64,000 nt of DNA from Eisenbergiella tayi (lineage in GTDB: Bacteria > Bacillota > Clostridia > Lachnospirales > Lachnospiraceae), in NCBI RefSeq assembly GCF_001881565.1, contig NZ_MPDJ01000001.1, positions 988,829 through 1,052,828 on the forward strand, read 5' to 3'. The notes below the pieces were generated by a model, which had not been told where the DNA came from, did not search any database, and worked only from the letters and a program-made list of their open reading frames with translations. A program made the position numbers and the translations under genes. Position 1 is the stretch's first letter; the number at the start of each line of letters is the position of its first letter. This document shows positions 1 through 64,000 of the stretch, piece by piece.

Positions 1-1972
1 CCAGTATCTGATTCTTGGTAATATTGCAATGGCCTATGATCAATGCGTTGGGATCCTGCGTATGGTAGTGCTGCAAAAGCAGATCCTTATACTGCTGGCG
101 AATCCGCTCCTGTGCTTCCCTCTCCTTGGTCATATCCTGGTAAACCGAATAAATCCGCGTTTCCCCATCCTCGTATTTGATCAGGGTAATATTGTTTTTG
201 ACCCATATATAACTGCCGTCCCCTCTTCGGAGCCTGTATACGATTTCGCGATGTTCTCCCCCGGCAACATAGGAGTCCATCTGCTGATACACATATTCCC
301 GATCTTCCGGATGGACCCCCGCCATGGCATCATTCCGATACAGCTCCCATGATTCCTCAAGGCTCATCCCTGCCATTGCCGCAAATCCGTCTGATAAAAA
401 TTCAGGAATCAGCCTGCCCGGCTCTTCATAACGCATTACCGCAATCCCGCCCGGCAGATTTTTCAGAACGGTCTGGAAATATTGTTCCAGCCGCTCTTTT
501 TCCTTACGGTTGGTGACTGTTTCCGTAATATCCCTCACATACTTTACGTATGCCGGAATTCCATTCCAGTCCGTTTCCCGGAAACGGGTGCTGTAAAAAC
601 GGCCGTTTCTGTCGGCAGACATCTCATGCTCTTCCCCATCCGGCTCATGATCCTTCAGAGTACAGAATTTACAGGGGCCGTCCTGACCGTGCAGGGCCGA
701 ATAACATTTCTGTCCCACACAATTCTTCCCCTCGGCAAAAAGATTCTTGGATTCATTCACATAAAGCAAATCATAATTTTCTTTATCGATTACATATATT
801 CCGTCTGCCGTCTCATTTACCATACTTTGAAACAGGCGCGTATCCGCCGACATTCCTGTAAAAACCGCATAAAAACCGGTATTTTCCGCCAAAGGCCCCA
901 TCCGGCGCCCGTTGAGGTGTATCCAGATCAGCTGTCCGTTCTTATGGCGCATACGATAGGAAACATCCAGAACCTCTCCGCTCTGCAGCGCATTCATAGC
1001 CGCTTCCCGCACACGTTCCCGGTCCTGCTCATAAATGATATCAAGGACATTATTCCCTGTCATTTTTTCATATTCTTCCCGGGTATGTCCGGAAAGCGCC
1101 GTAACGCCATCGGAAAAATAAGTGGGAATAAAATTCTGCCCTTCCACACGGTAGCTGGCTATTCCGCCGGGTATGGAGTTAACCAGATGATTCATTTCCA
1201 GCTGTGTTTCCTTCAAATCGGTAATGTTATGAAATACACAGTGAAGCATCGGATACCCGTCTTCTTCACCAATCCACTTGACCTGAACACGTACCCATAC
1301 GATATTGGCATCCTTATGGCGGCAGCGGAATTCGAAACTGTCAATTTCATGCGTCCGGATAACCTCCCTCGCCCTGGCAGTCACCATTTCCACATCTTCC
1401 CGGTAGATCATCGCTGCAGCATCCAGCTTAATTAATTCCCGGTACTCCTCCACGGTGTATCCGGACATTTCCGGAACTCCATCGGAAAAATACACCGTAT
1501 CAAAAGTATCGGATACCTTATAAATTGCCACCCCTCCCGGGATCGCATTAATAATATCCTGCATTTTTTCATTGGCGCGGCTCAATTCTTTTTCCGTTTG
1601 GATCTGTCCGGTTACATCGCTGTAAACGCCATATAACTGCTTCACATCCTCTTCGGTTTCCTTCACAGAACCTTCCAGATGAATCCAGCGGTACTCTCCC
1701 CTGGTATCATTCCACAGCCTGTATGTAAACTGCATGGAACCGTTACTGCGTATCGCTTCCTGTATATGCATCTGCAGCTCTCCCAGTTCATCCGGATGAA
1801 CTCCCAGGAAATTGGTTTCCTTTTCCACCAGACGGATATGGTCCTCCGTATAACCCATAATTTCATAAAAGACAGAATTATGATAAACAGGGAAAATTTT
1901 CCCTCTTTCAAATCTGTATACGCATAATCCGCACGGAATACTGCTGAGCGTCGTCTTAAAATCTTCCCTCAT
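1..1972 (-). CDS. Multi-PAS sensor protein, N-terminal 657 residues (open at left edge)
   Basis: Reading the minus strand from ATG at 1972 gives an uninterrupted frame to base 1. The start follows a strong AAGGAGG about 7 bases upstream. I count five consecutive PAS-type units, beginning near residues 5, 140, 264, 385 and 503. Four open with the same P-(G/C)-G-(I/V/L) motif and carry an (S)DG...(S)G(Y/H) segment. The fourth differs: it begins NETADGIYVID and carries four cysteines near residues 415-437 (NC...KC...PCKFC), so it could bind a metal or sense redox state. No transmembrane segment is seen, so the visible part is cytoplasmic. In Lachnospiraceae such PAS arrays usually end in GGDEF, EAL or kinase modules; the effector lies outside the window, so the output is unknown. 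The protein is probably a monocistronic sensor. Confidence 0.85.
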   Translation of the reverse strand, partial: MREDFKTTLSSIPCGLCVYRFERGKIFPVYHNSVFYEIMGYTEDHIRLVEKETNFLGVHPDELGELQMHIQEAIRSNGSMQFTYRLWNDTRGEYRWIHLEGSVKETEEDVKQLYGVYSDVTGQIQTEKELSRANEKMQDIINAIPGGVAIYKVSDTFDTVYFSDGVPEMSGYTVEEYRELIKLDAAAMIYREDVEMVTARAREVIRTHEIDSFEFRCRHKDANIVWVRVQVKWIGEEDGYPMLHCVFHNITDLKETQLEMNHLVNSIPGGIASYRVEGQNFIPTYFSDGVTALSGHTREEYEKMTGNNVLDIIYEQDRERVREAAMNALQSGEVLDVSYRMRHKNGQLIWIHLNGRRMGPLAENTGFYAVFTGMSADTRLFQSMVNETADGIYVIDKENYDLLYVNESKNLFAEGKNCVGQKCYSALHGQDGPCKFCTLKDHEPDGEEHEMSADRNGRFYSTRFRETDWNGIPAYVKYVRDITETVTNRKEKERLEQYFQTVLKNLPGGIAVMRYEEPGRLIPEFLSDGFAAMAGMSLEESWELYRNDAMAGVHPEDREYVYQQMDSYVAGGEHREIVYRLRRGDGSYIWVKNNITLIKYEDGETRIYSVYQDMTKEREAQERIRQQYKDLLLQHYHTQDPNALIIGHCNITKNQIL

Positions 1973-2029
1973 CCACTCTGCCCTCCTTCTCCTGCATAGT
2001 ACAATTTCCCCGCTCCCCTTTTTATTCAG

Positions 2030-2083
2030 AAGAAAATAAAAATGCAGAGCCGTGATACACTTCTGATTGTATCACAGCCCCGC
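2030..2083 (-). terminator. Intrinsic terminator after the S41 protease gene
   Basis: On the minus strand a 15-bp stem (arms 2069-2083 and 2044-2058, GTGATAC/GTATCAC at its tip) is followed by a U-rich tail (TTTTTATTTT). It lies just past the stop codon at 2098 and separates that gene from the PAS gene. Confidence 0.85.
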
Positions 2084-2097
2084 ATAATAAGTAAACA

Positions 2098-3345
2098 TTA
2101 CTGCTCCGATCCCAGCTTCTCATTCATGATTTCAATAGCTTTATTCAGCTGGTTATCCACGCCGTCATTATAATAAGCTTCACTGTCAAACTTTTCTTCT
2201 ATATCCGGTTCAATGCCGATCTTATGGATATTGTTGCCGTTAGGGGTATAATAATTACTTACAGTCAGTTTTACCGCGGAACCATCACTGAGGGAAATAA
2301 TCCGCTGTACAATCCCTTTCCCGAAAGTTGTCGTTCCTACCAGAGTACCGATTCCATAATCCTTCACAGCTCCCGCCAGAATTTCCGATGCGCTGGCGCT
2401 TCCGCTGTCCACAAGAACCACAAGCGGCTCTTTCATTTCCTTTGTCCCGTCACATGTATATTCCGAACGCTTGCCGTCCTTATCCTCCGTATAAACGATA
2501 AGTCCTTTGGGAAGAATTTCACGGGCAATATCGCACACCGTATTCAGGTTGCCTCCCGGATTTCCCCGAAGATCCAGAATCAGTCCCTTCATTCCGGAGC
2601 CTCTGCAGACCGCCAGTGCCTCCGTAAACTGATCCAGCGTAACCGTATCGAACTCCGTTATCTGTATATAGCCAATGCCGCCGTCCAGCATTTTCTGGTT
2701 TACGGTGGGACTCTCCACTTTTCTGCGGACAACGTCCACCTCCAGGTAATCCGTGGCGCCTTCCCTGATAATGGTCAGATGAACCGAAGTTCCTTCTTCT
2801 CCCTTAATCTTGCTTACCACCTGGGTCAGCTCCAGTCCCTGGACCTCTTCCCCGTCGACCTTATACAGAAGATCTCCTGCCCTCAGGCCGCTTTCCTGAG
2901 CGGGCGTCCCTTCTATAATGCCCGTCAGCCTGGGAAGGCTGGTATCAGCGTCAATTCCCACATAGGCGCCTATTCCATAATAAATCCCTTCTGTTTTATC
3001 CTGCAGTTCCTTCAGTTCTTCTGAGGAATAATATGTGGAATAGGGATCCCCCAAGGCTTCCACCAGGCCGTCATACACGCCTTTTTCCAGTGTCTGCTCA
3101 TCCACACTCTCCAGATAATACCTGTCGATAGTATCCTCCAGCACCTGAAGCTTATTCATGGTCTGCGCATTCGCCACACTGTTGCTGCTCACACCATCCT
3201 CTTCATTCTGTGCCGCGGTTTCCTGCGTTCTGGATGACTGATATAAATTCCATACGGACTGCCCTAAAAAGACACCGCTCACTATCAATGCCGCCGCCAG
3301 AACACCTGTAATAACCCCTCCCCAGAAGCTCTTTTTGTGATTCAT
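2098..3345 (-). CDS. S41 family C-terminal processing protease (CtpA/CtpB type)
   Basis: A 415-residue secreted or membrane-anchored serine protease. Residues about 10-32 form one hydrophobic N-terminal segment acting as signal anchor. A PDZ domain follows (about 105-195; GSG-like ESGLRAGDLL at 151-160), then the S41 catalytic domain. The Ser/Lys dyad fits S318 (in SASASE) and K343 (in FGKGIVQ), with Q347; the 25 and 4 residue spacing matches the S309/K334/Q338 arrangement known for B. subtilis CtpB. It should act outside the membrane on unfolded or signalling proteins. It sits downstream of an M23 hydrolase and ftsEX, as in many Firmicutes, which suggests a role in cell-wall remodelling at division; the exact substrate is unknown. 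ATG is preceded by GGGAGC. Confidence 0.93.
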   Translation of the reverse strand: MNHKKSFWGGVITGVLAAALIVSGVFLGQSVWNLYQSSRTQETAAQNEEDGVSSNSVANAQTMNKLQVLEDTIDRYYLESVDEQTLEKGVYDGLVEALGDPYSTYYSSEELKELQDKTEGIYYGIGAYVGIDADTSLPRLTGIIEGTPAQESGLRAGDLLYKVDGEEVQGLELTQVVSKIKGEEGTSVHLTIIREGATDYLEVDVVRRKVESPTVNQKMLDGGIGYIQITEFDTVTLDQFTEALAVCRGSGMKGLILDLRGNPGGNLNTVCDIAREILPKGLIVYTEDKDGKRSEYTCDGTKEMKEPLVVLVDSGSASASEILAGAVKDYGIGTLVGTTTFGKGIVQRIISLSDGSAVKLTVSNYYTPNGNNIHKIGIEPDIEEKFDSEAYYNDGVDNQLNKAIEIMNEKLGSEQ

Positions 3346-3465
3346 TGCCTTGCTCCCATCTGCCCGCTTTAACGGGCGTACCTGCCGGAGAGACTGAAAA
3401 TACCTTTTATTCAGCCAGCTGTCAGGCCATTCAAAAATTTACGTCCTGTTTTAATATATTGAAAA

Positions 3466-4692
3466 TTATTTTAAATAATTCCATGGATTTACATATTCAC
3501 CGTTCACTCTCACACTGAAATGCAGATGTGGCCCGGTTGACCGGCCGGTAGAACCCACAGCCGCAATCTGTTCCCCTTTGCTCACCGTCTGTCCCTGTGA
3601 CACATAGAGGGCAGACGCATGCATATAAATGGTATACAGCCCGTCCCCATGATTTATCATGACATAATTGCCCATGGAACTGTTATAGGCCGCGCCCACT
3701 ACCGTCCCGCCGTAGGCCGCCAGAATAGGCGTCCCGCTGGGCGCGGCAAAATCCACGCCGTTATGGAATTTCTGCACTCCCAGAGTAGGATACATGCGGT
3801 AACCATATTCATCGGATATTCTTTTATAAGAGGTGAGGGGAAGCTGAAACATCCCTCCGTCATAGGTAACCTTCGGTTTATTCAATTCCTCCAGCTGCTT
3901 TCGCTCTGCCGCAGCCGCCGCCTCCAGTGCAGCTATTGTGGAATTCTGGGCCGCGATATCCGCTTCGTATTCCTTAAGCGCCGCCTCTTTATTGCTGATA
4001 TCCCCCTGAAATGCGGTAATCTGCTGTTCCTTCTGCGATATCAGGGTTTCCAGGCCGGCTTCTTCCTTTTCCACTTCCGCCTTGGCCTGCTGCAGAACCT
4101 CCTGCTCTTCTTCCAATGCAGTCTTGCAGGTCTCCACCAGTTCACGGTTCTTCTGGTATTCCTCCAGCTGCCTTTGATCATAAGCATTCATTTCTTCCAT
4201 ATAATTGGCATTATTCAAAAGTTCCCCGAAGCTTTTTGCAGATAAAAGCATTTCCAGGGAATTGCTGTTTCCTTTTTCATAGGCATACTGTATACGGACC
4301 TTCATCGCGGCATACTGTTCTTTTTCCCGCTCCACAGCTTCGTCCAGCATTTGCTGTGTTTCTTCGATTTCTTCTTCCTTGTCCGATATCATCTTTTTAA
4401 GCTCATCGATCTTGGACTGTATTTCAGCCAGGTTCCCATCCAGCTGCTTCACATATGCCTCCAGATCATTTTTAGAGCTTTCCAGGCTGTCTACCATAGC
4501 CTGTATATTGGACATGGTGGACTGCAGCTGTTTTTTCTCTTCCTGCGCCTGAGATATGGCAGATTCCTTCTCCTTAATGCTCTGTTCCAATTCACTGGAT
4601 GTCGCCGCATCACTTCTCACTGCCGGCCACATCCATACAACAAACAGAACGAAGCCCAGCATAAGGCTGATGCATCTTTTGTTCTTCTTCAT
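3466..4692 (-). CDS. Murein hydrolase activator / M23 peptidase with coiled coil (EnvC-like)
   Basis: A 408-residue exported protein. A signal peptide (about 1-30, with hydrophobic LMLGFVLFVVW) precedes about 230 residues of charged heptad coiled coil rich in E, Q and K. An LytM/M23 peptidase domain fills the last 110 residues. The zinc ligands are visible: H310 and D314 in HNGVDF and the HLH motif at 389-391, so the domain looks catalytically intact, unlike E. coli EnvC. In this class the coiled coil docks onto FtsX and the FtsEX ATPase cycle opens the hydrolase. The gene lies directly downstream of ftsE-ftsX on the same strand, 40 bases after the ftsX stop, which supports that partnership in septal peptidoglycan cleavage. 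Confidence 0.93.
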   Translation of the reverse strand: MKKNKRCISLMLGFVLFVVWMWPAVRSDAATSSELEQSIKEKESAISQAQEEKKQLQSTMSNIQAMVDSLESSKNDLEAYVKQLDGNLAEIQSKIDELKKMISDKEEEIEETQQMLDEAVEREKEQYAAMKVRIQYAYEKGNSNSLEMLLSAKSFGELLNNANYMEEMNAYDQRQLEEYQKNRELVETCKTALEEEQEVLQQAKAEVEKEEAGLETLISQKEQQITAFQGDISNKEAALKEYEADIAAQNSTIAALEAAAAAERKQLEELNKPKVTYDGGMFQLPLTSYKRISDEYGYRMYPTLGVQKFHNGVDFAAPSGTPILAAYGGTVVGAAYNSSMGNYVMINHGDGLYTIYMHASALYVSQGQTVSKGEQIAAVGSTGRSTGPHLHFSVRVNGEYVNPWNYLK

Positions 4693-4732
4693 AATTCACC
4701 ACCGTACCGTATCATCTGGCCTACCTGACGTG

Positions 4733-5632
4733 TCAGACACGCAGATGCTTGCGGACAGTAATAAAACTGCCCAGGAAACCGATTCCTACGCCAATAGCGA
4801 CTACCACAGGGGCCAGCGTGGAAAATACCGTATTAACCGGCAGGAAATTCAGCAGTCCCGACAATACGGAAAACTTGGTCCCGATGTATTCCACTACCTT
4901 ATTGTACAATACATAAATGGTTCCCAAAGGAAGGGCAGAGCCGAAAACACCGATAAGGATACCTTCAATTACAAACGGCGCCCTTACAAAGAAATCGGTT
5001 GCCCCGATATATTTCATAATGCTGATTTCTTCTTTACGCACGGAAATACCTATGGTTACGGTATTGCTTATGAGGAATACCGAAACCAGGAGCAGAATCA
5101 GGATAATGCCTGCCGACACATAGGCAACCAGCGCATTCACGCCCGTCAGCGTTGATGCGGCGAGCTCCGACTGGTTAACGGTCCTGATTTCCGGAATGCT
5201 GTTCAGATAGTCCACCAATGCCGTCTGCTGTGAAATATCCTTCATATAGATAGCGTAGCTAGCGGAATTCTCCAGAGGATTATCCGGGAATCCGTCTGAA
5301 AACTCTTCCGGTATCCAGTTTTCTTTATAATATTCCCATGCCTGCTCCGGGGAAGTGTACTCTATTTTGGAAACCTCATCCCTCGCTTCAATTTTGGAAC
5401 CGATATCCATGATCTGTTCCTCGGTAGTGCCGGGCTGGAAAAATATAGTTACGGATACGCCTTCCTCTGCTGATTTCACAATACTCTGAAAATTGGTAAT
5501 CACCGCATAAAACAGGCCGAACAGAAACAGACAGGCGCTGATCGTTGCCACAGAAGCAAGCGAAAACCACTTATTACGGAAAATATTGATAATGCCCTGC
5601 TTCAGGGTATAAAAAAATGTACTAATTCTCAT
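4733..5632 (-). CDS. ftsX: Cell division protein FtsX (permease-like subunit)
   Basis: A 299-residue membrane protein with the FtsX layout: a cytoplasmic N-terminus, TM1 near 20-45, an extracytoplasmic loop of about 110 residues (50-160) that would bind the hydrolase, then three TM segments in the C-terminal half (about 170-195, 215-240 and 265-290). It has no transport role in this family; it transmits ATPase state across the membrane. The start overlaps the end of ftsE by 11 bases, so the two are translationally coupled. The downstream M23 gene is its probable effector. Confidence 0.96.
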   Translation of the reverse strand: MRISTFFYTLKQGIINIFRNKWFSLASVATISACLFLFGLFYAVITNFQSIVKSAEEGVSVTIFFQPGTTEEQIMDIGSKIEARDEVSKIEYTSPEQAWEYYKENWIPEEFSDGFPDNPLENSASYAIYMKDISQQTALVDYLNSIPEIRTVNQSELAASTLTGVNALVAYVSAGIILILLLVSVFLISNTVTIGISVRKEEISIMKYIGATDFFVRAPFVIEGILIGVFGSALPLGTIYVLYNKVVEYIGTKFSVLSGLLNFLPVNTVFSTLAPVVVAIGVGIGFLGSFITVRKHLRV

Positions 5633-6362
5633 CTATATAACCACCTTTTTCTTCGTCGCTCACGATGACGCCCTTCTTCATCGTAACAACCCGCTTACGC
5701 ATTTCATTTACAATTTCGCGGTTATGGGTTACTACCAGGATTGTGGTTCCTCCTTCATTGATTTTCTCCAGAAGCTTCATGATTTCCCATGAATTCTTGG
5801 GATCCAGATTACCGGTAGGTTCATCTGCCAGCAAAATAGGCGGTCTGTTAATCAACGCCCTGGCCAGCGCCACTCTCTGCTGCTCTCCGCCGGAAAGCTG
5901 CTTGGGCTTTGCCTTATATTTTCCGGCCAGCCCTACTGTCGCCAGGATAGCCGGAACATTTCTCTTGATTTCCTTTGTGGGCACCTGTATGATCCTCTGC
6001 GCAAAGGCCACGTTTTCATAGACATTCCTGTCCTTCAGCAGACGGAAATCCTGAAAAACGATCCCCAGATTTCTCCGGTACCTCGGGATCTGGCGCGGTC
6101 TCAGATCCGCCACATTCTGTCCGTTAACCAGAATCGTGCCGGAAGTAGGAGTCAGTTCCCTGAGCAGAAGTTTGATAAGAGTGGACTTTCCGGAACCGCT
6201 GTCGCCAACGATAAAGACAAATTCGCCTTTTTTAATTCTTAAGTTAACACCATTTAATGCAGGTGCCCCTGTAGAATAGCTCTTACTCACTTTATCAAGA
6301 ACTATGAGGGAGCCGTCCTCCTTAATTCTCCTTTTTGTCTTCTTTGTACCAAAAAGTCCCAA
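5622..6362 (-). CDS. ftsE: Cell division ATP-binding protein FtsE
   Basis: A cytoplasmic ABC ATPase of about 246 residues that pairs with FtsX. Walker A (GDSGSGKST), Q-loop region, signature LSGGEQQRVALARAL, Walker B ILLADEP and H-loop THNREIV are all intact. The frame opens with GTG at 6377, but a GAGGTG sequence lies inside those first codons and is well spaced before TTG at 6362, so I favour the TTG start. The N-terminus carries a basic extension (KKTKRR) before the usual FtsE start. It follows a PucR-type regulator gene by about 40 bases; whether they share a transcript is not clear. Confidence 0.95.
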   Translation of the reverse strand: MGLFGTKKTKRRIKEDGSLIVLDKVSKSYSTGAPALNGVNLRIKKGEFVFIVGDSGSGKSTLIKLLLRELTPTSGTILVNGQNVADLRPRQIPRYRRNLGIVFQDFRLLKDRNVYENVAFAQRIIQVPTKEIKRNVPAILATVGLAGKYKAKPKQLSGGEQQRVALARALINRPPILLADEPTGNLDPKNSWEIMKLLEKINEGGTTILVVTHNREIVNEMRKRVVTMKKGVIVSDEEKGGYIDEN

Positions 6363-6400
6363 AGCTATACACCTCACTATCCGGCCGGAAAAACAACGGC

Positions 6401-7489
6401 CTAGTATTCAAATGTTTCCATATATTTCATGTATTTTACAACCATCAGCGCTATTTTAAAGGTAATGGCATCTTCAAATACCCGTAAATCCAGGCCGGTA
6501 CTCTTCTGAAGCTTATCCAGGCGGTATACAAGCGTGTTTCTGTGAATGAACAGCTGACGGCTTGTCTCCGACACATTCAGGCTGTTCTCAAAGAACTTGT
6601 TGATGGTAGACAATGTTTCCTCATCAAAATCATCCGGGCTCTTTCCGCCGAAGATTTCCTTGATAAACATCTTGCAAAGAGGGATGGGAAGCTGGTAAAT
6701 CAGTCTTCCGATACCCAATTCATTGTATGCGATAATATTCCGTTCGTCAAAGAAAATTTTTCCCACATCCAGAGCCATTTTGGCTTCCTTGTAGGAACGG
6801 CTCACCTCTTTGATTTCCTTCACAATCGTTCCGTAGGCAATACGGATACCTGTAATCCCCTCTTTTTCCAGGAATTCGTCGATGATCTTGGCCGCCCGGT
6901 CAATTTCCCTGCCGGCATCCGGCTCCACGAGCTCCTTAACTACGATTACATTATTTTCATCGACCGCAGTTATGAAATCTTTATTGTTATTTCCAAAACC
7001 GCCCCGCATAATTTCCAGAACATTATTATCCCGGTTGTTGTCCGATTCAATGATCAGGGCCACCCTGGCCACATCCGTGGGAATATGAAGCTTTTTCGCC
7101 CGGCTGTAAATATCTACCAGAAGCAGGTTGTCCAGAAGAAGGTTTTTAATGAAATTGTCCTTATCAAACCTTTCCTTATATGCCACCAAAAGACTCTGTA
7201 TCTGGAACGCGACCATCTTGCCGATCATATAAACATCTTCGCCGGCGCCTCCGATAACAAGGATATATTCCAGCTGTGTTTCATCCAGTATCTTAAAGAA
7301 CTGGTATCCCTGTACCTCCTGACTGTCCGCAGGGGATCTGGAAAAATCCTGTGCCGCTCCCAGACAGTTGCTCATTTCTTCAGATGTTGTGGCAATCATT
7401 TTGCCGTCCACATCCACTACACACAATTCGACGCGTGCAATGCTGCGCAGTCCGTCAATCGTAGTCTGCAAAACCTGATTTGATATCAT
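6401..7489 (-). CDS. PucR/CdaR-type helix-turn-helix regulator
   Basis: A 362-residue transcription factor. The N-terminal about 130 residues form a sensory domain beginning ISNQVLQTTID, as in CdaR sugar-diacid-recognition regulators. The middle is a GGDEF-like ligand region, and the C-terminal 60 residues match the PucR HTH_30 domain (FFENSLNVSETSRQLFIHRNTLVYRL). HTH_30 proteins act as activators or repressors of catabolic genes, but none sits beside this one. Its immediate downstream neighbours are ftsE, ftsX and the M23 hydrolase, so a link to division or stationary phase is possible but is only inference. The ligand cannot be read from sequence. Confidence 0.88.
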   Translation of the reverse strand: MISNQVLQTTIDGLRSIARVELCVVDVDGKMIATTSEEMSNCLGAAQDFSRSPADSQEVQGYQFFKILDETQLEYILVIGGAGEDVYMIGKMVAFQIQSLLVAYKERFDKDNFIKNLLLDNLLLVDIYSRAKKLHIPTDVARVALIIESDNNRDNNVLEIMRGGFGNNNKDFITAVDENNVIVVKELVEPDAGREIDRAAKIIDEFLEKEGITGIRIAYGTIVKEIKEVSRSYKEAKMALDVGKIFFDERNIIAYNELGIGRLIYQLPIPLCKMFIKEIFGGKSPDDFDEETLSTINKFFENSLNVSETSRQLFIHRNTLVYRLDKLQKSTGLDLRVFEDAITFKIALMVVKYMKYMETFEY

Positions 7490-7680
7490 AATCTTACCCC
7501 GCTCCTTCTCCTATGCAATTTCCACAAACATGAAAGCCTCCGGAAAATTGTCTAATGTAACACCCTTTTTCCATTTTAATTGAAAACCACAAAAAGATCT
7601 ATAGGAAACTCAAAAAATTTATGCACTTTTAAGCTTTTTTTTCTTACAAACCATTTTTCAGACGCTGGTCAACCTATACA

Positions 7681-7713
7681 AAAAAGACAGGAGTCAGTTT
7701 CCTGTCTTTTTCT
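7681..7713 (-). terminator. Bidirectional terminator overlapping the end of the WecG-like gene
   Basis: A hairpin AAAAAGACAGGA - 7-base loop - TCCTGTCTTTTT carries A- and T-runs on both sides. The stop codon at 7694-7696 lies inside it, so the final codons double as the terminator stem. Confidence 0.85.
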
Positions 7714-8374
7714 TATTATATTCATTTACATTATGAGTGAAAGCCTGATAGACGAGTTTGCGCTTTAAGCGCGCCAGCAGGGAGGGGTTCCTGACCCAGC
7801 CCACCGCCCCGAAGGGAAGGGAAACCCACAGCTCCGCATTCACAAAATGTCCGTAGGCATGCATCAGCTGAACATCTGTAGGCCATGGCATCCTGGATAT
7901 AATCACCTCAGGAGCCAAATCATTCAGATTATTTACCAGCCGTTCGGGCTGGCTCCCAAAATCCTCATAGACGCCGCAGCCTTTAATCAGGAGATTGTCC
8001 TGGTATTCGGAAACGATTTCCTGCAGTACTTCAAGATTGTCCTGCGTATCCGCAAGAAGATAAACGCTGTTTCTGTTCCTTCCGAATTTCCTGAACAGCT
8101 CTCTGAGATACACCTTTTCATCTATTTCGCGGATCCGGTTCCTTCCGGCAATACCTGCTGCCTCCAGGACATCCGGTTCCGTACATACCGTCATGTCTAT
8201 GGCTTCCAGACAGTCCTTCAGCTGCTCGTCCTTGGAAGCCTGCGCCAGATTGGAACTGGAAATATACGCAATCGTATTAAGCGCCCCGTTGTGCAGGAAG
8301 CTATCCGTATTGCGCAGCGCCTCCCGCGCTCCGTAATCATATAAAGTAATTCCTAATATTGTATATTTCTGCAT
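7694..8374 (-). CDS. WecG/TagA/CpsF-family glycosyltransferase-like protein
   Basis: A 226-residue soluble protein resembling the WecB/TagA/CpsF (GT26) family. It has the N-terminal GITLYDYGAREAL, a PDVLEAAGI segment in the position of the usual DG(M/I)P region, a nucleotide-site RNSVYLLAD, and a C-terminal PEVIISRMPWP resembling the family's PD.(I/V).V..G.P. The usual NADG motif is replaced by CTEPD, so this may be a divergent or specialised member acting on lipid-linked sugars at the inner membrane face. Start choice: GTG at 8404 lies on top of a GGAGG and cannot use it, while ATG at 8374 has AGGA 7 bases upstream and fits the family N-terminus. Upstream neighbours on the strand are CPBP, cvfB and fat. 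Confidence 0.72.
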   Translation of the reverse strand: MQKYTILGITLYDYGAREALRNTDSFLHNGALNTIAYISSSNLAQASKDEQLKDCLEAIDMTVCTEPDVLEAAGIAGRNRIREIDEKVYLRELFRKFGRNRNSVYLLADTQDNLEVLQEIVSEYQDNLLIKGCGVYEDFGSQPERLVNNLNDLAPEVIISRMPWPTDVQLMHAYGHFVNAELWVSLPFGAVGWVRNPSLLARLKRKLVYQAFTHNVNEYNKKKTGN

Positions 8375-8537
8375 ACTTTCATCCTGGCAGAATAACGCCT
8401 GCACCTCCCCCCTGCATTTTCCCTTCCGCTATTATAGCAGAAAATTCCCCCTTACGCAACGTACCACGTAACACACCGCTGCGGCCTTCGCCGGAGGGAC
8501 TCCCGGAAACACGGCAGGAGGGAACCGCCGCCCCGGG

Positions 8538-9458
8538 CTACTGCCACACGACATTCAATATCATATATCCCAGGCAGATGACAATGGCTATAATTAACGG
8601 AATGCTTATCAGCTTTCCCTTCTTCTTTCCCGATTTTCTTTCCCGAAGAAGCCAAAGGACATATTCCTCCCGTCCCTGGTTCCTGCACAGCCATACAAGC
8701 ACACAGACAGCCAGTGCTGTGGAAATTACGGCTATCACCAGATAAACACTGATAGCGGCTATCATATCCTCGCTGGTCGCCACGGCCTGTGTCTGCTCCA
8801 GCCATACCCTTGGGAAAAATCTCTGGTAAAAATACATGGCCAATACCGACTGGGCATTAAAGACCACATGCATCAGTATGGAAGACCAAAGGCTTCCTGT
8901 AGCCTCCACCAGCACAGCCATGGAAACGCCGATGGCAAAAGCATAGGGCGCCTGATTAAAATTCATATGCATCAGGCCAAACAGCAGGGAGGACAAAAGA
9001 ACCGCTCCCACCACATTTCCGCTTTTCAGATAGCCTCTGTACACCACTCCCCGGAAGCAAAGCTCTTCACAGACAGGCCCGAATACGGCCATCAGGAAAA
9101 AGGTCAGCAGAAAAGGGAGATTCAAAACCTCGCCGCTTATGGAAACCACCGCATTATCCACAAAAAGCATGCTTATGGCATTCAAAAGGGTTGTCAGGGG
9201 GCCCATGAGAAAGGTATACAGTATGATCATAAATACCGACGATACCTTCAATTTATGGAAACCCAGCACCCGGTTGGGTTTCTCCCTGGAGGTGAGCACC
9301 GCAAGAAAGGCAGGCACCGCCAATATCAGTTCGCTGACCAGAAGATTGGTCACCATCCCCATACTGTACACATTACGCAGCGCCAGCAGAAGCCCTACCA
9401 CTCCGAGATGCAGCATTATCATCCCCAGAAAACACCAGTTAACTTTCCTGTAATTCAT
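8538..9458 (-). CDS. CPBP family intramembrane glutamic protease
   Basis: A 306-residue polytopic membrane protein with about eight hydrophobic segments. The CAAX-protease and bacteriocin-processing (CPBP/ABI) motifs are present in order: EELCFRG (EExxxR core) near residue 155, HMNFN (FxxxH-type) near 190, and HVVFN near 220. These residues form the active site in the Rce1-like glutamate protease family. Family roles include processing of prenylated or secreted peptides and self-immunity to bacteriocins; nothing nearby encodes a bacteriocin, so the substrate is open. The C-terminal 60 residues add one further TM pair after a polar loop. It starts 9 bases after the cvfB stop, so it is likely co-transcribed with fat and cvfB. 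Confidence 0.9.
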   Translation of the reverse strand: MNYRKVNWCFLGMIMLHLGVVGLLLALRNVYSMGMVTNLLVSELILAVPAFLAVLTSREKPNRVLGFHKLKVSSVFMIILYTFLMGPLTTLLNAISMLFVDNAVVSISGEVLNLPFLLTFFLMAVFGPVCEELCFRGVVYRGYLKSGNVVGAVLLSSLLFGLMHMNFNQAPYAFAIGVSMAVLVEATGSLWSSILMHVVFNAQSVLAMYFYQRFFPRVWLEQTQAVATSEDMIAAISVYLVIAVISTALAVCVLVWLCRNQGREEYVLWLLRERKSGKKKGKLISIPLIIAIVICLGYMILNVVWQ

Positions 9459-9467
9459 CTGACGCTC

Positions 9468-10307
9468 CTATTGTATCTTTTTGATAGATTTTTCAGTAAT
9501 TTCAATCCGTCCGTTTTTCAGCAGATGGCCTACCGCTCTCTTAAACTCGTTCTTGCTCATCTGCGTTTCCCTTTTAATGACTTCAGGCGATGCCTTGTCG
9601 TTAAAAGGCAGGACTCCGTCAAAGCTCTCAATGAGCTCCATAACCTTCACCGCATCTGTTTCAATAATACGGTAGGACTTATCCCTTATACTCAGATCCA
9701 GCTTGCCGTCCTCATGCACCGCTATCACTCTGGCCTGAATCAGTTCTCCCACACGAAGCTCTCCGAACATCTCACGGGGCGGTATCAGGGCGGAATACCG
9801 GTCATCCACCGCCACAAATGCTCCGAACTGACGGCTGATTTCATACAGATGGCCGCTTACCTGGTCATCCTTTTTGTAAGGGCTGTCCGTCTGCAGATAA
9901 TGATATATTTTCATGCTCGCACATAGGCGGCCGCTTTTATCCACGTAAAGCACTACGGGAAAGCTGTCCCCCTCCTGCACCCTGGCTGTCTGTTCCTTAA
10001 AAGGAAGAAACAGATCCTTTTCCAGTCCCCAGTCAAGAAAGGCTCCGAATTTGCCGGTCTGGGCCACTGTCAGTACGGCGACCTCCCCCAGGCTCAGTTT
10101 GGGCTCTTTCCTGGTAGCTATGAGACGGTCCTTGGAATCCCGATAGATGAATACCGTCACAAAATCACCTGTTTCACAGCCTTCCGGCACCTGTTTCCCG
10201 GGAAGGAGCACCTTCTCCTCCTGATTATCCTCCGGCGCAAGATAGACTCCGAAATCCACCTTTTTCACCACCATCAATTCCTGCATTTTCCCTAATTCAA
10301 TATGCAT
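9468..10307 (-). CDS. cvfB: S1-like RNA-binding protein CvfB
   Basis: A protein of 279 residues with three tandem S1/OB-fold modules (about 5-65, 70-135 and 145-215) and a C-terminal winged-helix region (about 220-279, VIKRETQMSKNEFKRAVGHLL), the architecture of CvfB. In staphylococci CvfB affects virulence-gene expression and binds RNA; the target here is unknown. Of several in-frame starts (GTG 10319, ATG 10313, ATG 10307), ATG 10307 is preceded by GAGG at 6 bases and matches the usual MxIELGKxQ N-terminus. The upstream fat gene stops at 10316, so the pair is tightly coupled. Confidence 0.9.
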   Translation of the reverse strand: MHIELGKMQELMVVKKVDFGVYLAPEDNQEEKVLLPGKQVPEGCETGDFVTVFIYRDSKDRLIATRKEPKLSLGEVAVLTVAQTGKFGAFLDWGLEKDLFLPFKEQTARVQEGDSFPVVLYVDKSGRLCASMKIYHYLQTDSPYKKDDQVSGHLYEISRQFGAFVAVDDRYSALIPPREMFGELRVGELIQARVIAVHEDGKLDLSIRDKSYRIIETDAVKVMELIESFDGVLPFNDKASPEVIKRETQMSKNEFKRAVGHLLKNGRIEITEKSIKKIQ

Positions 10308-10315
10308 ATTCATCC

Positions 10316-11029
10316 TCACTGCTTCTTTTTTCTGAACTCCACCACCGCATAAGGCTGCCCTGCCTCATCGCAAAGAGATACACTTACCAGGTTTTCCTGT
10401 TCAAATACCTCCGGTACAATACAATCATGGAGCAAGGCCGATTTTCTGTATTCCGCCCGCATCTGCCCGATGGCAAAGTCCTCCGGCAGAAAATCCTGCG
10501 CCATATTTATATACTGCCCGTTATTTACATGATAATTACTGTCTAAATGCTGTTTTCCCACCACAAGGGAGGCTTCTCTGCGCCCACCGTCAGGGAGGAC
10601 GATCTTGCGCGGCTCATAATCCATGGGCAGCTTAGTCTCCAGCTGATAGGCCGTCAGCATTTCCTCCGGAGGCCTTACCGGCCTTCCTGTCTTCAGATTT
10701 ATCAGGCTCCATATGGAATTGGCCCGGATGATATCTTCTCCGGCCTCATCCTTTATAAAAAAGTTACGATACCCCATGAATCCTTTAAATTCATAGGGAA
10801 AGGTCCCGATTGTTATATTGTCACATAATTTAGGATATCTGTCTATCACAATCTGCCAGTAAGACATCACCCATAGCATGTCCCTATCTTCCAGATAGTC
10901 AAGCCCCACCCCGAGCTGCTCCGAATGAAAGGTGGAACAGTCCTGAAAATAATCCACTATGGATGCTATGCTCAATTTTCGCTCCGGATCCAGTTCGCTG
11001 TAACGTACCCTGCTTTGAAATGTGTACAT
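10316..11029 (-). CDS. Acyl-ACP thioesterase
   Basis: A 237-residue cytosolic enzyme of the plant FatA/FatB-like bacterial thioesterase family: a double hotdog fold with N-terminal FQSRVRYSELDP, DYFQDCS in the first hotdog and a second hotdog beginning near residue 155 (HLDSNYHVNNGQYINMA), where the D/N/H residues form the catalytic site. It releases free fatty acids from acyl-ACP. ATG at 11029 follows AGGAGGAGG. A well-formed promoter lies about 45-75 bases upstream, so this is the first gene of a fat-cvfB-CPBP unit. Confidence 0.93.
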   Translation of the reverse strand: MYTFQSRVRYSELDPERKLSIASIVDYFQDCSTFHSEQLGVGLDYLEDRDMLWVMSYWQIVIDRYPKLCDNITIGTFPYEFKGFMGYRNFFIKDEAGEDIIRANSIWSLINLKTGRPVRPPEEMLTAYQLETKLPMDYEPRKIVLPDGGRREASLVVGKQHLDSNYHVNNGQYINMAQDFLPEDFAIGQMRAEYRKSALLHDCIVPEVFEQENLVSVSLCDEAGQPYAVVEFRKKKQ

Positions 11030-11074
11030 CTCTTATGCCTCCTCCTGCCTGTCTCCAAGTTGCCTTAAAAACTT

Positions 11075-11103
11075 ATTATACCCCAGGTTCCCGGGACTTT
11101 CAA
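11075..11103 (-). promoter_or_regulatory. Sigma-A-type promoter of the thioesterase gene
   Basis: On the minus strand TTGAAA (11098-11103), a 17-base spacer and TATAAT (11075-11080). The spacer is GC-rich and includes a CCCGGG-type palindrome that could bind a regulator. Confidence 0.8.
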
Positions 11104-11185
11104 CTTTTGTTCTTTTATAATGTTTTCCGCATTCTAATTCAAGTTACAGGCAATTGCAAAAAGATAGGCTCTATTATTATGACAT

Positions 11186-11221
11186 AATAAAACCTCAGCG
11201 TATTTCTCTGCTGAGGTTTAA
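11186..11221 (-). terminator. Intrinsic terminator after the HEPN/MNT operon
   Basis: Minus strand: AAACCTCAGC - 10-base loop - GCTGAGGTTT followed by TATTAT. It resembles the tRNA-Gln terminator at 12201-12238, and the two are part of one duplicated segment. Confidence 0.8.
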
Positions 11222-11223
11222 AA

Positions 11224-11248
11224 CAGGGCTGCAGGAATCCGAACCTTG
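11224..11248 (-). pseudogene. Duplicated 3' end of tRNA-Gln (T arm and acceptor strand only)
   Basis: These 25 bases match the last 25 bases of the intact tRNA-Gln at 12242-12266 in 21 positions, in the same orientation, about 1018 bases apart. The T-stem/loop GGTTCG core and acceptor AGCCCT are kept, and no D arm or anticodon arm precedes it. It could be an attachment-site copy left by integration into the tRNA gene. Confidence 0.75.
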
Positions 11249-11269
11249 GCTTGAGCCAGCATCATAAAA

Positions 11270-11680
11270 TTATGGGGTTTCCCCACCCTTTTCTTCTAAA
11301 TATTTCCTAATCACCTCAATGATGGCTTTCGCATTATTAAGCTGCTCCAATGCTTCTTCTTTTGAGGCAATATAAAAGTCATCATAATCACTTTTTTCAC
11401 GGCGTTGCTGTAACTGGCCTATTTTTCTCCCGAAACTTCTTGGTATTATTTCAGTCGCAACATAAGTATGGTTAAAATACGCTATAACATCTTTATGTCG
11501 TTTAAAGTCTATTCCCTCTAAAGAAAGGACTGCTTTTACCGCATAAAATACCGAATAATAAGATCGGTTAATAGAATCCTTGAAATGATTCTTCATATAA
11601 CAATCTTCTGCTACCGAAAAACTTTCCTGCGCATTTTGCATCCGATACTCACATAACGCTTTTTTTCTTTCATCCGACAA
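11270..11680 (-). CDS. HEPN domain toxin of a HEPN/MNT pair
   Basis: A 136-residue helical protein of the HEPN family (SINRSYYSVFYAVKAVL then GIDFKRHKDVIAYFNHTYV, followed by a DYDDFY segment). Family members paired with minimal nucleotidyltransferases act as RNases or toxins silenced by AMPylation from the partner. The frame can be opened at 11749, but the partner's last codons supply AAGGAGG and TTG at 11680 is 9 bases after it, giving the natural start and an 11-base overlap with the MNT gene. The intact pair lies between tRNA-Gln and a copy of its 3' end, so it may be a recently acquired module. Confidence 0.85.
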   Translation of the reverse strand: MSDERKKALCEYRMQNAQESFSVAEDCYMKNHFKDSINRSYYSVFYAVKAVLSLEGIDFKRHKDVIAYFNHTYVATEIIPRSFGRKIGQLQQRREKSDYDDFYIASKEEALEQLNNAKAIIEVIRKYLEEKGGETP

Positions 11681-11999
11681 GAACAATCCCCTCCTTTTCA
11701 ACGTTGTCATAATATGGCAATGCTCCCAGCCAATAATTAAAGTGATCAATATTCTTTATGCTCACACTAATGTGTACATTCTCTAAAAGCTCGTAATCTG
11801 AAGCAATATCATAAACTGAATTTTCAATTTTCCTGATTCCGTCGTCATCTAGAGAGGTCAGAATCATCACATCCATATCTGAATTTTCATGAAAGTCACC
11901 TCTGGCATAAGAACCATATAAAATGATCTTAACCAAAGAAGTTCCTAATAAATTTATCACATCATCCGCAAAACGACGTAAAACCAGCTTCTTATCCAT
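11670..11999 (-). CDS. MNT nucleotidyltransferase antitoxin
   Basis: A 109-residue minimal nucleotidyltransferase with the GSYARG...SDMDV signature (GSx10DxD), the catalytic motif of antitoxins that AMPylate their HEPN partner. The C-terminal part lies over the ribosome site of the HEPN gene. ATG at 11999 has AAAGGAA about 9 bases upstream and is preferred over GTG at 12008, which overlaps that site. The gene order antitoxin then toxin on one short operon is standard for this class. Confidence 0.88.
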   Translation of the reverse strand: MDKKLVLRRFADDVINLLGTSLVKIILYGSYARGDFHENSDMDVMILTSLDDDGIRKIENSVYDIASDYELLENVHISVSIKNIDHFNYWLGALPYYDNVEKEGIVLVG

Positions 12000-12128
12000 A
12001 TCAATCACTTCCTTTCAAACAGGTAATCATTTTCAGGAATATGTCGGCGATGTACTTAATGATAGTTTGATATACTCTTTTAATACCCATCTTCCATGAG
12101 GACATTCCTTCCTCCTTAGTATATCTAT

Positions 12129-12158
12129 ATTATATCTTCATTTTACTTTATATAACAA
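12129..12158 (-). promoter_or_regulatory. Promoter of the HEPN/MNT operon
   Basis: Minus strand TTGTTA (12153-12158), an 18-base spacer and TATAAT (12129-12134) in an AT-rich stretch. Apart from this promoter and the tRNA terminator, I see nothing else in 12009-12241. Confidence 0.65.
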
Positions 12159-12200
12159 CACCAAATCAAATATTTTCCCGGAAACCTCTGATTGTAAGCA

Positions 12201-12238
12201 ATAAAAAACCCCAGCGAAATAAATCACTGAGGTTTTAT
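12201..12238 (-). terminator. Terminator of tRNA-Gln
   Basis: Minus strand hairpin AACCTCAGTG / CGCTGGGGTT followed by TTTTATT directly after the tRNA 3' end. It is homologous to the hairpin at 11186-11221. Confidence 0.8.
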
Positions 12239-12241
12239 GAA

Positions 12242-12313
12242 CAGGGCTACAAGGATTCGAACCTTGAAATGACGGAGTCAGAGTCCGTTGCCTTACCGTT
12301 TGGCGATAGCCCT
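12242..12313 (-). tRNA. tRNA-Gln (anticodon CUG)
   Basis: A 72-nt cloverleaf can be folded by eye: acceptor AGGGCTA/TAGCCCT with discriminator G, D stem GCC/GGC, anticodon stem ACGGA/TCCGT with loop CTCTGAC (anticodon CTG at plus 12279-12281), T stem CAAGG/CCTTG with TTCGAAT loop. The 3' CCA is not encoded. It reads CAG glutamine codons. Its last 25 bases are repeated at 11224-11248, which marks it as a possible integration site. Confidence 0.95.
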
Positions 12314-12458
12314 AAATTGGGACAAGCTTTTTTAGCCGCTTGCAAGAATAGATTATATATGATCCGCTCCACTTTTGCAAGTACTTTTTTTATAATTTTC
12401 CATTTTTTTATTTTTCTGCAAAATACGATGGAAAACTCCCTTTTACGGCCTTTTTTCT

Positions 12459-12494
12459 GAAGGCGGCCGCCGGATAACCGGCAGGACCGCCTTC
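12459..12494. other. Strong GC hairpin at the glnN 3' end
   Basis: GAAGGCGG...CCGCCTTC with an inner CCGG/CCGG pairing, just past the glnN stop. There is no T-run on the minus-strand 3' side (A-run instead), so it is not a classical terminator for glnN; it may stabilise the mRNA end. The rest of 12314-12510 shows nothing else. Confidence 0.4.
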
Positions 12495-12510
12495 AAGGTT
12501 GGGGGAACCT

Positions 12511-14622
12511 CTATACTTCAAACATCAGATCTCCGTAGGTAGGGAACGGCCAGTCTGCTTTATCCACCATCATTTCCAGTTCATCAGCAGGAGCCCTCAG
12601 GGCATCCATTGCAGGAATAACCACATCCTTATAGCGGAATGACTGTGCCTTCACATCCTCCATGGCCGATGCTGCCGCTTCTTCTTTTTCCAGGACGGAC
12701 AGAGCTTCCTTCATCTCTGTAAGCTTGCTGTTTACCTTTGCAAGAAGTTCAGACTGTACAACAGGCTCAACGCCCGCCGCCTTTACGTCCAGGACAGTTT
12801 TTGCCAGTTTCTGGCTGTATTTCACTACCGCAGGAATAATCTGCTTTGAAGCCATATCAATCATGGTAAGAGCCTCTATGTTGATGCTCTTTGCATAAGT
12901 CTCGTATATGATTTCTTCGCGGGATTCCAGCTCAGCTCTCGTAAATATATGGAATTTTTCAAACAGCTGTACTGCTTTTTCCGTTGTCAGGGTATTGGCG
13001 GATTCAATCATGGACTTGATATTGGGAAGCCCTCTTTTTGCCGCTTCCTCCACCCATTCATCAGAATAACCATTTCCGTTGAAAATGATTCTGTGATGTT
13101 CAGTCATATACTTTTTAATCAAATCATGTACGGCCATGTCGAAGTCATCCGCCTTTTCCAGAACATCGGCGGCTTCGCAGAAGGCCTCTGCAACAATTGC
13201 GTTAAGTGTCGTATTCGGGCTTGCGATGGAATCTGCAGAGCCTACCATACGGAATTCAAATTTATTTCCTGTAAATGCGAAAGGTGATGTTCTGTTTCTG
13301 TCCGTTGCATCCTTCGGCAGATCCGGAAGTGTGGACACACCTGTCATGAGCTTGCCGCCCAGAAGACAGGATTTGGCTTCACCGGTTTCAATCAGCTGTC
13401 TTACCACGTCTTCCAGCTGTTCGCCCAAAAATACCGAAATAATAGCCGGAGGTGCTTCGTTTGCACCCAGTCTGTGGTCATTTCCCACATCCGCAGCGCT
13501 CTGGCGGAGCAGGTCCGCATGGATATCAACAGCCTTCAGGATACATGCCAGAACCAGAAGGAACTGGATATTTTCATTAGGTGTTTCACCGGGGTCCAGA
13601 AGGTTCATTCCATCATCTGTAGTAATCGACCAGTTATTATGTTTACCGGAACCATTTACACCGGCGAAGGGCTTTTCATTCAGAAGACATCTCAAGCCGT
13701 GACGCTCCGCCACCTTTTTCATGGTTTCCATGATTATCTGGTTATGATCCACCGCGATATTTGCAGTCTCATATATAGGAGCCAGCTCGTGCTGTGCGGG
13801 AGCCACTTCGTTATGCTGTGTCTTGGCCGTTACGCCCAGCTTCCACAGTTCTACGTTCAGATCCTTCATGAAAGCACCGATACGCTCTCTGATAACGCCG
13901 AAGTAATGATCTTCCAGCTCCTGTCCCTTAGGAGCAGGTGCCCCGAACAGGGTACGTCCCGTAAAAATCAAATCCTGTCTCTTTAAGTATTTCTGACGGT
14001 CTACCAGAAAATATTCCTGTTCCGGTCCGACAGAAGCCGTAACCTTGGTAGCCCTCGTATTTCCGAAAAGCCTTACCAGACGGAGTGCCTGCTCGCTTAT
14101 GGCCTCCATGGAACGAAGCAGGGGGGTCTTCTTATCCAGCGCCTCACCTGTATAGGAACAGAAGGCTGTGGGGATACAAAGAATCACACCTGTGGCATCT
14201 TCCTTTAAAAATGCAGGGGAAGTAATATCCCATGCGGTATAGCCTCTGGCTTCAAATGTAGCTCTCAGGCCGCCTGACGGGAAAGAAGAGGCATCCGGCT
14301 CACCCTTAATCAGCTCTTTGCCGGAAAATTCCATCAGCATCTTCCCGTTTTCATCCGGGTGTCCTATAAAAGAATCATGCTTTTCCGCAGTGATGCCGGT
14401 CAGCGGCTGGAACCAGTGGGTATAATGGGTTGCGCCGTTTTCAACAGCCCAGTCTTTCATGGCCTTAGCCACAATATCTGCGGTAGCAGGGGAAAGCTCC
14501 CCTCCCTGGTCCATAACCTTCTTCACCTCTTTGTACACATTCTTAGGAAGGCGTTCTCTCATGGTTCCCAGGTTGAATACATTTTCGCCGAAAATTGCTT
14601 CCACATTCAGAACTTCGCTCAT
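12511..14622 (-). CDS. glnN: Type III glutamine synthetase
   Basis: A large GSIII of about 703 residues, far longer than GSI (about 450). It makes glutamine from glutamate, ammonia and ATP in the cytosol. Family signatures visible: WFQPLTG and EKHDSF near the N-terminus, QEYFLVD, the NEVAPAQHE metal/ATP segment, [12 protein letters not shown], and the C-terminal GSIII-specific helical extension. ATG at 14622 follows GGAGG by 5 bases; the ATG at 14634 overlaps that site, so the protein starts MSEVLN. GSIII is common in Bacteroides and Clostridia and is usually nitrogen-regulated. The gene stands alone with a leader of about 200 nt, which suggests control by transcript structure or by an upstream operator. 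Confidence 0.97.
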
Positions 14623-14744
14623 TTTATCCTCCATTCCGCCGCCGCGAAGTACGGCACTTTCTCCAAATTTTTACGTCTGCAGCCCCGCAGGAATCACTTC
14701 TTTCAGTCCGCCGGCTTCTCTCTGAGAAGCCTCCCTTAGTTTTC

Positions 14745-14790
14745 TGCATAAAAAAAATGCCCCAAAAACCCCTTTGGAACACCTTCGTTC
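14745..14790 (-). promoter_or_regulatory. Attenuator-like double hairpin in the glnN leader
   Basis: Between the glnN promoter and start codon the minus strand holds two adjacent hairpins with six-base loops: GAAC-GAAGGT-GTTC (14777-14790) and CCAAA-GGGGTT-TTTGG (14762-14777), followed by a run of eight Ts (14750-14757). The layout recalls antitermination leaders, but the loops lack the A at position 1 expected for ANTAR-type targets. Function is inference. Confidence 0.35.
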
Positions 14791-14829
14791 ATGATACCTG
14801 CCAATATGAAAACCGCTTTCGTTTTCTAT

Positions 14830-14858
14830 AAGATACCCTAAATCACAAAAAAATGCAA
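14830..14858 (-). promoter_or_regulatory. Promoter of glnN
   Basis: Minus strand TTGCAT (14853-14858), 17-base spacer, TATCTT (14830-14835). It predicts a leader of about 200 nt. Confidence 0.55.
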
Positions 14859-14880
14859 GTAAAAAATAAAAAAATTTTGT

Positions 14881-14896
14881 ATGTAAAATTTTACAT
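14881..14896. promoter_or_regulatory. Perfect 16-bp palindrome upstream of the glnN promoter
   Basis: ATGTAAAATTTTACAT lies about 22 bases upstream of the -35 box. A dimeric regulator (for example a nitrogen regulator) could bind here. A second inverted repeat with a perfect 9-bp outer stem follows at 14910-14945 (GGTTACTGT...ACAGTAACC around a CACCCGCGGGTG core). Confidence 0.45.
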
Positions 14897-15047
14897 GCTC
14901 CGCATAAGAGGTTACTGTCCACACCCGCGGGTGCGCACAGTAACCATAAGGGTTCTTCATATCATGAGTGGGAAGGAAGCCTGATTTTTCAATTTATATT
15001 ACCACAACTTTTTTCCCCTTGCATCAAAAAAATAAAAAACCTTTCAT

Positions 15048-15336
15048 GCCTTATAACAGTTCGGCCCCTCTCCGTCTGCTGGTCTTGCGTTTCCGGCCTG
15101 CGGTCTCCTTTCCTCCGCGGCCAGCCCCGGCCATGCAGAGGATCCTGTAAGGGGCGTATAAACTCGCCGGTCCTTAGGTTGCGTTCTGTGCAACCTTAGT
15201 ACCGCTGCGAGTTTATCCGAGCGAGAGCGTCCCCTATAAGGACCTCTGCATGGCCGGGGCTGGCAGCGGAGGAAAGGAGACCGCAGGCCGGAAACGCAAG
15301 ACCAGTAGACAAAGAGGGACCGAACTGTTATAAAGC
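15048..15336 (-). repeat. Long palindromic element, family A copy 1
   Basis: Almost the whole 289 bp is one imperfect palindrome centred near 15192. The outer 90 bases (15048-15137) match the reverse complement of 15247-15336 with six mismatches. The central 109 bases (15138-15246) form a structured apex shared with copy 2 at 38631-38740: GAGG/CCTC, AGGGG/CCCCT, ATAAACTCGC/GCGAGTTTAT, CGGT/ACCG and AGGTTGC/GCAACCT capped by a 7-base loop. It overlaps the last codons and stop of trhP (15328). On the minus strand its base is followed within 10 bases by T6AT7 (15028-15041), so it could end the trhP transcript as a giant terminator. Four of six arm mismatches are G.U on the minus strand. Confidence 0.85.
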
Positions 15337-16566
15337 CTTCACTCTTAAAATATCATACTTCTCCGGCTGCTCCGTCAGCTCCAGGTACAAAACCTGCTTG
15401 GGATGCGGCGCGCTTTCCACTTCCGTGCCTTCTTCATCCACGATCCGCAGCACCTCTGCCGTTATATTTCTGCCGTCAGGCTTCATAATTTCAATAGAGT
15501 CACCGGCACAGAATTTGTTTCTCTGCTCTATTCTTGCCAGGCCGTCTTCTCTCAGCTCCCCGACGATGCCCAGATAAATGTATTCATTCACATACGTATT
15601 ATTGTCATATATCTGCGCCTCCTCCGAAGGCTTTCCAAAATAAAAGCCTGTCGTAAACTGACGGTAGGTGCATTTGGAAATTTCAGCCTGATACCACTGA
15701 CGGTTTTGGCGGTATCCTTCCTCGGAAAGGAAATAATCATCAATGGCCTTCCTGTATGTACGGGCCACAGCGGCCACGTACAGAGCCGTTTTCATTCTTC
15801 CTTCTATCTTAAAGCTGTCAATTCCCGCCTCCACCAGCTCCGGAATGTAATCTATCATACACAGATCCTTGGAGTTGAAAATAAAAGTGCCCCTCTCATT
15901 TTCATAGACCGGAAGATATTCTCCCGGACGGCTCTCTTCCATGACCGCATATTTCCAGCGGCAGGGATGGGTACATTCCCCCTGATTGGCATCCCGTCCG
16001 GTGAAATAATTGCTGAGAAGGCATCTTCCGGAATAAGAAATGCACATGGCCCCATGCACAAAGCTTTCAATTTCCATTTCCTCAGGAATATTCTCCCGGA
16101 TTTCCCGGATCTCCGCAAGAGAAAGCTCTCTGGCAGAAACCACTCTTTTCGCTCCCTGTTCCCACCAGAAACGGTAGGTCATATAATTCGTATTATTGGC
16201 CTGGGTTGAAATATGGATTTCCACCTCCGGCCATTCCTGTCTGGCAAGCGTAAACATGCCCGGATCCGATATTATCAGCGCATCCGGGCCAATTTCCTTC
16301 AATTCCCTGAAATATGCCCTGGCTCCGTCCAAATCCCGGTTATGGGCCAGTATGTTCGCCGTCACATAGACCTTTTTCCCATGGCTGTGGGCAAATCTGA
16401 TTCCCTCGGCCATATCCTCCTTGGAAAAATTTTTCGCCTTCGCCCGGAGCCCGAAAGCCTCTCCTCCGATATATACCGCATCAGCGCCAAAAACCACCGC
16501 GGTTTTCAGCACTTCCAGATTGCTTGCCGGAATCAGCAGTTCCGGTTTTCTGTTACTTTCCTTCAT
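15328..16566 (-). CDS. trhP: U32 family tRNA hydroxylation protein (TrhP / YrrO-like)
   Basis: A 412-residue peptidase-U32-family protein. The N-terminal TIM barrel opens ELLIPASNLEVLKTAV; the family cysteine cluster is visible: CISYSGRC and NQGECTHPCRW, then C-terminal EGRMK and a beta-barrel domain. Members of this subgroup (YegQ/TrhP in E. coli, YrrN/YrrO in B. subtilis) make 5-hydroxyuridine at wobble position 34 of tRNAs using prephenate, rather than acting as collagenases. The gene directly follows trmR, whose product methylates that base, which supports this reading. ATG at 16566 lies 7 bases after the trmR stop. The last codons lie inside the family A palindrome. Confidence 0.9.
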   Translation of the reverse strand: MKESNRKPELLIPASNLEVLKTAVVFGADAVYIGGEAFGLRAKAKNFSKEDMAEGIRFAHSHGKKVYVTANILAHNRDLDGARAYFRELKEIGPDALIISDPGMFTLARQEWPEVEIHISTQANNTNYMTYRFWWEQGAKRVVSARELSLAEIREIRENIPEEMEIESFVHGAMCISYSGRCLLSNYFTGRDANQGECTHPCRWKYAVMEESRPGEYLPVYENERGTFIFNSKDLCMIDYIPELVEAGIDSFKIEGRMKTALYVAAVARTYRKAIDDYFLSEEGYRQNRQWYQAEISKCTYRQFTTGFYFGKPSEEAQIYDNNTYVNEYIYLGIVGELREDGLARIEQRNKFCAGDSIEIMKPDGRNITAEVLRIVDEEGTEVESAPHPKQVLYLELTEQPEKYDILRVKAL

Positions 16567-16573
16567 TTCTGAC

Positions 16574-17272
16574 CTACTTTCCGTTTTCTTCCTGATCCGG
16601 CCGCTTTCCTGCACCATCCCCGTCCGGAGAGACCTTCACACTGACGGCCACGCCGTCCCCTACCGGCAGCACGGAGGTCACCAGAAGAGGATTGTGCTTC
16701 AGCTCGTAAAGATATTCCCGCATCCGCGCATGTATGGTTCTGTCCCTTCTGGTCACCGCATACCGGGATTCCAGGATATCCCCGTCCTGCAGAACGTTAT
16801 CCGACACCATCAGCCCTCCCGTCCGAAGAAGACGCAGGACATCCGGCAGGAAATTCATATACTGTCCTTTAGCCGCATCCATGAAAATGAAATCATAGCT
16901 GCCCTTCAATTTCTTCAGCGCCACGGCCGCATCTTCGGCAAGCAGCTGAATACATCCGCTTTTCCCGCATCTCCTGAAATTCTCCAGCGCCACGGGAATC
17001 CTTTTTTCATATTTTTCTATGGTAGTGATCTGACAGCCCTCCGGCGCATACTCACTCATACAAAGGGCAGAAAAACCAACTGCCGTTCCCACCTCCAGAA
17101 TCCGTTCCGGCCTGTTAACCGCTATCAGCGTTCTCAGCAGGCTCTGGGTTTCTGTGCGGATAATCGGCACATTGGTTTCCCTTGCTTCCTTTTCCAGTTC
17201 ATTAAGATATGCCGGATTCCCGGTATCCAGGGAATTGATGAAGGCCGTCAGACGCTCATCCGTTATCATCAT
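16574..17272 (-). CDS. trmR: tRNA 5-hydroxyuridine O-methyltransferase (TrmR / YrrM-like)
   Basis: A 232-residue class I SAM methyltransferase of the O-methyltransferase family 3 fold: EVGTAVGFSALCMSEY is the SAM glycine motif, FIFMDAAKGQY holds the metal-binding Asp, and VSDNVLQDGDI follows as in catechol-type O-methyltransferases. In B. subtilis TrmR (YrrM) converts ho5U34 to mo5U34. ATG at 17272 is 6 bases after AAGGAG; this start overlaps the end of the upstream gene by 17 bases. The order MltG-like, trmR, U32 protein matches yrrL-yrrM-yrrN/O in Bacillus. Confidence 0.88.
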   Translation of the reverse strand: MMITDERLTAFINSLDTGNPAYLNELEKEARETNVPIIRTETQSLLRTLIAVNRPERILEVGTAVGFSALCMSEYAPEGCQITTIEKYEKRIPVALENFRRCGKSGCIQLLAEDAAVALKKLKGSYDFIFMDAAKGQYMNFLPDVLRLLRTGGLMVSDNVLQDGDILESRYAVTRRDRTIHARMREYLYELKHNPLLVTSVLPVGDGVAVSVKVSPDGDGAGKRPDQEENGK

Positions 17273-17651
17273 CTGCGTCTCCTTCATCAGAAGAAGCAGC
17301 CATGGTCTGTATCAGTTCCTCCGGAGTCATTGATGTATTGAGCGTGTAGGTTCCTGCTTTAACACCTTCCTTATAGCCTGCCAGCCTTTCCTGCAGGACG
17401 AAAAGCCCTGCATCGCGGATCAGGCCCGCCGCTTTCAGATTATCAGCAATATCCCTCACACTGTCCTCGCTGCCCACCGTTATCACGATATCGGTTCCTG
17501 GAGCGCTCTCCATGGGAGGCTCTCCGAAGATTCTCTCGCCATAGGAATAAGCCATGCTTCCAAGACGGTAAACAACCATTATCACGAGGATAATTACAAC
17601 AATTTTTACCACGGAATATACAGCAACCCCTGCTGCCTCTTTTTTCTTCAT
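17256..17651 (-). CDS. Short MltG-like membrane protein without catalytic domain
   Basis: A 131-residue protein. A basic start (MKKKEA) and a TM segment (about 10-32) precede a linker and a LysM-like domain resembling the N-terminal part of endolytic transglycosylase MltG/YceG (SEDSVRDIADNLKAAGLIRDAGLFVLQERLAGYKEGVKAGTY is abbreviated here: key words are DIADNL, GLIRD and GVKAGTY). It then ends in an acidic DADDDNG tail. Full MltG has about 330-380 residues with a catalytic Glu; none of that is present. The frame is intact, with no trace of the missing domain downstream, so it is a real short gene rather than a pseudogene. It keeps the yrrL position before trmR. Confidence 0.75.
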   Translation of the reverse strand: MKKKEAAGVAVYSVVKIVVIILVIMVVYRLGSMAYSYGERIFGEPPMESAPGTDIVITVGSEDSVRDIADNLKAAGLIRDAGLFVLQERLAGYKEGVKAGTYTLNTSMTPEELIQTMAASSDEGDADDDNG

Positions 17652-17669
17652 TGCCGTTTCCTTTCCTTC

Positions 17670-17996
17670 CTACTCAAAATCCATTGCTTCTGCCAGCTTC
17701 ACGTCAATCTCCTGCATCATACGGCAAAAAGCGAGTTCGGCATCAAGGAACTCTTCCACTAACGGGTCTTCCCTGAATTTCTCATATTCTCTCTCAAAAT
17801 CATCCAGCTTGTCAAGTAAATCTTCTGTTTGGACAGAATTCTGCAATTCAAAGTTACGAACCCGGTATTCGTCTATCTTTTCTCTCATATCACCGGCATT
17901 GTCGACCCGCTCGCTCTGTCTGCGGTATTCCCGGTAAACCTCAGATTCCTTTACAGCCTGGGCCAGCTGTTCCAGAGCCTCTTGTACTTCCATCAT
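17670..17996 (-). CDS. YlbF/YmcA family regulator
   Basis: A 108-residue, all-helical, highly charged protein of the Com_YlbF family (VDNAGDMREKIDEYRVRN, then a C-terminal DAELAFCRMMQEIDVKLAEA). In B. subtilis YlbF, YmcA and YaaT form the Y-complex that binds RNase Y and directs mRNA maturation; its cysteines can carry iron-sulfur centres. Here there is one Cys near the C-terminus. It lies directly downstream of RNase J on the same strand, which fits a role in RNA turnover. Confidence 0.85.
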   Translation of the reverse strand: MMEVQEALEQLAQAVKESEVYREYRRQSERVDNAGDMREKIDEYRVRNFELQNSVQTEDLLDKLDDFEREYEKFREDPLVEEFLDAELAFCRMMQEIDVKLAEAMDFE

Positions 17997-18015
17997 TTAC
18001 ACGACCTTTCCAATT

Positions 18016-19695
18016 CTAAACTTCCATAATAATGGGAAGTATCATGGGACGGCGTTTTGTTTTTTTCCAGATAAAATCGCCCAGGGAATCTTTTACCGCA
18101 GACTTGATCTTACCCCAGTCGCTGCAGCCGCGGCCAATACAATTATCCAGCACATCCGTCATTAATATTCTGGCCTCATCCATCAGGGCATCGGATTCCT
18201 TTACATACACAAATCCGCGGGACACCAGATCCGGACCGCTCACAAGCTGTCCGCTTCCGGAATCCAGTCCGAGTACAACAATCATTATTCCGTCCTCTGC
18301 GAGATGCTGGCGATCCCTGAGCACCACATTTCCCACATCTCCTACACCAAGGCCGTCCACCAGTATCGTGCCTACAGGAACCTTTCCTGTAACCTGGGCA
18401 TTTTCACCGCCCAGCTCAAGCACATCCCCGGAATTGATCATGAAAATATTTTCCTTGGGTATTCCCAAATCAGCTGCCAGCCCCGCCTGCGCCTTACGGT
18501 GTTTGAATTCCCCATGGACGGGAATCGCATATTTAGGGTGGACCAGCGTATAAATCAGTTTGATTTCTTCCTGGCAGGCATGTCCCGATACATGGACATC
18601 CTGGAAAATAACCTCCGCGCCCTTCATGGAAAGCTCATTGATGACTTTGGTCACCGCTTTCTCATTACCGGGAATCGGATGGGAAGAGAAAATGATAACA
18701 TCATTAGGAGTGATGGAAATCTTCCTGTGGGCGCTTCCTGCCATACGGCTTAAAGCCGCCATACTCTCTCCCTGGCTTCCCGTTGTGATGATGGCGGTCC
18801 GCTCATCCGGGTAATTTTTAAGCTGATCCACAGTAATCAGCGTGTTTTCCGGTATATTCAGACAGCCCAGATTCATGGCGGTATCAATGATATTCACCAT
18901 GCTCCTGCCTTCCACAACCACCTTCCTGTTGTATTTATATGCGGAATTAATGATCTGCTGCACCCTGTCCACATTGGAGGCGAAGGTTGCAATCAGGATT
19001 CTCTGGTTGGGATGCTCGTGGAATATCGTATCGAAAATGCGGCTCAAGGTTCTCTCCGAAGGAGTAAAGCCGTGCCGTTCAGCATTGGTACTGTCACACA
19101 TCAGCGCCAGAACCCCTTTTTTGCCGATTTCCGCAAAACGCTGCAGATCGATGGCATCACCGAATACCGGTGTATAATCCACCTTAAAGTCTCCTGTATG
19201 AACCACAGTTCCCGCCGGCGAATAAATAGCCAGGGCAGCTGCATCCACAATACTGTGGTTTGTTTTAATAAACTCAATCCTGAACTGTCCGAGATTGATG
19301 GATTGTCCGAATTTAATAACCTTTCTTTTGGTATGATTCAGAAGATTATGCTCTTTCAGTTTATTTTCAATAATTCCCATAGTCAGTCTGGTAGCATAAA
19401 CGGGGACATTCAGCTGCTTCAGCACATAGGGGAGTGCTCCGATATGGTCTTCGTGTCCGTGGGTGATCACAAAGCCCTTTACTTTATCTGCATTATCCTT
19501 CAAATAGGTGATATCCGGAATTACCATATCTATTCCCAGCATGTCATCATCCGGGAAAGAAAGACCGCAGTCCACCACAACAATACTGTCCTCATACTCG
19601 AAGGCAGTAATGTTAAGTCCAATCTGCTCCAATCCTCCCAAAGGGATTACTTTCAGCCTGGAGCCGTCATTATTCACTTGTTTTGTTTTTTTCAA
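18016..19695 (-). CDS. rnj: Ribonuclease J
   Basis: A 559-residue metallo-beta-lactamase/beta-CASP exonuclease and endonuclease. The HGHEDHIGALPY zinc motif, GDFKVDYTP and the beta-CASP SHPIPGNE and HVSGHA motifs are clear, followed by a C-terminal dimerisation domain. It degrades and matures RNA 5'-to-3' in the cytosol. The frame starts with TTG at 19695, supported by GGAGG eight bases upstream; the start overlaps the end of the Fur-family gene by 26 bases, so the two are coupled. Confidence 0.96.
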   Translation of the reverse strand: MKKTKQVNNDGSRLKVIPLGGLEQIGLNITAFEYEDSIVVVDCGLSFPDDDMLGIDMVIPDITYLKDNADKVKGFVITHGHEDHIGALPYVLKQLNVPVYATRLTMGIIENKLKEHNLLNHTKRKVIKFGQSINLGQFRIEFIKTNHSIVDAAALAIYSPAGTVVHTGDFKVDYTPVFGDAIDLQRFAEIGKKGVLALMCDSTNAERHGFTPSERTLSRIFDTIFHEHPNQRILIATFASNVDRVQQIINSAYKYNRKVVVEGRSMVNIIDTAMNLGCLNIPENTLITVDQLKNYPDERTAIITTGSQGESMAALSRMAGSAHRKISITPNDVIIFSSHPIPGNEKAVTKVINELSMKGAEVIFQDVHVSGHACQEEIKLIYTLVHPKYAIPVHGEFKHRKAQAGLAADLGIPKENIFMINSGDVLELGGENAQVTGKVPVGTILVDGLGVGDVGNVVLRDRQHLAEDGIMIVVLGLDSGSGQLVSGPDLVSRGFVYVKESDALMDEARILMTDVLDNCIGRGCSDWGKIKSAVKDSLGDFIWKKTKRRPMILPIIMEV

Positions 19696-20146
19696 TCAAA
19701 TTACCTCCACATTCCTTACAGTACCCGTAGAGCTTCACCTCATGATCGGTAACCTTAAAGCCTGTTGTCCTGGCAATTTCCGCCTCGAGCTCCTCCAGCA
19801 GGTCATCCTCCACGCTCATGACCCTGCCGCAGGAGAGACAAATCAGGTGATGATGGTGATGGCTGTTTTTTTTCGTCCCCATATCGCCAATCTCATATCT
19901 CACAAATCCATCATCCAGGTTTATCCGGTCTATAAGATGTAATTCCATAAATAACTGTATTGTTCTATAAACAGTAGCCAGCCCTATTTCGGGACTGTCT
20001 CCTTTTACCAAATCAAATATTTCTTCCGCAGTCAGATGGGATCCCGGTCTGGATGCCAGCGTATCTAATACAAGAAGACGCTGACGTGTTACCTTCAGTC
20101 CTTTTTCCTTCAGTATTCCTCTTATCTTTTCTTCATCAAGAGTCAT
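19670..20146 (-). CDS. Fur family metalloregulator
   Basis: A 158-residue regulator: winged helix at about 10-85 (LKVTRQRLLVLDTL, AEEIFDLV, GLATVYRTIQLF), then the dimerisation domain with a histidine run HHHHHLICLSCGRV and a second Cys pair in CKECGG, which together give the structural Zn site C-x2-C...C-x2-C. Fur, Zur and PerR share this layout; I cannot tell which metal or peroxide is sensed. Its position before RNase J is unusual as a regulatory pair and may only reflect operon packing. Confidence 0.92.
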   Translation of the reverse strand: MTLDEEKIRGILKEKGLKVTRQRLLVLDTLASRPGSHLTAEEIFDLVKGDSPEIGLATVYRTIQLFMELHLIDRINLDDGFVRYEIGDMGTKKNSHHHHHLICLSCGRVMSVEDDLLEELEAEIARTTGFKVTDHEVKLYGYCKECGGNLIEKNKTSE

Positions 20147-20228
20147 GTATGCTACCTCCTACCGAAAAATTGCGGCCGGCAGGAAAGCTTCCCCGATGTA
20201 AAATCTCCTGACTGCACAAACACCCGGA

Positions 20229-20489
20229 TTACTTTTCCAGGTCGATATCATCCAGCATATCGGAAAAAATTTCTGCCACCGCATCCAGTTCGCGTTCGTC
20301 ATCCACGATTTCATAGATGGCATCTTTATCTTCAGGAGCGGAAATATCCTTCAGAATCAGGGCTTCCCCCTCTTCCTCATCCACCGTATCGGTGACAAGA
20401 ATATAATCACAGCCGCCCAGTCTTGTCTGCTCTAATACATAAAATTCAGTCTTTTCGCCATTTTCCAGGCTAAATTCGATTTTATCCAA
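20229..20489 (-). CDS. DUF1292 protein
   Basis: An 86-residue acidic protein of the DUF1292 family (FYVLEQTRLGGCDYILVTD...EALILKDI, then acidic EEIVD-like tail). Function unknown. TTG at 20489 has AGGAAAG 5-8 bases upstream and fits the family start. It follows ireB and ruvX, a neighbourhood conserved across Firmicutes. Confidence 0.85.
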   Translation of the reverse strand: MDKIEFSLENGEKTEFYVLEQTRLGGCDYILVTDTVDEEEGEALILKDISAPEDKDAIYEIVDDERELDAVAEIFSDMLDDIDLEK

Positions 20490-20537
20490 ATTTCTTTCCT
20501 GCTTTCTTCTGCTTCTGTAAGCCGGGGCCTGCAGAAC

Positions 20538-21032
20538 CTAAAGGCCTGGTTCCATGGGAATCCCGCTTCTTTCCTCTTTGGACACGGCCTGTTCCAGCAC
20601 GCCGTCCTCTCTGTTCCTTCTGTAATCCAGATATCCCTGCAGAATAAGAACCGCAGCGATTCGATCCACATGCTCTTTCCTGTTTTCCCTGCGGATTCCC
20701 GCCTCTATCATGGTACGGTCGGCAGCCACAGTGGTCAGCCGCTCATCCCAGAACGTGATTGGGAGGGCGGTACGGCGCATCAGCTTCTCCGCAAATTCCT
20801 TGGTGAGCGCCACACGGTCCCCTTCGGAATCATTCATATGCTTGGGATAGCCCAGCACAATTTCCTTTACCTCATACTCTGTAATCAGTTCTTCTATCCT
20901 GGCCAGCGTCTGGCGAAGTTTATTTTCTTCTTTTCTGCGGACAATTTCTATTCCCTGAGCAGTAATCAATAAAGGGTCACTGATGGCAACACCCACCGTC
21001 TTTGACCCAAAATCCAGTCCCATAATACGCAT
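20538..21032 (-). CDS. ruvX: Holliday junction resolvase-like RNase H fold protein RuvX/YqgF
   Basis: A protein of 164 residues with the YqgF signature: N-terminal [35 protein letters not shown] and WDERLTT, carrying the catalytic acidic residues of the RNase H fold. Roles proposed in the family are 16S rRNA 5' maturation and Holliday junction resolution. The frame is open further upstream to 21083, but ATG 21032 follows AAGGACGG and matches the usual N-terminus. It sits between ireB and DUF1292. Confidence 0.94.
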
Positions 21033-21105
21033 ACATTTCCCGTCCTTTTCCGACACGGTACATAATACCGCGGCACCGGGCACTCTAAGTGTCCGGCACC
21101 CCGGT

Positions 21106-21381
21106 TTACTGCCTGTCCCAGTTATTATTCTTTATATATTCCTTGAGCATCTCCTCCACCAGTTCATCCCGCTCCGCCCGCATGATCATGCCGCGGGCAT
21201 TTTTATGGCTGGTGATATAGGTGGGATCTCCGGACATAATATATCCAACTATCTGATCAACCGGGTTATAGCCCTTCTCTGTAAGCGCTTCATAAACCGC
21301 AGCCAGAATGACCTTCACGCCATTCTCCGGTTCTTTTTCCACTTTAAAATACTGTGTGCTGCCAAAATCCTGGTCCTGCAT
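21106..21381 (-). CDS. ireB: IreB family regulatory phosphoprotein
   Basis: A protein of 91 residues matching IreB/DUF965 ([33 protein letters not shown], then [22 protein letters not shown]). In Enterococcus IreB is a substrate of the IreK Ser/Thr kinase and tunes cephalosporin resistance. ATG 21381 is 6 bases after GGAG; an alternative ATG at 21393 lacks a good site. It heads the ireB-ruvX-DUF1292 set. Confidence 0.92.
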
Positions 21382-21505
21382 CTTAAACTCCATTCCGTCA
21401 AACTGTCAAAAATACCTGTTCTATATTATCTTACTCTACTTTGCAAAAAATTTCAATGTATTTCATGTACGCCCCTGTCCGTGACGCCACAGCTTACGTA
21501 TTCGC

Positions 21506-22942
21506 TCAGCTCTCCAGCAGGAGAATTTCCTCTGTCAGAAGCTTCACAGCCTTCCCTGCCACCAGCATATTTCCCTCTGCCTTCTCATCCGGCACGGCTG
21601 CCTTCACATACGTATCCGTATGACCGATACGGTACCTTTCCCCGTTGATTTCCCTGGCTTCTTCCGTTAAAATCGTAATTTCTTTCCCTATGTAGCCTTT
21701 CCGGTAGGCAGCGGACTGTCTCTTTTCCAGCTCCAGCAGCTCCCCGCTCCTCACAGCCTTCACCGCCTCCGGCACCTGATTCTCCATGGAGGCAGCCACA
21801 GTGCCCTGACGCCTGGAATATTTGAAAACATGCATTTCAAAAAAATCCACTTTTTCCAGAAAACGCCTGGTAACGGCAAATTCCTCTTCCGTTTCTCCCG
21901 GAAAGCCCGTAATTACATCCGTCGTAATTGCCGGATTCCCAAAAACCTGACGCAGAAGCTTCACCTTGTCATAGTATTCCTCAGTGGTATAATGTCTATT
22001 CATTCTTTTTAAAGTTTCATCACAGCCGCTCTGCAGGGAAAGATGAAAATGAGGACACACCTTGGGAACCGCCGCCAGGCCATTCACAAATTTCTCCGTA
22101 ATAATCCTGGGCTCCAGCGACCCCAGACGGATCCTCTCAATCCCGTCCACCTCAGCAATTTCACGCACCAGATTCAGCAGATAAGCCCTCTCCATAGCCG
22201 TCCCGCGCAGATCCTTTCCATTTTCCAGATAATCACCATCCGACTTATCAATAAAATCCATACCATAGGAACTGATATGAATCCCCGTAAACACAATCTC
22301 CTTATACCCCTCCCGGGCAAGCCCCCTGACCTCCTTCAGGATATCCTCCTGCTTCCGGCTGCGCACCCGCCCCCTGGCATAAGGAATGATACAATAGGAA
22401 CAGAACTGATTACAGCCGTCCTGGATTTTGATATACGCCCTGGTACGCTGGGACGCTCCCCCATCCTCCTTATTCCACCCCGAAAGCGACATTTCCTCAT
22501 AAGCCTCCTCCCGGGAAATATCCACCACAGACGTATGATGAAGCGTCTTCACATCCACAGCAGCATCCCTGTCCGCCTCAGCCCTATTCCGCTCACGCTC
22601 CTCAAGAAAAGCCTCCAGAATCGGCAGAAGATCCTTCTTCCGGTTATTCCCCACAGCCAGGTCAATACTCCCGTCCAACAGAGCCTCTTCCTTCCCCGTC
22701 TGCACATAACACCCCACAGCAACCACCACCGCATCCGGGTTCCGCTTCTTCGCCCGATGCAGCATCTGCCTGCTCTTCCGATCCGCAATATTAGTCACAG
22801 TACACGTATTTACGATATATATATCTGCTTTATCATCAAATGGTACAATCATATATCCGCTTTCTTGTAACTTTTGTCCGATTACCTCTATTTCATAGGC
22901 ATTAACTTTACAGCCCAAATTATGCAATGCTACACTTTTCAT
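21506..22942 (-). CDS. mtaB: tRNA t6A37 methylthiotransferase MtaB
   Basis: A 478-residue radical-SAM enzyme that adds a methylthio group to t6A37 of tRNAs decoding ANN codons. Three cysteines for the N-terminal cluster appear in NLGCKVN, NTCTVT and VGCYVQ; the radical-SAM motif is CNQFCSYC; a TRAM domain ends the protein. The frame extends upstream to 23029, but ATG 22942 preceded by GCGGGG fits family length and the MKSVALHNLGCK start. The first two thirds of the gene strongly favour G- or T-ending codons compared with its neighbours, a bias shared with thiI. Confidence 0.95.
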   Translation of the reverse strand: MKSVALHNLGCKVNAYEIEVIGQKLQESGYMIVPFDDKADIYIVNTCTVTNIADRKSRQMLHRAKKRNPDAVVVAVGCYVQTGKEEALLDGSIDLAVGNNRKKDLLPILEAFLEERERNRAEADRDAAVDVKTLHHTSVVDISREEAYEEMSLSGWNKEDGGASQRTRAYIKIQDGCNQFCSYCIIPYARGRVRSRKQEDILKEVRGLAREGYKEIVFTGIHISSYGMDFIDKSDGDYLENGKDLRGTAMERAYLLNLVREIAEVDGIERIRLGSLEPRIITEKFVNGLAAVPKVCPHFHLSLQSGCDETLKRMNRHYTTEEYYDKVKLLRQVFGNPAITTDVITGFPGETEEEFAVTRRFLEKVDFFEMHVFKYSRRQGTVAASMENQVPEAVKAVRSGELLELEKRQSAAYRKGYIGKEITILTEEAREINGERYRIGHTDTYVKAAVPDEKAEGNMLVAGKAVKLLTEEILLLES

Positions 22943-22975
22943 ATTATTCCCCGCTTTTTTTGTCATGTTTGATGC

Positions 22976-23004
22976 TTGACTTTTACCCCCCTTCCCTTTA
23001 ATAT
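22976..23004 (+). promoter_or_regulatory. Sigma-A promoter of the HPr-like gene
   Basis: Plus strand TTGACT (22976-22981), 17-base spacer, TAATAT (22999-23004). It diverges from mtaB. Confidence 0.85.
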
Positions 23005-23078
23005 GTAAGCAGAAGGTATAAGACAACATAACCGTTCTACCGGATATAGTTGTTCAACAAATAAGGAGGTAAAACAAA

Positions 23079-23309
23079 ATGAAAACCGTTAAGATTTCAT
23101 TAAATTCCATCGATAAGGTAAAGTCATTTGTGAATGATATTACCAAATTTGATTATGACTTTGATTTAGTATCCGGAAGATACGTAATCGATGCAAAATC
23201 AATCATGGGCATCTTCAGTCTCGACTTATCCAAGCCGATCGATCTGAACATCCATGCTGAGGATAACTCTGACGAAGTTCTGGAAGTACTTAAGCCCTAC
23301 ATGGTTTAA
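23079..23309 (+). CDS. HPr-like/Crh-like protein without catalytic His
   Basis: A 76-residue protein with the HPr fold pattern. The usual GIHARPA segment with phosphorylatable His15 is replaced by IDKVKSF, so it cannot carry phosphate from PTS enzyme I. The regulatory Ser region is kept: DAKSIMGIFSLDLSKPI matches HPr KSIMGVMSLG around Ser46. This is the pattern of Crh, which HPr kinase phosphorylates on Ser46 and which works with CcpA. A related protein is at 54487-54726. AAGGAGG precedes the ATG, and a strong promoter lies 75 bases upstream, so it is probably well expressed alone. Confidence 0.82.
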   Translation: MKTVKISLNSIDKVKSFVNDITKFDYDFDLVSGRYVIDAKSIMGIFSLDLSKPIDLNIHAEDNSDEVLEVLKPYMV

Positions 23310-23352
23310 TTACCTTCCACCACTTCCCGGTAAATTATCATGGAAAAAAGGG

Positions 23353-23397
23353 CAAGAACCCTCGTTGTTGTGCAGGAGGGAGACTTGTCTTTTTTTT
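23353..23397 (+). terminator. Terminator of the HPr-like gene
   Basis: Plus strand CAAG-aa-CCCTC - loop - GAGGG-aga-CTTG followed by TC and a run of eight Ts. Confidence 0.85.
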
Positions 23398-23414
23398 GCC
23401 CCTACGAGCCGGGC

Positions 23415-23500
23415 GCAAAGGAAAAAATGAAAGCTGACCGGAATACAGATAATCGCCCCACATTATCTGCATTCCGGGCAGTTTTTATTTTTTCCTTTGC
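23415..23500. terminator. Long bidirectional hairpin between the HPr-like gene and thiI
   Basis: An 86-bp imperfect palindrome: GCAAAGGAAAAAAT outer arms with A/T runs, and inner CCGGAAT-AGATAAT / ATTATCT-ATTCCGG. The A/T runs allow termination from both sides. A further hairpin GTTTCAGA-TCCCC / GGGGA-TCTGAAAC follows at 23520-23550. Confidence 0.7.
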
Positions 23501-23571
23501 ATGCGGCGACAGCCGCAAAGTTTCAGATTCCCCGGAGGGGAGTCTGAAACCTGCCCGGCGGACTACCGCAC

Positions 23572-23690
23572 CCTACCCCTCTCCTCCCAAAAGCGATGGG
23601 GCAGCGCAGCGCCCCCCAAGCCTACCCTCTCCCTCCCAAAAGCGATGGGCGCCAGCCCGAGCCTCCAACTCCTACTCCTCTCCCCCCACA
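23572..23690. repeat. Imperfect 49-50 bp tandem repeat running into the thiI stop
   Basis: Units start at 23572, 23621 and 23671 with CCTACCCCTCTCC, CCTACCCTCTCCC and CCTACTCCTCTCC; the first two continue CTCCCAAAAGCGATGGG. The third unit is the end of thiI itself (stop 23672-23674), so the 3' end of the gene appears to have been duplicated downstream. Confidence 0.7.
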
Positions 23691-24865
23691 ATCACCATCT
23701 CCTTCGTCGCCAAAGCCGCCTCCACCAGCCCCTCGATCTCCTCACCCAAAAACCTCTCATGCTTCCGGATCACATTCACATTAGGCTTCGTCACCGGATG
23801 CTTCGCCACAAAGATCGTACAGCAATCCTCAAACGGCAATATAGAAGTCTCATAAGTCCCAATCTTCTCCGAAATATCAATAATTTCCTGCTTATCCATC
23901 CCTATCAGCGGCCGATACACCGGCATCGTGCAAACCTCATTCGTAGCCGCCAGCGACTGCATCGTCTGAGAAGCCACCTGCCCGATACTCTCCCCCGTAA
24001 TCAGCCCCAGACACTCCGTATCCGCCGCGATCCTCTCCGCGATCCGCATCATATACCGCCTCATAATAATCGTCAGCTCATCATGAGGGCACTTCTCATA
24101 AATATGCAGCTGAATATCCGTAAAATTCACCACATGCAGATAGATCGGCCCGCTGTACTTAGCAACCTGCTTCGCCAGATCCACCACCTTCTGCTTCGCC
24201 CTCTCACTCGTATACGGCGGCGCATGAAAATAAACCGCGTCTATCTTAACCCCTCTCTTAGCGATCATATACCCTGCCACCGGTGAATCAATCCCACCCG
24301 ATAACAGCAGCATCCCCTTCCCGTTCGTCCCAACCGGCATTCCACCCGGCCCAGGGATTTCAATCGAATAAATATAAATCTTCTCCCTGATTTCAATATG
24401 CAGCATCACATCCGGCTTATGCACATCCACCTTCATCTCCGGAAACGCATTCAGCAGCACGCCTCCCACTTCCCCATTGATCGTCATGGAATCCAGCGGA
24501 TAATTTTTTCTTGCTCTTCTTGCATTCACTTTAAAGGTCAGATGCTTGTCCTCATAAACCTCATCCATATACTGCACAAGAGTACCGCACAGCTTATCAA
24601 ACCCTTCATCCTCCACCTGCACCATGGGACAGATATCCGCAATGCCAAACACCTTCTTCAGATGTTCCACCGTCTCATCATAATCATACTCCTCAGACAG
24701 CACATCCACATAAATTCTTCCCCTGGTACGATGAACCGCAAACTGCCCCTCGCACCGCTTCAGCGCATACCGAATCTGCCTCACAAGAGCATCCTCAAAA
24801 ATCCCCCTGTTCTTCCCCTTCACACCGATTTCCGCATATTTAATCAAAAATGCCTTAAAAACCAT
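23672..24865 (-). CDS. thiI: tRNA 4-thiouridine synthase ThiI
   Basis: A 397-residue enzyme: N-terminal ferredoxin-like domain, THUMP domain (about 60-165), and an adenylating PP-loop domain with SGGIDSPVAGYMIAKRG near residue 190. No rhodanese domain follows, so sulfur must come directly from a partner, as in Firmicutes. That partner is very likely the cysteine desulfurase encoded just upstream (NifZ-type pairing). It makes s4U8 in tRNA and may feed thiamine thiazole synthesis. Codons are unusually G- or T-ending on the coding strand, a local skew that continues into noncoding DNA downstream. Confidence 0.95.
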   Translation of the reverse strand: MVFKAFLIKYAEIGVKGKNRGIFEDALVRQIRYALKRCEGQFAVHRTRGRIYVDVLSEEYDYDETVEHLKKVFGIADICPMVQVEDEGFDKLCGTLVQYMDEVYEDKHLTFKVNARRARKNYPLDSMTINGEVGGVLLNAFPEMKVDVHKPDVMLHIEIREKIYIYSIEIPGPGGMPVGTNGKGMLLLSGGIDSPVAGYMIAKRGVKIDAVYFHAPPYTSERAKQKVVDLAKQVAKYSGPIYLHVVNFTDIQLHIYEKCPHDELTIIMRRYMMRIAERIAADTECLGLITGESIGQVASQTMQSLAATNEVCTMPVYRPLIGMDKQEIIDISEKIGTYETSILPFEDCCTIFVAKHPVTKPNVNVIRKHERFLGEEIEGLVEAALATKEMVIVGGEE

Positions 24866-24956
24866 TTCTCATCCTCCGTTTCCGCAGCCGTTCCTTCCCG
24901 GCCTTCCATTATCCCAAAAAACCTTCCGTCCGGCCCTTAAGGCCGGACTTAAGGTC

Positions 24957-26117
24957 CTACCTCCTGGTAAACCTGCGCAGCATGGGTACAATCTCATACA
25001 ACGCATTCAACGTGTACCTGATTTCCTCTTCTGTAGTAAACACCGACATGCTGAAACGAAGAGTGGAACCCATAAGCTCTTTATCCAGCCCGATAGCACG
25101 CAGTGTTGCCGACGCCGCCGTTCCCGGCTTATTAGAAGAGCATGCGCTTCCCGAGGATACATAAATCCCCCGCTCCTCCAATGCATGCAGCAGAACCTCG
25201 CTGCGCACTCCGCGGAAGGAAACACTGATCACATGCGGCGCGCTGTCCCGTCCGGTCAGCCCGTTCACCTGCACTCCGTCCAGCTGCATCACGCCTTCGA
25301 TAAACATCTCCTTCAGCGCATACAGCCTGTTTACGTCACCTTCCAGATTGAGATACATCTCCTCACAGGCTTTCGCAAGTCCGGCAATCCCCGGTACATT
25401 TTCTGTACCCGAGCGCATGCCTCTCTGCTGGCCGCCCCCGAAAATAATCGACTGGATCTTCACTTTTTCATTGATATAAAGGAAACCGACGCCCTTGGGC
25501 CCATGAATTTTATGACCGCTCACCGACAGCAGGTCAATTCCCATCTTTTTCGGCAGAATCCTGAACTTACCGAATCCCTGCACCGCATCCACATGGAATA
25601 AGGTTCCGGGATTCATCCGCTTAATCAGCATCCCTGCTTCCGCAACTGGCTGCAGAGAACCGATCTCATTATTGGTATGCATAATCGATACCAGAATCGT
25701 ATCCGGCCGCATCGCACACTGTAAATCCTCCAGCCGAATCCGTCCATAGCGATCCACCGGCAGATAAGTCACTTCAAAACCCTGCCCCTCCAGGTACTGC
25801 ATTGTCTGCAGGATGGCAGGGTGTTCAATAGCTGTGGTAATCAAGTGCTTTCCTGCCCGGCAGTTCGCAAATGCACATCCGATGAGGGCAAGATTATCCG
25901 ACTCCGTACCTCCCGAGGTGAAAAAGATCTCCTTTTCATTTACCTTCAGAGTTCTTGCAATCACATCTTTGGCATAGCGCAGATACTGCTCTGCCTGCAC
26001 TCCTTTTACGTGCATACTGGATGGATTGCCATAGTCCTGACACATAACCCGGGTCATGATAGCCGCCACGCTGTCAAAACACTGTGTGGTAGCCGAATTA
26101 TCCAGATAGCATTCCAT
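24957..26117 (-). CDS. Cysteine desulfurase partner of ThiI (NifS/IscS type)
   Basis: A 386-residue PLP enzyme. Start region YLDNSATTQ, GGTESDNLAL cofactor site, HVDAVQ, the PLP lysine in SGHKIHGPKG, and the mobile-loop cysteine in SSGSACSSN are all visible, the short-loop S...C form of group II/NifZ-like enzymes. It takes sulfur from cysteine and hands it on as persulfide, here probably to ThiI, 91 bases downstream on the same strand. ATG 26117 is preferred over an in-frame TTG at 26129. Confidence 0.93.
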   Translation of the reverse strand: MECYLDNSATTQCFDSVAAIMTRVMCQDYGNPSSMHVKGVQAEQYLRYAKDVIARTLKVNEKEIFFTSGGTESDNLALIGCAFANCRAGKHLITTAIEHPAILQTMQYLEGQGFEVTYLPVDRYGRIRLEDLQCAMRPDTILVSIMHTNNEIGSLQPVAEAGMLIKRMNPGTLFHVDAVQGFGKFRILPKKMGIDLLSVSGHKIHGPKGVGFLYINEKVKIQSIIFGGGQQRGMRSGTENVPGIAGLAKACEEMYLNLEGDVNRLYALKEMFIEGVMQLDGVQVNGLTGRDSAPHVISVSFRGVRSEVLLHALEERGIYVSSGSACSSNKPGTAASATLRAIGLDKELMGSTLRFSMSVFTTEEEIRYTLNALYEIVPMLRRFTRR

Positions 26118-26194
26118 ATTTTTTCCCAACTTTCTGTATTTATTTTTTGCCGGTAAAGAAGCGCGGACTCCTCTATCGGAATCCGCCTAACATA

Positions 26195-26974
26195 TTATAT
26201 GCCTGGCTGCCCTAATTGGGAACTCTCAGGCCCATCCCCTTCCAGTTGGTACATGATCCAGGAAAGCACCGTAAATCCGGCAGTTTCCGTACGCAGAATA
26301 CGCCTTCCCAGCGTTACGGGTACAAATCCGCAGGCAGAAGCTTCTTCCACCTCTCCGTCCTCAAAGCCGCCTTCCGGCCCGATAAAGACCGCCACAGACT
26401 GGCCGGGACGTATCTTCCCGATAAGCTCCTTCGTTTTTCCCATTCCCTCCGCCAGTTCATAGGGAAACAGCTTCACATCCATTTCCGAAGCAAACCTCAG
26501 TGCTTCCCCCATGGACATCACAGGCATAACCTCCGGTATGATCCGGCGCTTGCTCTGTTTGGCCGCAGCCTCCGATATTCCCTGCCATCTGGCCAGCTTG
26601 TTCTTTTCCTTTTTGGCATCCAGCTTTACCACACAGCGTTTGGCTGCCACAGGTATCACGGCGAAAGCTCCCAGCTCCACCGCCTTCTGGATAACCAGCT
26701 CCATTTTATCTCCCTTGGGCAGAGCCTGAAACAGGTAAATCCTGGACGGGAGCTCCAGTCCGTCTTCCTTCACAAAACGCAGCGTACAGACCACTTCATC
26801 CTCCAGGAATTCTTCGATTCCGCAGCGGTACTCCAGTCCGTCCATCCCGTTGCTCACAGCGATTTCTTCCCCGATCCTCATGCGCAGTACATTTTTTATA
26901 TGATTTACGTCACTCCCGGTAATTGTGACTCTTTTTCCCTGAATCTGTCCGGGTTCCACAAAAAACTGATACAT
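26195..26974 (-). CDS. rsmE: 16S rRNA m3U1498 methyltransferase RsmE
   Basis: A 259-residue SPOUT-family methyltransferase with an N-terminal PUA-like domain (YQFFVEPGQIQGKRVTITGSD is longer than needed: key part is GSDVNHIKNVLRM) and the trefoil-knot signature FIGPEGGFEDGEVEEA plus LGRRILRTETA at the C-terminus. It methylates U1498 of 16S rRNA. It lies 19 bases after prmA, forming the common prmA-rsmE pair. Confidence 0.95.
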   Translation of the reverse strand: MYQFFVEPGQIQGKRVTITGSDVNHIKNVLRMRIGEEIAVSNGMDGLEYRCGIEEFLEDEVVCTLRFVKEDGLELPSRIYLFQALPKGDKMELVIQKAVELGAFAVIPVAAKRCVVKLDAKKEKNKLARWQGISEAAAKQSKRRIIPEVMPVMSMGEALRFASEMDVKLFPYELAEGMGKTKELIGKIRPGQSVAVFIGPEGGFEDGEVEEASACGFVPVTLGRRILRTETAGFTVLSWIMYQLEGDGPESSQLGQPGI

Positions 26975-26993
26975 CCCTTATCCGTTTCTCCCA

Positions 26994-27983
26994 TCAAACA
27001 GGCTTCCTGGCAGTCACTCCCACCCATTCGCCCTGATGAGCCACCTCAACAACCTCCAGTCCCGCCGCTTTCACAGCTTCCACAACCACAGCTTCCTTAT
27101 CGTCAATAATGCCTGAGGTAATATAAATCCCTCCCGGCTTCATCTGGTTTACTATCACAGGAGAAAGCGCCACAAGCACATCCGCCAGAATGTTGGCCGC
27201 CACAATATCATAACAGCCATAACCCACCCTGTCCTGAATTTCCTTTTCTGTGATGATATTCCCTATCATCATCTCAAAGTTTTCCGGATCGATATGGTTG
27301 GATTCCAGATTTTCCCGTACCGCCTCCACCGCGCAGATATCCAAATCCGTACCCACCACTCTCTGAGCGCCGAACATCAGAGCCAGGATTCCCAGAATCC
27401 CGCTTCCCGTACCCACATCAAGAAGTACGGTATCAGGAGTCACATATTTTTTCAGCTGCCTGATGCAGAGCTGGGTGGTTTCATGCATTCCCGTCCCGAA
27501 GGCTGTTCCCGGATCGATATGAAGGACCATTTTCCCCTGATCCTCCTCCTCTACCGTTTCCCAGGAAGGGATCACGAGCAGATCGTCAATATAAAACTGG
27601 TGAAAGTACTGTTTCCAGTTATTAATCCAGTCAATATCCTCCGTCTCCTCCACCTCGATGCTTCCTTCGCCGATATCACAGAACGCACGAAGTTCTTCCA
27701 GCTCCTTCCGTACACTCGCCATTACCGCCTTTTCGTCCGTATCCTCTCCGTTTACCTGCAGCCGGCCGTCCTCTGTTTCCTCCACAAAAAAACTGAGCCA
27801 GGCGATGCCGTCATCCTCCGGCCCGTCCGGAAGGATATCCACGAACATCTGCTCCTTCTCCGCCGCTGTGAGCGGCACCTTGTCCTCTATCTGCGCCCCC
27901 TCCAGGCCAATATCATAAAGGGTGCTTATAATAATATCTTCCGCTTCGGTCACCGTCTTGATCTTAAATTTTTTCCACTTCAT
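26994..27983 (-). CDS. prmA: Ribosomal protein L11 methyltransferase PrmA
   Basis: A 329-residue methyltransferase: an N-terminal substrate-binding ferredoxin-like domain rich in acid residues, then a Rossmann SAM domain with LLDVGTGSGILGI (about 195-207) and DIVAANILADVL, the NxxxNP-like catalytic region of PrmA. It trimethylates L11. It is followed closely by rsmE. Confidence 0.94.
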   Translation of the reverse strand: MKWKKFKIKTVTEAEDIIISTLYDIGLEGAQIEDKVPLTAAEKEQMFVDILPDGPEDDGIAWLSFFVEETEDGRLQVNGEDTDEKAVMASVRKELEELRAFCDIGEGSIEVEETEDIDWINNWKQYFHQFYIDDLLVIPSWETVEEEDQGKMVLHIDPGTAFGTGMHETTQLCIRQLKKYVTPDTVLLDVGTGSGILGILALMFGAQRVVGTDLDICAVEAVRENLESNHIDPENFEMMIGNIITEKEIQDRVGYGCYDIVAANILADVLVALSPVIVNQMKPGGIYITSGIIDDKEAVVVEAVKAAGLEVVEVAHQGEWVGVTARKPV

Positions 27984-28147
27984 TTTATCATCCGCTCCTT
28001 ACAACGGTTCCCCGTTTTCCGGGGCTTTTCCTGCCCCTGCAAGGGGCTCGCAAACTACATACCAGTTAATTATCTTATCATAAAGAACCTCTGACCACAA
28101 GGATTTTGGCGGATTTAATGGACATACCCATCCCTCTGGCACAGCAG

Positions 28148-28795
28148 TTAAGACAAGTCTGCCCCATTCCCCTTCGGCTTCATCAAAAAGTATTTATCCA
28201 ATCCCATCCGCACCGTTTCTATATGATCAAAGGCCAGCCCTCTCTCTTCCTTTACATCAAACAAAGGTCTGCACCTGTATTCACAGTCCTCTTCAGCCGC
28301 CACCCTGTAGGAAAAGCTGACTCCTGCGTTCTCGGACCACAGACAGATCCGTTCCTCATCTCCTGCCGTTTCCCTGCGGACCCGGAACCACTCCGCCTCG
28401 GCGGCATCATCCCCGGCCTGTACCTTAAGGCCGCTTCCGTCTATGACGGCCATATAGGCCACAGAAATAATCCGGCTGCGGGGATCCCGTCCCGTCTCCC
28501 CGAAGGTATAGAGCTGTTCCAGGTACATCCCCTTCACGCCGGTTTCCTCCTCCAGTTCACGGGCCGCCGCATCCCTCAGGGATTCCGTTATTTCCACAAA
28601 TCCTCCCGGCAGCGCCCAGCAGCCCAGGAAGGGATGATTTTTCCTTTTTATCAACAGCAGCCTTATACTTTCCTCCCTGTTATCCACAGCGAATATCAGC
28701 ATATCCACGGTCACGGACGGCCGTTCATAATCCCCGGGCCGGTAATTCTTAAGAAACTCCTCTTCCGTAAGGCCGTTCTTATCCACCAATTCCAT
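28148..28795 (-). CDS. NUDIX hydrolase (ADP-ribose pyrophosphatase / NrtR-like group)
   Basis: A 215-residue protein. A complete Nudix box, GFVEITESLRDAAARELEEE followed by TGV, begins near residue 70. The N-terminal KNYRPGDYERPSVTVDMLIF is the start of the ADPR-pyrophosphatase-like subgroup. The C-terminal 60 residues do not clearly show the winged helix of NrtR, so an enzyme is more likely than a regulator. Substrate unknown. It lies upstream of prmA with a gap of about 165 bases that shows only weak hairpins. Confidence 0.87.
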   Translation of the reverse strand: MELVDKNGLTEEEFLKNYRPGDYERPSVTVDMLIFAVDNREESIRLLLIKRKNHPFLGCWALPGGFVEITESLRDAAARELEEETGVKGMYLEQLYTFGETGRDPRSRIISVAYMAVIDGSGLKVQAGDDAAEAEWFRVRRETAGDEERICLWSENAGVSFSYRVAAEEDCEYRCRPLFDVKEERGLAFDHIETVRMGLDKYFLMKPKGNGADLS

Positions 28796-28966
28796 ATAAA
28801 ACCTCCATTCTCCGACGCCTTTGCCGCCGGCTCTCCTTTTTCCATTACGGGGCAGGCGTGAGCTGTCGTCCTTTTTCCCTTCCCCGGTTACCGTTCAGCC
28901 GCGCTCCGTGCCTCGTGCCTTGCGCCGGCCGGTTTGCCTTCCCTATATTTTATCACAGGGCTGCTC

Positions 28967-28995
28967 TTGACACCAGTAACCTTCTCTTCTATAAT
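28967..28995 (+). promoter_or_regulatory. Perfect consensus promoter of the MFS gene
   Basis: Plus strand TTGACA (28967-28972), exactly 17 bases, TATAAT (28990-28995). Such an ideal promoter is usually held by a repressor. The rest of 28796-28966 shows no further feature. Confidence 0.9.
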
Positions 28996-29008
28996 CAAGA
29001 GACGAATC

Positions 29009-29031
29009 TTTATTAAGTATATTTATTAAGT
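29009..29031 (+). promoter_or_regulatory. Direct repeat downstream of the MFS promoter, possible operator
   Basis: TTTATTAAGT occurs at 29009-29018 and 29022-29031 (13-bp period), about 8-30 bases after the expected transcription start. It is well placed to block transcription if bound. Confidence 0.5.
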
Positions 29032-29058
29032 TTGGACTGCAGCGAAAGGAAACACGCT

Positions 29059-30228
29059 ATGATGACTTTACTCCTGATTATTATCTACATATCCTTTATC
29101 AGCCTGGGGCTGCCCGATTCCCTGCTGGGATCCGCCTGGCCTGTTATGTACGGGGAGCTTCAGGTTCCCGTCTCTTTTGCCGGCATCATCTCCATGATTA
29201 TTGCCGGAGGCACCATTATTTCCAGCTTTTTCAGTGAAAAGATCATACGCCGTCTGGGAACCGGCCCGGTTACCGCCATAAGTGTATTCATGACCGCCGC
29301 CGCTCTGCTTGGCTTCTCCCTGTCTCATTCCGCCTGGCTTCTCTGTATCCTTGCTGTTCCCTACGGTCTCGGAGCGGGAAGCGTGGACGCCGCCCTGAAT
29401 AACTTCGTGGCACTGCATTATAAAGCGCACCACATGAGCTGGCTTCACTGCTTTTGGGGAATCGGCGCAACCGCCGGGCCATTTATCATGTCCCTGTGCC
29501 TGAATACGGGAAAAAGCTGGCACAGCGGCTATATGACCATTGCCCTGATTCAGATCATTCTCACCGTGTTTCTTTTCCTTTCTCTTCCTCTGTGGAAAAA
29601 ACAGCAGGCCGGCACGGCTACAGAGGAAAACGGAGTACAGAATACTTCTCTCTCCTTTTCCCGGGTGCTGCAGCTTCCCGGGGCCAAACCAGCCCTGCTC
29701 TGCTTCTTTGGCTATTGTGCCCTGGAAGCCTCTGCCGGACTGTGGGGAAGCAGCTATTTTGTGCTCGCCAAAGGAATACCCGCAGAAAAGGCCGCACAAT
29801 GGACCTCATTGTTTTATTTCGGGATCACCTTCGGCCGTTTTATCAGCGGTTTCCTTTCCATGAAGGTTTCCGATAAAAACATGGTACGACTGGGGCAGGC
29901 CGTGGCGCTTATTGGCATTCTTGTACTCTGCCTCCCCTTCGGTCCCCTTTCTATCTGCGGCGGATATTTCCTTATCGGCCTGGGCTGCGCTCCCATCTAT
30001 CCCAGCCTTCTCCATGCCACGCCCGCGAATTTCGGCCGTGAATATTCCCAGGCTATCATGGGAATCCAGATGGCCTGCGCCTACGTGGGAAGCACCTTTA
30101 TGCCCCCTTTATTCGGCCTCATCGCCCAATATGTAAATATCAGGCTGTTCCCCTGTTTCCTTCTTCTCTTTGTCATACTCATGGTTATAACAGCGGAAAA
30201 GCTTAAAATTAAATCAGAAGTCTCATAA
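29059..30228 (+). CDS. Major facilitator superfamily transporter
   Basis: A 389-residue protein with 12 hydrophobic segments of the MFS fold. The A-loop between TM2 and TM3 reads EKIIRRLGTGPVTA, and the central loop after TM6 is about 30 residues. The second half repeats the loop as GFLSMKVSDKNM. The pattern resembles the FucP/sugar-proton symporter-like group, but the substrate cannot be read from sequence. ATG 29059 follows AAAGGA by 8 bases; the frame upstream to 29032 is inside the leader. It is a single plus-strand gene with a perfect promoter, between the NUDIX gene and the heat-shock operon. Confidence 0.9.
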   Translation: MMTLLLIIIYISFISLGLPDSLLGSAWPVMYGELQVPVSFAGIISMIIAGGTIISSFFSEKIIRRLGTGPVTAISVFMTAAALLGFSLSHSAWLLCILAVPYGLGAGSVDAALNNFVALHYKAHHMSWLHCFWGIGATAGPFIMSLCLNTGKSWHSGYMTIALIQIILTVFLFLSLPLWKKQQAGTATEENGVQNTSLSFSRVLQLPGAKPALLCFFGYCALEASAGLWGSSYFVLAKGIPAEKAAQWTSLFYFGITFGRFISGFLSMKVSDKNMVRLGQAVALIGILVLCLPFGPLSICGGYFLIGLGCAPIYPSLLHATPANFGREYSQAIMGIQMACAYVGSTFMPPLFGLIAQYVNIRLFPCFLLLFVILMVITAEKLKIKSEVS

Positions 30229-30249
30229 AAATATGGCCTTTTTATACGA

Positions 30250-30308
30250 ACAAAAAAGACGGCCGGCATCGTCTGCAGTTCCCCTTAAGGAACGCAGCCA
30301 TGCCGGCC
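30250..30308 (-). terminator. Terminator of the hrcA-grpE-dnaK-dnaJ operon
   Basis: Stem GGCCGGCAT/ATGCCGGCC (30261-30308) with inner CTGC/GCAG and TTCC/GGAA pairings; on the minus strand it is followed by GTCTTTTTTG. It may also slow transcripts arriving from the MFS gene. Confidence 0.88.
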
Positions 30309-30372
30309 GCCTGAAATTCGGGATGTATCCTTTGTTTCCGGTCTTTATCTCAGTCTCTTGCTGTTCTGCACT

Positions 30373-31545
30373 TTATTTCCAGAATCCTTTTTTCTTCTTT
30401 TCCTTACCCTCCGGAGCTCCGTTATCACCCATCTTTTTCGCTGCATTCAGGCTGTCACCGGATGCTTCATCGAATTTCTTCAGCAATTCCTTTGCCTCAC
30501 CGGAAAGCTTATCAGGCACCTGCACTACCAGGGTTACGTAATGATCGCCCCTTACCTCTTTGTTGCGCAGGTTGGGAACACCCTTTCCTTTCAGCCGGAT
30601 TTTCGTATCCGTCTGGGTTGCGGGCTTCACGTCATATATAACCTTGCCGTCCACCGTATCGATAATTACCTCGCCGCCCAGGGCAGCTACCGCAAAGGAT
30701 ACGGGAACCGTGGAATAAATATTGTAGTCCTGACGCTGGAAGATAGGATGACGGCCTACAATCACTTCCACAAGCACATCACCGCGGGGACCGCCGTTGA
30801 CACCCGGTTCTCCCATACCGGCCAGACGCTTGCACTGGCCGTTGTCAATTCCTGCGGGTATATCCACTTCAAAGCGTTTCTTCATGGGCACATAACCGCT
30901 TCCATGACAATCCGCACATTTTTCTTTTATTACCTTGCCGGTACCGTTACAGTCCGGACAGGTCTGGACATTACGCACCGTACCGAAGAAAGACTGCTGG
31001 GTGAATACCACCTGGCCCTTACCGCCGCATTTAGGACAGGTAATAGGCTGTGTACCCGGCTTTGCCCCTGTTCCATGACAGGTCTTACATTCTTCCTTTA
31101 CATTCAGCTCTATGGTCTTGGAGGTGCCGAACACCGCCTCTTCAAAGGTTATATGGACACTGGTACGTAAATTTGCACCTTTCATGGGTGCATTGCTGGC
31201 TCTGCCGCTTCTGCGTGAACCGCCGCCAAAGAAATCGCCAAAGATATCACCGAAAATATCGCCAAAGTCTGCACTGTTAAAATCAAAGCCGCCAAAGCCG
31301 CCGCCGGCTCCTCCGTCAAAGGCTGCATGGCCGAACTGGTCATACTGTCTCCTTTTTTCCGGATCACTCAGTATGGCATATGCCTCTGATGCTTCTTTAA
31401 ATTTCTTTTCAGCCTCCGCATCTCCCGGATTCATATCAGGATGGTATTTTTTGGCGAGGACTCTGTATGCCTTCTTAATCGCTGCGTCATCAGCATTTTT
31501 TTCAACGCCTAAGACTTCATAATAATCTCTCTTTTGTTCCGCCAT
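30373..31545 (-). CDS. dnaJ: Chaperone DnaJ
   Basis: A 390-residue type I J-protein. J domain with HPD (YHPDMNPG), Gly/Phe-rich linker, four zinc-finger repeats ([32 protein letters not shown]) and C-terminal substrate domains. It ends in a lysine-rich tail ([10 protein letters not shown]). It delivers substrates to DnaK and stimulates its ATPase. It is the last gene of the operon. Confidence 0.98.
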
Positions 31546-31598
31546 AATTGCCTCCCTTGGTTCTGCCTCAACTGAGCAGAATCACTATTATCTGAACG

Positions 31599-31634
31599 CA
31601 ACGCTAAGGGACACTGCAGTGCCCCCTAGCGTTG
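31599..31634 (-). other. Strong hairpin between dnaK and dnaJ
   Basis: CAACGCTA-GGG-CACTG / CAGTG-CCC-TAGCGTTG, with no T-run after it on the minus strand. It sits about 10 bases past the dnaK stop and could stabilise dnaK mRNA or partly limit dnaJ expression. Confidence 0.6.
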
Positions 31635-31645
31635 TATTATTAAGC

Positions 31646-33556
<1,911 letters not shown>

Positions 33557-33579
33557 TCATCAGGCAAAGCCTGAAATAC

Positions 33580-34302
33580 TTAATTTGCCACTTTAACCAT
33601 ACTGTGTCTTACCACAGTATCATGATATGTGTAACCCTTCTGGAATTCCTCCACCACGATGTTTTCATCGTATTCTTCATCCTCCACATGCATTACCGCA
33701 TTATGGAAATTGGGGTCGAATTCCTGGCCGACGGCTTCGATGGGCGCAACTCCCATGTTATCCAGTTCGGTCATCAGCTGCTTATATACCTTGTTCATGC
33801 CTTCCACAAAAGCAGATCCTTTTTCTTCTTCAGGAACGGTTGCCAAACCTCTTTCAAAGTTGTCAACCACCGGGAGAATCTTTTCAATCACGCTTTTGGC
33901 TCCGGTTTCGAACATTGCTGACTTTTCTTTATCCGTACGTTTTCTGAAATTTTCAAACTCTGCCATCTGACGCTTTACCCTGTCTTCCAGTTCGTCAATT
34001 TTGGCTTTAAACGCCTCTTCTTTTTTATCTTTTTTCTTTTTCTTGAAGAAGCCTTCCTTCTCTCCGGCCGAATCATCATCCTGCGAAGCATCGCATTCCG
34101 CTGAATTCTCACTGTTATCTTCTTCAAAGCCACAGGCCTTACAGCCTTCTCCGGAATCCCCGCCGCTGTCCGCAGCTTCTGTTTCCTTATCCGGATTCAT
34201 TTCGGCTTCCCGGGAGTCCTCACAGGCTGCATCTTCTCCGGCTTTCGCCTCAGAAGCAGTGTCCATTTCTTCCTCCATGTTCCGGTTGTCTTTATTTTCC
34301 AT
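33580..34302 (-). CDS. grpE: Nucleotide exchange factor GrpE
   Basis: A protein of about 240 residues. The C-terminal 150 residues are GrpE: a long coiled coil (RVKRQMAEFENFRKRTDKEK), then the beta domain with PVVDNFERGL and PNFHNAVMHVED. The first about 85 residues form an unusually long acidic, disordered region with a CKAC pair and a following basic FFKKKKKDKK patch. It resets DnaK by ADP release. ATG 34302 follows GGAGCAG; the GTG-like start at 34335 has no ribosome site. Confidence 0.95.
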   Translation of the reverse strand: MENKDNRNMEEEMDTASEAKAGEDAACEDSREAEMNPDKETEAADSGGDSGEGCKACGFEEDNSENSAECDASQDDDSAGEKEGFFKKKKKDKKEEAFKAKIDELEDRVKRQMAEFENFRKRTDKEKSAMFETGAKSVIEKILPVVDNFERGLATVPEEEKGSAFVEGMNKVYKQLMTELDNMGVAPIEAVGQEFDPNFHNAVMHVEDEEYDENIVVEEFQKGYTYHDTVVRHSMVKVAN

Positions 34303-34338
34303 CTTCTGCTCCACTCCATTCTGTGTATATGACACTTT

Positions 34339-35373
34339 CTATTTTTTCTTATAAAGCGTATCCAGCTGAGTCATAAGATTCTTCAGGATTCCCACTACCT
34401 TGTCATAATCCATCCGCTTGGGCCCGATAATTCCTATCGTTCCCTTCATTCCCTCGCCCAGCTCGTAAGTAGCCGTCACTATACTGCAGTCCTTCATTGT
34501 TTTCACCGGCGTCTCATTTCCGATATATACCTGGATTCCCGTACTGCTCTCATCTGCCAGTGTTTCCTGAACGATCTGATTTAATGCCTGTTTTTCTTCA
34601 AAAGTGGTAATAAGCTGTCCGGCCAGCTCCTTATCCGCAAGTTCCGGATATTTCAGGATGTTGTTCGTGCCGCTCGTATAAATCTCCAGGTCCTCATCCG
34701 CCTGTATGGCTTCCGCCACCGCATCGATGATTTCTCCTACCATATCGCTGTGGATTCCTGCCTGCTGTTTCAGATTGGCTATCATTCCCAGATTGATTTC
34801 GTCCAGGGACTTCCCGTTCAAATGGGTATTCAGCAGGATATTCAGCTTCAATATGGTTTCCTGGTCGGGCGCTTCTTCAACATGAAGCATGGTGTTCTTA
34901 ATCATATTGCCTTCCACCACTATAACCGCCAGTACCTGGTGTTCATCCACCTTGGAAAGCTGAATGAACTTAAGCTTATTTCCATGATAAAGCGGCGATG
35001 ATATCATTGCCGCATAGTTGGTGTTCACTGCAAGAACCCTGGCAACCTGCCGGAGAAGATGATCCATCTTATCTTCCTTCTCCACGAGAAGCTCCTTTAA
35101 ATCGGCCACTTCCCGATCCTTCTCTTCCAGCATGCTGTCAACATACAGCCGGTAGCCTTTGTCGGAAGGAATCCGGCCTGCAGAGGTGTGGGGCTGGAGG
35201 ATATATCCTAATTCTTCCAGATCTGCCATTTCATTGCGAATAGTGGCTGAACTTAAGTTCAAATCCGTATATTTGGAAATCGTCCTGCTTCCTACCGGTT
35301 CTCCTGTCTCCAGATAGTTACGGATGATTGCCTGCAGAATTTTCATTTTGCGTTCATCCAGTTCGTGCTGCAT
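34339..35373 (-). CDS. hrcA: Heat-inducible repressor HrcA
   Basis: A 344-residue repressor: N-terminal winged helix (ILQAIIRNYLETGEPVGSRTI, key part GEPVGSRT), then the GAF-like and dimerisation regions. The C-terminal IGPKRMDYDKVVGIL is typical. It binds the CIRCE sequence 23 bases upstream of its own start and is folded by GroEL, so it represses this operon when chaperone is free. ATG 35373 is preceded by GAGGTGAGG. Confidence 0.97.
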   Translation of the reverse strand: MQHELDERKMKILQAIIRNYLETGEPVGSRTISKYTDLNLSSATIRNEMADLEELGYILQPHTSAGRIPSDKGYRLYVDSMLEEKDREVADLKELLVEKEDKMDHLLRQVARVLAVNTNYAAMISSPLYHGNKLKFIQLSKVDEHQVLAVIVVEGNMIKNTMLHVEEAPDQETILKLNILLNTHLNGKSLDEINLGMIANLKQQAGIHSDMVGEIIDAVAEAIQADEDLEIYTSGTNNILKYPELADKELAGQLITTFEEKQALNQIVQETLADESSTGIQVYIGNETPVKTMKDCSIVTATYELGEGMKGTIGIIGPKRMDYDKVVGILKNLMTQLDTLYKKK

Positions 35374-35395
35374 TACCTCACCTCATTTCGGGTTG

Positions 35396-35422
35396 TTAGC
35401 ACTCAACCTTCAGGAGTGCTAA
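35396..35422. promoter_or_regulatory. CIRCE operator
   Basis: Perfect inverted repeat TTAGCACTC - 9 bases - GAGTGCTAA, the HrcA binding site. It lies between the promoter and the hrcA start. Confidence 0.98.
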
Positions 35423-35436
35423 CACCTTCTGAACAT

Positions 35437-35465
35437 ACATTATCACTTCTCCTATACGTTGTCAA
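35437..35465 (-). promoter_or_regulatory. Promoter of the hrcA operon
   Basis: Minus strand TTGACA (35460-35465), 17-base spacer, TAATGT (35437-35442), just upstream of CIRCE. Confidence 0.85.
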
Positions 35466-35577
35466 CTCGTTTTTTGAAATAAATTAATGAAAAAAGTGTG
35501 AAGAATCTTAAGGAATTCGAATGAAAAACAGAGGCTGATACGCCCTGCACGGCGGCTCTGTGCCCGGCAAAAGAAAC

Positions 35578-35646
35578 GCCACATCCCCTGCAGGCTGAAG
35601 AACGGTGCATAACGGATTCGAAATCCGCCCTTCAGGGGATATGGCG
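35578..35646 (-). terminator. Long hairpin terminator after the DUF6465 gene
   Basis: Minus strand CGCCATATCCCCTG / CAGGGGATGTGGCG with an inner GGATTTCGAATCC stem-loop, followed by TTTCTTTT. It is also 150 bases upstream of the hrcA promoter. The rest of 35466-35701 shows nothing else. Confidence 0.7.
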
Positions 35647-35701
35647 CATAATGACGTGAAATTGTATTTTTATGTATTCCTAATAAAGTCCCGGCTGTTT
35701 T

Positions 35702-36280
35702 TTAAATAGCAAAGCTTCCTGTTACATCCCCGTTGATCACGTAGTAAACACTGCTTTCTTCGGGCTTCACATAAAGCTCCACATCCTTGAAATCCGCTTC
35801 GTTCTTTCCCAGATCATATTTCCACACATCCTTTGCGATCTTCACAAGATCCTCTGTGGAATAAGATTTTCCGGCAAACTGTACGGTTACGATTTCCTTT
35901 GCCTCTGCCTTTGCAGCTGCGGTCTTTGCAGGCGCTTTCTTTGCTGCAGGCTTAGCAGCGGAAGCGGGCTTTTCAGCTGCGGTTTTTTCTGCAGCAGGCT
36001 TTGCAGCCGTCTTCTTGACAGGTGCCTTCTTAACAGCTTCTTTCTTCACGGGTTCCTTCTTAACTGTTTCCTTCTTTACCGTCTCTTTTTTCACGGTTTC
36101 TTTTTTGACAGGCGCCTTCTTTGCGGGTGCCTTCTTTTCTGCGGGCTCTTTTACAGCTGTCTTTACTGCCGGTGTCTTTTCAGGCTCTTTGGTGTCGATT
36201 TTCAGTGCATCAGCTTTCGCAGTAATTTTTTCAACAGGTTCTGCAGTTTCCTTTGCTGCGGTTTTCTTCATTTCTGCCAT
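35702..36280 (-). CDS. DUF6465 protein with Lys/Ala/Pro-rich repeat tail
   Basis: A 192-residue protein. Residues about 1-125 are low complexity and strongly basic, with a run of five-residue repeats (KKETV three times, then KKEPV, KKEAV, KKAPV), resembling the tails of histone H1 and HU-like DNA-binding proteins. The last 65 residues form a compact domain (TVQFAGKSYSTEDLVKIAKD...YYVINGDVTGSFAI) matching DUF6465 of Lachnospiraceae. The tail probably binds nucleic acid; the role of the domain is unknown. ATG 36280 follows AAAGGAGG; the open frame upstream (to 36328) is not needed. Confidence 0.85.
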   Translation of the reverse strand: MAEMKKTAAKETAEPVEKITAKADALKIDTKEPEKTPAVKTAVKEPAEKKAPAKKAPVKKETVKKETVKKETVKKEPVKKEAVKKAPVKKTAAKPAAEKTAAEKPASAAKPAAKKAPAKTAAAKAEAKEIVTVQFAGKSYSTEDLVKIAKDVWKYDLGKNEADFKDVELYVKPEESSVYYVINGDVTGSFAI

Positions 36281-36383
36281 AATTTTCTCCTCCTTTAGAC
36301 CCAGGTACTTCGTCCAAGCACAACACACAAAGCAGTAATATACCTGAATACAGGAACCAGTTTACCGCAAAGACGGGCAGTTG

Positions 36384-37796
36384 TCAACTTTTCGCCTTGT
36401 TTTGGGCAGAAAAGGGAATTGTTACCGTAAAGCAGCTCCCCTTTCCAGGGGTGCTTGTGAGTTCAATATGTCCTCCGTAGAACTCCACGATATGCTTCAC
36501 AATGGATAATCCCAGACCGGTTCCGCCCATCTTTTTGCTCCGGCCCTTATCCACCCGGTAAAACCGTTCAAATACCCTTTCCTGCTCCTCTTTGCTGATA
36601 CCGCAGCCGTCATCCCTTACCCGGATACACATATCAGGGCCTTCTGATGAAATCTCCACCCATACGTTTCCTCCCGGGTGGTTGTATTTAATGCCGTTGC
36701 TTACCAGGTTCATGATCAGCTCCCGGAGCTGTTTGGCGCTGGCCTCTATGGTGAGAGGCTCACATTCCTTATGCAGTGTCACCTGATATTCCGCGGCAAT
36801 GGGCTCCGCCGATTCAAAAATTTCCGTAAGCAAAGGCGCGATGCGCACCATGGAATAGGTAACCTCCGCCTCTTTGGCCTCCAGGCGGGATATCATGAGG
36901 ATATCGTTGATAAGGTTGGTCATATTGTCCGTTTCCTTCAGTATCCGGGCAATAAAGTCCTTTTTGGTGGCTTCATCCTTCACAAATCCCTGATCCAGCA
37001 GTTCCGCATAGCCTTTAATGGAGGTGATGGGTGTTTTCAGTTCATGGGACGCGTTGCTGAAAAATTCCTGCCGTATCCTTTTTTCCTTCTCCAGACGATC
37101 CATATGTTCCCTGATTTCTGCCGCCATCTTCATGGTAGTCTGCGAAATCACGTTTAATTCCTTGTATTTATACTGCCGGAAGGTAAAACTGGGGTTTTCC
37201 CCCCGCACCTTTACCATTTCCCTGGAGATTTCATTCAGAGGGGTGGTGATGGTGTTGGTAAACCGTACGGCTATTATTACGCTTATTACAAAAGCGATCC
37301 CCGTGCCGAGAAGCAGAAGCGGAAATATCAGTATCATGTAATCCAGCATATTGGTATAAGGTACGGACATACGGATCACATAGGGGCCTTTTCCGGAACA
37401 AATGGCCACATACAGCATACTTCTGCCCAGGCTCGCCGAATAGCGGGATGAAAAACCGGTACCGGTCTTCAATGCTTCCTTCACTTCTTCCCGTTCCAGA
37501 TGGTTTTCCAGACTTTTCGGCTGTTCGATTTCGTTATCGGCCACCACCGTACCATCCTCAGTTATGATGGTAATCCGGGACTGCTCATCCATAGTCGCTT
37601 CATGCAGCCGGAGCAGCTGTTCCTGCAGATCACCCTCGTAATCCAAAGCATAATCCACCACATGCGCAGTATTGATCATGGACTGCCTGTTATTCTTCAG
37701 CATATTTTTCCCGATAAAGTAATAGGAAAAAACACTGCTGACCGCAAGGGCCAGCATGAGTATCGCCACGAACCGGAGTAAGATTGCACGCTTCAT
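36384..37796 (-). CDS. PhoR-like sensor histidine kinase
   Basis: A 470-residue membrane kinase. TM1 (about 8-30), an extracytoplasmic sensor of about 115 residues, TM2 (about 150-175), HAMP (about 178-230), then HisKA with SHELKTPITSIKGY (H near residue 250) and HATPase_c with NGIKYNHPGG, DDGCGIS and GGTGLGLSIV. The layout is that of PhoR/WalK-type kinases. It lies 2 bases after the response regulator. The Na/Pi cotransporter upstream and its Pho-box-like array suggest it senses phosphate limitation; that link is inference. Confidence 0.93.
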   Translation of the reverse strand: MKRAILLRFVAILMLALAVSSVFSYYFIGKNMLKNNRQSMINTAHVVDYALDYEGDLQEQLLRLHEATMDEQSRITIITEDGTVVADNEIEQPKSLENHLEREEVKEALKTGTGFSSRYSASLGRSMLYVAICSGKGPYVIRMSVPYTNMLDYMILIFPLLLLGTGIAFVISVIIAVRFTNTITTPLNEISREMVKVRGENPSFTFRQYKYKELNVISQTTMKMAAEIREHMDRLEKEKRIRQEFFSNASHELKTPITSIKGYAELLDQGFVKDEATKKDFIARILKETDNMTNLINDILMISRLEAKEAEVTYSMVRIAPLLTEIFESAEPIAAEYQVTLHKECEPLTIEASAKQLRELIMNLVSNGIKYNHPGGNVWVEISSEGPDMCIRVRDDGCGISKEEQERVFERFYRVDKGRSKKMGGTGLGLSIVKHIVEFYGGHIELTSTPGKGSCFTVTIPFSAQNKAKS

Positions 37797-37798
37797 CT

Positions 37799-38515
37799 TT
37801 AATTTTCCTTATTATCATTTTCCTGGGGGATCACAAAACGGTATCCCACACTGCGGATAGTCTTTATGTACTTGCTTCCTTCCTCACCCAGTTTCTGGCG
37901 CAGGGTCCTGATATGAATATCCAGCGTCCTTGTTTCAATATCCGCCGAATAATCCCAGAGCTTATTGAGAAGCTCATCCCTCTCAACCACCCTTGTCCGG
38001 TTGTCAATCAAATACATAAGCAGTTCATATTCTTTATAGGTCAGGGAAACCGTCTCCCCGTTCATAACCACTTCTCTGGCCGCCGTATCCACCGCAAGGC
38101 CGCCCATTTTTATCTTGCCGGTCCCATGTACAGGCTGCTGCTCCGCCGAACGCCGGAGAAGGGAACGGATTCTCGCCGCAAGCTCCAGCACTCCGAAGGG
38201 CTTCGTTACATAATCATCGGCTCCCCCGTCAAGGCCCACCACCTTATCGTATTCCTTATCTTTGGCAGTCAGCACAATGATAGGGATATTTTTTATCTCA
38301 TCATCCCTGTTCCTGATAAGCCGGATAGCAGAGAGCCCGTCCATACCCGGAAGCATCAAATCGAAAACGGCAAGATCCGGCTGTTCTTTCCCCACCAGCT
38401 CCAAAGCCTCCTCCGCCGTTTCAAAAGCCAGGACCTGATAGCCATAGCCCTCCAGCGCAATTTTCACAAGATTCCGGATATTCTCATCGTCCTCAATAAC
38501 AAATATTTTCTGCAT
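37799..38515 (-). CDS. OmpR/PhoB-type response regulator
   Basis: A 238-residue regulator: receiver domain (acidic pair EDDEN, phospho-Asp in VFDLMLPGMDG near residue 53, TAKDKEYDK with the conserved T and K), then a winged-helix DNA-binding domain (TRVVERDELLNKLW...TLDIHIRTLRQKLG...VGYRF). It is coupled to the kinase gene. The family A copy 2 element lies between it and the phosphate transporter gene. A role like PhoB/PhoP is likely from context. Confidence 0.94.
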   Translation of the reverse strand: MQKIFVIEDDENIRNLVKIALEGYGYQVLAFETAEEALELVGKEQPDLAVFDLMLPGMDGLSAIRLIRNRDDEIKNIPIIVLTAKDKEYDKVVGLDGGADDYVTKPFGVLELAARIRSLLRRSAEQQPVHGTGKIKMGGLAVDTAAREVVMNGETVSLTYKEYELLMYLIDNRTRVVERDELLNKLWDYSADIETRTLDIHIRTLRQKLGEEGSKYIKTIRSVGYRFVIPQENDNKEN

Positions 38516-38547
38516 GATTTTCTCTCCATTCTGCTCTGCTGTTAAAC

Positions 38548-38823
38548 GTAATGACTCCGCCCTCCCACATCCGGCCAGTGTTCCCCATTTCCTGCCCGGC
38601 GTGCCTCAGTCCCTTCCGGGTGCGGGCAAAGAGGATCCTGTGAGGGCCGTCATAAACACGCCGGTCCTTACGCTGCGTCTTTTGCAGCGTTAGTACCGCT
38701 GCGTGTTTATCCGAACGAAAGTGTGCCCTCTAAGGACCTCTTTGCCCGCGCCCGGAAGGGACTGGCGCACGCCGGGCAGGAAACGGGGAACACAGGCCGG
38801 ATGTGGGAGGGCGGAGTCATTAC
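38548..38823 (-). repeat. Long palindromic element, family A copy 2
   Basis: A 276-bp near-perfect palindrome centred near 38685. Its outer arms (38548-38630 and 38741-38823) match with five mismatches but share no recognisable sequence with the arms of copy 1. The apex 38631-38740 aligns with copy 1 at 93 of 110 columns. Half of the 16 substitutions are compensatory pairs: G-C to C-G in the AGGGG stem, T-A to A-T in the AAACTCGC stem, and G-C to C-G plus T-A to C-G in the terminal stem. It starts 30 bases after the Na/Pi transporter stop and ends 32 bases before the response-regulator start. No T-run follows it on the minus strand, so it is not a simple terminator. Confidence 0.85.
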
Positions 38824-38853
38824 TGTTAAACCCAAGATTCCGTTATCAGTATA

Positions 38854-40545
38854 TCACTCTTCATCCAATGCAGGAAGTCCCTTACCGGCTTCGCTCACCA
38901 CGTAACCGGCTATATTGGTGGCATGGTCGGCTATCCTTTCCAGGTTACTGATCAAGTCAAGGAATACCACGCCGCTTTCGGGCACGCATTTTCCTTTTGA
39001 CAGACGCTGGATGTGCTTTTCACGAAGCTCATCCTCCAGCTTATCCACGTTTCTTTCATAATCCGCTTCCTGCATGGCTTCGCTTGCGCTGGAGAATTCT
39101 CTCGCTTTCAGGGCGCTTTCCAGGGCGAGTATGGTTTCCTCGGCAATCAGCTTCATATCCTTGAAGCCCTTCTTGGAGAAGGTCACCTCGTCTTTACGCA
39201 TGTTATCTGCCAGCTCGGCGATATTTTCCGCATGATCTCCCACTCTTTCCAAGTCGCTGACCGTATAGAAAAGGTTCTTGATCACCTGATGCTGTTCCTC
39301 GGTAAGTGACAGATTGTCCACTTGTACCAGAAAGGCCGTCATTATCTTTTCCATATCATTGATGGTTTTTTCGTTCTGAAATACGGAACGTATGGTATCT
39401 TTATTTCCTGTTTCAATACCCTCCAGGGCTTTTTTCAGGTTTTCCAGGGTAAATTGTCCCATTACGTTGACTTCACCGAGAACGGCGTCCATGGCGAAAG
39501 CAGGATTTCCCAGAATACGTTCATCCAGATGTCTGCGCATTTCTCCCGCGGCACTGATTTCCGGCTGTTCGTCCTCTTTGTTATCTCTTATTATATAGGT
39601 AGAAAGCCGTACCAGCTTATCTGCAAAGGGAATGAGCATAAGTGTATTGAGAACATTGAATATGGTATGGAAAATTGAGATTTCCACACTGTTTATGGTG
39701 GACGCTCCCCAGGCCTTATTAAAGCTGAACAGGATAAACATGATAATTCCGAAGACCACCGCTCCTATTACGTTGAAGAGAAGGTGGATACAAGAGGCCC
39801 TTTTTGCATTTTTTCCTGCTCCCGCGCTGGAAAGAAGGGCGGTTACGCAGGTTCCTATATTCTGGCCCAGCGTAATAAATACGGCTGACTGCCAGTTCAC
39901 CACACCATTGAGGGCCAGTGTCTGAAGTATGCCTACCGAAGCGGAAGAGCTTTGAATGATGGCAGTAACCACGGTTCCTGCCAGGATAGCCAGCACGGGA
40001 TTTTTACCGAGTACCGCGAATGCCTTCGCAAAAACAGGGGCTTCACGATAGGGTTTGATTGCATCAGACATAAAAGAAAGGCCGATAAACAGAATACTGA
40101 AGCCAACCAGGATTTCCCCGATTTTCTTCTTTTTCTCACTTTTTGTAAAAAGGACAAGAAATGCACCGATGCCCAGCAAAAGAGGGGCAAAAAATTCGGG
40201 CTTCATAACGCTGCCCCACTCGCTCATGGATACGATCCATGCGGTTATGGTGGTACCGATATTTGCCCCCATAATAACGCCCACGGCCTGGGTCAGTTCC
40301 AGCATTCCGGCATTAACAAAGCCTACTACCATGACTGTTGTGGCGGAAGAGCTCTGTATAATGGCAGTTATCCCCGCTCCTACGAGAATAGCCATCAGCC
40401 TGTTTTTTGTCAGAAAGCTCATCAGCTTCTGCATTCTTCCACCGGCAGATTTCTGAAGGCCGTCGGCCATGATATTCATTCCATAAAGGAACATGCCGAG
40501 ACCTCCGATGAATGAAAATAACATTCCTACATCATTAATAGACAT
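38854..40545 (-). CDS. Na/Pi cotransporter family protein with PhoU-like domain
   Basis: A 563-residue protein. Two Na_Pi_cotrans repeats in the membrane part carry the QSSSATT and QSSSASV signature motifs (about residues 63 and 197). The cytosolic C-terminal 210 residues form a PhoU-like helical bundle (DLERVGDHAENIAE and NLERIADHATNIAG repeats). It should import phosphate with sodium; the PhoU part couples it to signalling. Upstream lies an 11-bp-phased TGTAAA array that looks like a Pho box, and the PhoPR-like pair follows, consistent with one phosphate-responsive unit. Confidence 0.93.
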   Translation of the reverse strand: MSINDVGMLFSFIGGLGMFLYGMNIMADGLQKSAGGRMQKLMSFLTKNRLMAILVGAGITAIIQSSSATTVMVVGFVNAGMLELTQAVGVIMGANIGTTITAWIVSMSEWGSVMKPEFFAPLLLGIGAFLVLFTKSEKKKKIGEILVGFSILFIGLSFMSDAIKPYREAPVFAKAFAVLGKNPVLAILAGTVVTAIIQSSSASVGILQTLALNGVVNWQSAVFITLGQNIGTCVTALLSSAGAGKNAKRASCIHLLFNVIGAVVFGIIMFILFSFNKAWGASTINSVEISIFHTIFNVLNTLMLIPFADKLVRLSTYIIRDNKEDEQPEISAAGEMRRHLDERILGNPAFAMDAVLGEVNVMGQFTLENLKKALEGIETGNKDTIRSVFQNEKTINDMEKIMTAFLVQVDNLSLTEEQHQVIKNLFYTVSDLERVGDHAENIAELADNMRKDEVTFSKKGFKDMKLIAEETILALESALKAREFSSASEAMQEADYERNVDKLEDELREKHIQRLSKGKCVPESGVVFLDLISNLERIADHATNIAGYVVSEAGKGLPALDEE

Positions 40546-40698
40546 TCCAACTCTCCTCTGCCCTCATCAACGGATATCGCTGTCTTCCACTCAATCGAAA
40601 TCCTGACGTCTCCCTCATTCCGCTTCGGGGCGGTATTTATTTTTTCATTGGTTTTACAATTGAGAAAAAATAACCATACTTTCTCATTGTCCACCTTT

Positions 40699-40752
40699 AT
40701 TTTATCAGGTGTATGTAAAGTACACGCTTAGGTTATGTAAAATCTATGTAAA
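40699..40752 (-). promoter_or_regulatory. Pho-box-like array and -10 of the Na/Pi transporter gene
   Basis: On the minus strand TTTACA occurs at 40747-40752, 40736-40741 and 40714-40719: starts 11 and 22 bases apart, so on one helical face. Direct TT(A/T)ACA repeats with about 5-base gaps are the PhoP-binding pattern known from Bacillus. A TAAAAT -10 (40699-40704) follows 9 bases later. The -35 region is poor, as expected for an activated promoter. Confidence 0.65.
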
Positions 40753-40838
40753 ATATGATGAGAAATGTTAATTTCAGGACGCTCCTCACCGATAGAGGGC
40801 ATTTTACCCGCTGTCAGGGTATTTTATACCCCGTCATA

Positions 40839-40867
40839 TTGAGTTTCTCTTTTCTGCCCATTATAAT
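40839..40867 (+). promoter_or_regulatory. Promoter of the LytTR/DUF3021 operon
   Basis: Plus strand TTGAGT (40839-40844), 17-base spacer, TATAAT (40862-40867). It predicts a leader of about 140 nt. Confidence 0.8.
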
Positions 40868-40904
40868 GACATCATCAACACAGAAGGTACCTGTACTGTT
40901 GACC

Positions 40905-40974
40905 TCCGCGGCAGCCGTCAGGGCGGACGGGCGCGAACCAAAGGTTTGCCCGGCTCTGTCCCGCTGCCCGCGGA
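40905..40974 (+). promoter_or_regulatory. GC-rich structured leader before the LytTR gene
   Basis: TCCGCGG-CAGC / GCTG-CCCGCGGA closes a 70-base stem with further GGGC/GCCC pairings inside. No T-run follows. It may expose or hide the ribosome site 25 bases downstream. Confidence 0.5.
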
Positions 40975-41011
40975 AATAAATGACACCTGTTTATCCAGGA
41001 AAGGAGTTCCC

Positions 41012-41458
41012 ATGAAACTGATTGTCAATCAGGATTTACAGATTCCCGAAACGGAAATTACCATACGATGCGCCTGCATGGATTCCCGGCTGGAACGTTT
41101 AATAAACCAAATACGCCAATACGCCTTTTCCCTGACCGGCTATCAGGAGGATAAGGAATATCAGCTGCCGCTGGATCAGATTTTTTTCATTGATACCGTG
41201 GACGGCAAAACCTTTTTGTACCTGGAGAAGGAGGTCTATACCTGCCGGGATACCCTGACCAGCCTGGAAGAACGGCTGTCCCGCACCTCCTTCACCCGAA
41301 TCAGCAAAAGCTGCCTCGTCAATACCAGCTTCCTTAAGAGTGTACGCCCGCTGTATAACCATCGTCTGGAAGCCGTACTGCAGAATGGAGAAAAACTGAT
41401 TATCACCCGAAACTATATTGAACCGCTGAAAGAAAAGCTGAAAGGAGCAAATTTATGA
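41012..41458 (+). CDS. LytTR DNA-binding domain protein
   Basis: A 148-residue regulator whose C-terminal 95 residues form a LytTR domain (QIFFIDTVDGKTFLYLEKEVY, key part FIDTVDGKT; then FTRISKSCLVNTSFLKSV and the LIITRNYIEPLKEKL end). There is no receiver domain; this is the short LytTR type that pairs with DUF3021 membrane proteins and regulates its own operon. ATG 41012 follows AAAGGAG. It overlaps the DUF3021 gene by 4 bases. Confidence 0.93.
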   Translation: MKLIVNQDLQIPETEITIRCACMDSRLERLINQIRQYAFSLTGYQEDKEYQLPLDQIFFIDTVDGKTFLYLEKEVYTCRDTLTSLEERLSRTSFTRISKSCLVNTSFLKSVRPLYNHRLEAVLQNGEKLIITRNYIEPLKEKLKGANL

Positions 41459-41868
41459 AAGATATCATCTCAATCCGCATTCCCTCCATATGCATTTGTT
41501 TTACCCTTGTAACTGTCGCCAACTCCGCATTAAATCTTCTGCATAGCGGAGGAACGGATATGTACGCTATTTCTATCCTGCTTATTTTCGTCTGGCTTGT
41601 CCTCTGCCAGTTAATTGATGCCGCCATTTGCAGGATTGATTTCAAAAAATGGATCCATTACTGCATCACGGAATCCCTCATCCTTTATCTGGCCACGTTG
41701 GTTTTCTGCCGCGTCTTTTACTGGCATTCCTTTACCGTAAGGCAGCTGATCATGTATACTGTCGTTTTTGCATTTGTTGATATTTTCATCTTTTCTTATT
41801 TCAGGAAACGTCAGGAAATGCGGGCGGATGAAATCAACAGACTTCTTAATAAGAAGGATGCGGTATGA
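41455..41868 (+). CDS. DUF3021 membrane protein
   Basis: A 137-residue protein with four hydrophobic segments (about 8-27, 38-57, 70-90 and 97-118) and a charged cytosolic tail. It matches DUF3021, which almost always follows a short LytTR regulator; the membrane partner probably inhibits or signals to the regulator. The ATGA overlap gives translational coupling. Signal unknown. Confidence 0.88.
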   Translation: MKDIISIRIPSICICFTLVTVANSALNLLHSGGTDMYAISILLIFVWLVLCQLIDAAICRIDFKKWIHYCITESLILYLATLVFCRVFYWHSFTVRQLIMYTVVFAFVDIFIFSYFRKRQEMRADEINRLLNKKDAV

Positions 41869-41906
41869 TTTCATTTTTTAAAAGATATGACTGACATGAC
41901 ATATAG

Positions 41907-41927
41907 CTGACATGTTTGTCATGTTAG
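41907..41927 (+). promoter_or_regulatory. Inverted repeat upstream of the flavoprotein gene
   Basis: CTGACATG - 5 bases - CATGTTAG, one mismatch in 8 pairs, with another TGACATG copy 15 bases upstream. The position just before a possible TAGTAT -10 fits an operator, perhaps for a MarR/HxlR-type repressor. Inference. Confidence 0.45.
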
Positions 41928-41954
41928 TATGGAAATAAAAAGGGGGCATATTTT

Positions 41955-42626
41955 ATGAAAAAAGAAATTGCTGTTACTGAAAGGCCGGAGATATTTACGG
42001 AGCAATATCTGGCAGCCTTCGGGAATATGTCATGGTATGATTTTGTAACGGCCATGCCGTCGCTGGTATTCGTGGTCACAGGCTGGAAATCGAACGGTAA
42101 GGAAAATGCCTGCCTGCATTCCTGGTCTTCCTTTGCGGGAAGCGGGGCCGACAACTTTATCTGTATCCTGGGAAAAGTCAATAAAGACGGGCATATGTAT
42201 CAGTCTCTGAAAGAAACGAAGGCGTGCGTGTTAAATTTCCCTTCAAACGATATTTATGACCGCTGTATTAAAACAATTGGCAATAACCAGTTTGAAACGG
42301 ATGAAATCACCGCCTCAGGTTTAACGGCGGAAGCTGCCTTAAAAGTTAATGCGCCGCGGATCAAAGAGTGTTTTTTGAATATCGAATGTGAATTTTTATG
42401 GGAGCATGAGCTTTTTGAGGGAAGCCGGGAAGCGGCGGTTGCATTAAAAGCGGTCAATATCTGCATGGACAGCGAACGCTACGACCAACGCAGGCTTGGC
42501 AGATACGGAAAGAACGGTTTTTTATTTCAGATTGACCAGCCGACGAATCCGGAAACAGGAGAAACAACACCCTTCGGCCCCGGAATAGTGGAGCAGGGCA
42601 AGCCTGTTCCCTGGATTACGGAATGA
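41955..42626 (+). CDS. Flavin reductase-like FMN-binding protein
   Basis: A 223-residue protein of the flavin-reductase-like split-barrel family. SFAGSG... and the KACVLNFPSNDIYDRC segment correspond to the FMN-phosphate region of NADH:FMN reductases and flavoredoxins, and IECEFLWEHELFEGS to the central barrel. The N-terminal 30 residues (WYDFVTAMPSLVFVVTG) replace the usual PxPVxxVTT. It probably moves electrons to flavin or a redox partner. A single plus-strand gene with GGGGG-type ribosome site. Confidence 0.85.
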   Translation: MKKEIAVTERPEIFTEQYLAAFGNMSWYDFVTAMPSLVFVVTGWKSNGKENACLHSWSSFAGSGADNFICILGKVNKDGHMYQSLKETKACVLNFPSNDIYDRCIKTIGNNQFETDEITASGLTAEAALKVNAPRIKECFLNIECEFLWEHELFEGSREAAVALKAVNICMDSERYDQRRLGRYGKNGFLFQIDQPTNPETGETTPFGPGIVEQGKPVPWITE

Positions 42627-42630
42627 GCAT

Positions 42631-42680
42631 AATCCCGGAGAGGGCAAAAGCAGCGAATGCCTTTGCCCTCTCCGGGATTT
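42631..42680. terminator. Bidirectional terminator-like hairpin
   Basis: AATCCCGGAGAGGGCAAA - 13-base loop - TTTGCCCTCTCCGGGATTT, an 18-bp stem between the convergent flavoprotein and small membrane-protein genes. Confidence 0.8.
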
Positions 42681-42702
42681 CTGTATATTTTATATCCATG
42701 CT

Positions 42703-43104
42703 TCAGAATTTATTTTCCGGCCCGAATACTTTATCCGCAAGGCCTCTGCAGAAAGGTACATTCGCATCCTCTCCCCTGATTACATTTAGCAGGCCAATGA
42801 GCGCGAGAATCAGAATCACCAAAGTAACAAGAGCTGTTATGATTCCAAAAATTCCGGATAATACCGTACCCAGGAAGGGAATCCGGTAGCTCCAGGAAAC
42901 AGCGCCGATGATAACGGATACAAATCCCGATATCAGGGAAAGGAAAAATGCCTGCAGGGTCTGTCTGGTAAGCCATTCATCCTGTACCGCAACTATGGAA
43001 AATCCCAGCAAAAGACCTCCCAGAAGCGTCTGCCCTAAAATAGCGAATACAAATCCCAATACTGCATAAAAAGTAATACTGATGCCGAACCGATCTTTTT
43101 TCAT
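42703..43104 (-). CDS. Small polytopic membrane protein (DUF4870-like)
   Basis: A 133-residue protein with about four hydrophobic segments separated by short polar turns; the middle segment FGIITALVTLVILILALIGLLNVIRG resembles the DUF4870 C-terminal hairpin. No catalytic motif is visible. It lies 29 bases after uppP start region on the same strand, downstream of which a terminator ends the unit. Function unknown. Confidence 0.7.
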   Translation of the reverse strand: MKKDRFGISITFYAVLGFVFAILGQTLLGGLLLGFSIVAVQDEWLTRQTLQAFFLSLISGFVSVIIGAVSWSYRIPFLGTVLSGIFGIITALVTLVILILALIGLLNVIRGEDANVPFCRGLADKVFGPENKF

Positions 43105-43133
43105 AAGTAGTCTCCATTCCGCCGCCCTGATAT

Positions 43134-43967
43134 TTATGCGGCAATCAGATAGAAATAAACAAGGACAACAATTCCCAGCACAATCCGGTACCAGCCGAAC
43201 ACCTTGAAATCATGCTTTTTAATATAGCCCATCAGGAAGGAAATAACCCCCATGGACACGGCAAAAGCCACCACCATGCCGACTATCAGCAGGGAGGCCT
43301 CCGTCATGGTAAAGTGGAAGCCAAACTTCACCAGCTTCAGAAGGCTGGCCCCGAACATGACCGGAATAGCAAGAAAGAAAGTGAATTCAGCGGCTATCAC
43401 TCTGCTGACCCCTATCAGCAGCGCTCCTACAATTGTGGCGCCGGAACGGGAGGTTCCGGGAAAAATTGCCGCAATCAGCTGGAACAGGCCGATAATCAGG
43501 GCATCCTTACAGGTAAGGGCCGCCAGGCTGTTGACCTTGGGTGTTTTCCCTTTATTCCAGTTTTCAATGATGATAAAGGCAGCACCGAACAGAATCAGCA
43601 TAATTGCCACCGTAGTCGCATTATACAAATAAGGTTCTATTATGTCATCCAGAAAAATTCCGTAAATCATGGCCGGTATACAGGCTATGAGAATCTTAAA
43701 CCACATCACAAAAATATCTGTTTTGATAATGCTCTTTTTCCGTTTTCTTCCCAGGTCAAAGGGGAAAATTTTATTCCAGAACAGTACTACCACCGCCATG
43801 ATGGCGCCCAGCTGTATGACAACGAGGAACATTTCCCAGAATTCAGGGGATACATCCAGTGTCACGAATTCATTGAGCAGGATCATATGCCCCGTACTGC
43901 TGATGGGCAGCCATTCCGTGATTCCTTCCACAATGCCGAACAAAACAGACTTTAAAATTTCAATCAT
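43134..43967 (-). CDS. uppP: Undecaprenyl-diphosphate phosphatase UppP/BacA
   Basis: A 277-residue integral membrane enzyme recycling the lipid carrier for wall polymers. Signature motifs EGITEWLPISSTGH (about 15-28) and PGTSRSGAT (about 165-173) are exact, with conserved Glu, His and Arg residues. About eight TM segments. It also gives bacitracin tolerance in other bacteria. It is followed by a small membrane protein. Confidence 0.97.
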   Translation of the reverse strand: MIEILKSVLFGIVEGITEWLPISSTGHMILLNEFVTLDVSPEFWEMFLVVIQLGAIMAVVVLFWNKIFPFDLGRKRKKSIIKTDIFVMWFKILIACIPAMIYGIFLDDIIEPYLYNATTVAIMLILFGAAFIIIENWNKGKTPKVNSLAALTCKDALIIGLFQLIAAIFPGTSRSGATIVGALLIGVSRVIAAEFTFFLAIPVMFGASLLKLVKFGFHFTMTEASLLIVGMVVAFAVSMGVISFLMGYIKKHDFKVFGWYRIVLGIVVLVYFYLIAA

Positions 43968-43996
43968 AAATATTCTCCATTATTTCCATATTAGCT

Positions 43997-44851
43997 TTAC
44001 GCTCCGTTTTCCAGGTAATGCATCAGGTCATCATAGCAGTCCCTGGCATCCTGATAGCCTTCTTCGTATAGCATACGAAGCTTTTCTTTATCTTTTTCAA
44101 TCCTGCCGATGCCGCTTGCCTTCTTCGGGCGTATTACGAAAGCCTGGCCGTTAGCCACCTGGGCATCCAGGTAATCCAGCATATTGTTATAGGCAATATG
44201 CCTGTTGGCCATCAGCTCATAGATTTTGGGATATCTGGCATAACGCAGCTTCATTATGCCGAGATGGGAGGCAGGCTGTCTTCGGTATCCCACTTCCTTG
44301 GTAAGCACCACCACATTTTTCCGGTTGCCGTCCACAATGGAATGCATGATGGGGACACTGTCGGACAGGCCGCCGTCCAGGTAAAGCTTATCCCCGATCT
44401 TTACATTTCGGGAAACCAGCGGAAGGGATGCGGAGGCCCTCACTGCTATGATATCCCTGTTCATTTCCTTCAGCCTGAGATATTCGGGCTGTCCTGTTTC
44501 TATATTGGTAACTACCGCATAGGCTTTTCCTTTGTAAGCGTTAAAGGCTTCATAATCATAGGGATTCAGCCGGTTGGGAATATCGTCATAGCACATTTTT
44601 ACCCCGAACAAATCCCCCGTTGTCAATACATTATATGCACTGCAGTAATGTTTATCATCCAGATAATCCACACTGACTGCATAAGCCCGGCCTCTCTGAC
44701 GTGACAGATAGCTGCACAGATTACATGCTCCTGCCGACACTCCATAGCAATTGGAAAATTCTATATCCTTATCAAGAAAAAAATCCAATACCCCTGAAGT
44801 ATAAACTCCTTTCATTCCTCCGCCTTCTAAAACTAATCCTGCCTGATACAT
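43997..44851 (-). CDS. Patatin-like phospholipase
   Basis: A 284-residue Ser-Asp dyad lipase. The glycine-rich loop LEGGGMKGVYTSGVL, nucleophile GVSAG and catalytic Asp in DGGLSD are present. It matches the RssA/YjjU-like bacterial patatins, soluble and cytosolic. ATG 44851 follows GGAGGTGG; the frame could open at 44893 but overlaps the aminotransferase end. Substrate unknown. Confidence 0.92.
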   Translation of the reverse strand: MYQAGLVLEGGGMKGVYTSGVLDFFLDKDIEFSNCYGVSAGACNLCSYLSRQRGRAYAVSVDYLDDKHYCSAYNVLTTGDLFGVKMCYDDIPNRLNPYDYEAFNAYKGKAYAVVTNIETGQPEYLRLKEMNRDIIAVRASASLPLVSRNVKIGDKLYLDGGLSDSVPIMHSIVDGNRKNVVVLTKEVGYRRQPASHLGIMKLRYARYPKIYELMANRHIAYNNMLDYLDAQVANGQAFVIRPKKASGIGRIEKDKEKLRMLYEEGYQDARDCYDDLMHYLENGA

Positions 44852-44876
44852 ACTGTCCACCTCCGCTTGTCGTTCG

Positions 44877-46073
44877 TCAACCTCTGTTACCATACTCCTC
44901 TTTTACAAATTTCCGCAGCGCCGGCAATGAGCGCTCCACCTTTTCCGTGTCAATACAATAAGCCATCCTGAAATACCCGGGGCATCCGAAGGTATCGCCG
45001 GGTACCAGAATCAAATCATATTTCAGAGCCTTCTGACAGAAAATTCCGGCATCCTCCTCCAGCGCCTTGGGGAATATGTAAAAGGTTCCGCCGGGTTTCA
45101 CACAGGTAAAGCCCAGCTCTGTCAGGCAATCATACAGCAGGTTCCTGTTGGTTTCATATACAGACAGATCCGCCGTCTTATCCAGGACCCTGGAAACCGC
45201 CAGCTGGATTATGGAAGGCGGGCAGTTATGCCCGATCCCCCTGGAAATCTGGCCGCACATATTTACAATGGTTTCCGCATCCCTGCAGGCAGGGTTCACT
45301 GCCACATAGCCTATTCTTTCTCCCGGAAGGGACAGGGACTTGGAATAGGAATAACAGGAAATGGTGTTGTCATAATAACCGGATACATAAGGAACCTTTA
45401 CTCCTGCAAATGCAATTTCCCGGTAGGGTTCATCCGATATGATAAAAATGTCGTGCCCGTACTCTTTTTCCTTTTCCCGGAGGATACCGGCAAGATGCTC
45501 AATGGTTTCTTCGGAATAAACCACGCCGGAAGGATTATTGGGCGAATTAATCAGCACCGCCATCACTTTTTCATTGAGCATCTCTTCAAATGCTACAAAA
45601 TTAATCTGGAAGCTGTCTGTATCCGCAGGGACGATTTTCAGGACAGCTCCGGTAAGGTTTACATAAGGATTGTATTCCGGGAAATACGGCGCAAAGGTGA
45701 GGATCTCATCCCCGGGCTGTGTGACCGCCCGATAGGCATGAGCCAAAGCTCCCGCCGCCCCGGATGCCATGAAGATATGCTCCGGTCCGTAATTCATTCC
45801 GAATCTTTCATTCAGAGACTGTGCAATTTTGGCCCTTACAGAAGGGATTCCCAGACTCGGACTGTATCCATGCAGTTCCATGGGATTGTCATTCTGAAGC
45901 ATTTCTATCATGCAGTCTGTAAATTCCTGCGGTACGGGTACGGAAGGGTTTCCCAGACTGTAGTCAAATACGTTCTCATAACCGATTTCTTCTCCACGCT
46001 TGGCGGCGAATTCAGACAAGGTACGGATGACTGATTTCCCGCTCAGCATAGCTTTGTATTGCTCTGATACCAT
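44877..46073 (-). CDS. PLP-dependent aminotransferase class I/II
   Basis: A 398-residue fold type I aminotransferase: FDYSLGNPSVPVP start, NSPNNPSGVVY, ISDEPYREI and the PLP lysine in SYSKSLSLPGERIGY. These mark the aspartate/aromatic aminotransferase Ib group. ATG 46073 follows GGAGGG. It precedes the patatin gene by 25 bases. The amino acid substrate cannot be fixed. Confidence 0.92.
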   Translation of the reverse strand: MVSEQYKAMLSGKSVIRTLSEFAAKRGEEIGYENVFDYSLGNPSVPVPQEFTDCMIEMLQNDNPMELHGYSPSLGIPSVRAKIAQSLNERFGMNYGPEHIFMASGAAGALAHAYRAVTQPGDEILTFAPYFPEYNPYVNLTGAVLKIVPADTDSFQINFVAFEEMLNEKVMAVLINSPNNPSGVVYSEETIEHLAGILREKEKEYGHDIFIISDEPYREIAFAGVKVPYVSGYYDNTISCYSYSKSLSLPGERIGYVAVNPACRDAETIVNMCGQISRGIGHNCPPSIIQLAVSRVLDKTADLSVYETNRNLLYDCLTELGFTCVKPGGTFYIFPKALEEDAGIFCQKALKYDLILVPGDTFGCPGYFRMAYCIDTEKVERSLPALRKFVKEEYGNRG

Positions 46074-46122
46074 ATTTCCCTCCAAACTGCCTTTCGGCGC
46101 TGATGTGTTTTTTATCCCGATT

Positions 46123-46159
46123 ATTGTATCACAGGGGGGAGGGGGTTACAATAGTAACC
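46123..46159 (-). promoter_or_regulatory. Promoter of the aminotransferase gene with palindrome on its -35
   Basis: Minus strand TTGTAA (46146-46151), 17-base spacer, TACAAT (46123-46128). The perfect inverted repeat GGTTAC-AATA-GTAACC (46144-46159) covers the -35 box and may be an operator. Confidence 0.65.
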
Positions 46160-46179
46160 TTGTAGCCTCTCGGAAGGGC

Positions 46180-46497
46180 GCACGGAGGCGCTTTTCCTCC
46201 ACGGCCCTGGCGAATTATGTCCCCGGCGGGTGGGATTGGTGGTGCTGGGTGCAGTTGAGGAAATGGGATATTACTAACTGTTCTGTGTGCCCCATATGCT
46301 GTCGGCGCGGCTTGAACTCCTCACGCGCCGACTTTCAGTCGTTCGCGTTCGTCAGACAGCGCCGCTAGGGGCGGACAGTATATGGGGCACACAGAGCAGT
46401 AAGTAATATCTCCATTTTCTCATATGCACCCAGCTCCACCAATCCCACCCGCCGGGGACATAATTCGCGGGGCCGTGGAGGAAAAGCGCCTCCGTGC
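46180..46497 (+). repeat. Long palindromic element, family B copy 1
   Basis: A 318-bp imperfect palindrome centred near 46339. Left and right outer arms (about 46180-46303 and 46374-46497) match over more than 110 bases. Sequence shared with copy 2 (54065-54442) is limited to GGGATATT(A/T)CTAACTGTTCTG on the left, CAG(A)(G/A)CAGTAAG on the right, and the apex (GCGGC, TGAACTCCTC, GTCGT, ACAG, CGCCGCTA, GCGGAC). Between these the inner arm (TGTGCCCCATAT here, CATTTCCTGTC in copy 2) is different but still paired. Several left/right differences are G.U pairs on the plus strand and none on the minus strand. It lies between a terminator (46523-46567) and the aminotransferase promoter, so it is not part of either neighbouring transcript. 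Confidence 0.85.
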
Positions 46498-46522
46498 TGG
46501 AGTAGATTGGCTGGGGGAGGGG

Positions 46523-46567
46523 AAAAAAGACTGGAGGGCCGATGGGGTATCGGGGGGCCAGTCTTTT
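46523..46567 (-). terminator. Terminator of the CobS-like gene
   Basis: GACTGG-AGGG-CCGAT / ATCGG-GGGG-CCAGTC hairpin with TTTTTT on the minus-strand side and TTTT on the plus side. It isolates element B copy 1 from the upstream gene. The remaining 46568-46677 is G/T-rich without a feature. Confidence 0.8.
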
Positions 46568-46677
46568 GGATGTTGGATGATTAAGTTTTTTATGTAAATT
46601 AGAATAATTTCAAATAGTAGTGAGTTTATTTTTGTTGATGTCGGTGTTGGTGTTTGGGCTTAGGCTGGTGCAATGCT

Positions 46678-47460
46678 TTAGAGGCTGGTGAAGTCTGTGG
46701 GCATGCGGTAGACTAAGAGGGCCATGAGGGGGATTAGGATTTCGCAGACCTGGACGAAGAAGCTGGCTATGTCTTCGGTGATGCCGCCGAAGTGTTTGTA
46801 GGCTACCCAGCAGTAGTAGAGGAATGCGATGGCGGCGCCTGCGAGGCAGGCGAGGCCTACGGTTAGGTTCATGCGGAGCATGAAGAAGGCGCAGGCGGCG
46901 GTGTAGAGGATGAGGATGGCGGCCACTGCTGTCTTGGCTTTGCCTTCCGGGACGTAGAGGGAGCATTTGCTGGTCTGGGAATGGCGGAGGAAGATGATGG
47001 AGAGGCCGTAGAGGGTTCTGGAGAGGATGAAGCCGAGGGCTACTACTGGCCATCCGTCTATGGGCATTTCACTCCAGAGTCCTACTATAATAAGGAAGTA
47101 GCTGACGCAGGTGATGATGGCAAAGTAGCCGCTGTGGGAGTCCTGCAGGATTTCCAGTTTGCCTTTTCTGGGCTGATGGGAGGACAGAGCGTCAACCGTG
47201 CGGAAAAATCCGTCCATGAAGGCTCCGCTGGAGAGGAGGAGGGGGATCATTACGCAGACTACGGAACGGAGGAATTCATAGTCGAGCAGGTAGGGATGGA
47301 CTATCCTCCATTCGGTAATTAAAAAAGCAATAACAGCTCCGACCCAGGGGACAAAGCAAAGGATGTATTTGGTATTTTCTTTTGTTTTGTCAATCTGGCG
47401 GGCAGGTATTATGGAATACATGGAAAAAGCTAAACGAAAACTGTTCCAAATCTGTTTCAT
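46678..47460 (-). CDS. cobS: Adenosylcobinamide-GDP ribazoletransferase CobS-like
   Basis: A 260-residue polytopic protein. The CobS signature region is present as FMDGFFRTVDALSSH followed by KLEILQDSHSGYFA, the D-D metal motif and the KLEIMKDS-like helix; the C-terminal GGITED is one residue off the usual GG.TGD. It would join the lower-ligand nucleotide to cobinamide at the membrane. No other cobalamin genes are nearby. ATG 47460 follows AGGAG. The last two thirds of the gene switch to strongly C-ending codons, unlike neighbours and unlike its own first third. Confidence 0.85.
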   Translation of the reverse strand: MKQIWNSFRLAFSMYSIIPARQIDKTKENTKYILCFVPWVGAVIAFLITEWRIVHPYLLDYEFLRSVVCVMIPLLLSSGAFMDGFFRTVDALSSHQPRKGKLEILQDSHSGYFAIITCVSYFLIIVGLWSEMPIDGWPVVALGFILSRTLYGLSIIFLRHSQTSKCSLYVPEGKAKTAVAAILILYTAACAFFMLRMNLTVGLACLAGAAIAFLYYCWVAYKHFGGITEDIASFFVQVCEILIPLMALLVYRMPTDFTSL

Positions 47461-47520
47461 GCTGCTGCTCCTGTCTCTTTGGTATTTGTAGCTGTTCAGT
47501 ACCTTCACAGTTACTGGTAT

Positions 47521-48714
47521 TTATTCTATAACCACATCATCGGCATATTCGTCCCATATCAGGCATATCCAGGTTTTGCCCTGGCTGAGCTGGATGGGAT
47601 CGCCGTTTTTATCCACATAGTATGCGGGATCGGTGTCTGCATAGCGGGACCAGGTGCCTTCGGTCATTTTTCCCTGGGTGAAAACCTGTACTTTCATGTT
47701 ATTGTCACCGTGGCAGCCGAAGGCGAGGTAGTCGTTTGCATCCCTCACTTCTCCGTAGCAGTATTGGAATATGACGTTGTCGTAGGACAGCTGTTCTCCG
47801 GTGCTTTCGTCAATGTGGGGGCCGCCGTATTGGAAGCGGTAGTATTTTCCGTCTTTCTCGTTGTATTCAAAGTAAGCCTGTACCTTGCTGAAGCCGTTGG
47901 GCAGGTCTTTCTCTTTTCCTCCGGGATAGAGGAGAAGGGCCTTTTGTCCGCTGCTGTTGTTGGGCTTCTGTCCGTCCGGGGCAAAGGCAAATTTGGGTTT
48001 ATGGGTATCATGGTAGGTCTGGCTGTAGCCGAATTTATCAATATCCTTCTGAAGGCCTTTGATATCTACGTAAACGTTATGGGGGGCCTTCCTTTTGGAG
48101 GTGCGCAGGAAGGTGCTTGCGGCAGGATGGTCTATGCCTGCAACGGCGCCGCTGATGTTGTCCACGCGATCACTGTTAAGCAGCTCTCCCACATAGGGGG
48201 TTGCCTGTCCGAAGTGGGCGTAAATGGCATCGAATTCCAGGGCGCAGTAGACAAAGTAGTCACGGCTGCTTCTTATATATCCAATTTGGTCCATGTCCTG
48301 GTAATTTTCAAAAATACCCATTAATCTGGTAATACGGCCCTCCACTGGGGCTTCGTATATGATGGAGGCCTGGGAAATGCCTGTCTGGGGGGTTCCTTCA
48401 ATGATGTTATTGAGCATTACGGCAAGGGGACGCCTGTTTACTTCGCCGGGATCCATTTTTTCTCCGGTGAGGAAGCTGTGCTGGCCGTCATTCTGTACCT
48501 TCAGGGACTCTTCCTCATGGGTGAGCGATCCGGTTTCATTGGCTTCCGCCTGTTCGCTGGCGCTGACGGAGGAAGACTGTCCGGGGGTTTCTGTTTCGGC
48601 AGGCTGTTCCTGTTTTTTCCCGCAGCCCGCAAGAAGCGCTGCTCCCAACAGTAACACGGCTAAAAAAGCGGTTGCCCGGTATTTCATCCCTTTTACTATC
48701 TGGATTTTTTTCAT
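47521..48714 (-). CDS. DUF3048 lipoprotein (YerB-like)
   Basis: A 397-residue exported lipoprotein: basic start, hydrophobic segment and lipobox LLAGC near residue 31, then a Ser/Glu-rich linker and two DUF3048 domains (RRPLAVMLNNIIEGTPQTGIS, key part VMLNN...PQTG; IYEAPVEGRITRLMGIF; RSSRDYFVY; and a C-terminal GKTWICLI). It is anchored outside the membrane. YerB-like proteins have no firm function. ATG 48714 follows AGGAG. 48715-48883 shows no feature. Confidence 0.88.
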   Translation of the reverse strand: MKKIQIVKGMKYRATAFLAVLLLGAALLAGCGKKQEQPAETETPGQSSSVSASEQAEANETGSLTHEEESLKVQNDGQHSFLTGEKMDPGEVNRRPLAVMLNNIIEGTPQTGISQASIIYEAPVEGRITRLMGIFENYQDMDQIGYIRSSRDYFVYCALEFDAIYAHFGQATPYVGELLNSDRVDNISGAVAGIDHPAASTFLRTSKRKAPHNVYVDIKGLQKDIDKFGYSQTYHDTHKPKFAFAPDGQKPNNSSGQKALLLYPGGKEKDLPNGFSKVQAYFEYNEKDGKYYRFQYGGPHIDESTGEQLSYDNVIFQYCYGEVRDANDYLAFGCHGDNNMKVQVFTQGKMTEGTWSRYADTDPAYYVDKNGDPIQLSQGKTWICLIWDEYADDVVIE

Positions 48715-48883
48715 GTGTTTCTCCTAAAAAAACGATTCCCGGCGAAGGTTTCTTCCCATTCGCCCGGTTTCTGTGATTTTCCTGTTAGCGGTTATTCGGT
48801 TTTGCATTTTTCGACATAAAGTCCATAAATTCTATGATATTGTACTGCGCAGATCAATGAAAGTCCAGTAATTTATGAAATTC

Positions 48884-50515
48884 TTAATGAATTAAACGGC
48901 ATTTTTCTGCGACTCTGACAAACAAAGTTCCCTTGGGCAGTGCCAGGAGATCTTTTCTTCCGACGGCTCCCATTTTGATGGTGAGGACAAAGTATATGGG
49001 GACCGCAACAAGGATCGCGGCGGCCAGGCATACTACATTCATATGGATGAGCAGGTACAGGCCATGGTAAACGCCAAAGGCAGCGACGCCCATGAGAATG
49101 GCGGCCCATCCGGGGAGCAGGAAGGTTTTAATGATTTCCTGCTTGTATTTCAGTTCCTTCTTTACAGAGATACCGTTCAAAATGCACATAAGGAAGGAGT
49201 ATAGCACTGTGGCAATAACCAGGGTATAAAGCCCTAAATCAGTGGTCAGCAGCAGAGGAACCAGTACCACGGTCTGGATGACCAGGGCTACCGCAGCATT
49301 GACTACGGGCAGGTTCACTTTGCCGATTCCCTGCAGAACCGCGTTGCTGATTGTGGAAAGAGCGTAGAAAATAATGCTTATGCTCATGGCCGCAAGCAGG
49401 TAGGATACGGTATCCACCGACGCCTTCTGGGGATATAAAAGCAGGGTGACCGGCTTGGCCAGTACCGTCAGGCCTACGGCGGAGGGAATGGAGAGAAACA
49501 TGGTTGTTTTGATTGCCGTTCCGATTCTTCTGTTGGTTCCCGCGATGTCTCCCTGTGCGAAGCTACCCGAAATTCCGGGGATCATGGCAGAGGACATGGC
49601 GGAAGCAATGGCGATGGGGATATTGGATATCTGCTTGGCCTTGCCGCTGAACAGGCCGTACTGTGTGTAAGCCTCGGCTTCAGTGAAGCCTTTTACATGC
49701 TCCATAATCCTCGTATATATAGTAAGGTTGAGAGAAGTATTAAAGTTATAGATAAAGGTGCTCAGGATGACCGGTGTCACCATGGTAATGATGATTTTGT
49801 AAACCTCACCGGTGGATAAAACCTGGGAAGAATTATCTCTCTTCACCTTACGGTTGATATATTCCTTATTCAGCAAGAACACGCCCAGCATGAAAAGCAG
49901 GGCTATTATTACGCCGGATCCGGTGCCGATAGCACTTCCCGACGCGCCATATACGGCCTGGGTAGTTGTGTCGGAATCTGATACGGCCTTTATCAGAAGA
50001 AATGCCGCCAGGATACTGACTACCGCATTGAGTATCTGCTCCACTATCTGGGAAAATGAGGTGGGCACCATGGTTCCGTGTGCCTGGAAATATCCTCTCA
50101 GGACCCCCAGAAGCCCGGAGAAGAAAATGGTTGGGGCAAAAATGCGCAGTACCGGAATGGAATTGCCTCCCACCAGCAGGCCCGCGCCGAAGAAGGTAAA
50201 AAGGCTCGCCAAGCCGCCTACCACCACTACATAGCCGATGGCGCAGCGGAATATTTTCTGGGCGTTCCGGTATTCCTTCAGCGCCAGTCTCTGGGCGATG
50301 ACCTTGGAGATCGCAGAAGGAATACTATAGGAAGAAACAAGAAGTATGATCGTATAGATCTCGTAGGCGGAAGAATAATATCCGTTACCTTCATCCCCGA
50401 TAACGGCGGCCAGCGGGCTTCTGTATAAAATTCCTATAATCCGGCAGATAATTCCCGCGGCTGCAAGGATCCCTGCCTGCATGACAAAGTTATTGCTGTT
50501 TTTCTTTTTCCCCAT
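48884..50515 (-). CDS. MurJ/SpoVB-like flippase (polysaccharide biosynthesis family)
   Basis: A 543-residue membrane protein with about 14 TM segments of the MOP superfamily. N-terminal QAGILAAAGIICRIIG and the SAYEIYTIILLVSSYSIPSAISKVIA stretch (key words IPSAISK) match SpoVB/YtgP/MurJ lipid-linked sugar flippases. It may flip lipid II or a surface-polymer precursor. Downstream genes on other transcripts include UppP; the DHHW and MBOAT genes directly upstream on this strand suggest a modified surface polymer. Confidence 0.9.
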   Translation of the reverse strand: MGKKKNSNNFVMQAGILAAAGIICRIIGILYRSPLAAVIGDEGNGYYSSAYEIYTIILLVSSYSIPSAISKVIAQRLALKEYRNAQKIFRCAIGYVVVVGGLASLFTFFGAGLLVGGNSIPVLRIFAPTIFFSGLLGVLRGYFQAHGTMVPTSFSQIVEQILNAVVSILAAFLLIKAVSDSDTTTQAVYGASGSAIGTGSGVIIALLFMLGVFLLNKEYINRKVKRDNSSQVLSTGEVYKIIITMVTPVILSTFIYNFNTSLNLTIYTRIMEHVKGFTEAEAYTQYGLFSGKAKQISNIPIAIASAMSSAMIPGISGSFAQGDIAGTNRRIGTAIKTTMFLSIPSAVGLTVLAKPVTLLLYPQKASVDTVSYLLAAMSISIIFYALSTISNAVLQGIGKVNLPVVNAAVALVIQTVVLVPLLLTTDLGLYTLVIATVLYSFLMCILNGISVKKELKYKQEIIKTFLLPGWAAILMGVAAFGVYHGLYLLIHMNVVCLAAAILVAVPIYFVLTIKMGAVGRKDLLALPKGTLFVRVAEKCRLIH

Positions 50516-50540
50516 ATATTAACCACCTGTTAAAAAATGC

Positions 50541-51641
50541 TTACTCAGAAAGGCGGAAGGAAAGCAGGGCATCCAGCCTTCTTTCCACAACCTCATAAAC
50601 AAAAATATCCGGCTGCTGTTCATCGATCATCGACTGTTCAAAACATCCGTTCCAATGCGGCATATAGGTATATGCGAAATTGGAGGCAAGCACAGGGGCC
50701 ATTCCGCCTGCAAAGGAATCCCTTACAAGGAAAAGCCGTCTTCTGTCCGGTGAGTCCGACTGGTATATCAGTTCTGTGGCATCAATAGCCTGGATAACCG
50801 CCAGATTGTTGGTGGGGTATCCGGTCACATCATAGCTGACCTCAGCCGGCTTGTTCTTTTTATAATAGTCTCTCAGATTCATCATATTCGCCAGATCATA
50901 TCCTGAGAAGTCATTGGGGGTAATCGTCAGTTCTTCCACCTGAGGGACCTGAATGCCCAGTTCCTGCAGAAGGGCTTTGGCTCCGATATAAGCTCCCAGA
51001 TAGTTCCAGTGGGTATCGTAGTGCCAATACAGATCATATTGATCCTTGTAGGCCATCAGTTCTTCTTTCGGGTATACAATACGGATTCCCGTCTCTTCGC
51101 GCAGATAAGAAATAACCTGCTCCGCCCGGGTCTGTTCTCCTCTTTTCCTGATATAGTCAGGAAGATTGTCCGAATAGATTTCTTCTTTATTAGAAGGAAT
51201 CATGAGGATAAATTCAATCCCTCTGGCTTCCAGATAGGCTTTGGTGCTCAGAATATTATCCTTTATCAGCTCCAGCTGATCCCGGGTATACAGATTGGTT
51301 CCCTTATAATCTTCAATACTTCCCTCATCCGTAAAAAACAACCAGTTATTTTTTCCCAGCACCACGCTGGAGGATGAGGAATCCCGGAAAACATTCATAC
51401 TCAGAATGCTGTTCGCTTCTATCATCTGGCTTCTGAAGGCCAGGTGATCGTTATAATAGCTGCTATATTCGGAGGCAAAGGTCTGCAGGTTATCCCGGGA
51501 GAGAACCGGTTTCTCCGCCAGCTGCCTGTTTTCCGTATTTTCCGTATTTATATAAGGTTCTGCAAAATGATATATGATTCCCGGCCCTATAACCAGCAGG
51601 GCAAATACAATGATCCACGCCGCCGCCTTCTTTTTCGTCAT
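50541..51641 (-). CDS. DHHW family protein (AlgX/DltD-like acylation partner)
   Basis: A 366-residue protein with one N-terminal TM anchor (about 7-27) and a large extracytoplasmic domain. Motif WHYDTHWNYLGAY gives the family DHHW variant, and VLGKNNWLFF and LMIPSNKEEIYSD recall AlgJ/AlgX SGNH-like acetyltransferases. Such proteins accept an acyl group handed over by an MBOAT channel. The MBOAT gene lies 83 bases upstream on the same strand, supporting a two-protein O-acylation machine. Confidence 0.9.
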   Translation of the reverse strand: MTKKKAAAWIIVFALLVIGPGIIYHFAEPYINTENTENRQLAEKPVLSRDNLQTFASEYSSYYNDHLAFRSQMIEANSILSMNVFRDSSSSSVVLGKNNWLFFTDEGSIEDYKGTNLYTRDQLELIKDNILSTKAYLEARGIEFILMIPSNKEEIYSDNLPDYIRKRGEQTRAEQVISYLREETGIRIVYPKEELMAYKDQYDLYWHYDTHWNYLGAYIGAKALLQELGIQVPQVEELTITPNDFSGYDLANMMNLRDYYKKNKPAEVSYDVTGYPTNNLAVIQAIDATELIYQSDSPDRRRLFLVRDSFAGGMAPVLASNFAYTYMPHWNGCFEQSMIDEQQPDIFVYEVVERRLDALLSFRLSE

Positions 51642-51724
51642 GTGCCGCTCCTTTCGTATCTCGTTCCCTATCTTAAGAAAAAATCACGCTTGCAGCCGTG
51701 ATGGTACCCGACAGCTGCACATAC

Positions 51725-53137
51725 TTAAAAGTTCATGTAAATAAACGCACTGTAGGTACTGCTTACCATAAGCATTACGCTGTAGACAAGAAGCAGCATG
51801 CAGAAAACCAGTTCCGCGGTGCTGTTTTTGAATTTTTCTGTCCGGGGCATGATCTTAACTGCCGCTTTCTGCAGCAGGCCGCAGCCCAGAATACCGCAGG
51901 CCGCCATAAAAAAGGCTCTGTTGGTCACAAGCTCCTGTACGGCGTAGCCGGATGCGGTATACATCCAGGGGAGGAACATCCGCTTCAGATATTGAAGAGT
52001 CAGCCCCACATCCCCTACCCGGAAGAAGGTCCAGCCCACGCACAGCACCAGGATGGTATAAACATGCTTCACCACTTTTGTTTTTTCCAGTATTTTCCCC
52101 AGCCCCAGACGTTCCAGGACCATAAAAAATCCATGGAAAATCCCCCAGCAGATAAAATCCCAGCTGGCGCCGTGCCACAGGCCGGTGGCAATAAAAATAA
52201 TGGATATATTAATATAGGTCCTTACCTTGCCCTTCCGGTTTCCTCCCAGGGGGAAATACAGATATTCACGGAACCAGGAGGTCAGGGAAATATGCCACCT
52301 GCGCCAGAAATCGGTTATGGTAGAGGCAATATAAGGATAATTGAAGTTTTCCGTCAGATGGAAGCCAAACATTTTTCCCAGCCCCACCGCCATGTCGGAA
52401 TAGCCTGAAAAATCATAATACAGCTGCAGGGAATAAAAAATAATGGCAACCCAGGCAAGCACACCATTTATGTTTCCCAAATCCAGCCCATATATCCGAT
52501 CCACGCAGGCTCCCAGCGTATCCGCAATAATGACCTTTTTCGCCAGTCCATATACAAAACGACGGATTCCTTCGCCCATAAGCGTCAGACTCTGCTGCCG
52601 CTGTGTCAGCTGTTTTTCAAAGTCCCTGTATTTTTCAATGGGGCCCTGTGTTATTTTCGGGAAAAAGGAAAAATAAAGCGCCATATTCAGGACATTTTTC
52701 TGGGCCGGATATTTTTTCTTATACAGATCTATCAGATAGGTCATAGCCTGGAAGGTAAAAAAGGACACACCTAAAGGCAGGGCAATGTCCTTCATTGACA
52801 ATAGCTCCCTGCCGAATATCTTGTTTAATGTATTAATGAAGAAATTGAAATATTTATAATAGCCCAGGATTCCCAGATTTACCAGGATTCCGGCGATAAG
52901 AATGAATTTCCTTCTCCCCTGGCCCTGTATTCCGTCCATAAAAAGCCCCAACGCATAATTAGCCAGTATGGAAACCAGAAGCAGCCACATATATCTGGGT
53001 TCGCCCCATGCATAAAACAGCAGACTGGCAGCCAGCAGCAGGATATTCTGAAGCTTCCTGCTCTTTCCCGCAATTTTATCCAATATAAATACTATGGGCA
53101 GAAAAGCCCACAAAAATATCATCGAGCTGAATACCAT
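51725..53137 (-). CDS. MBOAT O-acyltransferase (AlgI/DltB-like)
   Basis: A 470-residue polytopic enzyme of the AlgI/DltB group. The conserved catalytic His lies in ATGLWHGASWDFICWG near residue 310, with WHISLTSWFREYLYFPLGG before it. It moves acetyl or alanyl groups across the membrane, probably to the DHHW partner. The order MBOAT, DHHW, flippase reads as one operon for surface polysaccharide acylation. The polymer is not identified here. Confidence 0.94.
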   Translation of the reverse strand: MVFSSMIFLWAFLPIVFILDKIAGKSRKLQNILLLAASLLFYAWGEPRYMWLLLVSILANYALGLFMDGIQGQGRRKFILIAGILVNLGILGYYKYFNFFINTLNKIFGRELLSMKDIALPLGVSFFTFQAMTYLIDLYKKKYPAQKNVLNMALYFSFFPKITQGPIEKYRDFEKQLTQRQQSLTLMGEGIRRFVYGLAKKVIIADTLGACVDRIYGLDLGNINGVLAWVAIIFYSLQLYYDFSGYSDMAVGLGKMFGFHLTENFNYPYIASTITDFWRRWHISLTSWFREYLYFPLGGNRKGKVRTYINISIIFIATGLWHGASWDFICWGIFHGFFMVLERLGLGKILEKTKVVKHVYTILVLCVGWTFFRVGDVGLTLQYLKRMFLPWMYTASGYAVQELVTNRAFFMAACGILGCGLLQKAAVKIMPRTEKFKNSTAELVFCMLLLVYSVMLMVSSTYSAFIYMNF

Positions 53138-53226
53138 TCTTTTTTCTCCGTCTTCTTTTGTGCTTCCCGAAATATCCGTTTACAGCCATTCGCCTTCTAC
53201 TTATTATAAACGGTAGACGACATTTT

Positions 53227-53952
53227 TCAAACCTTTTTTATGAGATCACGAATGACCTCCCCGGCCGCAATCAGTCCGGCCACGCTGGGGACAAAGGAAA
53301 CGCTCCCGGGAACGGAACGTCTGCGGGATGTGGAATCCTCTTCCGTCATAAGGCTTTTCTCCGGTTTCCGTGCCTCTTCTCTGGAATACACCACCTTCAG
53401 ATCTTGAATTCCCCTGGCCTTCAGCTCTCTGCGCATAACCCTGGCAAGAGGGCACACGCTTGTCTGATAGATATCTGTCACCTCAAAGCGGGTGGGCTCC
53501 AGCTTATTGCCGGCTCCCATACTGCTGATAACCGGTACACCGGCCTCCTTTGCCCGCACCACCAGTTCCAGCTTTGCCGTCACCGTATCCACCGCATCCA
53601 CCACATAACTATAGGAAGAAAAATCAAATTCGTCCGCGTTTTCCGGCAGGAAAAAGCATTCCCGTGTTTCCACCGCCGCCTGGGGATTGATCGAAAGAAT
53701 ACGCTCCTTCATCACCTGCGTTTTATACCTGCCCACCGTATCCAGGGTCGCTATAATCTGCCGGTTCAGGTTAGACAGCGCCACCTTATCATTATCCACC
53801 AGAAGGAAATACCCCACGCCGCTTCGTGCCAGCGCCTCCACAGTAAAGCCTCCCACGCCTCCGATTCCGAATACCGCCACTTTGGATCGGCTTAATTTAT
53901 CGATTCCTTCCTCTCCCAGAAGAAGGGCTGTTCTTACAAATTGCTCCTGCAT
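53227..53952 (-). CDS. tcdA: tRNA threonylcarbamoyladenosine dehydratase TcdA
   Basis: A 241-residue E1-like (ThiF/MoeB) enzyme. ATP-binding GIGGVGGFTVEALARSG near residue 30, LVDNDKVALSNLNRQ, DAVDTVTAKL and the SMGAGNKLEPTR segment mark the CsdL/TcdA type. It cyclises t6A37 to ct6A. With MtaB in the same window the cell could make ms2ct6A. No sulfur-transfer partner adjoins it. Confidence 0.94.
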   Translation of the reverse strand: MQEQFVRTALLLGEEGIDKLSRSKVAVFGIGGVGGFTVEALARSGVGYFLLVDNDKVALSNLNRQIIATLDTVGRYKTQVMKERILSINPQAAVETRECFFLPENADEFDFSSYSYVVDAVDTVTAKLELVVRAKEAGVPVISSMGAGNKLEPTRFEVTDIYQTSVCPLARVMRRELKARGIQDLKVVYSREEARKPEKSLMTEEDSTSRRRSVPGSVSFVPSVAGLIAAGEVIRDLIKKV

Positions 53953-54002
53953 TCACTTTTACCTCACTGTATTTCCGAATCCATATAAAGGGAATGGACT
54001 TC

Positions 54003-54032
54003 ATTATACCATTGTCCCTTTAAATCTGTCTA
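54003..54032 (-). promoter_or_regulatory. Promoter of tcdA
   Basis: Minus strand TAGACA (54027-54032), 18-base spacer, TATAAT (54003-54008) with an extended TGG just before it. Confidence 0.65.
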
Positions 54033-54064
54033 TGCATTCATGTACAGTTGATGTATGGAGGGGC

Positions 54065-54442
54065 GTTCCCCCTTCACCCCCGCGGGCCCTCTGCACGTCC
54101 CTTTCCCTTCGGCCCCTTCCTGCGCCTTCCCTTCTCCGGCTGCTTTGGCCCGGGTGAGATGCTGGCGGCTGATTCAGCCTCAAAAAAGGGATATTTCTAA
54201 CTGTTCTGCATTTCCTGTCTGTGGTCAACGCGGCTGAACTCCTCCCTTTGGTCGTCAAACAGTCGCCGCTAAGAGCGGACCACAGACAGGAAATGCAGAA
54301 CAGTAAGAAATAATCACCTTTTTATCCGATGAACCTGCCGCCAGCATCTCACCCGGGCCGGAGCAGCCGGAGAAGGGAAGGCGCAGGAAGGGGCCGAAGG
54401 GAAAGAGGGCGTGCAGAGGGCCCGCGGGGGTGAAGGGGGAAC
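54065..54442 (+). repeat. Long palindromic element, family B copy 2
   Basis: A 378-bp palindrome centred near 54253, the longest of the four. The outer arms (54065-54168 and 54339-54442) match over about 100 bases with only a few changes. The region next to the conserved TAACTGTTCTG motif is unpaired (internal loop), then the inner arm CATTTCCTGTCTGTGGTC pairs perfectly with its partner. The apex matches copy 1. Substitutions between arms (three seen) are all T opposite G on the plus strand, that is U.G wobble if the plus strand is RNA. A plus-strand terminator follows at 54454-54496. No strong plus-strand promoter is evident. It sits between tcdA and the second HPr-like gene. Confidence 0.85.
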
Positions 54443-54453
54443 TTATGTAGCCG

Positions 54454-54496
54454 TTAGCGGCAGATGGTTATCATGTCCGTCTGCCGTTATTTTTTT
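54454..54496 (+). terminator. Plus-strand terminator directly after element B copy 2
   Basis: CGGCAGATGG - 9-base loop - CCGTCTGCCG then TTATTTTTTT on the plus strand; the minus strand has no T-run after it. Since the neighbouring gene is on the minus strand, the only plausible transcript it could end is one reading through element B copy 2 on the plus strand. Confidence 0.75.
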
Positions 54497-54726
54497 ACCA
54501 TGTATTCATGCAGGGCTGTCAGGAGCTGGTTTTCTTCTCCTTTGGGGTTTATCAGTTTTAGTTCCAGTGATTTTCCGGTTCCCAGGGCGCATACTCCAAG
54601 GATCGATTTGGCGTCTACTGTGTAGCTGCCCATGGCTAAATCGTATTCGCCGTCAAATTTTCTTATGGTGTTTACGAATTTCCATACTTCATCCGCATTG
54701 TCAAAACATATTTTTACTGATTCCAT
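54487..54726 (-). CDS. Second HPr-like/Crh-like protein
   Basis: A 79-residue HPr-fold protein. As in the 23-kb copy, the His15 segment is replaced (NADEVWKFVN), while the Ser46 region is kept (DAKSILGVCALGTGKSLEL). It therefore fits a regulatory, non-transporting HPr paralogue. The two proteins share the same length and layout but are clearly diverged. AAAGGA precedes the ATG. The stop codon lies in the T-run of the plus-strand terminator. Confidence 0.8.
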   Translation of the reverse strand: MESVKICFDNADEVWKFVNTIRKFDGEYDLAMGSYTVDAKSILGVCALGTGKSLELKLINPKGEENQLLTALHEYMVKK

Positions 54727-54855
54727 ACTTAAATCCTTTCCTTATATTAATTATTTTCCTGATTTTTTACTTTGTAGAACGATGTAGCTAAAGTTTTTCC
54801 CTTTTTTTCTGAAATATACATTTTTTTAACATAATAAATAAGAAAATAATCACGA

Positions 54856-54883
54856 TTGAATCGCGATTCAATTGCGATATAAT
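54856..54883 (+). promoter_or_regulatory. Palindromic promoter of the gene remnant
   Basis: TTGAAT (54856-54861), 16-base spacer, TATAAT (54878-54883). A perfect 16-bp palindrome TTGAATCGCGATTCAA (54856-54871) covers the -35 region, which suggests a repressor site. Confidence 0.55.
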
Positions 54884-54909
54884 ATTTCAAGAAATATAAG
54901 GAGGGCGGT

Positions 54910-55206
54910 ATGGAATTCGTGTCTATCGGGGGATTGGTAAAAGGGATTACATTGCCGGACATTATGCATGGTATATCACAGTCAAGAAACATGGTCCTTG
55001 CAAATGTCTTTTACAGGCTGTAACTTATTGAAAGCAGGGTTTTAGATTTATTTGAGTCCAAAAAGGAAATCACACGCAGAGACGTAGAATTGTTATTAGG
55101 ATGTTCCGGTTTCCCGGCCAGAAAAATTCTTAATTCCTTGCTGTCACAGGGAAAGATCCGTGTAACAGGAAAAGCCAAGGCAACAAAATATGTTATAAAT
55201 CCCTGA
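54910..55206 (+). pseudogene. Decayed C-terminal remnant of an AlbA_2/RecG-like ATP-binding HTH protein
   Basis: From ATG 54910 (after AAGGAGG) the frame reads MEFVSIGGLVKGITLPDIM then GISQSRN...LANVFYRL, a stretch typical of the C-terminal ATPase-like part of AlbA_2 or RecG-like DNA-binding proteins. Codon 38 is TAA where the family has Lys (a one-base AAA-to-TAA change). The frame then continues LIESRVLDLF...EITRRDVELLLGCSG...LLSQGKIRVTG to TGA at 55204-55206, a winged-helix end. Family members have tens of residues between FYRLKLIE and the helix, so an internal deletion is likely too. The remainder of the gene is absent upstream. A terminator follows. Confidence 0.75.
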
Positions 55207-55223
55207 AAACATCAAGATCCAAA

Positions 55224-55258
55224 CAGGCTGGCTTTCCCATGAAAACCAGCCTGTATTT
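55224..55258 (+). terminator. Terminator after the gene remnant
   Basis: CAGGCTGG - 14-base loop - CCAGCCTG followed by TATTTTGT on the plus strand. Confidence 0.75.
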
Positions 55259-55276
55259 TGTATATCCTATTTCCCC

Positions 55277-55882
55277 TTAAATCCGCACAGCTCTTTCTAT
55301 CAGTTCAACACACCTGTCGTATCCCAGTGCGGAGCTGTTCATGCACAGGTCGTAATTCAGGGGATCTCCCCATTCTTTTTCCGCATACATTTTATAGTAG
55401 TCTCTGCGCTGTTTGTCTTTCATGTGTATATAGGAATCTGCATCAGTCATGGGAATATTGTCGATTTGGTTGGCACGTTCCCTTCTTTCCGCCATGGATG
55501 AGGCGTATATGAATACGTTCAGGCTCCTTCGTTTTTCCTTCAGTATCTCTCCTGCGCAGCGGCCGATAAATATGCAGGGGCCTTCCATGCTCAGGCGGCG
55601 GATGGTCTCCGCCTGGGCCTGGTAAATACGGTAAGGCAGCATCCCCCGGTCATTTCCCCGGAAATTTTCCACCGCAGCAGCCACAGAGTAAAGAAGGCTT
55701 CTGTTGACTTTCTCGTCGTTAGCTTTCACTTCTTCCGGATTAAGACCGTATTTTTCCGCCGCCAGCATAAGAAGCTGCCCGTCATAAAAGGGGATCCCCA
55801 GCTTCTCCGACAGCCGTTTGCCTATCTCGCGGCCGCCGCTGGCATATTGACGTTCTATAGTAATTGTTCTCAGATTTCCCAT
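55277..55882 (-). CDS. Cytidylate kinase-like family protein
   Basis: A 201-residue P-loop-like protein of the cytidylate-kinase-like family: TITIERQYASGGREIGKRLSE carries the modified P-loop (SGGREIGK), then PFYDGQLL and CIFIGRCAGEIL as in CMP kinase. True Cmk has about 220 residues, so this shorter paralogue may use another substrate. It lies 17 bases after the ABC exporter gene on the same strand and may be the last gene of that operon. Confidence 0.88.
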   Translation of the reverse strand: MGNLRTITIERQYASGGREIGKRLSEKLGIPFYDGQLLMLAAEKYGLNPEEVKANDEKVNRSLLYSVAAAVENFRGNDRGMLPYRIYQAQAETIRRLSMEGPCIFIGRCAGEILKEKRRSLNVFIYASSMAERRERANQIDNIPMTDADSYIHMKDKQRRDYYKMYAEKEWGDPLNYDLCMNSSALGYDRCVELIERAVRI

Positions 55883-55899
55883 TTTTCATTTCTCCTTTT

Positions 55900-57738
55900 C
55901 TATGCCGTTGCATCCACGAACTGCGAATTGTAAAGCTCTGCATAGAAGCCGTTCTTTGCAAGGAGTTCTTCATGCTTGCCCTGTTCGATGATATCGCCGT
56001 CTTTCATAACCAGAATCAAATCCGCATCGCGGATGGTGGAAAGTCTGTGAGCAATAACAAAGCTGGTTCTTCCTTCCATCAGACGATTCATGGCCTTCTG
56101 GATCTGCTGCTCCGTTCTGGTATCTACGGAGCTGGTCGCTTCATCAAGTATCATTATCTTATTATCCGCCAGTATGGCACGGGCGATGGTAAGAAGCTGT
56201 TTCTGCCCCTGGGAAACGTTGCTGGCGTCTTCATTAAGCTCCATCTGATAGCCTCCCGGCAGCGTCTGGATAAAGTGATGGGCGTGCGCGGCTTTGGCCG
56301 CCTGGATGACTTCTTCATCCGTGGCGTCCAGACGGCCGTACCGGATATTTTCCATAATGGTCCCCTTAAACAGCCAGGTGTCCTGAAGTACCATTCCGAA
56401 AATCTCACGCAGCTCGCTGCGGTTGAAATCGCGTACATTGGAGCCGTCCACCAGGATAGCGCCGCTGTTCACATCGTAAAAACGCATCAGGAGCTTCACC
56501 ATTGTGGTTTTTCCTGCGCCGGTAGGCCCTACGATGGCTACGGTCTGGCCGGGCTTCACGGAACAGTTAAAGTTATGGATAATAATTTTATCCGGATTAT
56601 AACCGAATACTACGTTCTGGAAGTCAACTCTGCCCTGAGGGAATTCCAGATGGACAGGGTTCTCCACATTCTGTACCTCTTCTTCCTCTTCCAGGAATTC
56701 AAAAACGCGTTCTGCGGCGGCGGCAGTTGACTGCAGCATATTGGAAACCTGCGCCAGCTGGGTAATAGGCTGGGTAAAGTTCCTTACATACTGGATAAAT
56801 GCCTGGATGTCACCTACGGTGATTGTTCCGCGCACAGCCAGCATACTTCCCACAACAGCTACGGACACATAACCCAGGTTTCCCACAAAGGTCATGATAG
56901 GCTGCATCAATCCTGAAAGGAACTGGGATTTCCATGCGGACTGGTAAAGGATATTGTTGGTGTCATGGAAGGTCTGTTCCACGTCCTCTTCTTTATTATA
57001 GGCCTTTACGATATTATGTCCGCTGTATACCTCTTCCACCTGGCCGTTGATTTCGCCCAGATATTTTTGCTGTGCAACGAAGAATTTCTGTGATTTTTTT
57101 ACTACGAATCCTATCAGTCCCGCTGATATCGGAAGAATGACAATTGCTATCAGGGTCATCAGAGGGCTGATACTCAGCATCATGATCAGTACACCCACCA
57201 TGGTGGTCAGGGAGGTGATCAGCTGGGTAACGCTCTGGTTAAGGCTCTGTCCCAGCGTATCCACATCATTGGTGATACGGGACAGTACCTCGCCCACGGT
57301 CCTGCTTTCAAAATACTTCATGGGCATCCGGTTGATCTTGGAACAGATTTCCTCACGGAAACGGTAGGCCAGCCTTTGGGAGATACCGGTCATAATCAGT
57401 CCCTGTATGAAGGAAAGGACTGCGCTCAGTACATACAGCCCCAAAAGAAGGAGCAAAATCTGTCCTATTTTTTCAAAATTAATGCTGCCGGTTCCGGAGA
57501 CCTTGGCTACAAGTCCGTTAAACAGCTCCGTCGTAGCCTTACCGGAGATCTTGGGTCCGATGATTCCGAACACGGTACTGCCGATCGCAAAAAATAATAC
57601 GGCGACAAATGCGGGCCAATAGCTGCCCATATATTTCACAAGTTTTTTTATGGTGCCTTTAAAATCCTTGGCCTTTTCGCCGCCCATCCGGGCGCCGGGG
57701 CCATGCATCCTTACCGGTCTTCTCTGATTCTCACTCAT
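55900..57738 (-). CDS. ABC exporter subunit with canonical Walker B Glu
   Basis: A 612-residue half-transporter: six TM segments then an ABC domain with Walker A GPTGAGKTT, signature VSQGQKQ, Walker B IMILDEATSSVD with the catalytic Glu, and H-loop AHRLSTI. The non-consensus signature (SQGQ rather than SGGQ) pairs with the partner's Asp to make a degenerate ATP site, as in TM287/288. It overlaps the partner gene by 4 bases. Exported compound unknown; a MarR repressor heads the operon, so drug or lipid export is plausible. Confidence 0.93.
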   Translation of the reverse strand: MSENQRRPVRMHGPGARMGGEKAKDFKGTIKKLVKYMGSYWPAFVAVLFFAIGSTVFGIIGPKISGKATTELFNGLVAKVSGTGSINFEKIGQILLLLLGLYVLSAVLSFIQGLIMTGISQRLAYRFREEICSKINRMPMKYFESRTVGEVLSRITNDVDTLGQSLNQSVTQLITSLTTMVGVLIMMLSISPLMTLIAIVILPISAGLIGFVVKKSQKFFVAQQKYLGEINGQVEEVYSGHNIVKAYNKEEDVEQTFHDTNNILYQSAWKSQFLSGLMQPIMTFVGNLGYVSVAVVGSMLAVRGTITVGDIQAFIQYVRNFTQPITQLAQVSNMLQSTAAAAERVFEFLEEEEEVQNVENPVHLEFPQGRVDFQNVVFGYNPDKIIIHNFNCSVKPGQTVAIVGPTGAGKTTMVKLLMRFYDVNSGAILVDGSNVRDFNRSELREIFGMVLQDTWLFKGTIMENIRYGRLDATDEEVIQAAKAAHAHHFIQTLPGGYQMELNEDASNVSQGQKQLLTIARAILADNKIMILDEATSSVDTRTEQQIQKAMNRLMEGRTSFVIAHRLSTIRDADLILVMKDGDIIEQGKHEELLAKNGFYAELYNSQFVDATA

Positions 57739-59885
57739 GATGCGCTTCCTCCTTTCAGCTCTGCCTCAGACAGCTGGGAACGGGCAATTTCCTGGTATGC
57801 TTCACAGGATGCCAGCAGTTCTTCATGGGTTCCGATACCGGCTATCTTTCCTTCATCCAGCACAATGATCTGGTTGGCATGGAGGATTGTGCTGATACGC
57901 TGTGCCACGATAATGATTGTGGCATCGGCAATTTTGTCATGAAGGGCTTTCCGCAGTACCATATCCGTCTTGTAATCAAGGGCGGAAAAGCTGTCATCAA
58001 ACAGGAAAATCTTCGGATTCTTTGCAATGGCCCTGGCAATGGACAGACGCTGCTTCTGTCCGCCGGATACATTGCTGCCGCCCTGGGCGATAGGGCTTTC
58101 ATAGCCCTCCGGCTTACTGTCGATAAATTCAGTTGCCTGGGCAATATCCGCCGCCTGCTCCATCATTTCATCTGTAATATAGGAACCGCCGTATTTGATG
58201 TTGGATTCGATGTCACCTGAGAACAGGTTCGCTTTCTGAGGCACAAAGCCCAGTATGCTTCTCAGCTTATGCTGGGACATTTCACGGATATCAACACCGT
58301 CTATCGTAATTTTTCCTTCTGTCACATCATAAAAACGGGGAATCAGATGCATCAGCGTGGATTTTCCGCAGCCGGTGCTTCCTATGATCGCCGTCGTTTC
58401 TCCCGGCTTCGCGGTAAAGCTGATCTTTTCCAGTGCATCCGCTTTGGCCCCGTCATAACGGAAGGAAACATCCTCAAAGGAAAGTTCTCCCTTTACCTGG
58501 GACAACTGAGCATCCTTTACAGAAGGCGCATCATGTATGGTAGGCTCCGTATCGAGAACCTCCTGGATCCTTTCCGCCGCCACGCCTGCACGGGGGAGCA
58601 TAACGGAAATCATTGTGATCATGAGGAATGCCATGACAATCTGCATGGTGTAGGTAATGAATGCCATCATATCGCCTACCTGCAGGTTTCCGGCATCAAT
58701 CCCTTTTCCGCCGAACCAGATAATCATGACGGTGATGCAGTTCATGATCATCATCATCATGGGCATCATGAACGTCATAACCCGGTTGGTAAACAGCTGT
58801 GTTTTCATCAGATCCTTATTGGCTGTTTCAAAACGGTCTTCCTCAAACTTTTCCCGGCTGAAGGCACGTATTACGGAAACACCTGTAAGGATTTCCCTGG
58901 ATACCAGATTCAGACGGTCAACCAAAGACTGCATTTTCTTGAATTTGGGCATGGCGATCCGCATCAGCACAAGAACCACTGCGGAAATAGCCACTACCGC
59001 CACTCCGATAATCCATCCCAGGCCGGTTCTGGTACTCATAACCTTGACAATGCCTCCGATACCAATGATAGGGGCATACAGTACCATACGAAGCAGCATA
59101 ACCTCTACCATCTGCACCTGCTGGATATCGTTGGTGCTTCGTGTAATGAGGGAAGCTATGGAGAACTTATTCAGTTCGTTATTGGAAAAGGATACCACCT
59201 TGGTAAATACCTTTCCCCGCAGATCCATACCGATTTTAGCAGCTGTCCTTGAGGATAAAAGGCCTGCAAGTATGGCGGCCGCCATCATGAGCAGCGTAAG
59301 GCCGAGCATTTTGGCCCCTGTGGAAAGCAGGTAGTTCATCTGCACCTGATTCAGATCCATACCCATAGCTTCATATTCCTTCTGGATAAAAAGAATTGCC
59401 TTCTGGGTAATGATGGAATCGCTCATATCCCCCATTTCCTCTACAGCCTCATCCTTCATCGTGGTAAGCTTGGTATCGTCCATTCCCTGGGCAGCTATCA
59501 TCCCCTTCAGACTGTCCATATCCGTCATCCCTGATTCCTGGACAGAACTCAGTATAACCATGGGCATTCCGAAATCATTATTAAGACGATCAATCGTCTC
59601 TTTATCCGAGGTATTCAGCTCATATATACCGTCAACCAGATCATAGGCCTGAAGTACTTCGTTTTTCTCATCGGCTGTCATAAACAGGCCCAGGCTGTCA
59701 AGGGTTTCTTCCCTCATTTTATCAGGCACCGCATTTTCTATGCCTCCCTGCTGAATTCCCACATCCACGATATCAGAAGTATAGGAAGGCAGTGCCAGAT
59801 CGCAGTACGCCTGGCCAATCAGAAGCAGAATAATGAGCAGAACAGTCACCTTATGCTCGCCCAAATGTTTAAACAATTTCCACAT
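57735..59885 (-). CDS. ABC exporter subunit with degenerate Walker B and large extracytoplasmic insert
   Basis: A 716-residue half-transporter. TM1 (about 15-35) is separated from the rest of the membrane domain by about 130 polar residues (35-165; KMREETLDSLGLF..., DMDSLKGMIAAQG), an extracellular insert rare in this class. The ABC domain carries Walker A GSTGCGKST, signature VSGGQKQ and Walker B IFLFDDSFSALD, with Asp in place of the catalytic Glu. With the partner it forms one consensus and one degenerate ATP site. The insert may bind substrate or a surface partner. Confidence 0.92.
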   Translation of the reverse strand: MWKLFKHLGEHKVTVLLIILLLIGQAYCDLALPSYTSDIVDVGIQQGGIENAVPDKMREETLDSLGLFMTADEKNEVLQAYDLVDGIYELNTSDKETIDRLNNDFGMPMVILSSVQESGMTDMDSLKGMIAAQGMDDTKLTTMKDEAVEEMGDMSDSIITQKAILFIQKEYEAMGMDLNQVQMNYLLSTGAKMLGLTLLMMAAAILAGLLSSRTAAKIGMDLRGKVFTKVVSFSNNELNKFSIASLITRSTNDIQQVQMVEVMLLRMVLYAPIIGIGGIVKVMSTRTGLGWIIGVAVVAISAVVLVLMRIAMPKFKKMQSLVDRLNLVSREILTGVSVIRAFSREKFEEDRFETANKDLMKTQLFTNRVMTFMMPMMMMIMNCITVMIIWFGGKGIDAGNLQVGDMMAFITYTMQIVMAFLMITMISVMLPRAGVAAERIQEVLDTEPTIHDAPSVKDAQLSQVKGELSFEDVSFRYDGAKADALEKISFTAKPGETTAIIGSTGCGKSTLMHLIPRFYDVTEGKITIDGVDIREMSQHKLRSILGFVPQKANLFSGDIESNIKYGGSYITDEMMEQAADIAQATEFIDSKPEGYESPIAQGGSNVSGGQKQRLSIARAIAKNPKIFLFDDSFSALDYKTDMVLRKALHDKIADATIIIVAQRISTILHANQIIVLDEGKIAGIGTHEELLASCEAYQEIARSQLSEAELKGGSAS

Positions 59886-59919
59886 TCTTTCAGTTTCTCC
59901 TTTCAGATGCTGTTATTAA

Positions 59920-60387
59920 TTAAGATGTTTCTCCATAAAACACAGGTATGTTTTTCTCCATAAGGTCCACTAATTCCCCCCATAGTTCCAGGAACGTTTC
60001 CATCTTTTCTTCTCCCATTTCCTTCAGGACCCAATCGATATAATCCGTACACGTCTTCCAGGCCTGCAGTCTGGCATCCTCTCCTTCATCAGTCAGACAG
60101 ACGTAGGTTTTCCTTCTGTTCTTTTTATCTACCATCCGTACCGCCAGCCCCTTTTCTTCCACAGACTTCAATGTCCGGGACATGGCGGGAGGAGACATGT
60201 AGGAACATCTCGCCAGTTCGGAAACCCCGATGCCGTGTTCGTCAGGATGGTTCTTCATATATCTATGAACCATTTGCAGTGTAATAAACTCTCCATGAGT
60301 AATGTTCCCCAGGCGGATTCCCATATTCACCTTCCCGTACCGGAAAGTCGTACGAAGCAAAGCACTGCGCATCTCATCCGTCGTCAT
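59920..60387 (-). CDS. MarR family repressor
   Basis: A 155-residue winged-helix regulator: GISVSELARC-like helix (HGIGVSELARCSYMSPPAMSR, key words VSELARC and SPPAMSRTL) and wing DKKNRRKTYVCLT. ATG 60387 follows AAAGGAG; the frame upstream to 60528 lies in the leader. It stands 34 bases before the ABC pair and probably represses this operon through the palindrome at 60522-60534. Confidence 0.93.
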   Translation of the reverse strand: MTTDEMRSALLRTTFRYGKVNMGIRLGNITHGEFITLQMVHRYMKNHPDEHGIGVSELARCSYMSPPAMSRTLKSVEEKGLAVRMVDKKNRRKTYVCLTDEGEDARLQAWKTCTDYIDWVLKEMGEEKMETFLELWGELVDLMEKNIPVFYGETS

Positions 60388-60521
60388 TCTTTCTCTCCTT
60401 TCGCGGCTGTTGGCTGCACCTGATTGCGGAAGAAGCTGTAGCTTCTCCGCCGGAAGGTATCTCCCCGCCGGCATTTTTCTTTGGCAGCCGCATACCGAAA
60501 TGTGTTTTGCAAGGACAACAT

Positions 60522-60581
60522 TTAACAATGTTAATAATTGTTATAGTTAAAGATTATAGCCCTGAGAGCTTGTAATTACAA
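60522..60581 (-). promoter_or_regulatory. Promoter and palindromic operator of the MarR-ABC operon
   Basis: Minus strand TTGTAA (60576-60581), 17-base spacer, TATAAT (60553-60558); downstream of it a perfect 13-bp inverted repeat TTAACA-T-TGTTAA (60522-60534), a good size for a MarR dimer. Upstream (60582-60640) is an A/T-rich stretch that could act as UP element. Confidence 0.7.
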
Positions 60582-60637
60582 TATACTTTTTAGAAAAAAA
60601 GTATAAAAAATATATAAAAAATCCGTCACTTCGTACA

Positions 60638-60680
60638 GGAAAAAGTTCTCCAACCCGATTTATATCGGTTTGGAGAACCT
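60638..60680 (-). terminator. Terminator of the HAD phosphatase gene
   Basis: Minus strand GGTTCTCCAAACCGAT / ATCGGGTTGGAGAACT with TTTTTCC after it. Confidence 0.85.
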
Positions 60681-60738
60681 ATAAAACGAAATAACGGCTT
60701 TCGTATATTCCACTGATTTCTCAAAGCATGTATATATT

Positions 60739-61524
60739 TTATGAAAGAAGCTCCAGATATTCCAACGCTCGTTTCAGGCCGTCTTCACTGATATCTGCCG
60801 TCACGAAATCCGCGGCTTCCTTCAGCGCACTGACCCCATTTCCCATGGCAATCCCCACACCTGCTGCCTGTATCATTTCCAGGTCATTCATGCTGTCGCC
60901 CACCGCCGCTGTTTCTGCAAAGCCCAGCCCCCAATGCTCCAGCAAAAGAGTGAGACCATACGCCTTGGAAAGATAAGAGGGGATAACATCCGCCCCTCCC
61001 GTAATTTCATTCATGAGCGGCGTCCGCAGCCCGGGGAAATTTTCCGCTATCAGCCGGGCCGCTTCCACGGTATCATCCAGGTACAGCGCATGCATGGGAA
61101 TTTCATAAAGCATTCCTGCATCGTAAAGCTCCCTGCGGAAAAGCTGCTCCTTTCCCTTCCATCTGGACAACTGTTTTTCCGGATTGGTCGTATACCATTT
61201 CCCTTCATACAGGCCACCCAGACAAAGCTCATGGGTATAGGCAAAATCAAGAACCTCCTTCTGCAGCTTCGGATCCAGGAAGGTCTCCTTTAACACCAGC
61301 CCTTCCGACTCCACCATGGAACCGTTGGAATGTATGATTCCGTCAGGCTTAATCAGCTCTTTTATTGGAGCATTCCACACATCATTGAAGAATCGTCCGC
61401 TTGCCAGGACAATTCTGCACTTTCCTCTTACGGCCTCCAGGGCCTTTTCCGCACTTTCCGGTATTTTACCGGCCCTGTGGTCAAAAACCGTATTATCATA
61501 ATCCAGACAAAGTACTTTTATCAT
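60739..61524 (-). CDS. HAD-IIB (Cof-type) phosphatase
   Basis: A 261-residue HAD hydrolase. Motif I LDYDNTVFD (nucleophile and acid Asp), motif II LASGRF, and motif III/IV GDSMNDLEMIQAAG are present, with a type IIB cap between residues about 85 and 185. Family members act on sugar phosphates or nucleotides. It overlaps the CorC-like gene by 4 bases and is therefore coupled to it. Confidence 0.92.
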   Translation of the reverse strand: MIKVLCLDYDNTVFDHRAGKIPESAEKALEAVRGKCRIVLASGRFFNDVWNAPIKELIKPDGIIHSNGSMVESEGLVLKETFLDPKLQKEVLDFAYTHELCLGGLYEGKWYTTNPEKQLSRWKGKEQLFRRELYDAGMLYEIPMHALYLDDTVEAARLIAENFPGLRTPLMNEITGGADVIPSYLSKAYGLTLLLEHWGLGFAETAAVGDSMNDLEMIQAAGVGIAMGNGVSALKEAADFVTADISEDGLKRALEYLELLS

Positions 61525-62855
61525 TTCTGCTCCTCCTCTGCTGCCTCCCTTTTTCGGATCAGGGCCGTCTCAATCCGCTGGTCCCTGATTTTTTCCACAT
61601 GGATATCCAGCCCGTTCACCTGCACGTCAAACTGGCTGCCGTCTGCAGGAATTGTGCGGAGGCAGCTGTATACCATGCCTCCCACCGTATCATAATCCGG
61701 ATCCTCCGGCAGTTCAATATCAAGCGCCTCAGCCAGCTCCTCAATATCAGTCCCTCCGGAAACCTGCCAGAGATTATTTTCCAGCTGTACAATCTCCGGC
61801 TGCTGAGCCGGATCAAACTCATCATATATATTTCCCACAATTTCTTCCAGCAAATCCTCCATGGTAATAATTCCCGCCGTCTGGCCGTATTCATCAATGA
61901 CGATGGCAATGTGTACCTTATTGGTCTGCATATCACGGAAAAGGTCATCCGCATGAACCGTGTCAGGTACCAGATAGGCTTCCCGCAGCAGCTCCCTTAT
62001 CTGCCCGGGCTCATCGCCGGCCCTGTTGAGCAGATAATCCCTTGCATTCATAATTCCGACAATATCATTGATATCCTCGTCATATACCGGGTATCTGGAC
62101 AGGCCGGTTTCCCGGATGGTACGCATGATCACTTCGTCTTCCTCCTCCAGAGAAAAGGCAACCACATCGGCCTCTCTTGTCATGGCGTCCCTTACAGAAA
62201 TATCATCGAACCGGAATACATTCTGTATCCATTCCTGTTCCTCCTGATCGATAGTGCCCTTCTCACCGCCCAGTTCCACCATCATGCGTATTTCCTCTTC
62301 CGTAACAGAATCCTCTTCCGCCTCTGTTTTCATATGAAGGATACGTAAGACCGTGTTGGTGGAAAAGGACAGGAACCAGATGACCGGCTTCATGGCCACC
62401 GCCACACCGGATATCACTCCGCTACTGAACTTCGCCACCTCCAGAGACTTCTGCATGGCGATCCTCTTGGGTACCAGTTCCCCGAAAATAAGGGTGAAAT
62501 ACGCCAGGATAATGGTAATTACCACCACAGATATGGTATCCAGCGCCGCTTCCGGTATTCCATGAAAGCCGATATCCTCGTATACCCATTTTACCAGATA
62601 TTCGGAAAAATTATCCGCGGCAAAGGCACTTCCCAGAAAACCGGCCATGGTGATGCCTACCTGTATGGTGGAAAGGAAGGAAGCCGGTTCCTCTACCAGC
62701 TTCAGCAGCCGGCCGGCCTTTTTATCCCCTTCCTCCTCAAGCCTGCGCAGCTTCGTCCCATTCAGGGAAACCACCGCAATTTCCGCGGCAGCAAAAAATG
62801 CATTCAATAAAATAAGAATAACCTGTAAAAGCAATTGTCTTGGTATTGATGTCAA
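61521..62855 (-). CDS. CNNM/CorC-type hemolysin family transporter
   Basis: A 444-residue protein: CNNM (DUF21) membrane domain with three to four TM segments (AFFAAAEIAVVSLNGTKL; AYFTLIFGELVPKRIAM), a CBS pair (about 205-325, DAMTREADVV and VHIAIVIDEYGQTAGIITMEDLLEE) and a C-terminal CorC_HlyC domain. Proteins of this family move or regulate magnesium or cobalt. TTG 62855 follows AAGGAG by about 9 bases; upstream codons to 62957 are in the leader. The leader is about 230 nt and holds a terminator, so expression may be controlled by attenuation. Confidence 0.93.
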   Translation of the reverse strand: MTSIPRQLLLQVILILLNAFFAAAEIAVVSLNGTKLRRLEEEGDKKAGRLLKLVEEPASFLSTIQVGITMAGFLGSAFAADNFSEYLVKWVYEDIGFHGIPEAALDTISVVVITIILAYFTLIFGELVPKRIAMQKSLEVAKFSSGVISGVAVAMKPVIWFLSFSTNTVLRILHMKTEAEEDSVTEEEIRMMVELGGEKGTIDQEEQEWIQNVFRFDDISVRDAMTREADVVAFSLEEEDEVIMRTIRETGLSRYPVYDEDINDIVGIMNARDYLLNRAGDEPGQIRELLREAYLVPDTVHADDLFRDMQTNKVHIAIVIDEYGQTAGIITMEDLLEEIVGNIYDEFDPAQQPEIVQLENNLWQVSGGTDIEELAEALDIELPEDPDYDTVGGMVYSCLRTIPADGSQFDVQVNGLDIHVEKIRDQRIETALIRKREAAEEEQK

Positions 62856-62947
62856 AATAAATCTCTCCTTTTTTCTCTGTTGTTCAGGACGGTTTCCCGT
62901 CCTCCCTCTTTGCCGTCCTGCGGCAGCGCTTTTACCCCGAAAAGCAC

Positions 62948-62989
62948 AAAAAGACACAGCCTGTCAAGCTGATGCTAACAGGCTATGCC
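62948..62989 (-). terminator. Terminator-like hairpin inside the CorC-type leader
   Basis: A 12-bp stem GGCATAGCCTGT / ACAGGCTGTGTC with a 13-base loop, followed by TTTTT on the minus strand, about 100 nt after the promoter and 90 nt before the start codon. Upstream in the leader a small hairpin GTCTT/AAGAC (63047-63062) and a G-rich CTGAGGGGGAAAC segment occur. Confidence 0.7.
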
Positions 62990-63094
62990 CTTAAAAGGTT
63001 TTCGTATTTTATTCAAATAATGATTCGTTTCCCCCTCAGGGTCCGCGTCTTCCATGAAAGACCTTTCCTTTCTCTGCATATCTTCGATGAAAAT

Positions 63095-63124
63095 ATTATA
63101 AAGAAAATATACCGTATATGTCAA
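63095..63124 (-). promoter_or_regulatory. Promoter of the CorC-type gene
   Basis: Minus strand TTGACA (63119-63124), 18-base spacer, TATAAT (63095-63100). Confidence 0.85.
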
Positions 63125-63154
63125 GGAAAGTGCCGGCTTCCTACTATTAATTTT

Positions 63155-64000
63155 TTATAAAAATGATTCTGCCGGTTCATAACCGGAATGTTCCACCGTA
63201 TCTGCTATCACCAGCCGTCTGCCTCCGGTAATTTCAATTGCCTGCTTAATGCCCATCCCTTCACATGGATTCAGATAGATCATCTGATCCTCACGCAGCC
63301 TATCATAGTATTCTTTCAAATCCCAGGCTGCCCTGTCATTTAGCTGGACTGCCTTCAAATGCGGCATATTTCTCAATACTTCCAAAAGATGAGTGTGCGA
63401 ACCGCAGAAATGTATCATACCGCCGTCAGGATATACAGCTAGCAGTTTATCATCCAACGGCATAATAAATTCCTCATATAACGATGCGGAAAGAAGCTGA
63501 GTGGTACAGCCGCATAGCTGACCATAGCCCGGCGGCTGAGTACGGTTCCAGGAGATAACCGGCTGAAGCTGGCAAGCCGGAATATGCTCCCGATACCATT
63601 GATGGATTTCACATAATAAATCATTGATTATTCCCAGATCATGGGCTGCGGCCTCTGGCTCTGTCAGCATGGCTACCAAAATTTCTTCCCCATATAAATT
63701 AGTTGCAATATTCAGGGCACTCGCAATGGTTGGCAGCCCGAATAACGGAAGCCCTACTTTTGCCTCTGTAAATGCCGACGCCGCTCTTCGGGCGAGCTCC
63801 CATGTTTTATTATTTTCAAGATCCGGCCTCTCCAGGCATCCTACCTCCTGATCCAGATAATGGTTATACCATTGGCCGCCCTGGAAGAAAACCTCCGCCC
63901 CCATTATTTTATCAATAAAATGCACTCCGTAAAATGGAGGTTCAATACACAAGGGAACGAACATTTCTTCATTTTTTATACAATTTACTTTACCGGCCAG
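63155..64000 (-). CDS. Uroporphyrinogen decarboxylase-family protein, C-terminal part (open at right edge)
   Basis: The frame is open to base 64000 (12 more codons before the ATG at 63964), so at least 281 residues are present and the start lies outside. The visible part is the URO-D-like TIM barrel: FFQGGQWYNHYLDQEV, then WNRTQPPGYGQLCGC, the MIHFCGSHTHLLEVL metal/substrate segment and the C-terminal ITGGRRLVIAD. Such stand-alone Clostridial members (MtaA/CmuA-like) are usually methyltransferases or corrinoid-linked enzymes rather than heme enzymes. The specific substrate is unknown. Confidence 0.78.
   Translation of the reverse strand: MAGKVNCIKNEEMFVPLCIEPPFYGVHFIDKIMGAEVFFQGGQWYNHYLDQEVGCLERPDLENNKTWELARRAASAFTEAKVGLPLFGLPTIASALNIATNLYGEEILVAMLTEPEAAAHDLGIINDLLCEIHQWYREHIPACQLQPVISWNRTQPPGYGQLCGCTTQLLSASLYEEFIMPLDDKLLAVYPDGGMIHFCGSHTHLLEVLRNMPHLKAVQLNDRAAWDLKEYYDRLREDQMIYLNPCEGMGIKQAIEITGGRRLVIADTVEHSGYEPAESFL

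Follow-up and report, generated by a model that had tools for sequence, protein, structure and literature searches.

MITEs and snap-back elements of bacteria, such as RUP and Correia/NEMIS, are short and intergenic, occur in many copies and carry no gene. Bacterial MITEs have terminal inverted repeats, a target duplication and a partner insertion sequence, and elements of the IS66 family start with GTAA and produce 8-base duplications. RUP and Correia/NEMIS are named as such elements in the excerpts of PMC2267715 used here. The bcr1 repeat of the Bacillus cereus group, about 150 bases long, is mobile and intergenic; its copies share a predicted secondary structure and number 11 to 130 per strain (excerpts of PMC6542083 and PMC2267715).

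The window is a 64,000-nucleotide stretch of the Eisenbergiella tayi genome, and its positions 38548-38823 form a 276-bp near-perfect palindrome without a protein gene, copy 2 of a repeat termed family A. The palindrome has a fold z-score of -25 against dinucleotide shuffles, and none of 200 shuffles reaches its stability. It had been placed between a phosphate transporter and its two-component genes, a location that the identities of the neighbouring genes confirm. The features of the window that concern the element are as follows.

36384-37796, minus strand: histidine kinase, neighbour of copy 2
37799-38515, minus strand: response regulator, neighbour of copy 2
38540..38547, no strand: left target-site duplication TGTTAAAC, identical to 38824-38831
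38548..38630, plus strand: left arm of family A copy 2, outer end GTAATGACTCC, 78/83 complementary to the right arm
38631..38740, plus strand: conserved tip of copy 2, from alignments of 40 own-genome and 69 multi-genus copies and from single-strand folds; its parts are a junction stem, a long stem with the conserved internal loop CGCCGGTCCTTA / TTAGTACCGCTGCG, and a small hairpin with a GAAA loop
38741..38823, plus strand: right arm of family A copy 2, outer end GGAGTCATTAC
38824..38831, no strand: right target-site duplication TGTTAAAC
38854-40545, minus strand: Na/Pi symporter with a PhoU domain, neighbour of copy 2
15053..15331, plus strand: family A copy 1, ends ATAACAGTTCGG / CCGAACTGTTAT, the right end with one mismatch further in
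46180..46497, no strand: family B palindrome, same architecture, different tip
54065..54441, no strand: family B palindrome, second copy

The arms of copy 1 are complementary at 80 of 85 positions, which like the 78 of 83 in copy 2 is about 94%. Its flanks, CATGCCTT and AAAGCCTT, are alike at 6 of 8 bases. The end of copy 1 provides, at 15328-15330, the stop codon of a minus-strand ORF (15328-16617) whose best NCBIfam model is TrhP, below the model cut-off, so that insertion may have altered the end of that protein.

The start and end given for copy 2 in the sequence-only reading are the exact borders of the element, and TGTTAAAC is identical at 8 of 8 bases on the two sides. The stretch 38548-38823 is an inserted element with an 8-base target duplication, a point missed by that reading. 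G012, G002, G011 and G001 retain both flanking genes but lack the element, and the gap between the matched blocks there is 49, 69, 136 and 37 bases, respectively, against 302 to 380 in the window; the spacers in these four genomes are too diverged to display a single target copy. G010 and G004 matched on the two-component side only and are uninformative on the empty site. Most copies in the own genome show no target duplication. Direct repeats of at least 7 bases border 6 of the 39 own copies, compared to about 0.7 expected from re-paired flanks, with two of these six being palindromic end sequences that prove little. Called genes flank both sides in 36 of the 39 loci, and another called ORF overlaps the element in eight.

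The end motif GTWACWGTTCA is more frequent than the reversed pattern in the own genome (42 to 10), G012 (169 to 8), G002 (147 to 10), G008 (42 to 2), G001 (34 to 4), G010 (20 to 2) and G011 (10 to 4). Sixteen distinct loci, part of them chosen for end pairs and none for flanks, have two ends that match each other at no fewer than 16 of 20 positions, and in nine of these loci the flanks share 7 or 8 of 8 bases. Loci with both matching ends and matching flanks include the family A copies L018 (decayed) and L025 in the own genome, L043 in Eisenbergiella porci (the same place as L112), and L051, which comes from a bin with Robinsoniella-like copies. A GTWAC-type end pair is found in only 9 of the 56 own copies tested, some of them doubtful, and in five of the nine the flanks agree at 6 or more of 8 bases. 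Among the matches listed in the scan of named genomes, three of 87 copies have GTWAC-type ends and 84, some of them from the same genus, lack them. The ends of the window copy, GTAATGACTCC, fit GTWACWGTTCA by eye at 6 of 11 positions.

L231:494-2379 in the congeneric genome G012 is a 1886-base insertion sequence with GTWACWGTTCA-motif ends, GCAACAGTTCAGACGGCCC / GTAACAGTTCAGACAGCCC. Its unbroken gene encodes a transposase of 507 aa that matches PF03050 at 1.7e-17 (64.2 bits, cut-off 23.1) and lies below the NCBIfam IS66 cut-off (NF033517) at 130 versus 180 bits. The element is flanked on both sides by CTAATTGGA, a repeat of 9 bases rather than 8. These results concern the end family and not the window copy directly. 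IS66-type genes also lie between similar ends in G018 and G042, which belong to two other genera, with no duplication visible; no such end pair flanks the transposase homologues of G010 and G002 or a second homologue in G018, and no homologue of the L231 transposase is found in the own genome at E 1e-10. The best account, though not a proven one, appears to be that the window copy owes its movement to the L231 transposase or a related one.

Several other candidates were considered. The only PF03050 element of the own genome was rejected as the mover, as its ends are GTAAGCGGTG, unlike GTWACWGTTCA. End pairs in the own genome that lie about 1.1 and 3.8 kb apart were rejected as autonomous copies, with enclosed genes that look host-type. 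L200 was examined as a half element and is read instead as a deletion derivative, because its 8-base flanks are identical. Contigs 19, 37 and 69 of G010 (L205-L207) have identical 130-base starts ending GGGTGTGAACAGTAAC, which look like a further multi-copy insertion sequence with GTWACWGTTCA-type ends that was broken by assembly. The interior of this element was not found; among 13 genomes the 130 bases matched G010 alone, and they matched nothing in plasmids or phages. The window also has a small hairpin at 14911-14944 (GTTACTGTCCACACC..GCACAGTAAC), the ends of which resemble the GTWACWGTTCA motif.

Family A is abundant in its own genome and widespread in the Lachnospiraceae. A DNA search of the own genome gave at least 41 matches (40 of 146 candidates scored), and a covariance model built from 69 copies gave 146 at E <=0.01 (150 of 881 candidates scored). 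The own copies are put at about 140, because the 146 include at least three shadows on the opposite strand, and the weakest matches are open to doubt. With stricter filters than those used for the own genome, the model matched 90 of 200 sampled Lachnospiraceae genomes, own included, and 5 of 398 genomes sampled across the phylum, four of which are Lachnospiraceae, again including the own genome. G585, from another class of the phylum, has five weaker model matches (E ~1e-7), which could mean that the element was transferred or that these are a distant version of it. Named genomes scanned with a pattern gave at least 99 stretches; among the matches listed almost every title names Lachnospiraceae or one of its genera (Eisenbergiella, Robinsoniella, Mediterraneibacter, Roseburia and Lachnoclostridium), while one bin titled Clostridiaceae contributes several and a single match is titled 'uncultured bacterium'. 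The core pattern has no matches in viral contigs, and no tip match was found in plasmids. At the Rfam gathering score the window gives a tRNA alone, and the element has no match; the best weak hit is raiA, on the minus strand, at 16.7 bits against a threshold of 101.3. The open literature searched, which excludes most subscription journals, yielded no description of the element. Tandem tip copies occur in G137, on contig 59 near 125297-125725 and on contig 21 near 12432-12906, with spacings of 164 and 187 bases.

The tips of copies 1 and 2 were compared by global alignment from starts 15138 and 38631. The agreement reported in the sequence-only reading, 93 of 110 columns, is reproduced, with 16 substitutions and one gap, as are the three substitutions in the terminal loop. 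The compensatory pairs described there are real two-sided changes, although they number five (10 substitutions) and not four: a G-C to C-G change in the junction stem, a G-C to A-T change in the small hairpin, and T-A to A-T, G-C to C-G and T-A to C-G changes along the long stem. One of the other substitutions lies in the GNRA-type loop and two lie elsewhere. The blocks that had been named invariant are common to both copies, but over 40 own-genome copies GAGGATCCTGT varies; each position of CGCCGGTCCTTA and TTAGTACCGCTGCG is invariant or at least 90% alike in the same set. The outer arms, described as unrelated between the copies, are nearly so, but a trace of homology is left, since of 500 shuffles only 4 and 2 reach the local scores of the arms compared between copies.

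Fold predictions give the conserved tip the shape of a three-way junction. A redundancy filter kept 71 of 109 sequences for a wider comparison, of which 69 were aligned. L055 and L118, which have insertions in the 3' part, were left out of alignment A2; copies in L081, L096 and L099 whose 5' side is odd were also dropped. In the 69 aligned copies, which span several genera, the helices are swapped and CGCCGGTYCTT and TAGWACCGYTGCG are constant. This constancy arises partly by selection of the sequences, because the scan pattern required most of these letters; in copies found by BLAST, for which the pattern was not used, the letters are nearly unchanged in the own genome and altered in some relatives. 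All 40 own copies have a small-hairpin loop that fits GNRA; in the wider set the last three letters of this loop, taken by column, fit in 67 of the 69 copies. A GNRA loop is a preference of RNA. The consensus RNA fold of the 40 copies includes the small hairpin, and the DNA fold of the plus strand predicts it, but the RNA fold of copy 2 by itself lacks it. Folded as RNA, the two strands have roughly the same stability.

The same tip is found outside the family A arms. In 27 copies among the matches listed (L050-L148), mostly from Robinsoniella-like bins, the stem starts CGATACACAG and ends CGTCC and is followed by a C-rich stretch, and this asymmetric foot indicates another frame that carries the same tip. 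Tipless elements of 70 to 166 bases, such as L196, L208 and L211, have the same ends as the GTWACWGTTCA loci, often with 8-base duplications, and since these have moved, the tip appears to be dispensable for movement. Together with the different tip of family B, the other frames and the tip-free movers suggest that the tip behaves as cargo. The family B tip is conserved around CGCGGC..GAACTCCTC and CGCCGCTAAG.GCGG. Further copies of family B are L165:1793-2118, L014:550-932 and L195:63-450, the last of which ends in GTTACAGTTCACTCCC and so has the end motif of some family A copies.

The arms diverge faster than the tip and retain their complementarity. In 39 copies (L027, at a contig end, was excluded) they contain 3437 Watson-Crick pairs, 28 G.T pairs, 39 A.C pairs, 47 other mismatches and 33 gap positions. 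Comparisons of related copies, 79 in number and not independent of each other, show 888 two-sided changes that keep Watson-Crick pairing, 188 one-sided changes (49 to G.T, 87 to A.C and 52 other) and 47 that are otherwise. The mismatches summed over the tip helices are 24 G.T versus 25 A.C, a weaker test than that of the arms. The small hairpin was omitted from it, since the search admitted only Watson-Crick and G.T pairs there, and in the long stem it is weakened by 163 other non-pairs, largely at positions without a fixed pairing register. As a strand test, the comparison of G.T with A.C gives no preference in either the arms or the tip helices.

Selection on RNA pairing tolerates G.U and would leave G.T well above A.C on the transcribed strand, whereas the pattern seen is the one predicted if one palindrome arm is copied from the other during replication. 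The absence of a G.T excess suggests that the arm pattern stems from DNA template switching and not from selection on RNA pairing. Arm-to-arm template switching likely makes most of the two-sided changes, and the same process, producing two-sided changes at the DNA level, has been inferred for RNA genes (PMC8794818, in excerpt). Over the 40 own copies two-sided changes occur at 27 of 45 pairs, 14 of which belong to tip helices and 13 to the arm base, and none of 500 shuffles has covariation as high, with the structure taken from the same alignment. The family thus has the strong pair covariation that the sequence-only reading anticipated, but the case made there for RNA selection as its source is not supported as argued. 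Since template switching itself yields two-sided changes, covariation alone is weak proof of a working RNA, and the R-scape test proposed for the family is expected to be positive whatever the element does.

The orientation of the copies relative to genes was determined with a simple gene caller. Tandem contexts contain 46 sense and 38 antisense copies, split into 13 sense and 17 antisense for own copies and 33 sense and 21 antisense for scanned copies (among the matches listed); an earlier count of own copies gave 9 sense and 17 antisense. Another 31 copies lie between divergent genes and 16 between convergent genes, and the core is inside a called ORF in 21 of 137 copies. This near-even orientation argues against a role in neighbouring messages. 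In the window, the plus strand, which has the GNRA-type loop, is antisense to both adjoining genes. The sequence-only reading suggested that the element may uncouple expression of the transporter from that of the two-component genes. A search for intrinsic terminators (a GC stem and a T run) gave nothing above chance, with one site versus 0.5 expected, inside the tip and on the strand opposite the genes.

The locus is probably best explained as a MITE moved in trans by an IS66-type transposase, with arms kept by template switching and a tip that forms a three-way junction. The 276-base palindrome would be a non-autonomous snap-back element inserted between the 8-base repeats, and an IS66-type transposase acting in trans would have moved it. 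Template switching between the arms would keep them complementary, and the conserved tip, with its predicted junction, would ride as cargo. The element might instead be a cis-acting structured RNA of the nptA-phoP transcript, with a regulatory or 3'-end function and maintained by selection on RNA pairing. Its strong covariation, very stable fold and conserved unpaired residues are consistent with such an RNA, as is the GNRA-type loop in 40/40 and 67/69 aligned copies, yet four relatives are without the element at the same site and the loop-bearing plus strand is antisense to both window genes. Given also that orientation shows no clear bias (46 sense versus 38 antisense overall, 9 versus 17 in the own copies) and that G.T is no commoner than A.C in the helices, this explanation is very improbable.

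The function of the tip is a separate matter from its movement. It presumably does something else, most likely as a folded RNA in a read-through transcript. Tentatively, the tip could be a previously undescribed, Lachnospiraceae-wide structured RNA module, with a three-way junction, a GNRA arm and a conserved internal loop, that sits in unrelated mobile hairpin frames, serves host or element in a job other than movement, and owes its covariation largely to template switching. A tip that acts as folded single-stranded or cruciform DNA, for instance as a protein-binding or replication-related signal, seems rather unlikely. It would account for Watson-Crick pairs kept with G.T equal to A.C, for the lack of a clear strand preference relative to genes, and for a small hairpin that appears in the plus-strand DNA fold and not in the single RNA fold of copy 2; the loop, however, obeys the GNRA rule of RNA, the consensus RNA fold of 40 copies contains the hairpin, and template switching could by itself account for how the helices are paired. 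Bacterial genomes tend to lose long palindromes, and the tip may merely be an inert spacer against cutting or deletion of the palindrome, conserved by descent and ectopic conversion. Several contigs of the own assembly do end within about 200 bases of a copy, which is in keeping with such a spacer, but loop sequences that stay constant across genera while the helices change, both in the 69-copy set, where the scan pattern fixed most loop letters, and in copies found by BLAST without the pattern, and the presence of the tip without transposon ends make a spacer improbable. On contigs 7, 10, 11, 12, 17, 19, 20 and 22 of G000 the contig end is no more than about 300 bases away from a family A copy, and the palindromes thus seem to break assembly.

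The locus matters in several ways. The tip is present in 90 of the 200 sampled genomes of the family and in about 140 own copies, yet Rfam gives no match to it in the window and the literature searched yielded no description. Since its strong covariation was apparently made by template switching, the family is usable as a natural control for covariation-based RNA inference. The end motif and the IS66-type partner provide a concrete route to a mobility test.

Family A resembles MITEs such as RUP and Correia/NEMIS in being short, intergenic, multi-copy and gene-free, with terminal inverted repeats, a target duplication and a candidate partner insertion sequence. Unlike RUP and Correia/NEMIS, it is nearly all palindrome, its arm sequence is very different between copies, and it has a structured tip that is conserved across a bacterial family. 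The bcr1 repeat is likewise mobile, intergenic and predicted to be structured; it differs in that its mobility is tied to a TTTAT motif and it is confined to one species group, and the long variable arms and IS66-type ends of family A are not mentioned for bcr1 in the excerpts of PMC6542083 and PMC2267715. The likeness to the IS66 family lies in the PF03050 domain carried by L231, and the difference in a transposase under the NCBIfam cut-off and in a GTWACWGTTCA motif that is unlike the GTAAGCGGTG ends of the own genome's PF03050 element. Template switching at the hairpins of RNA genes, as described in the excerpt of PMC8794818, gives the same two-sided changes without G-U intermediates; there it concerns RNA genes, and here a bacterial mobile palindrome.
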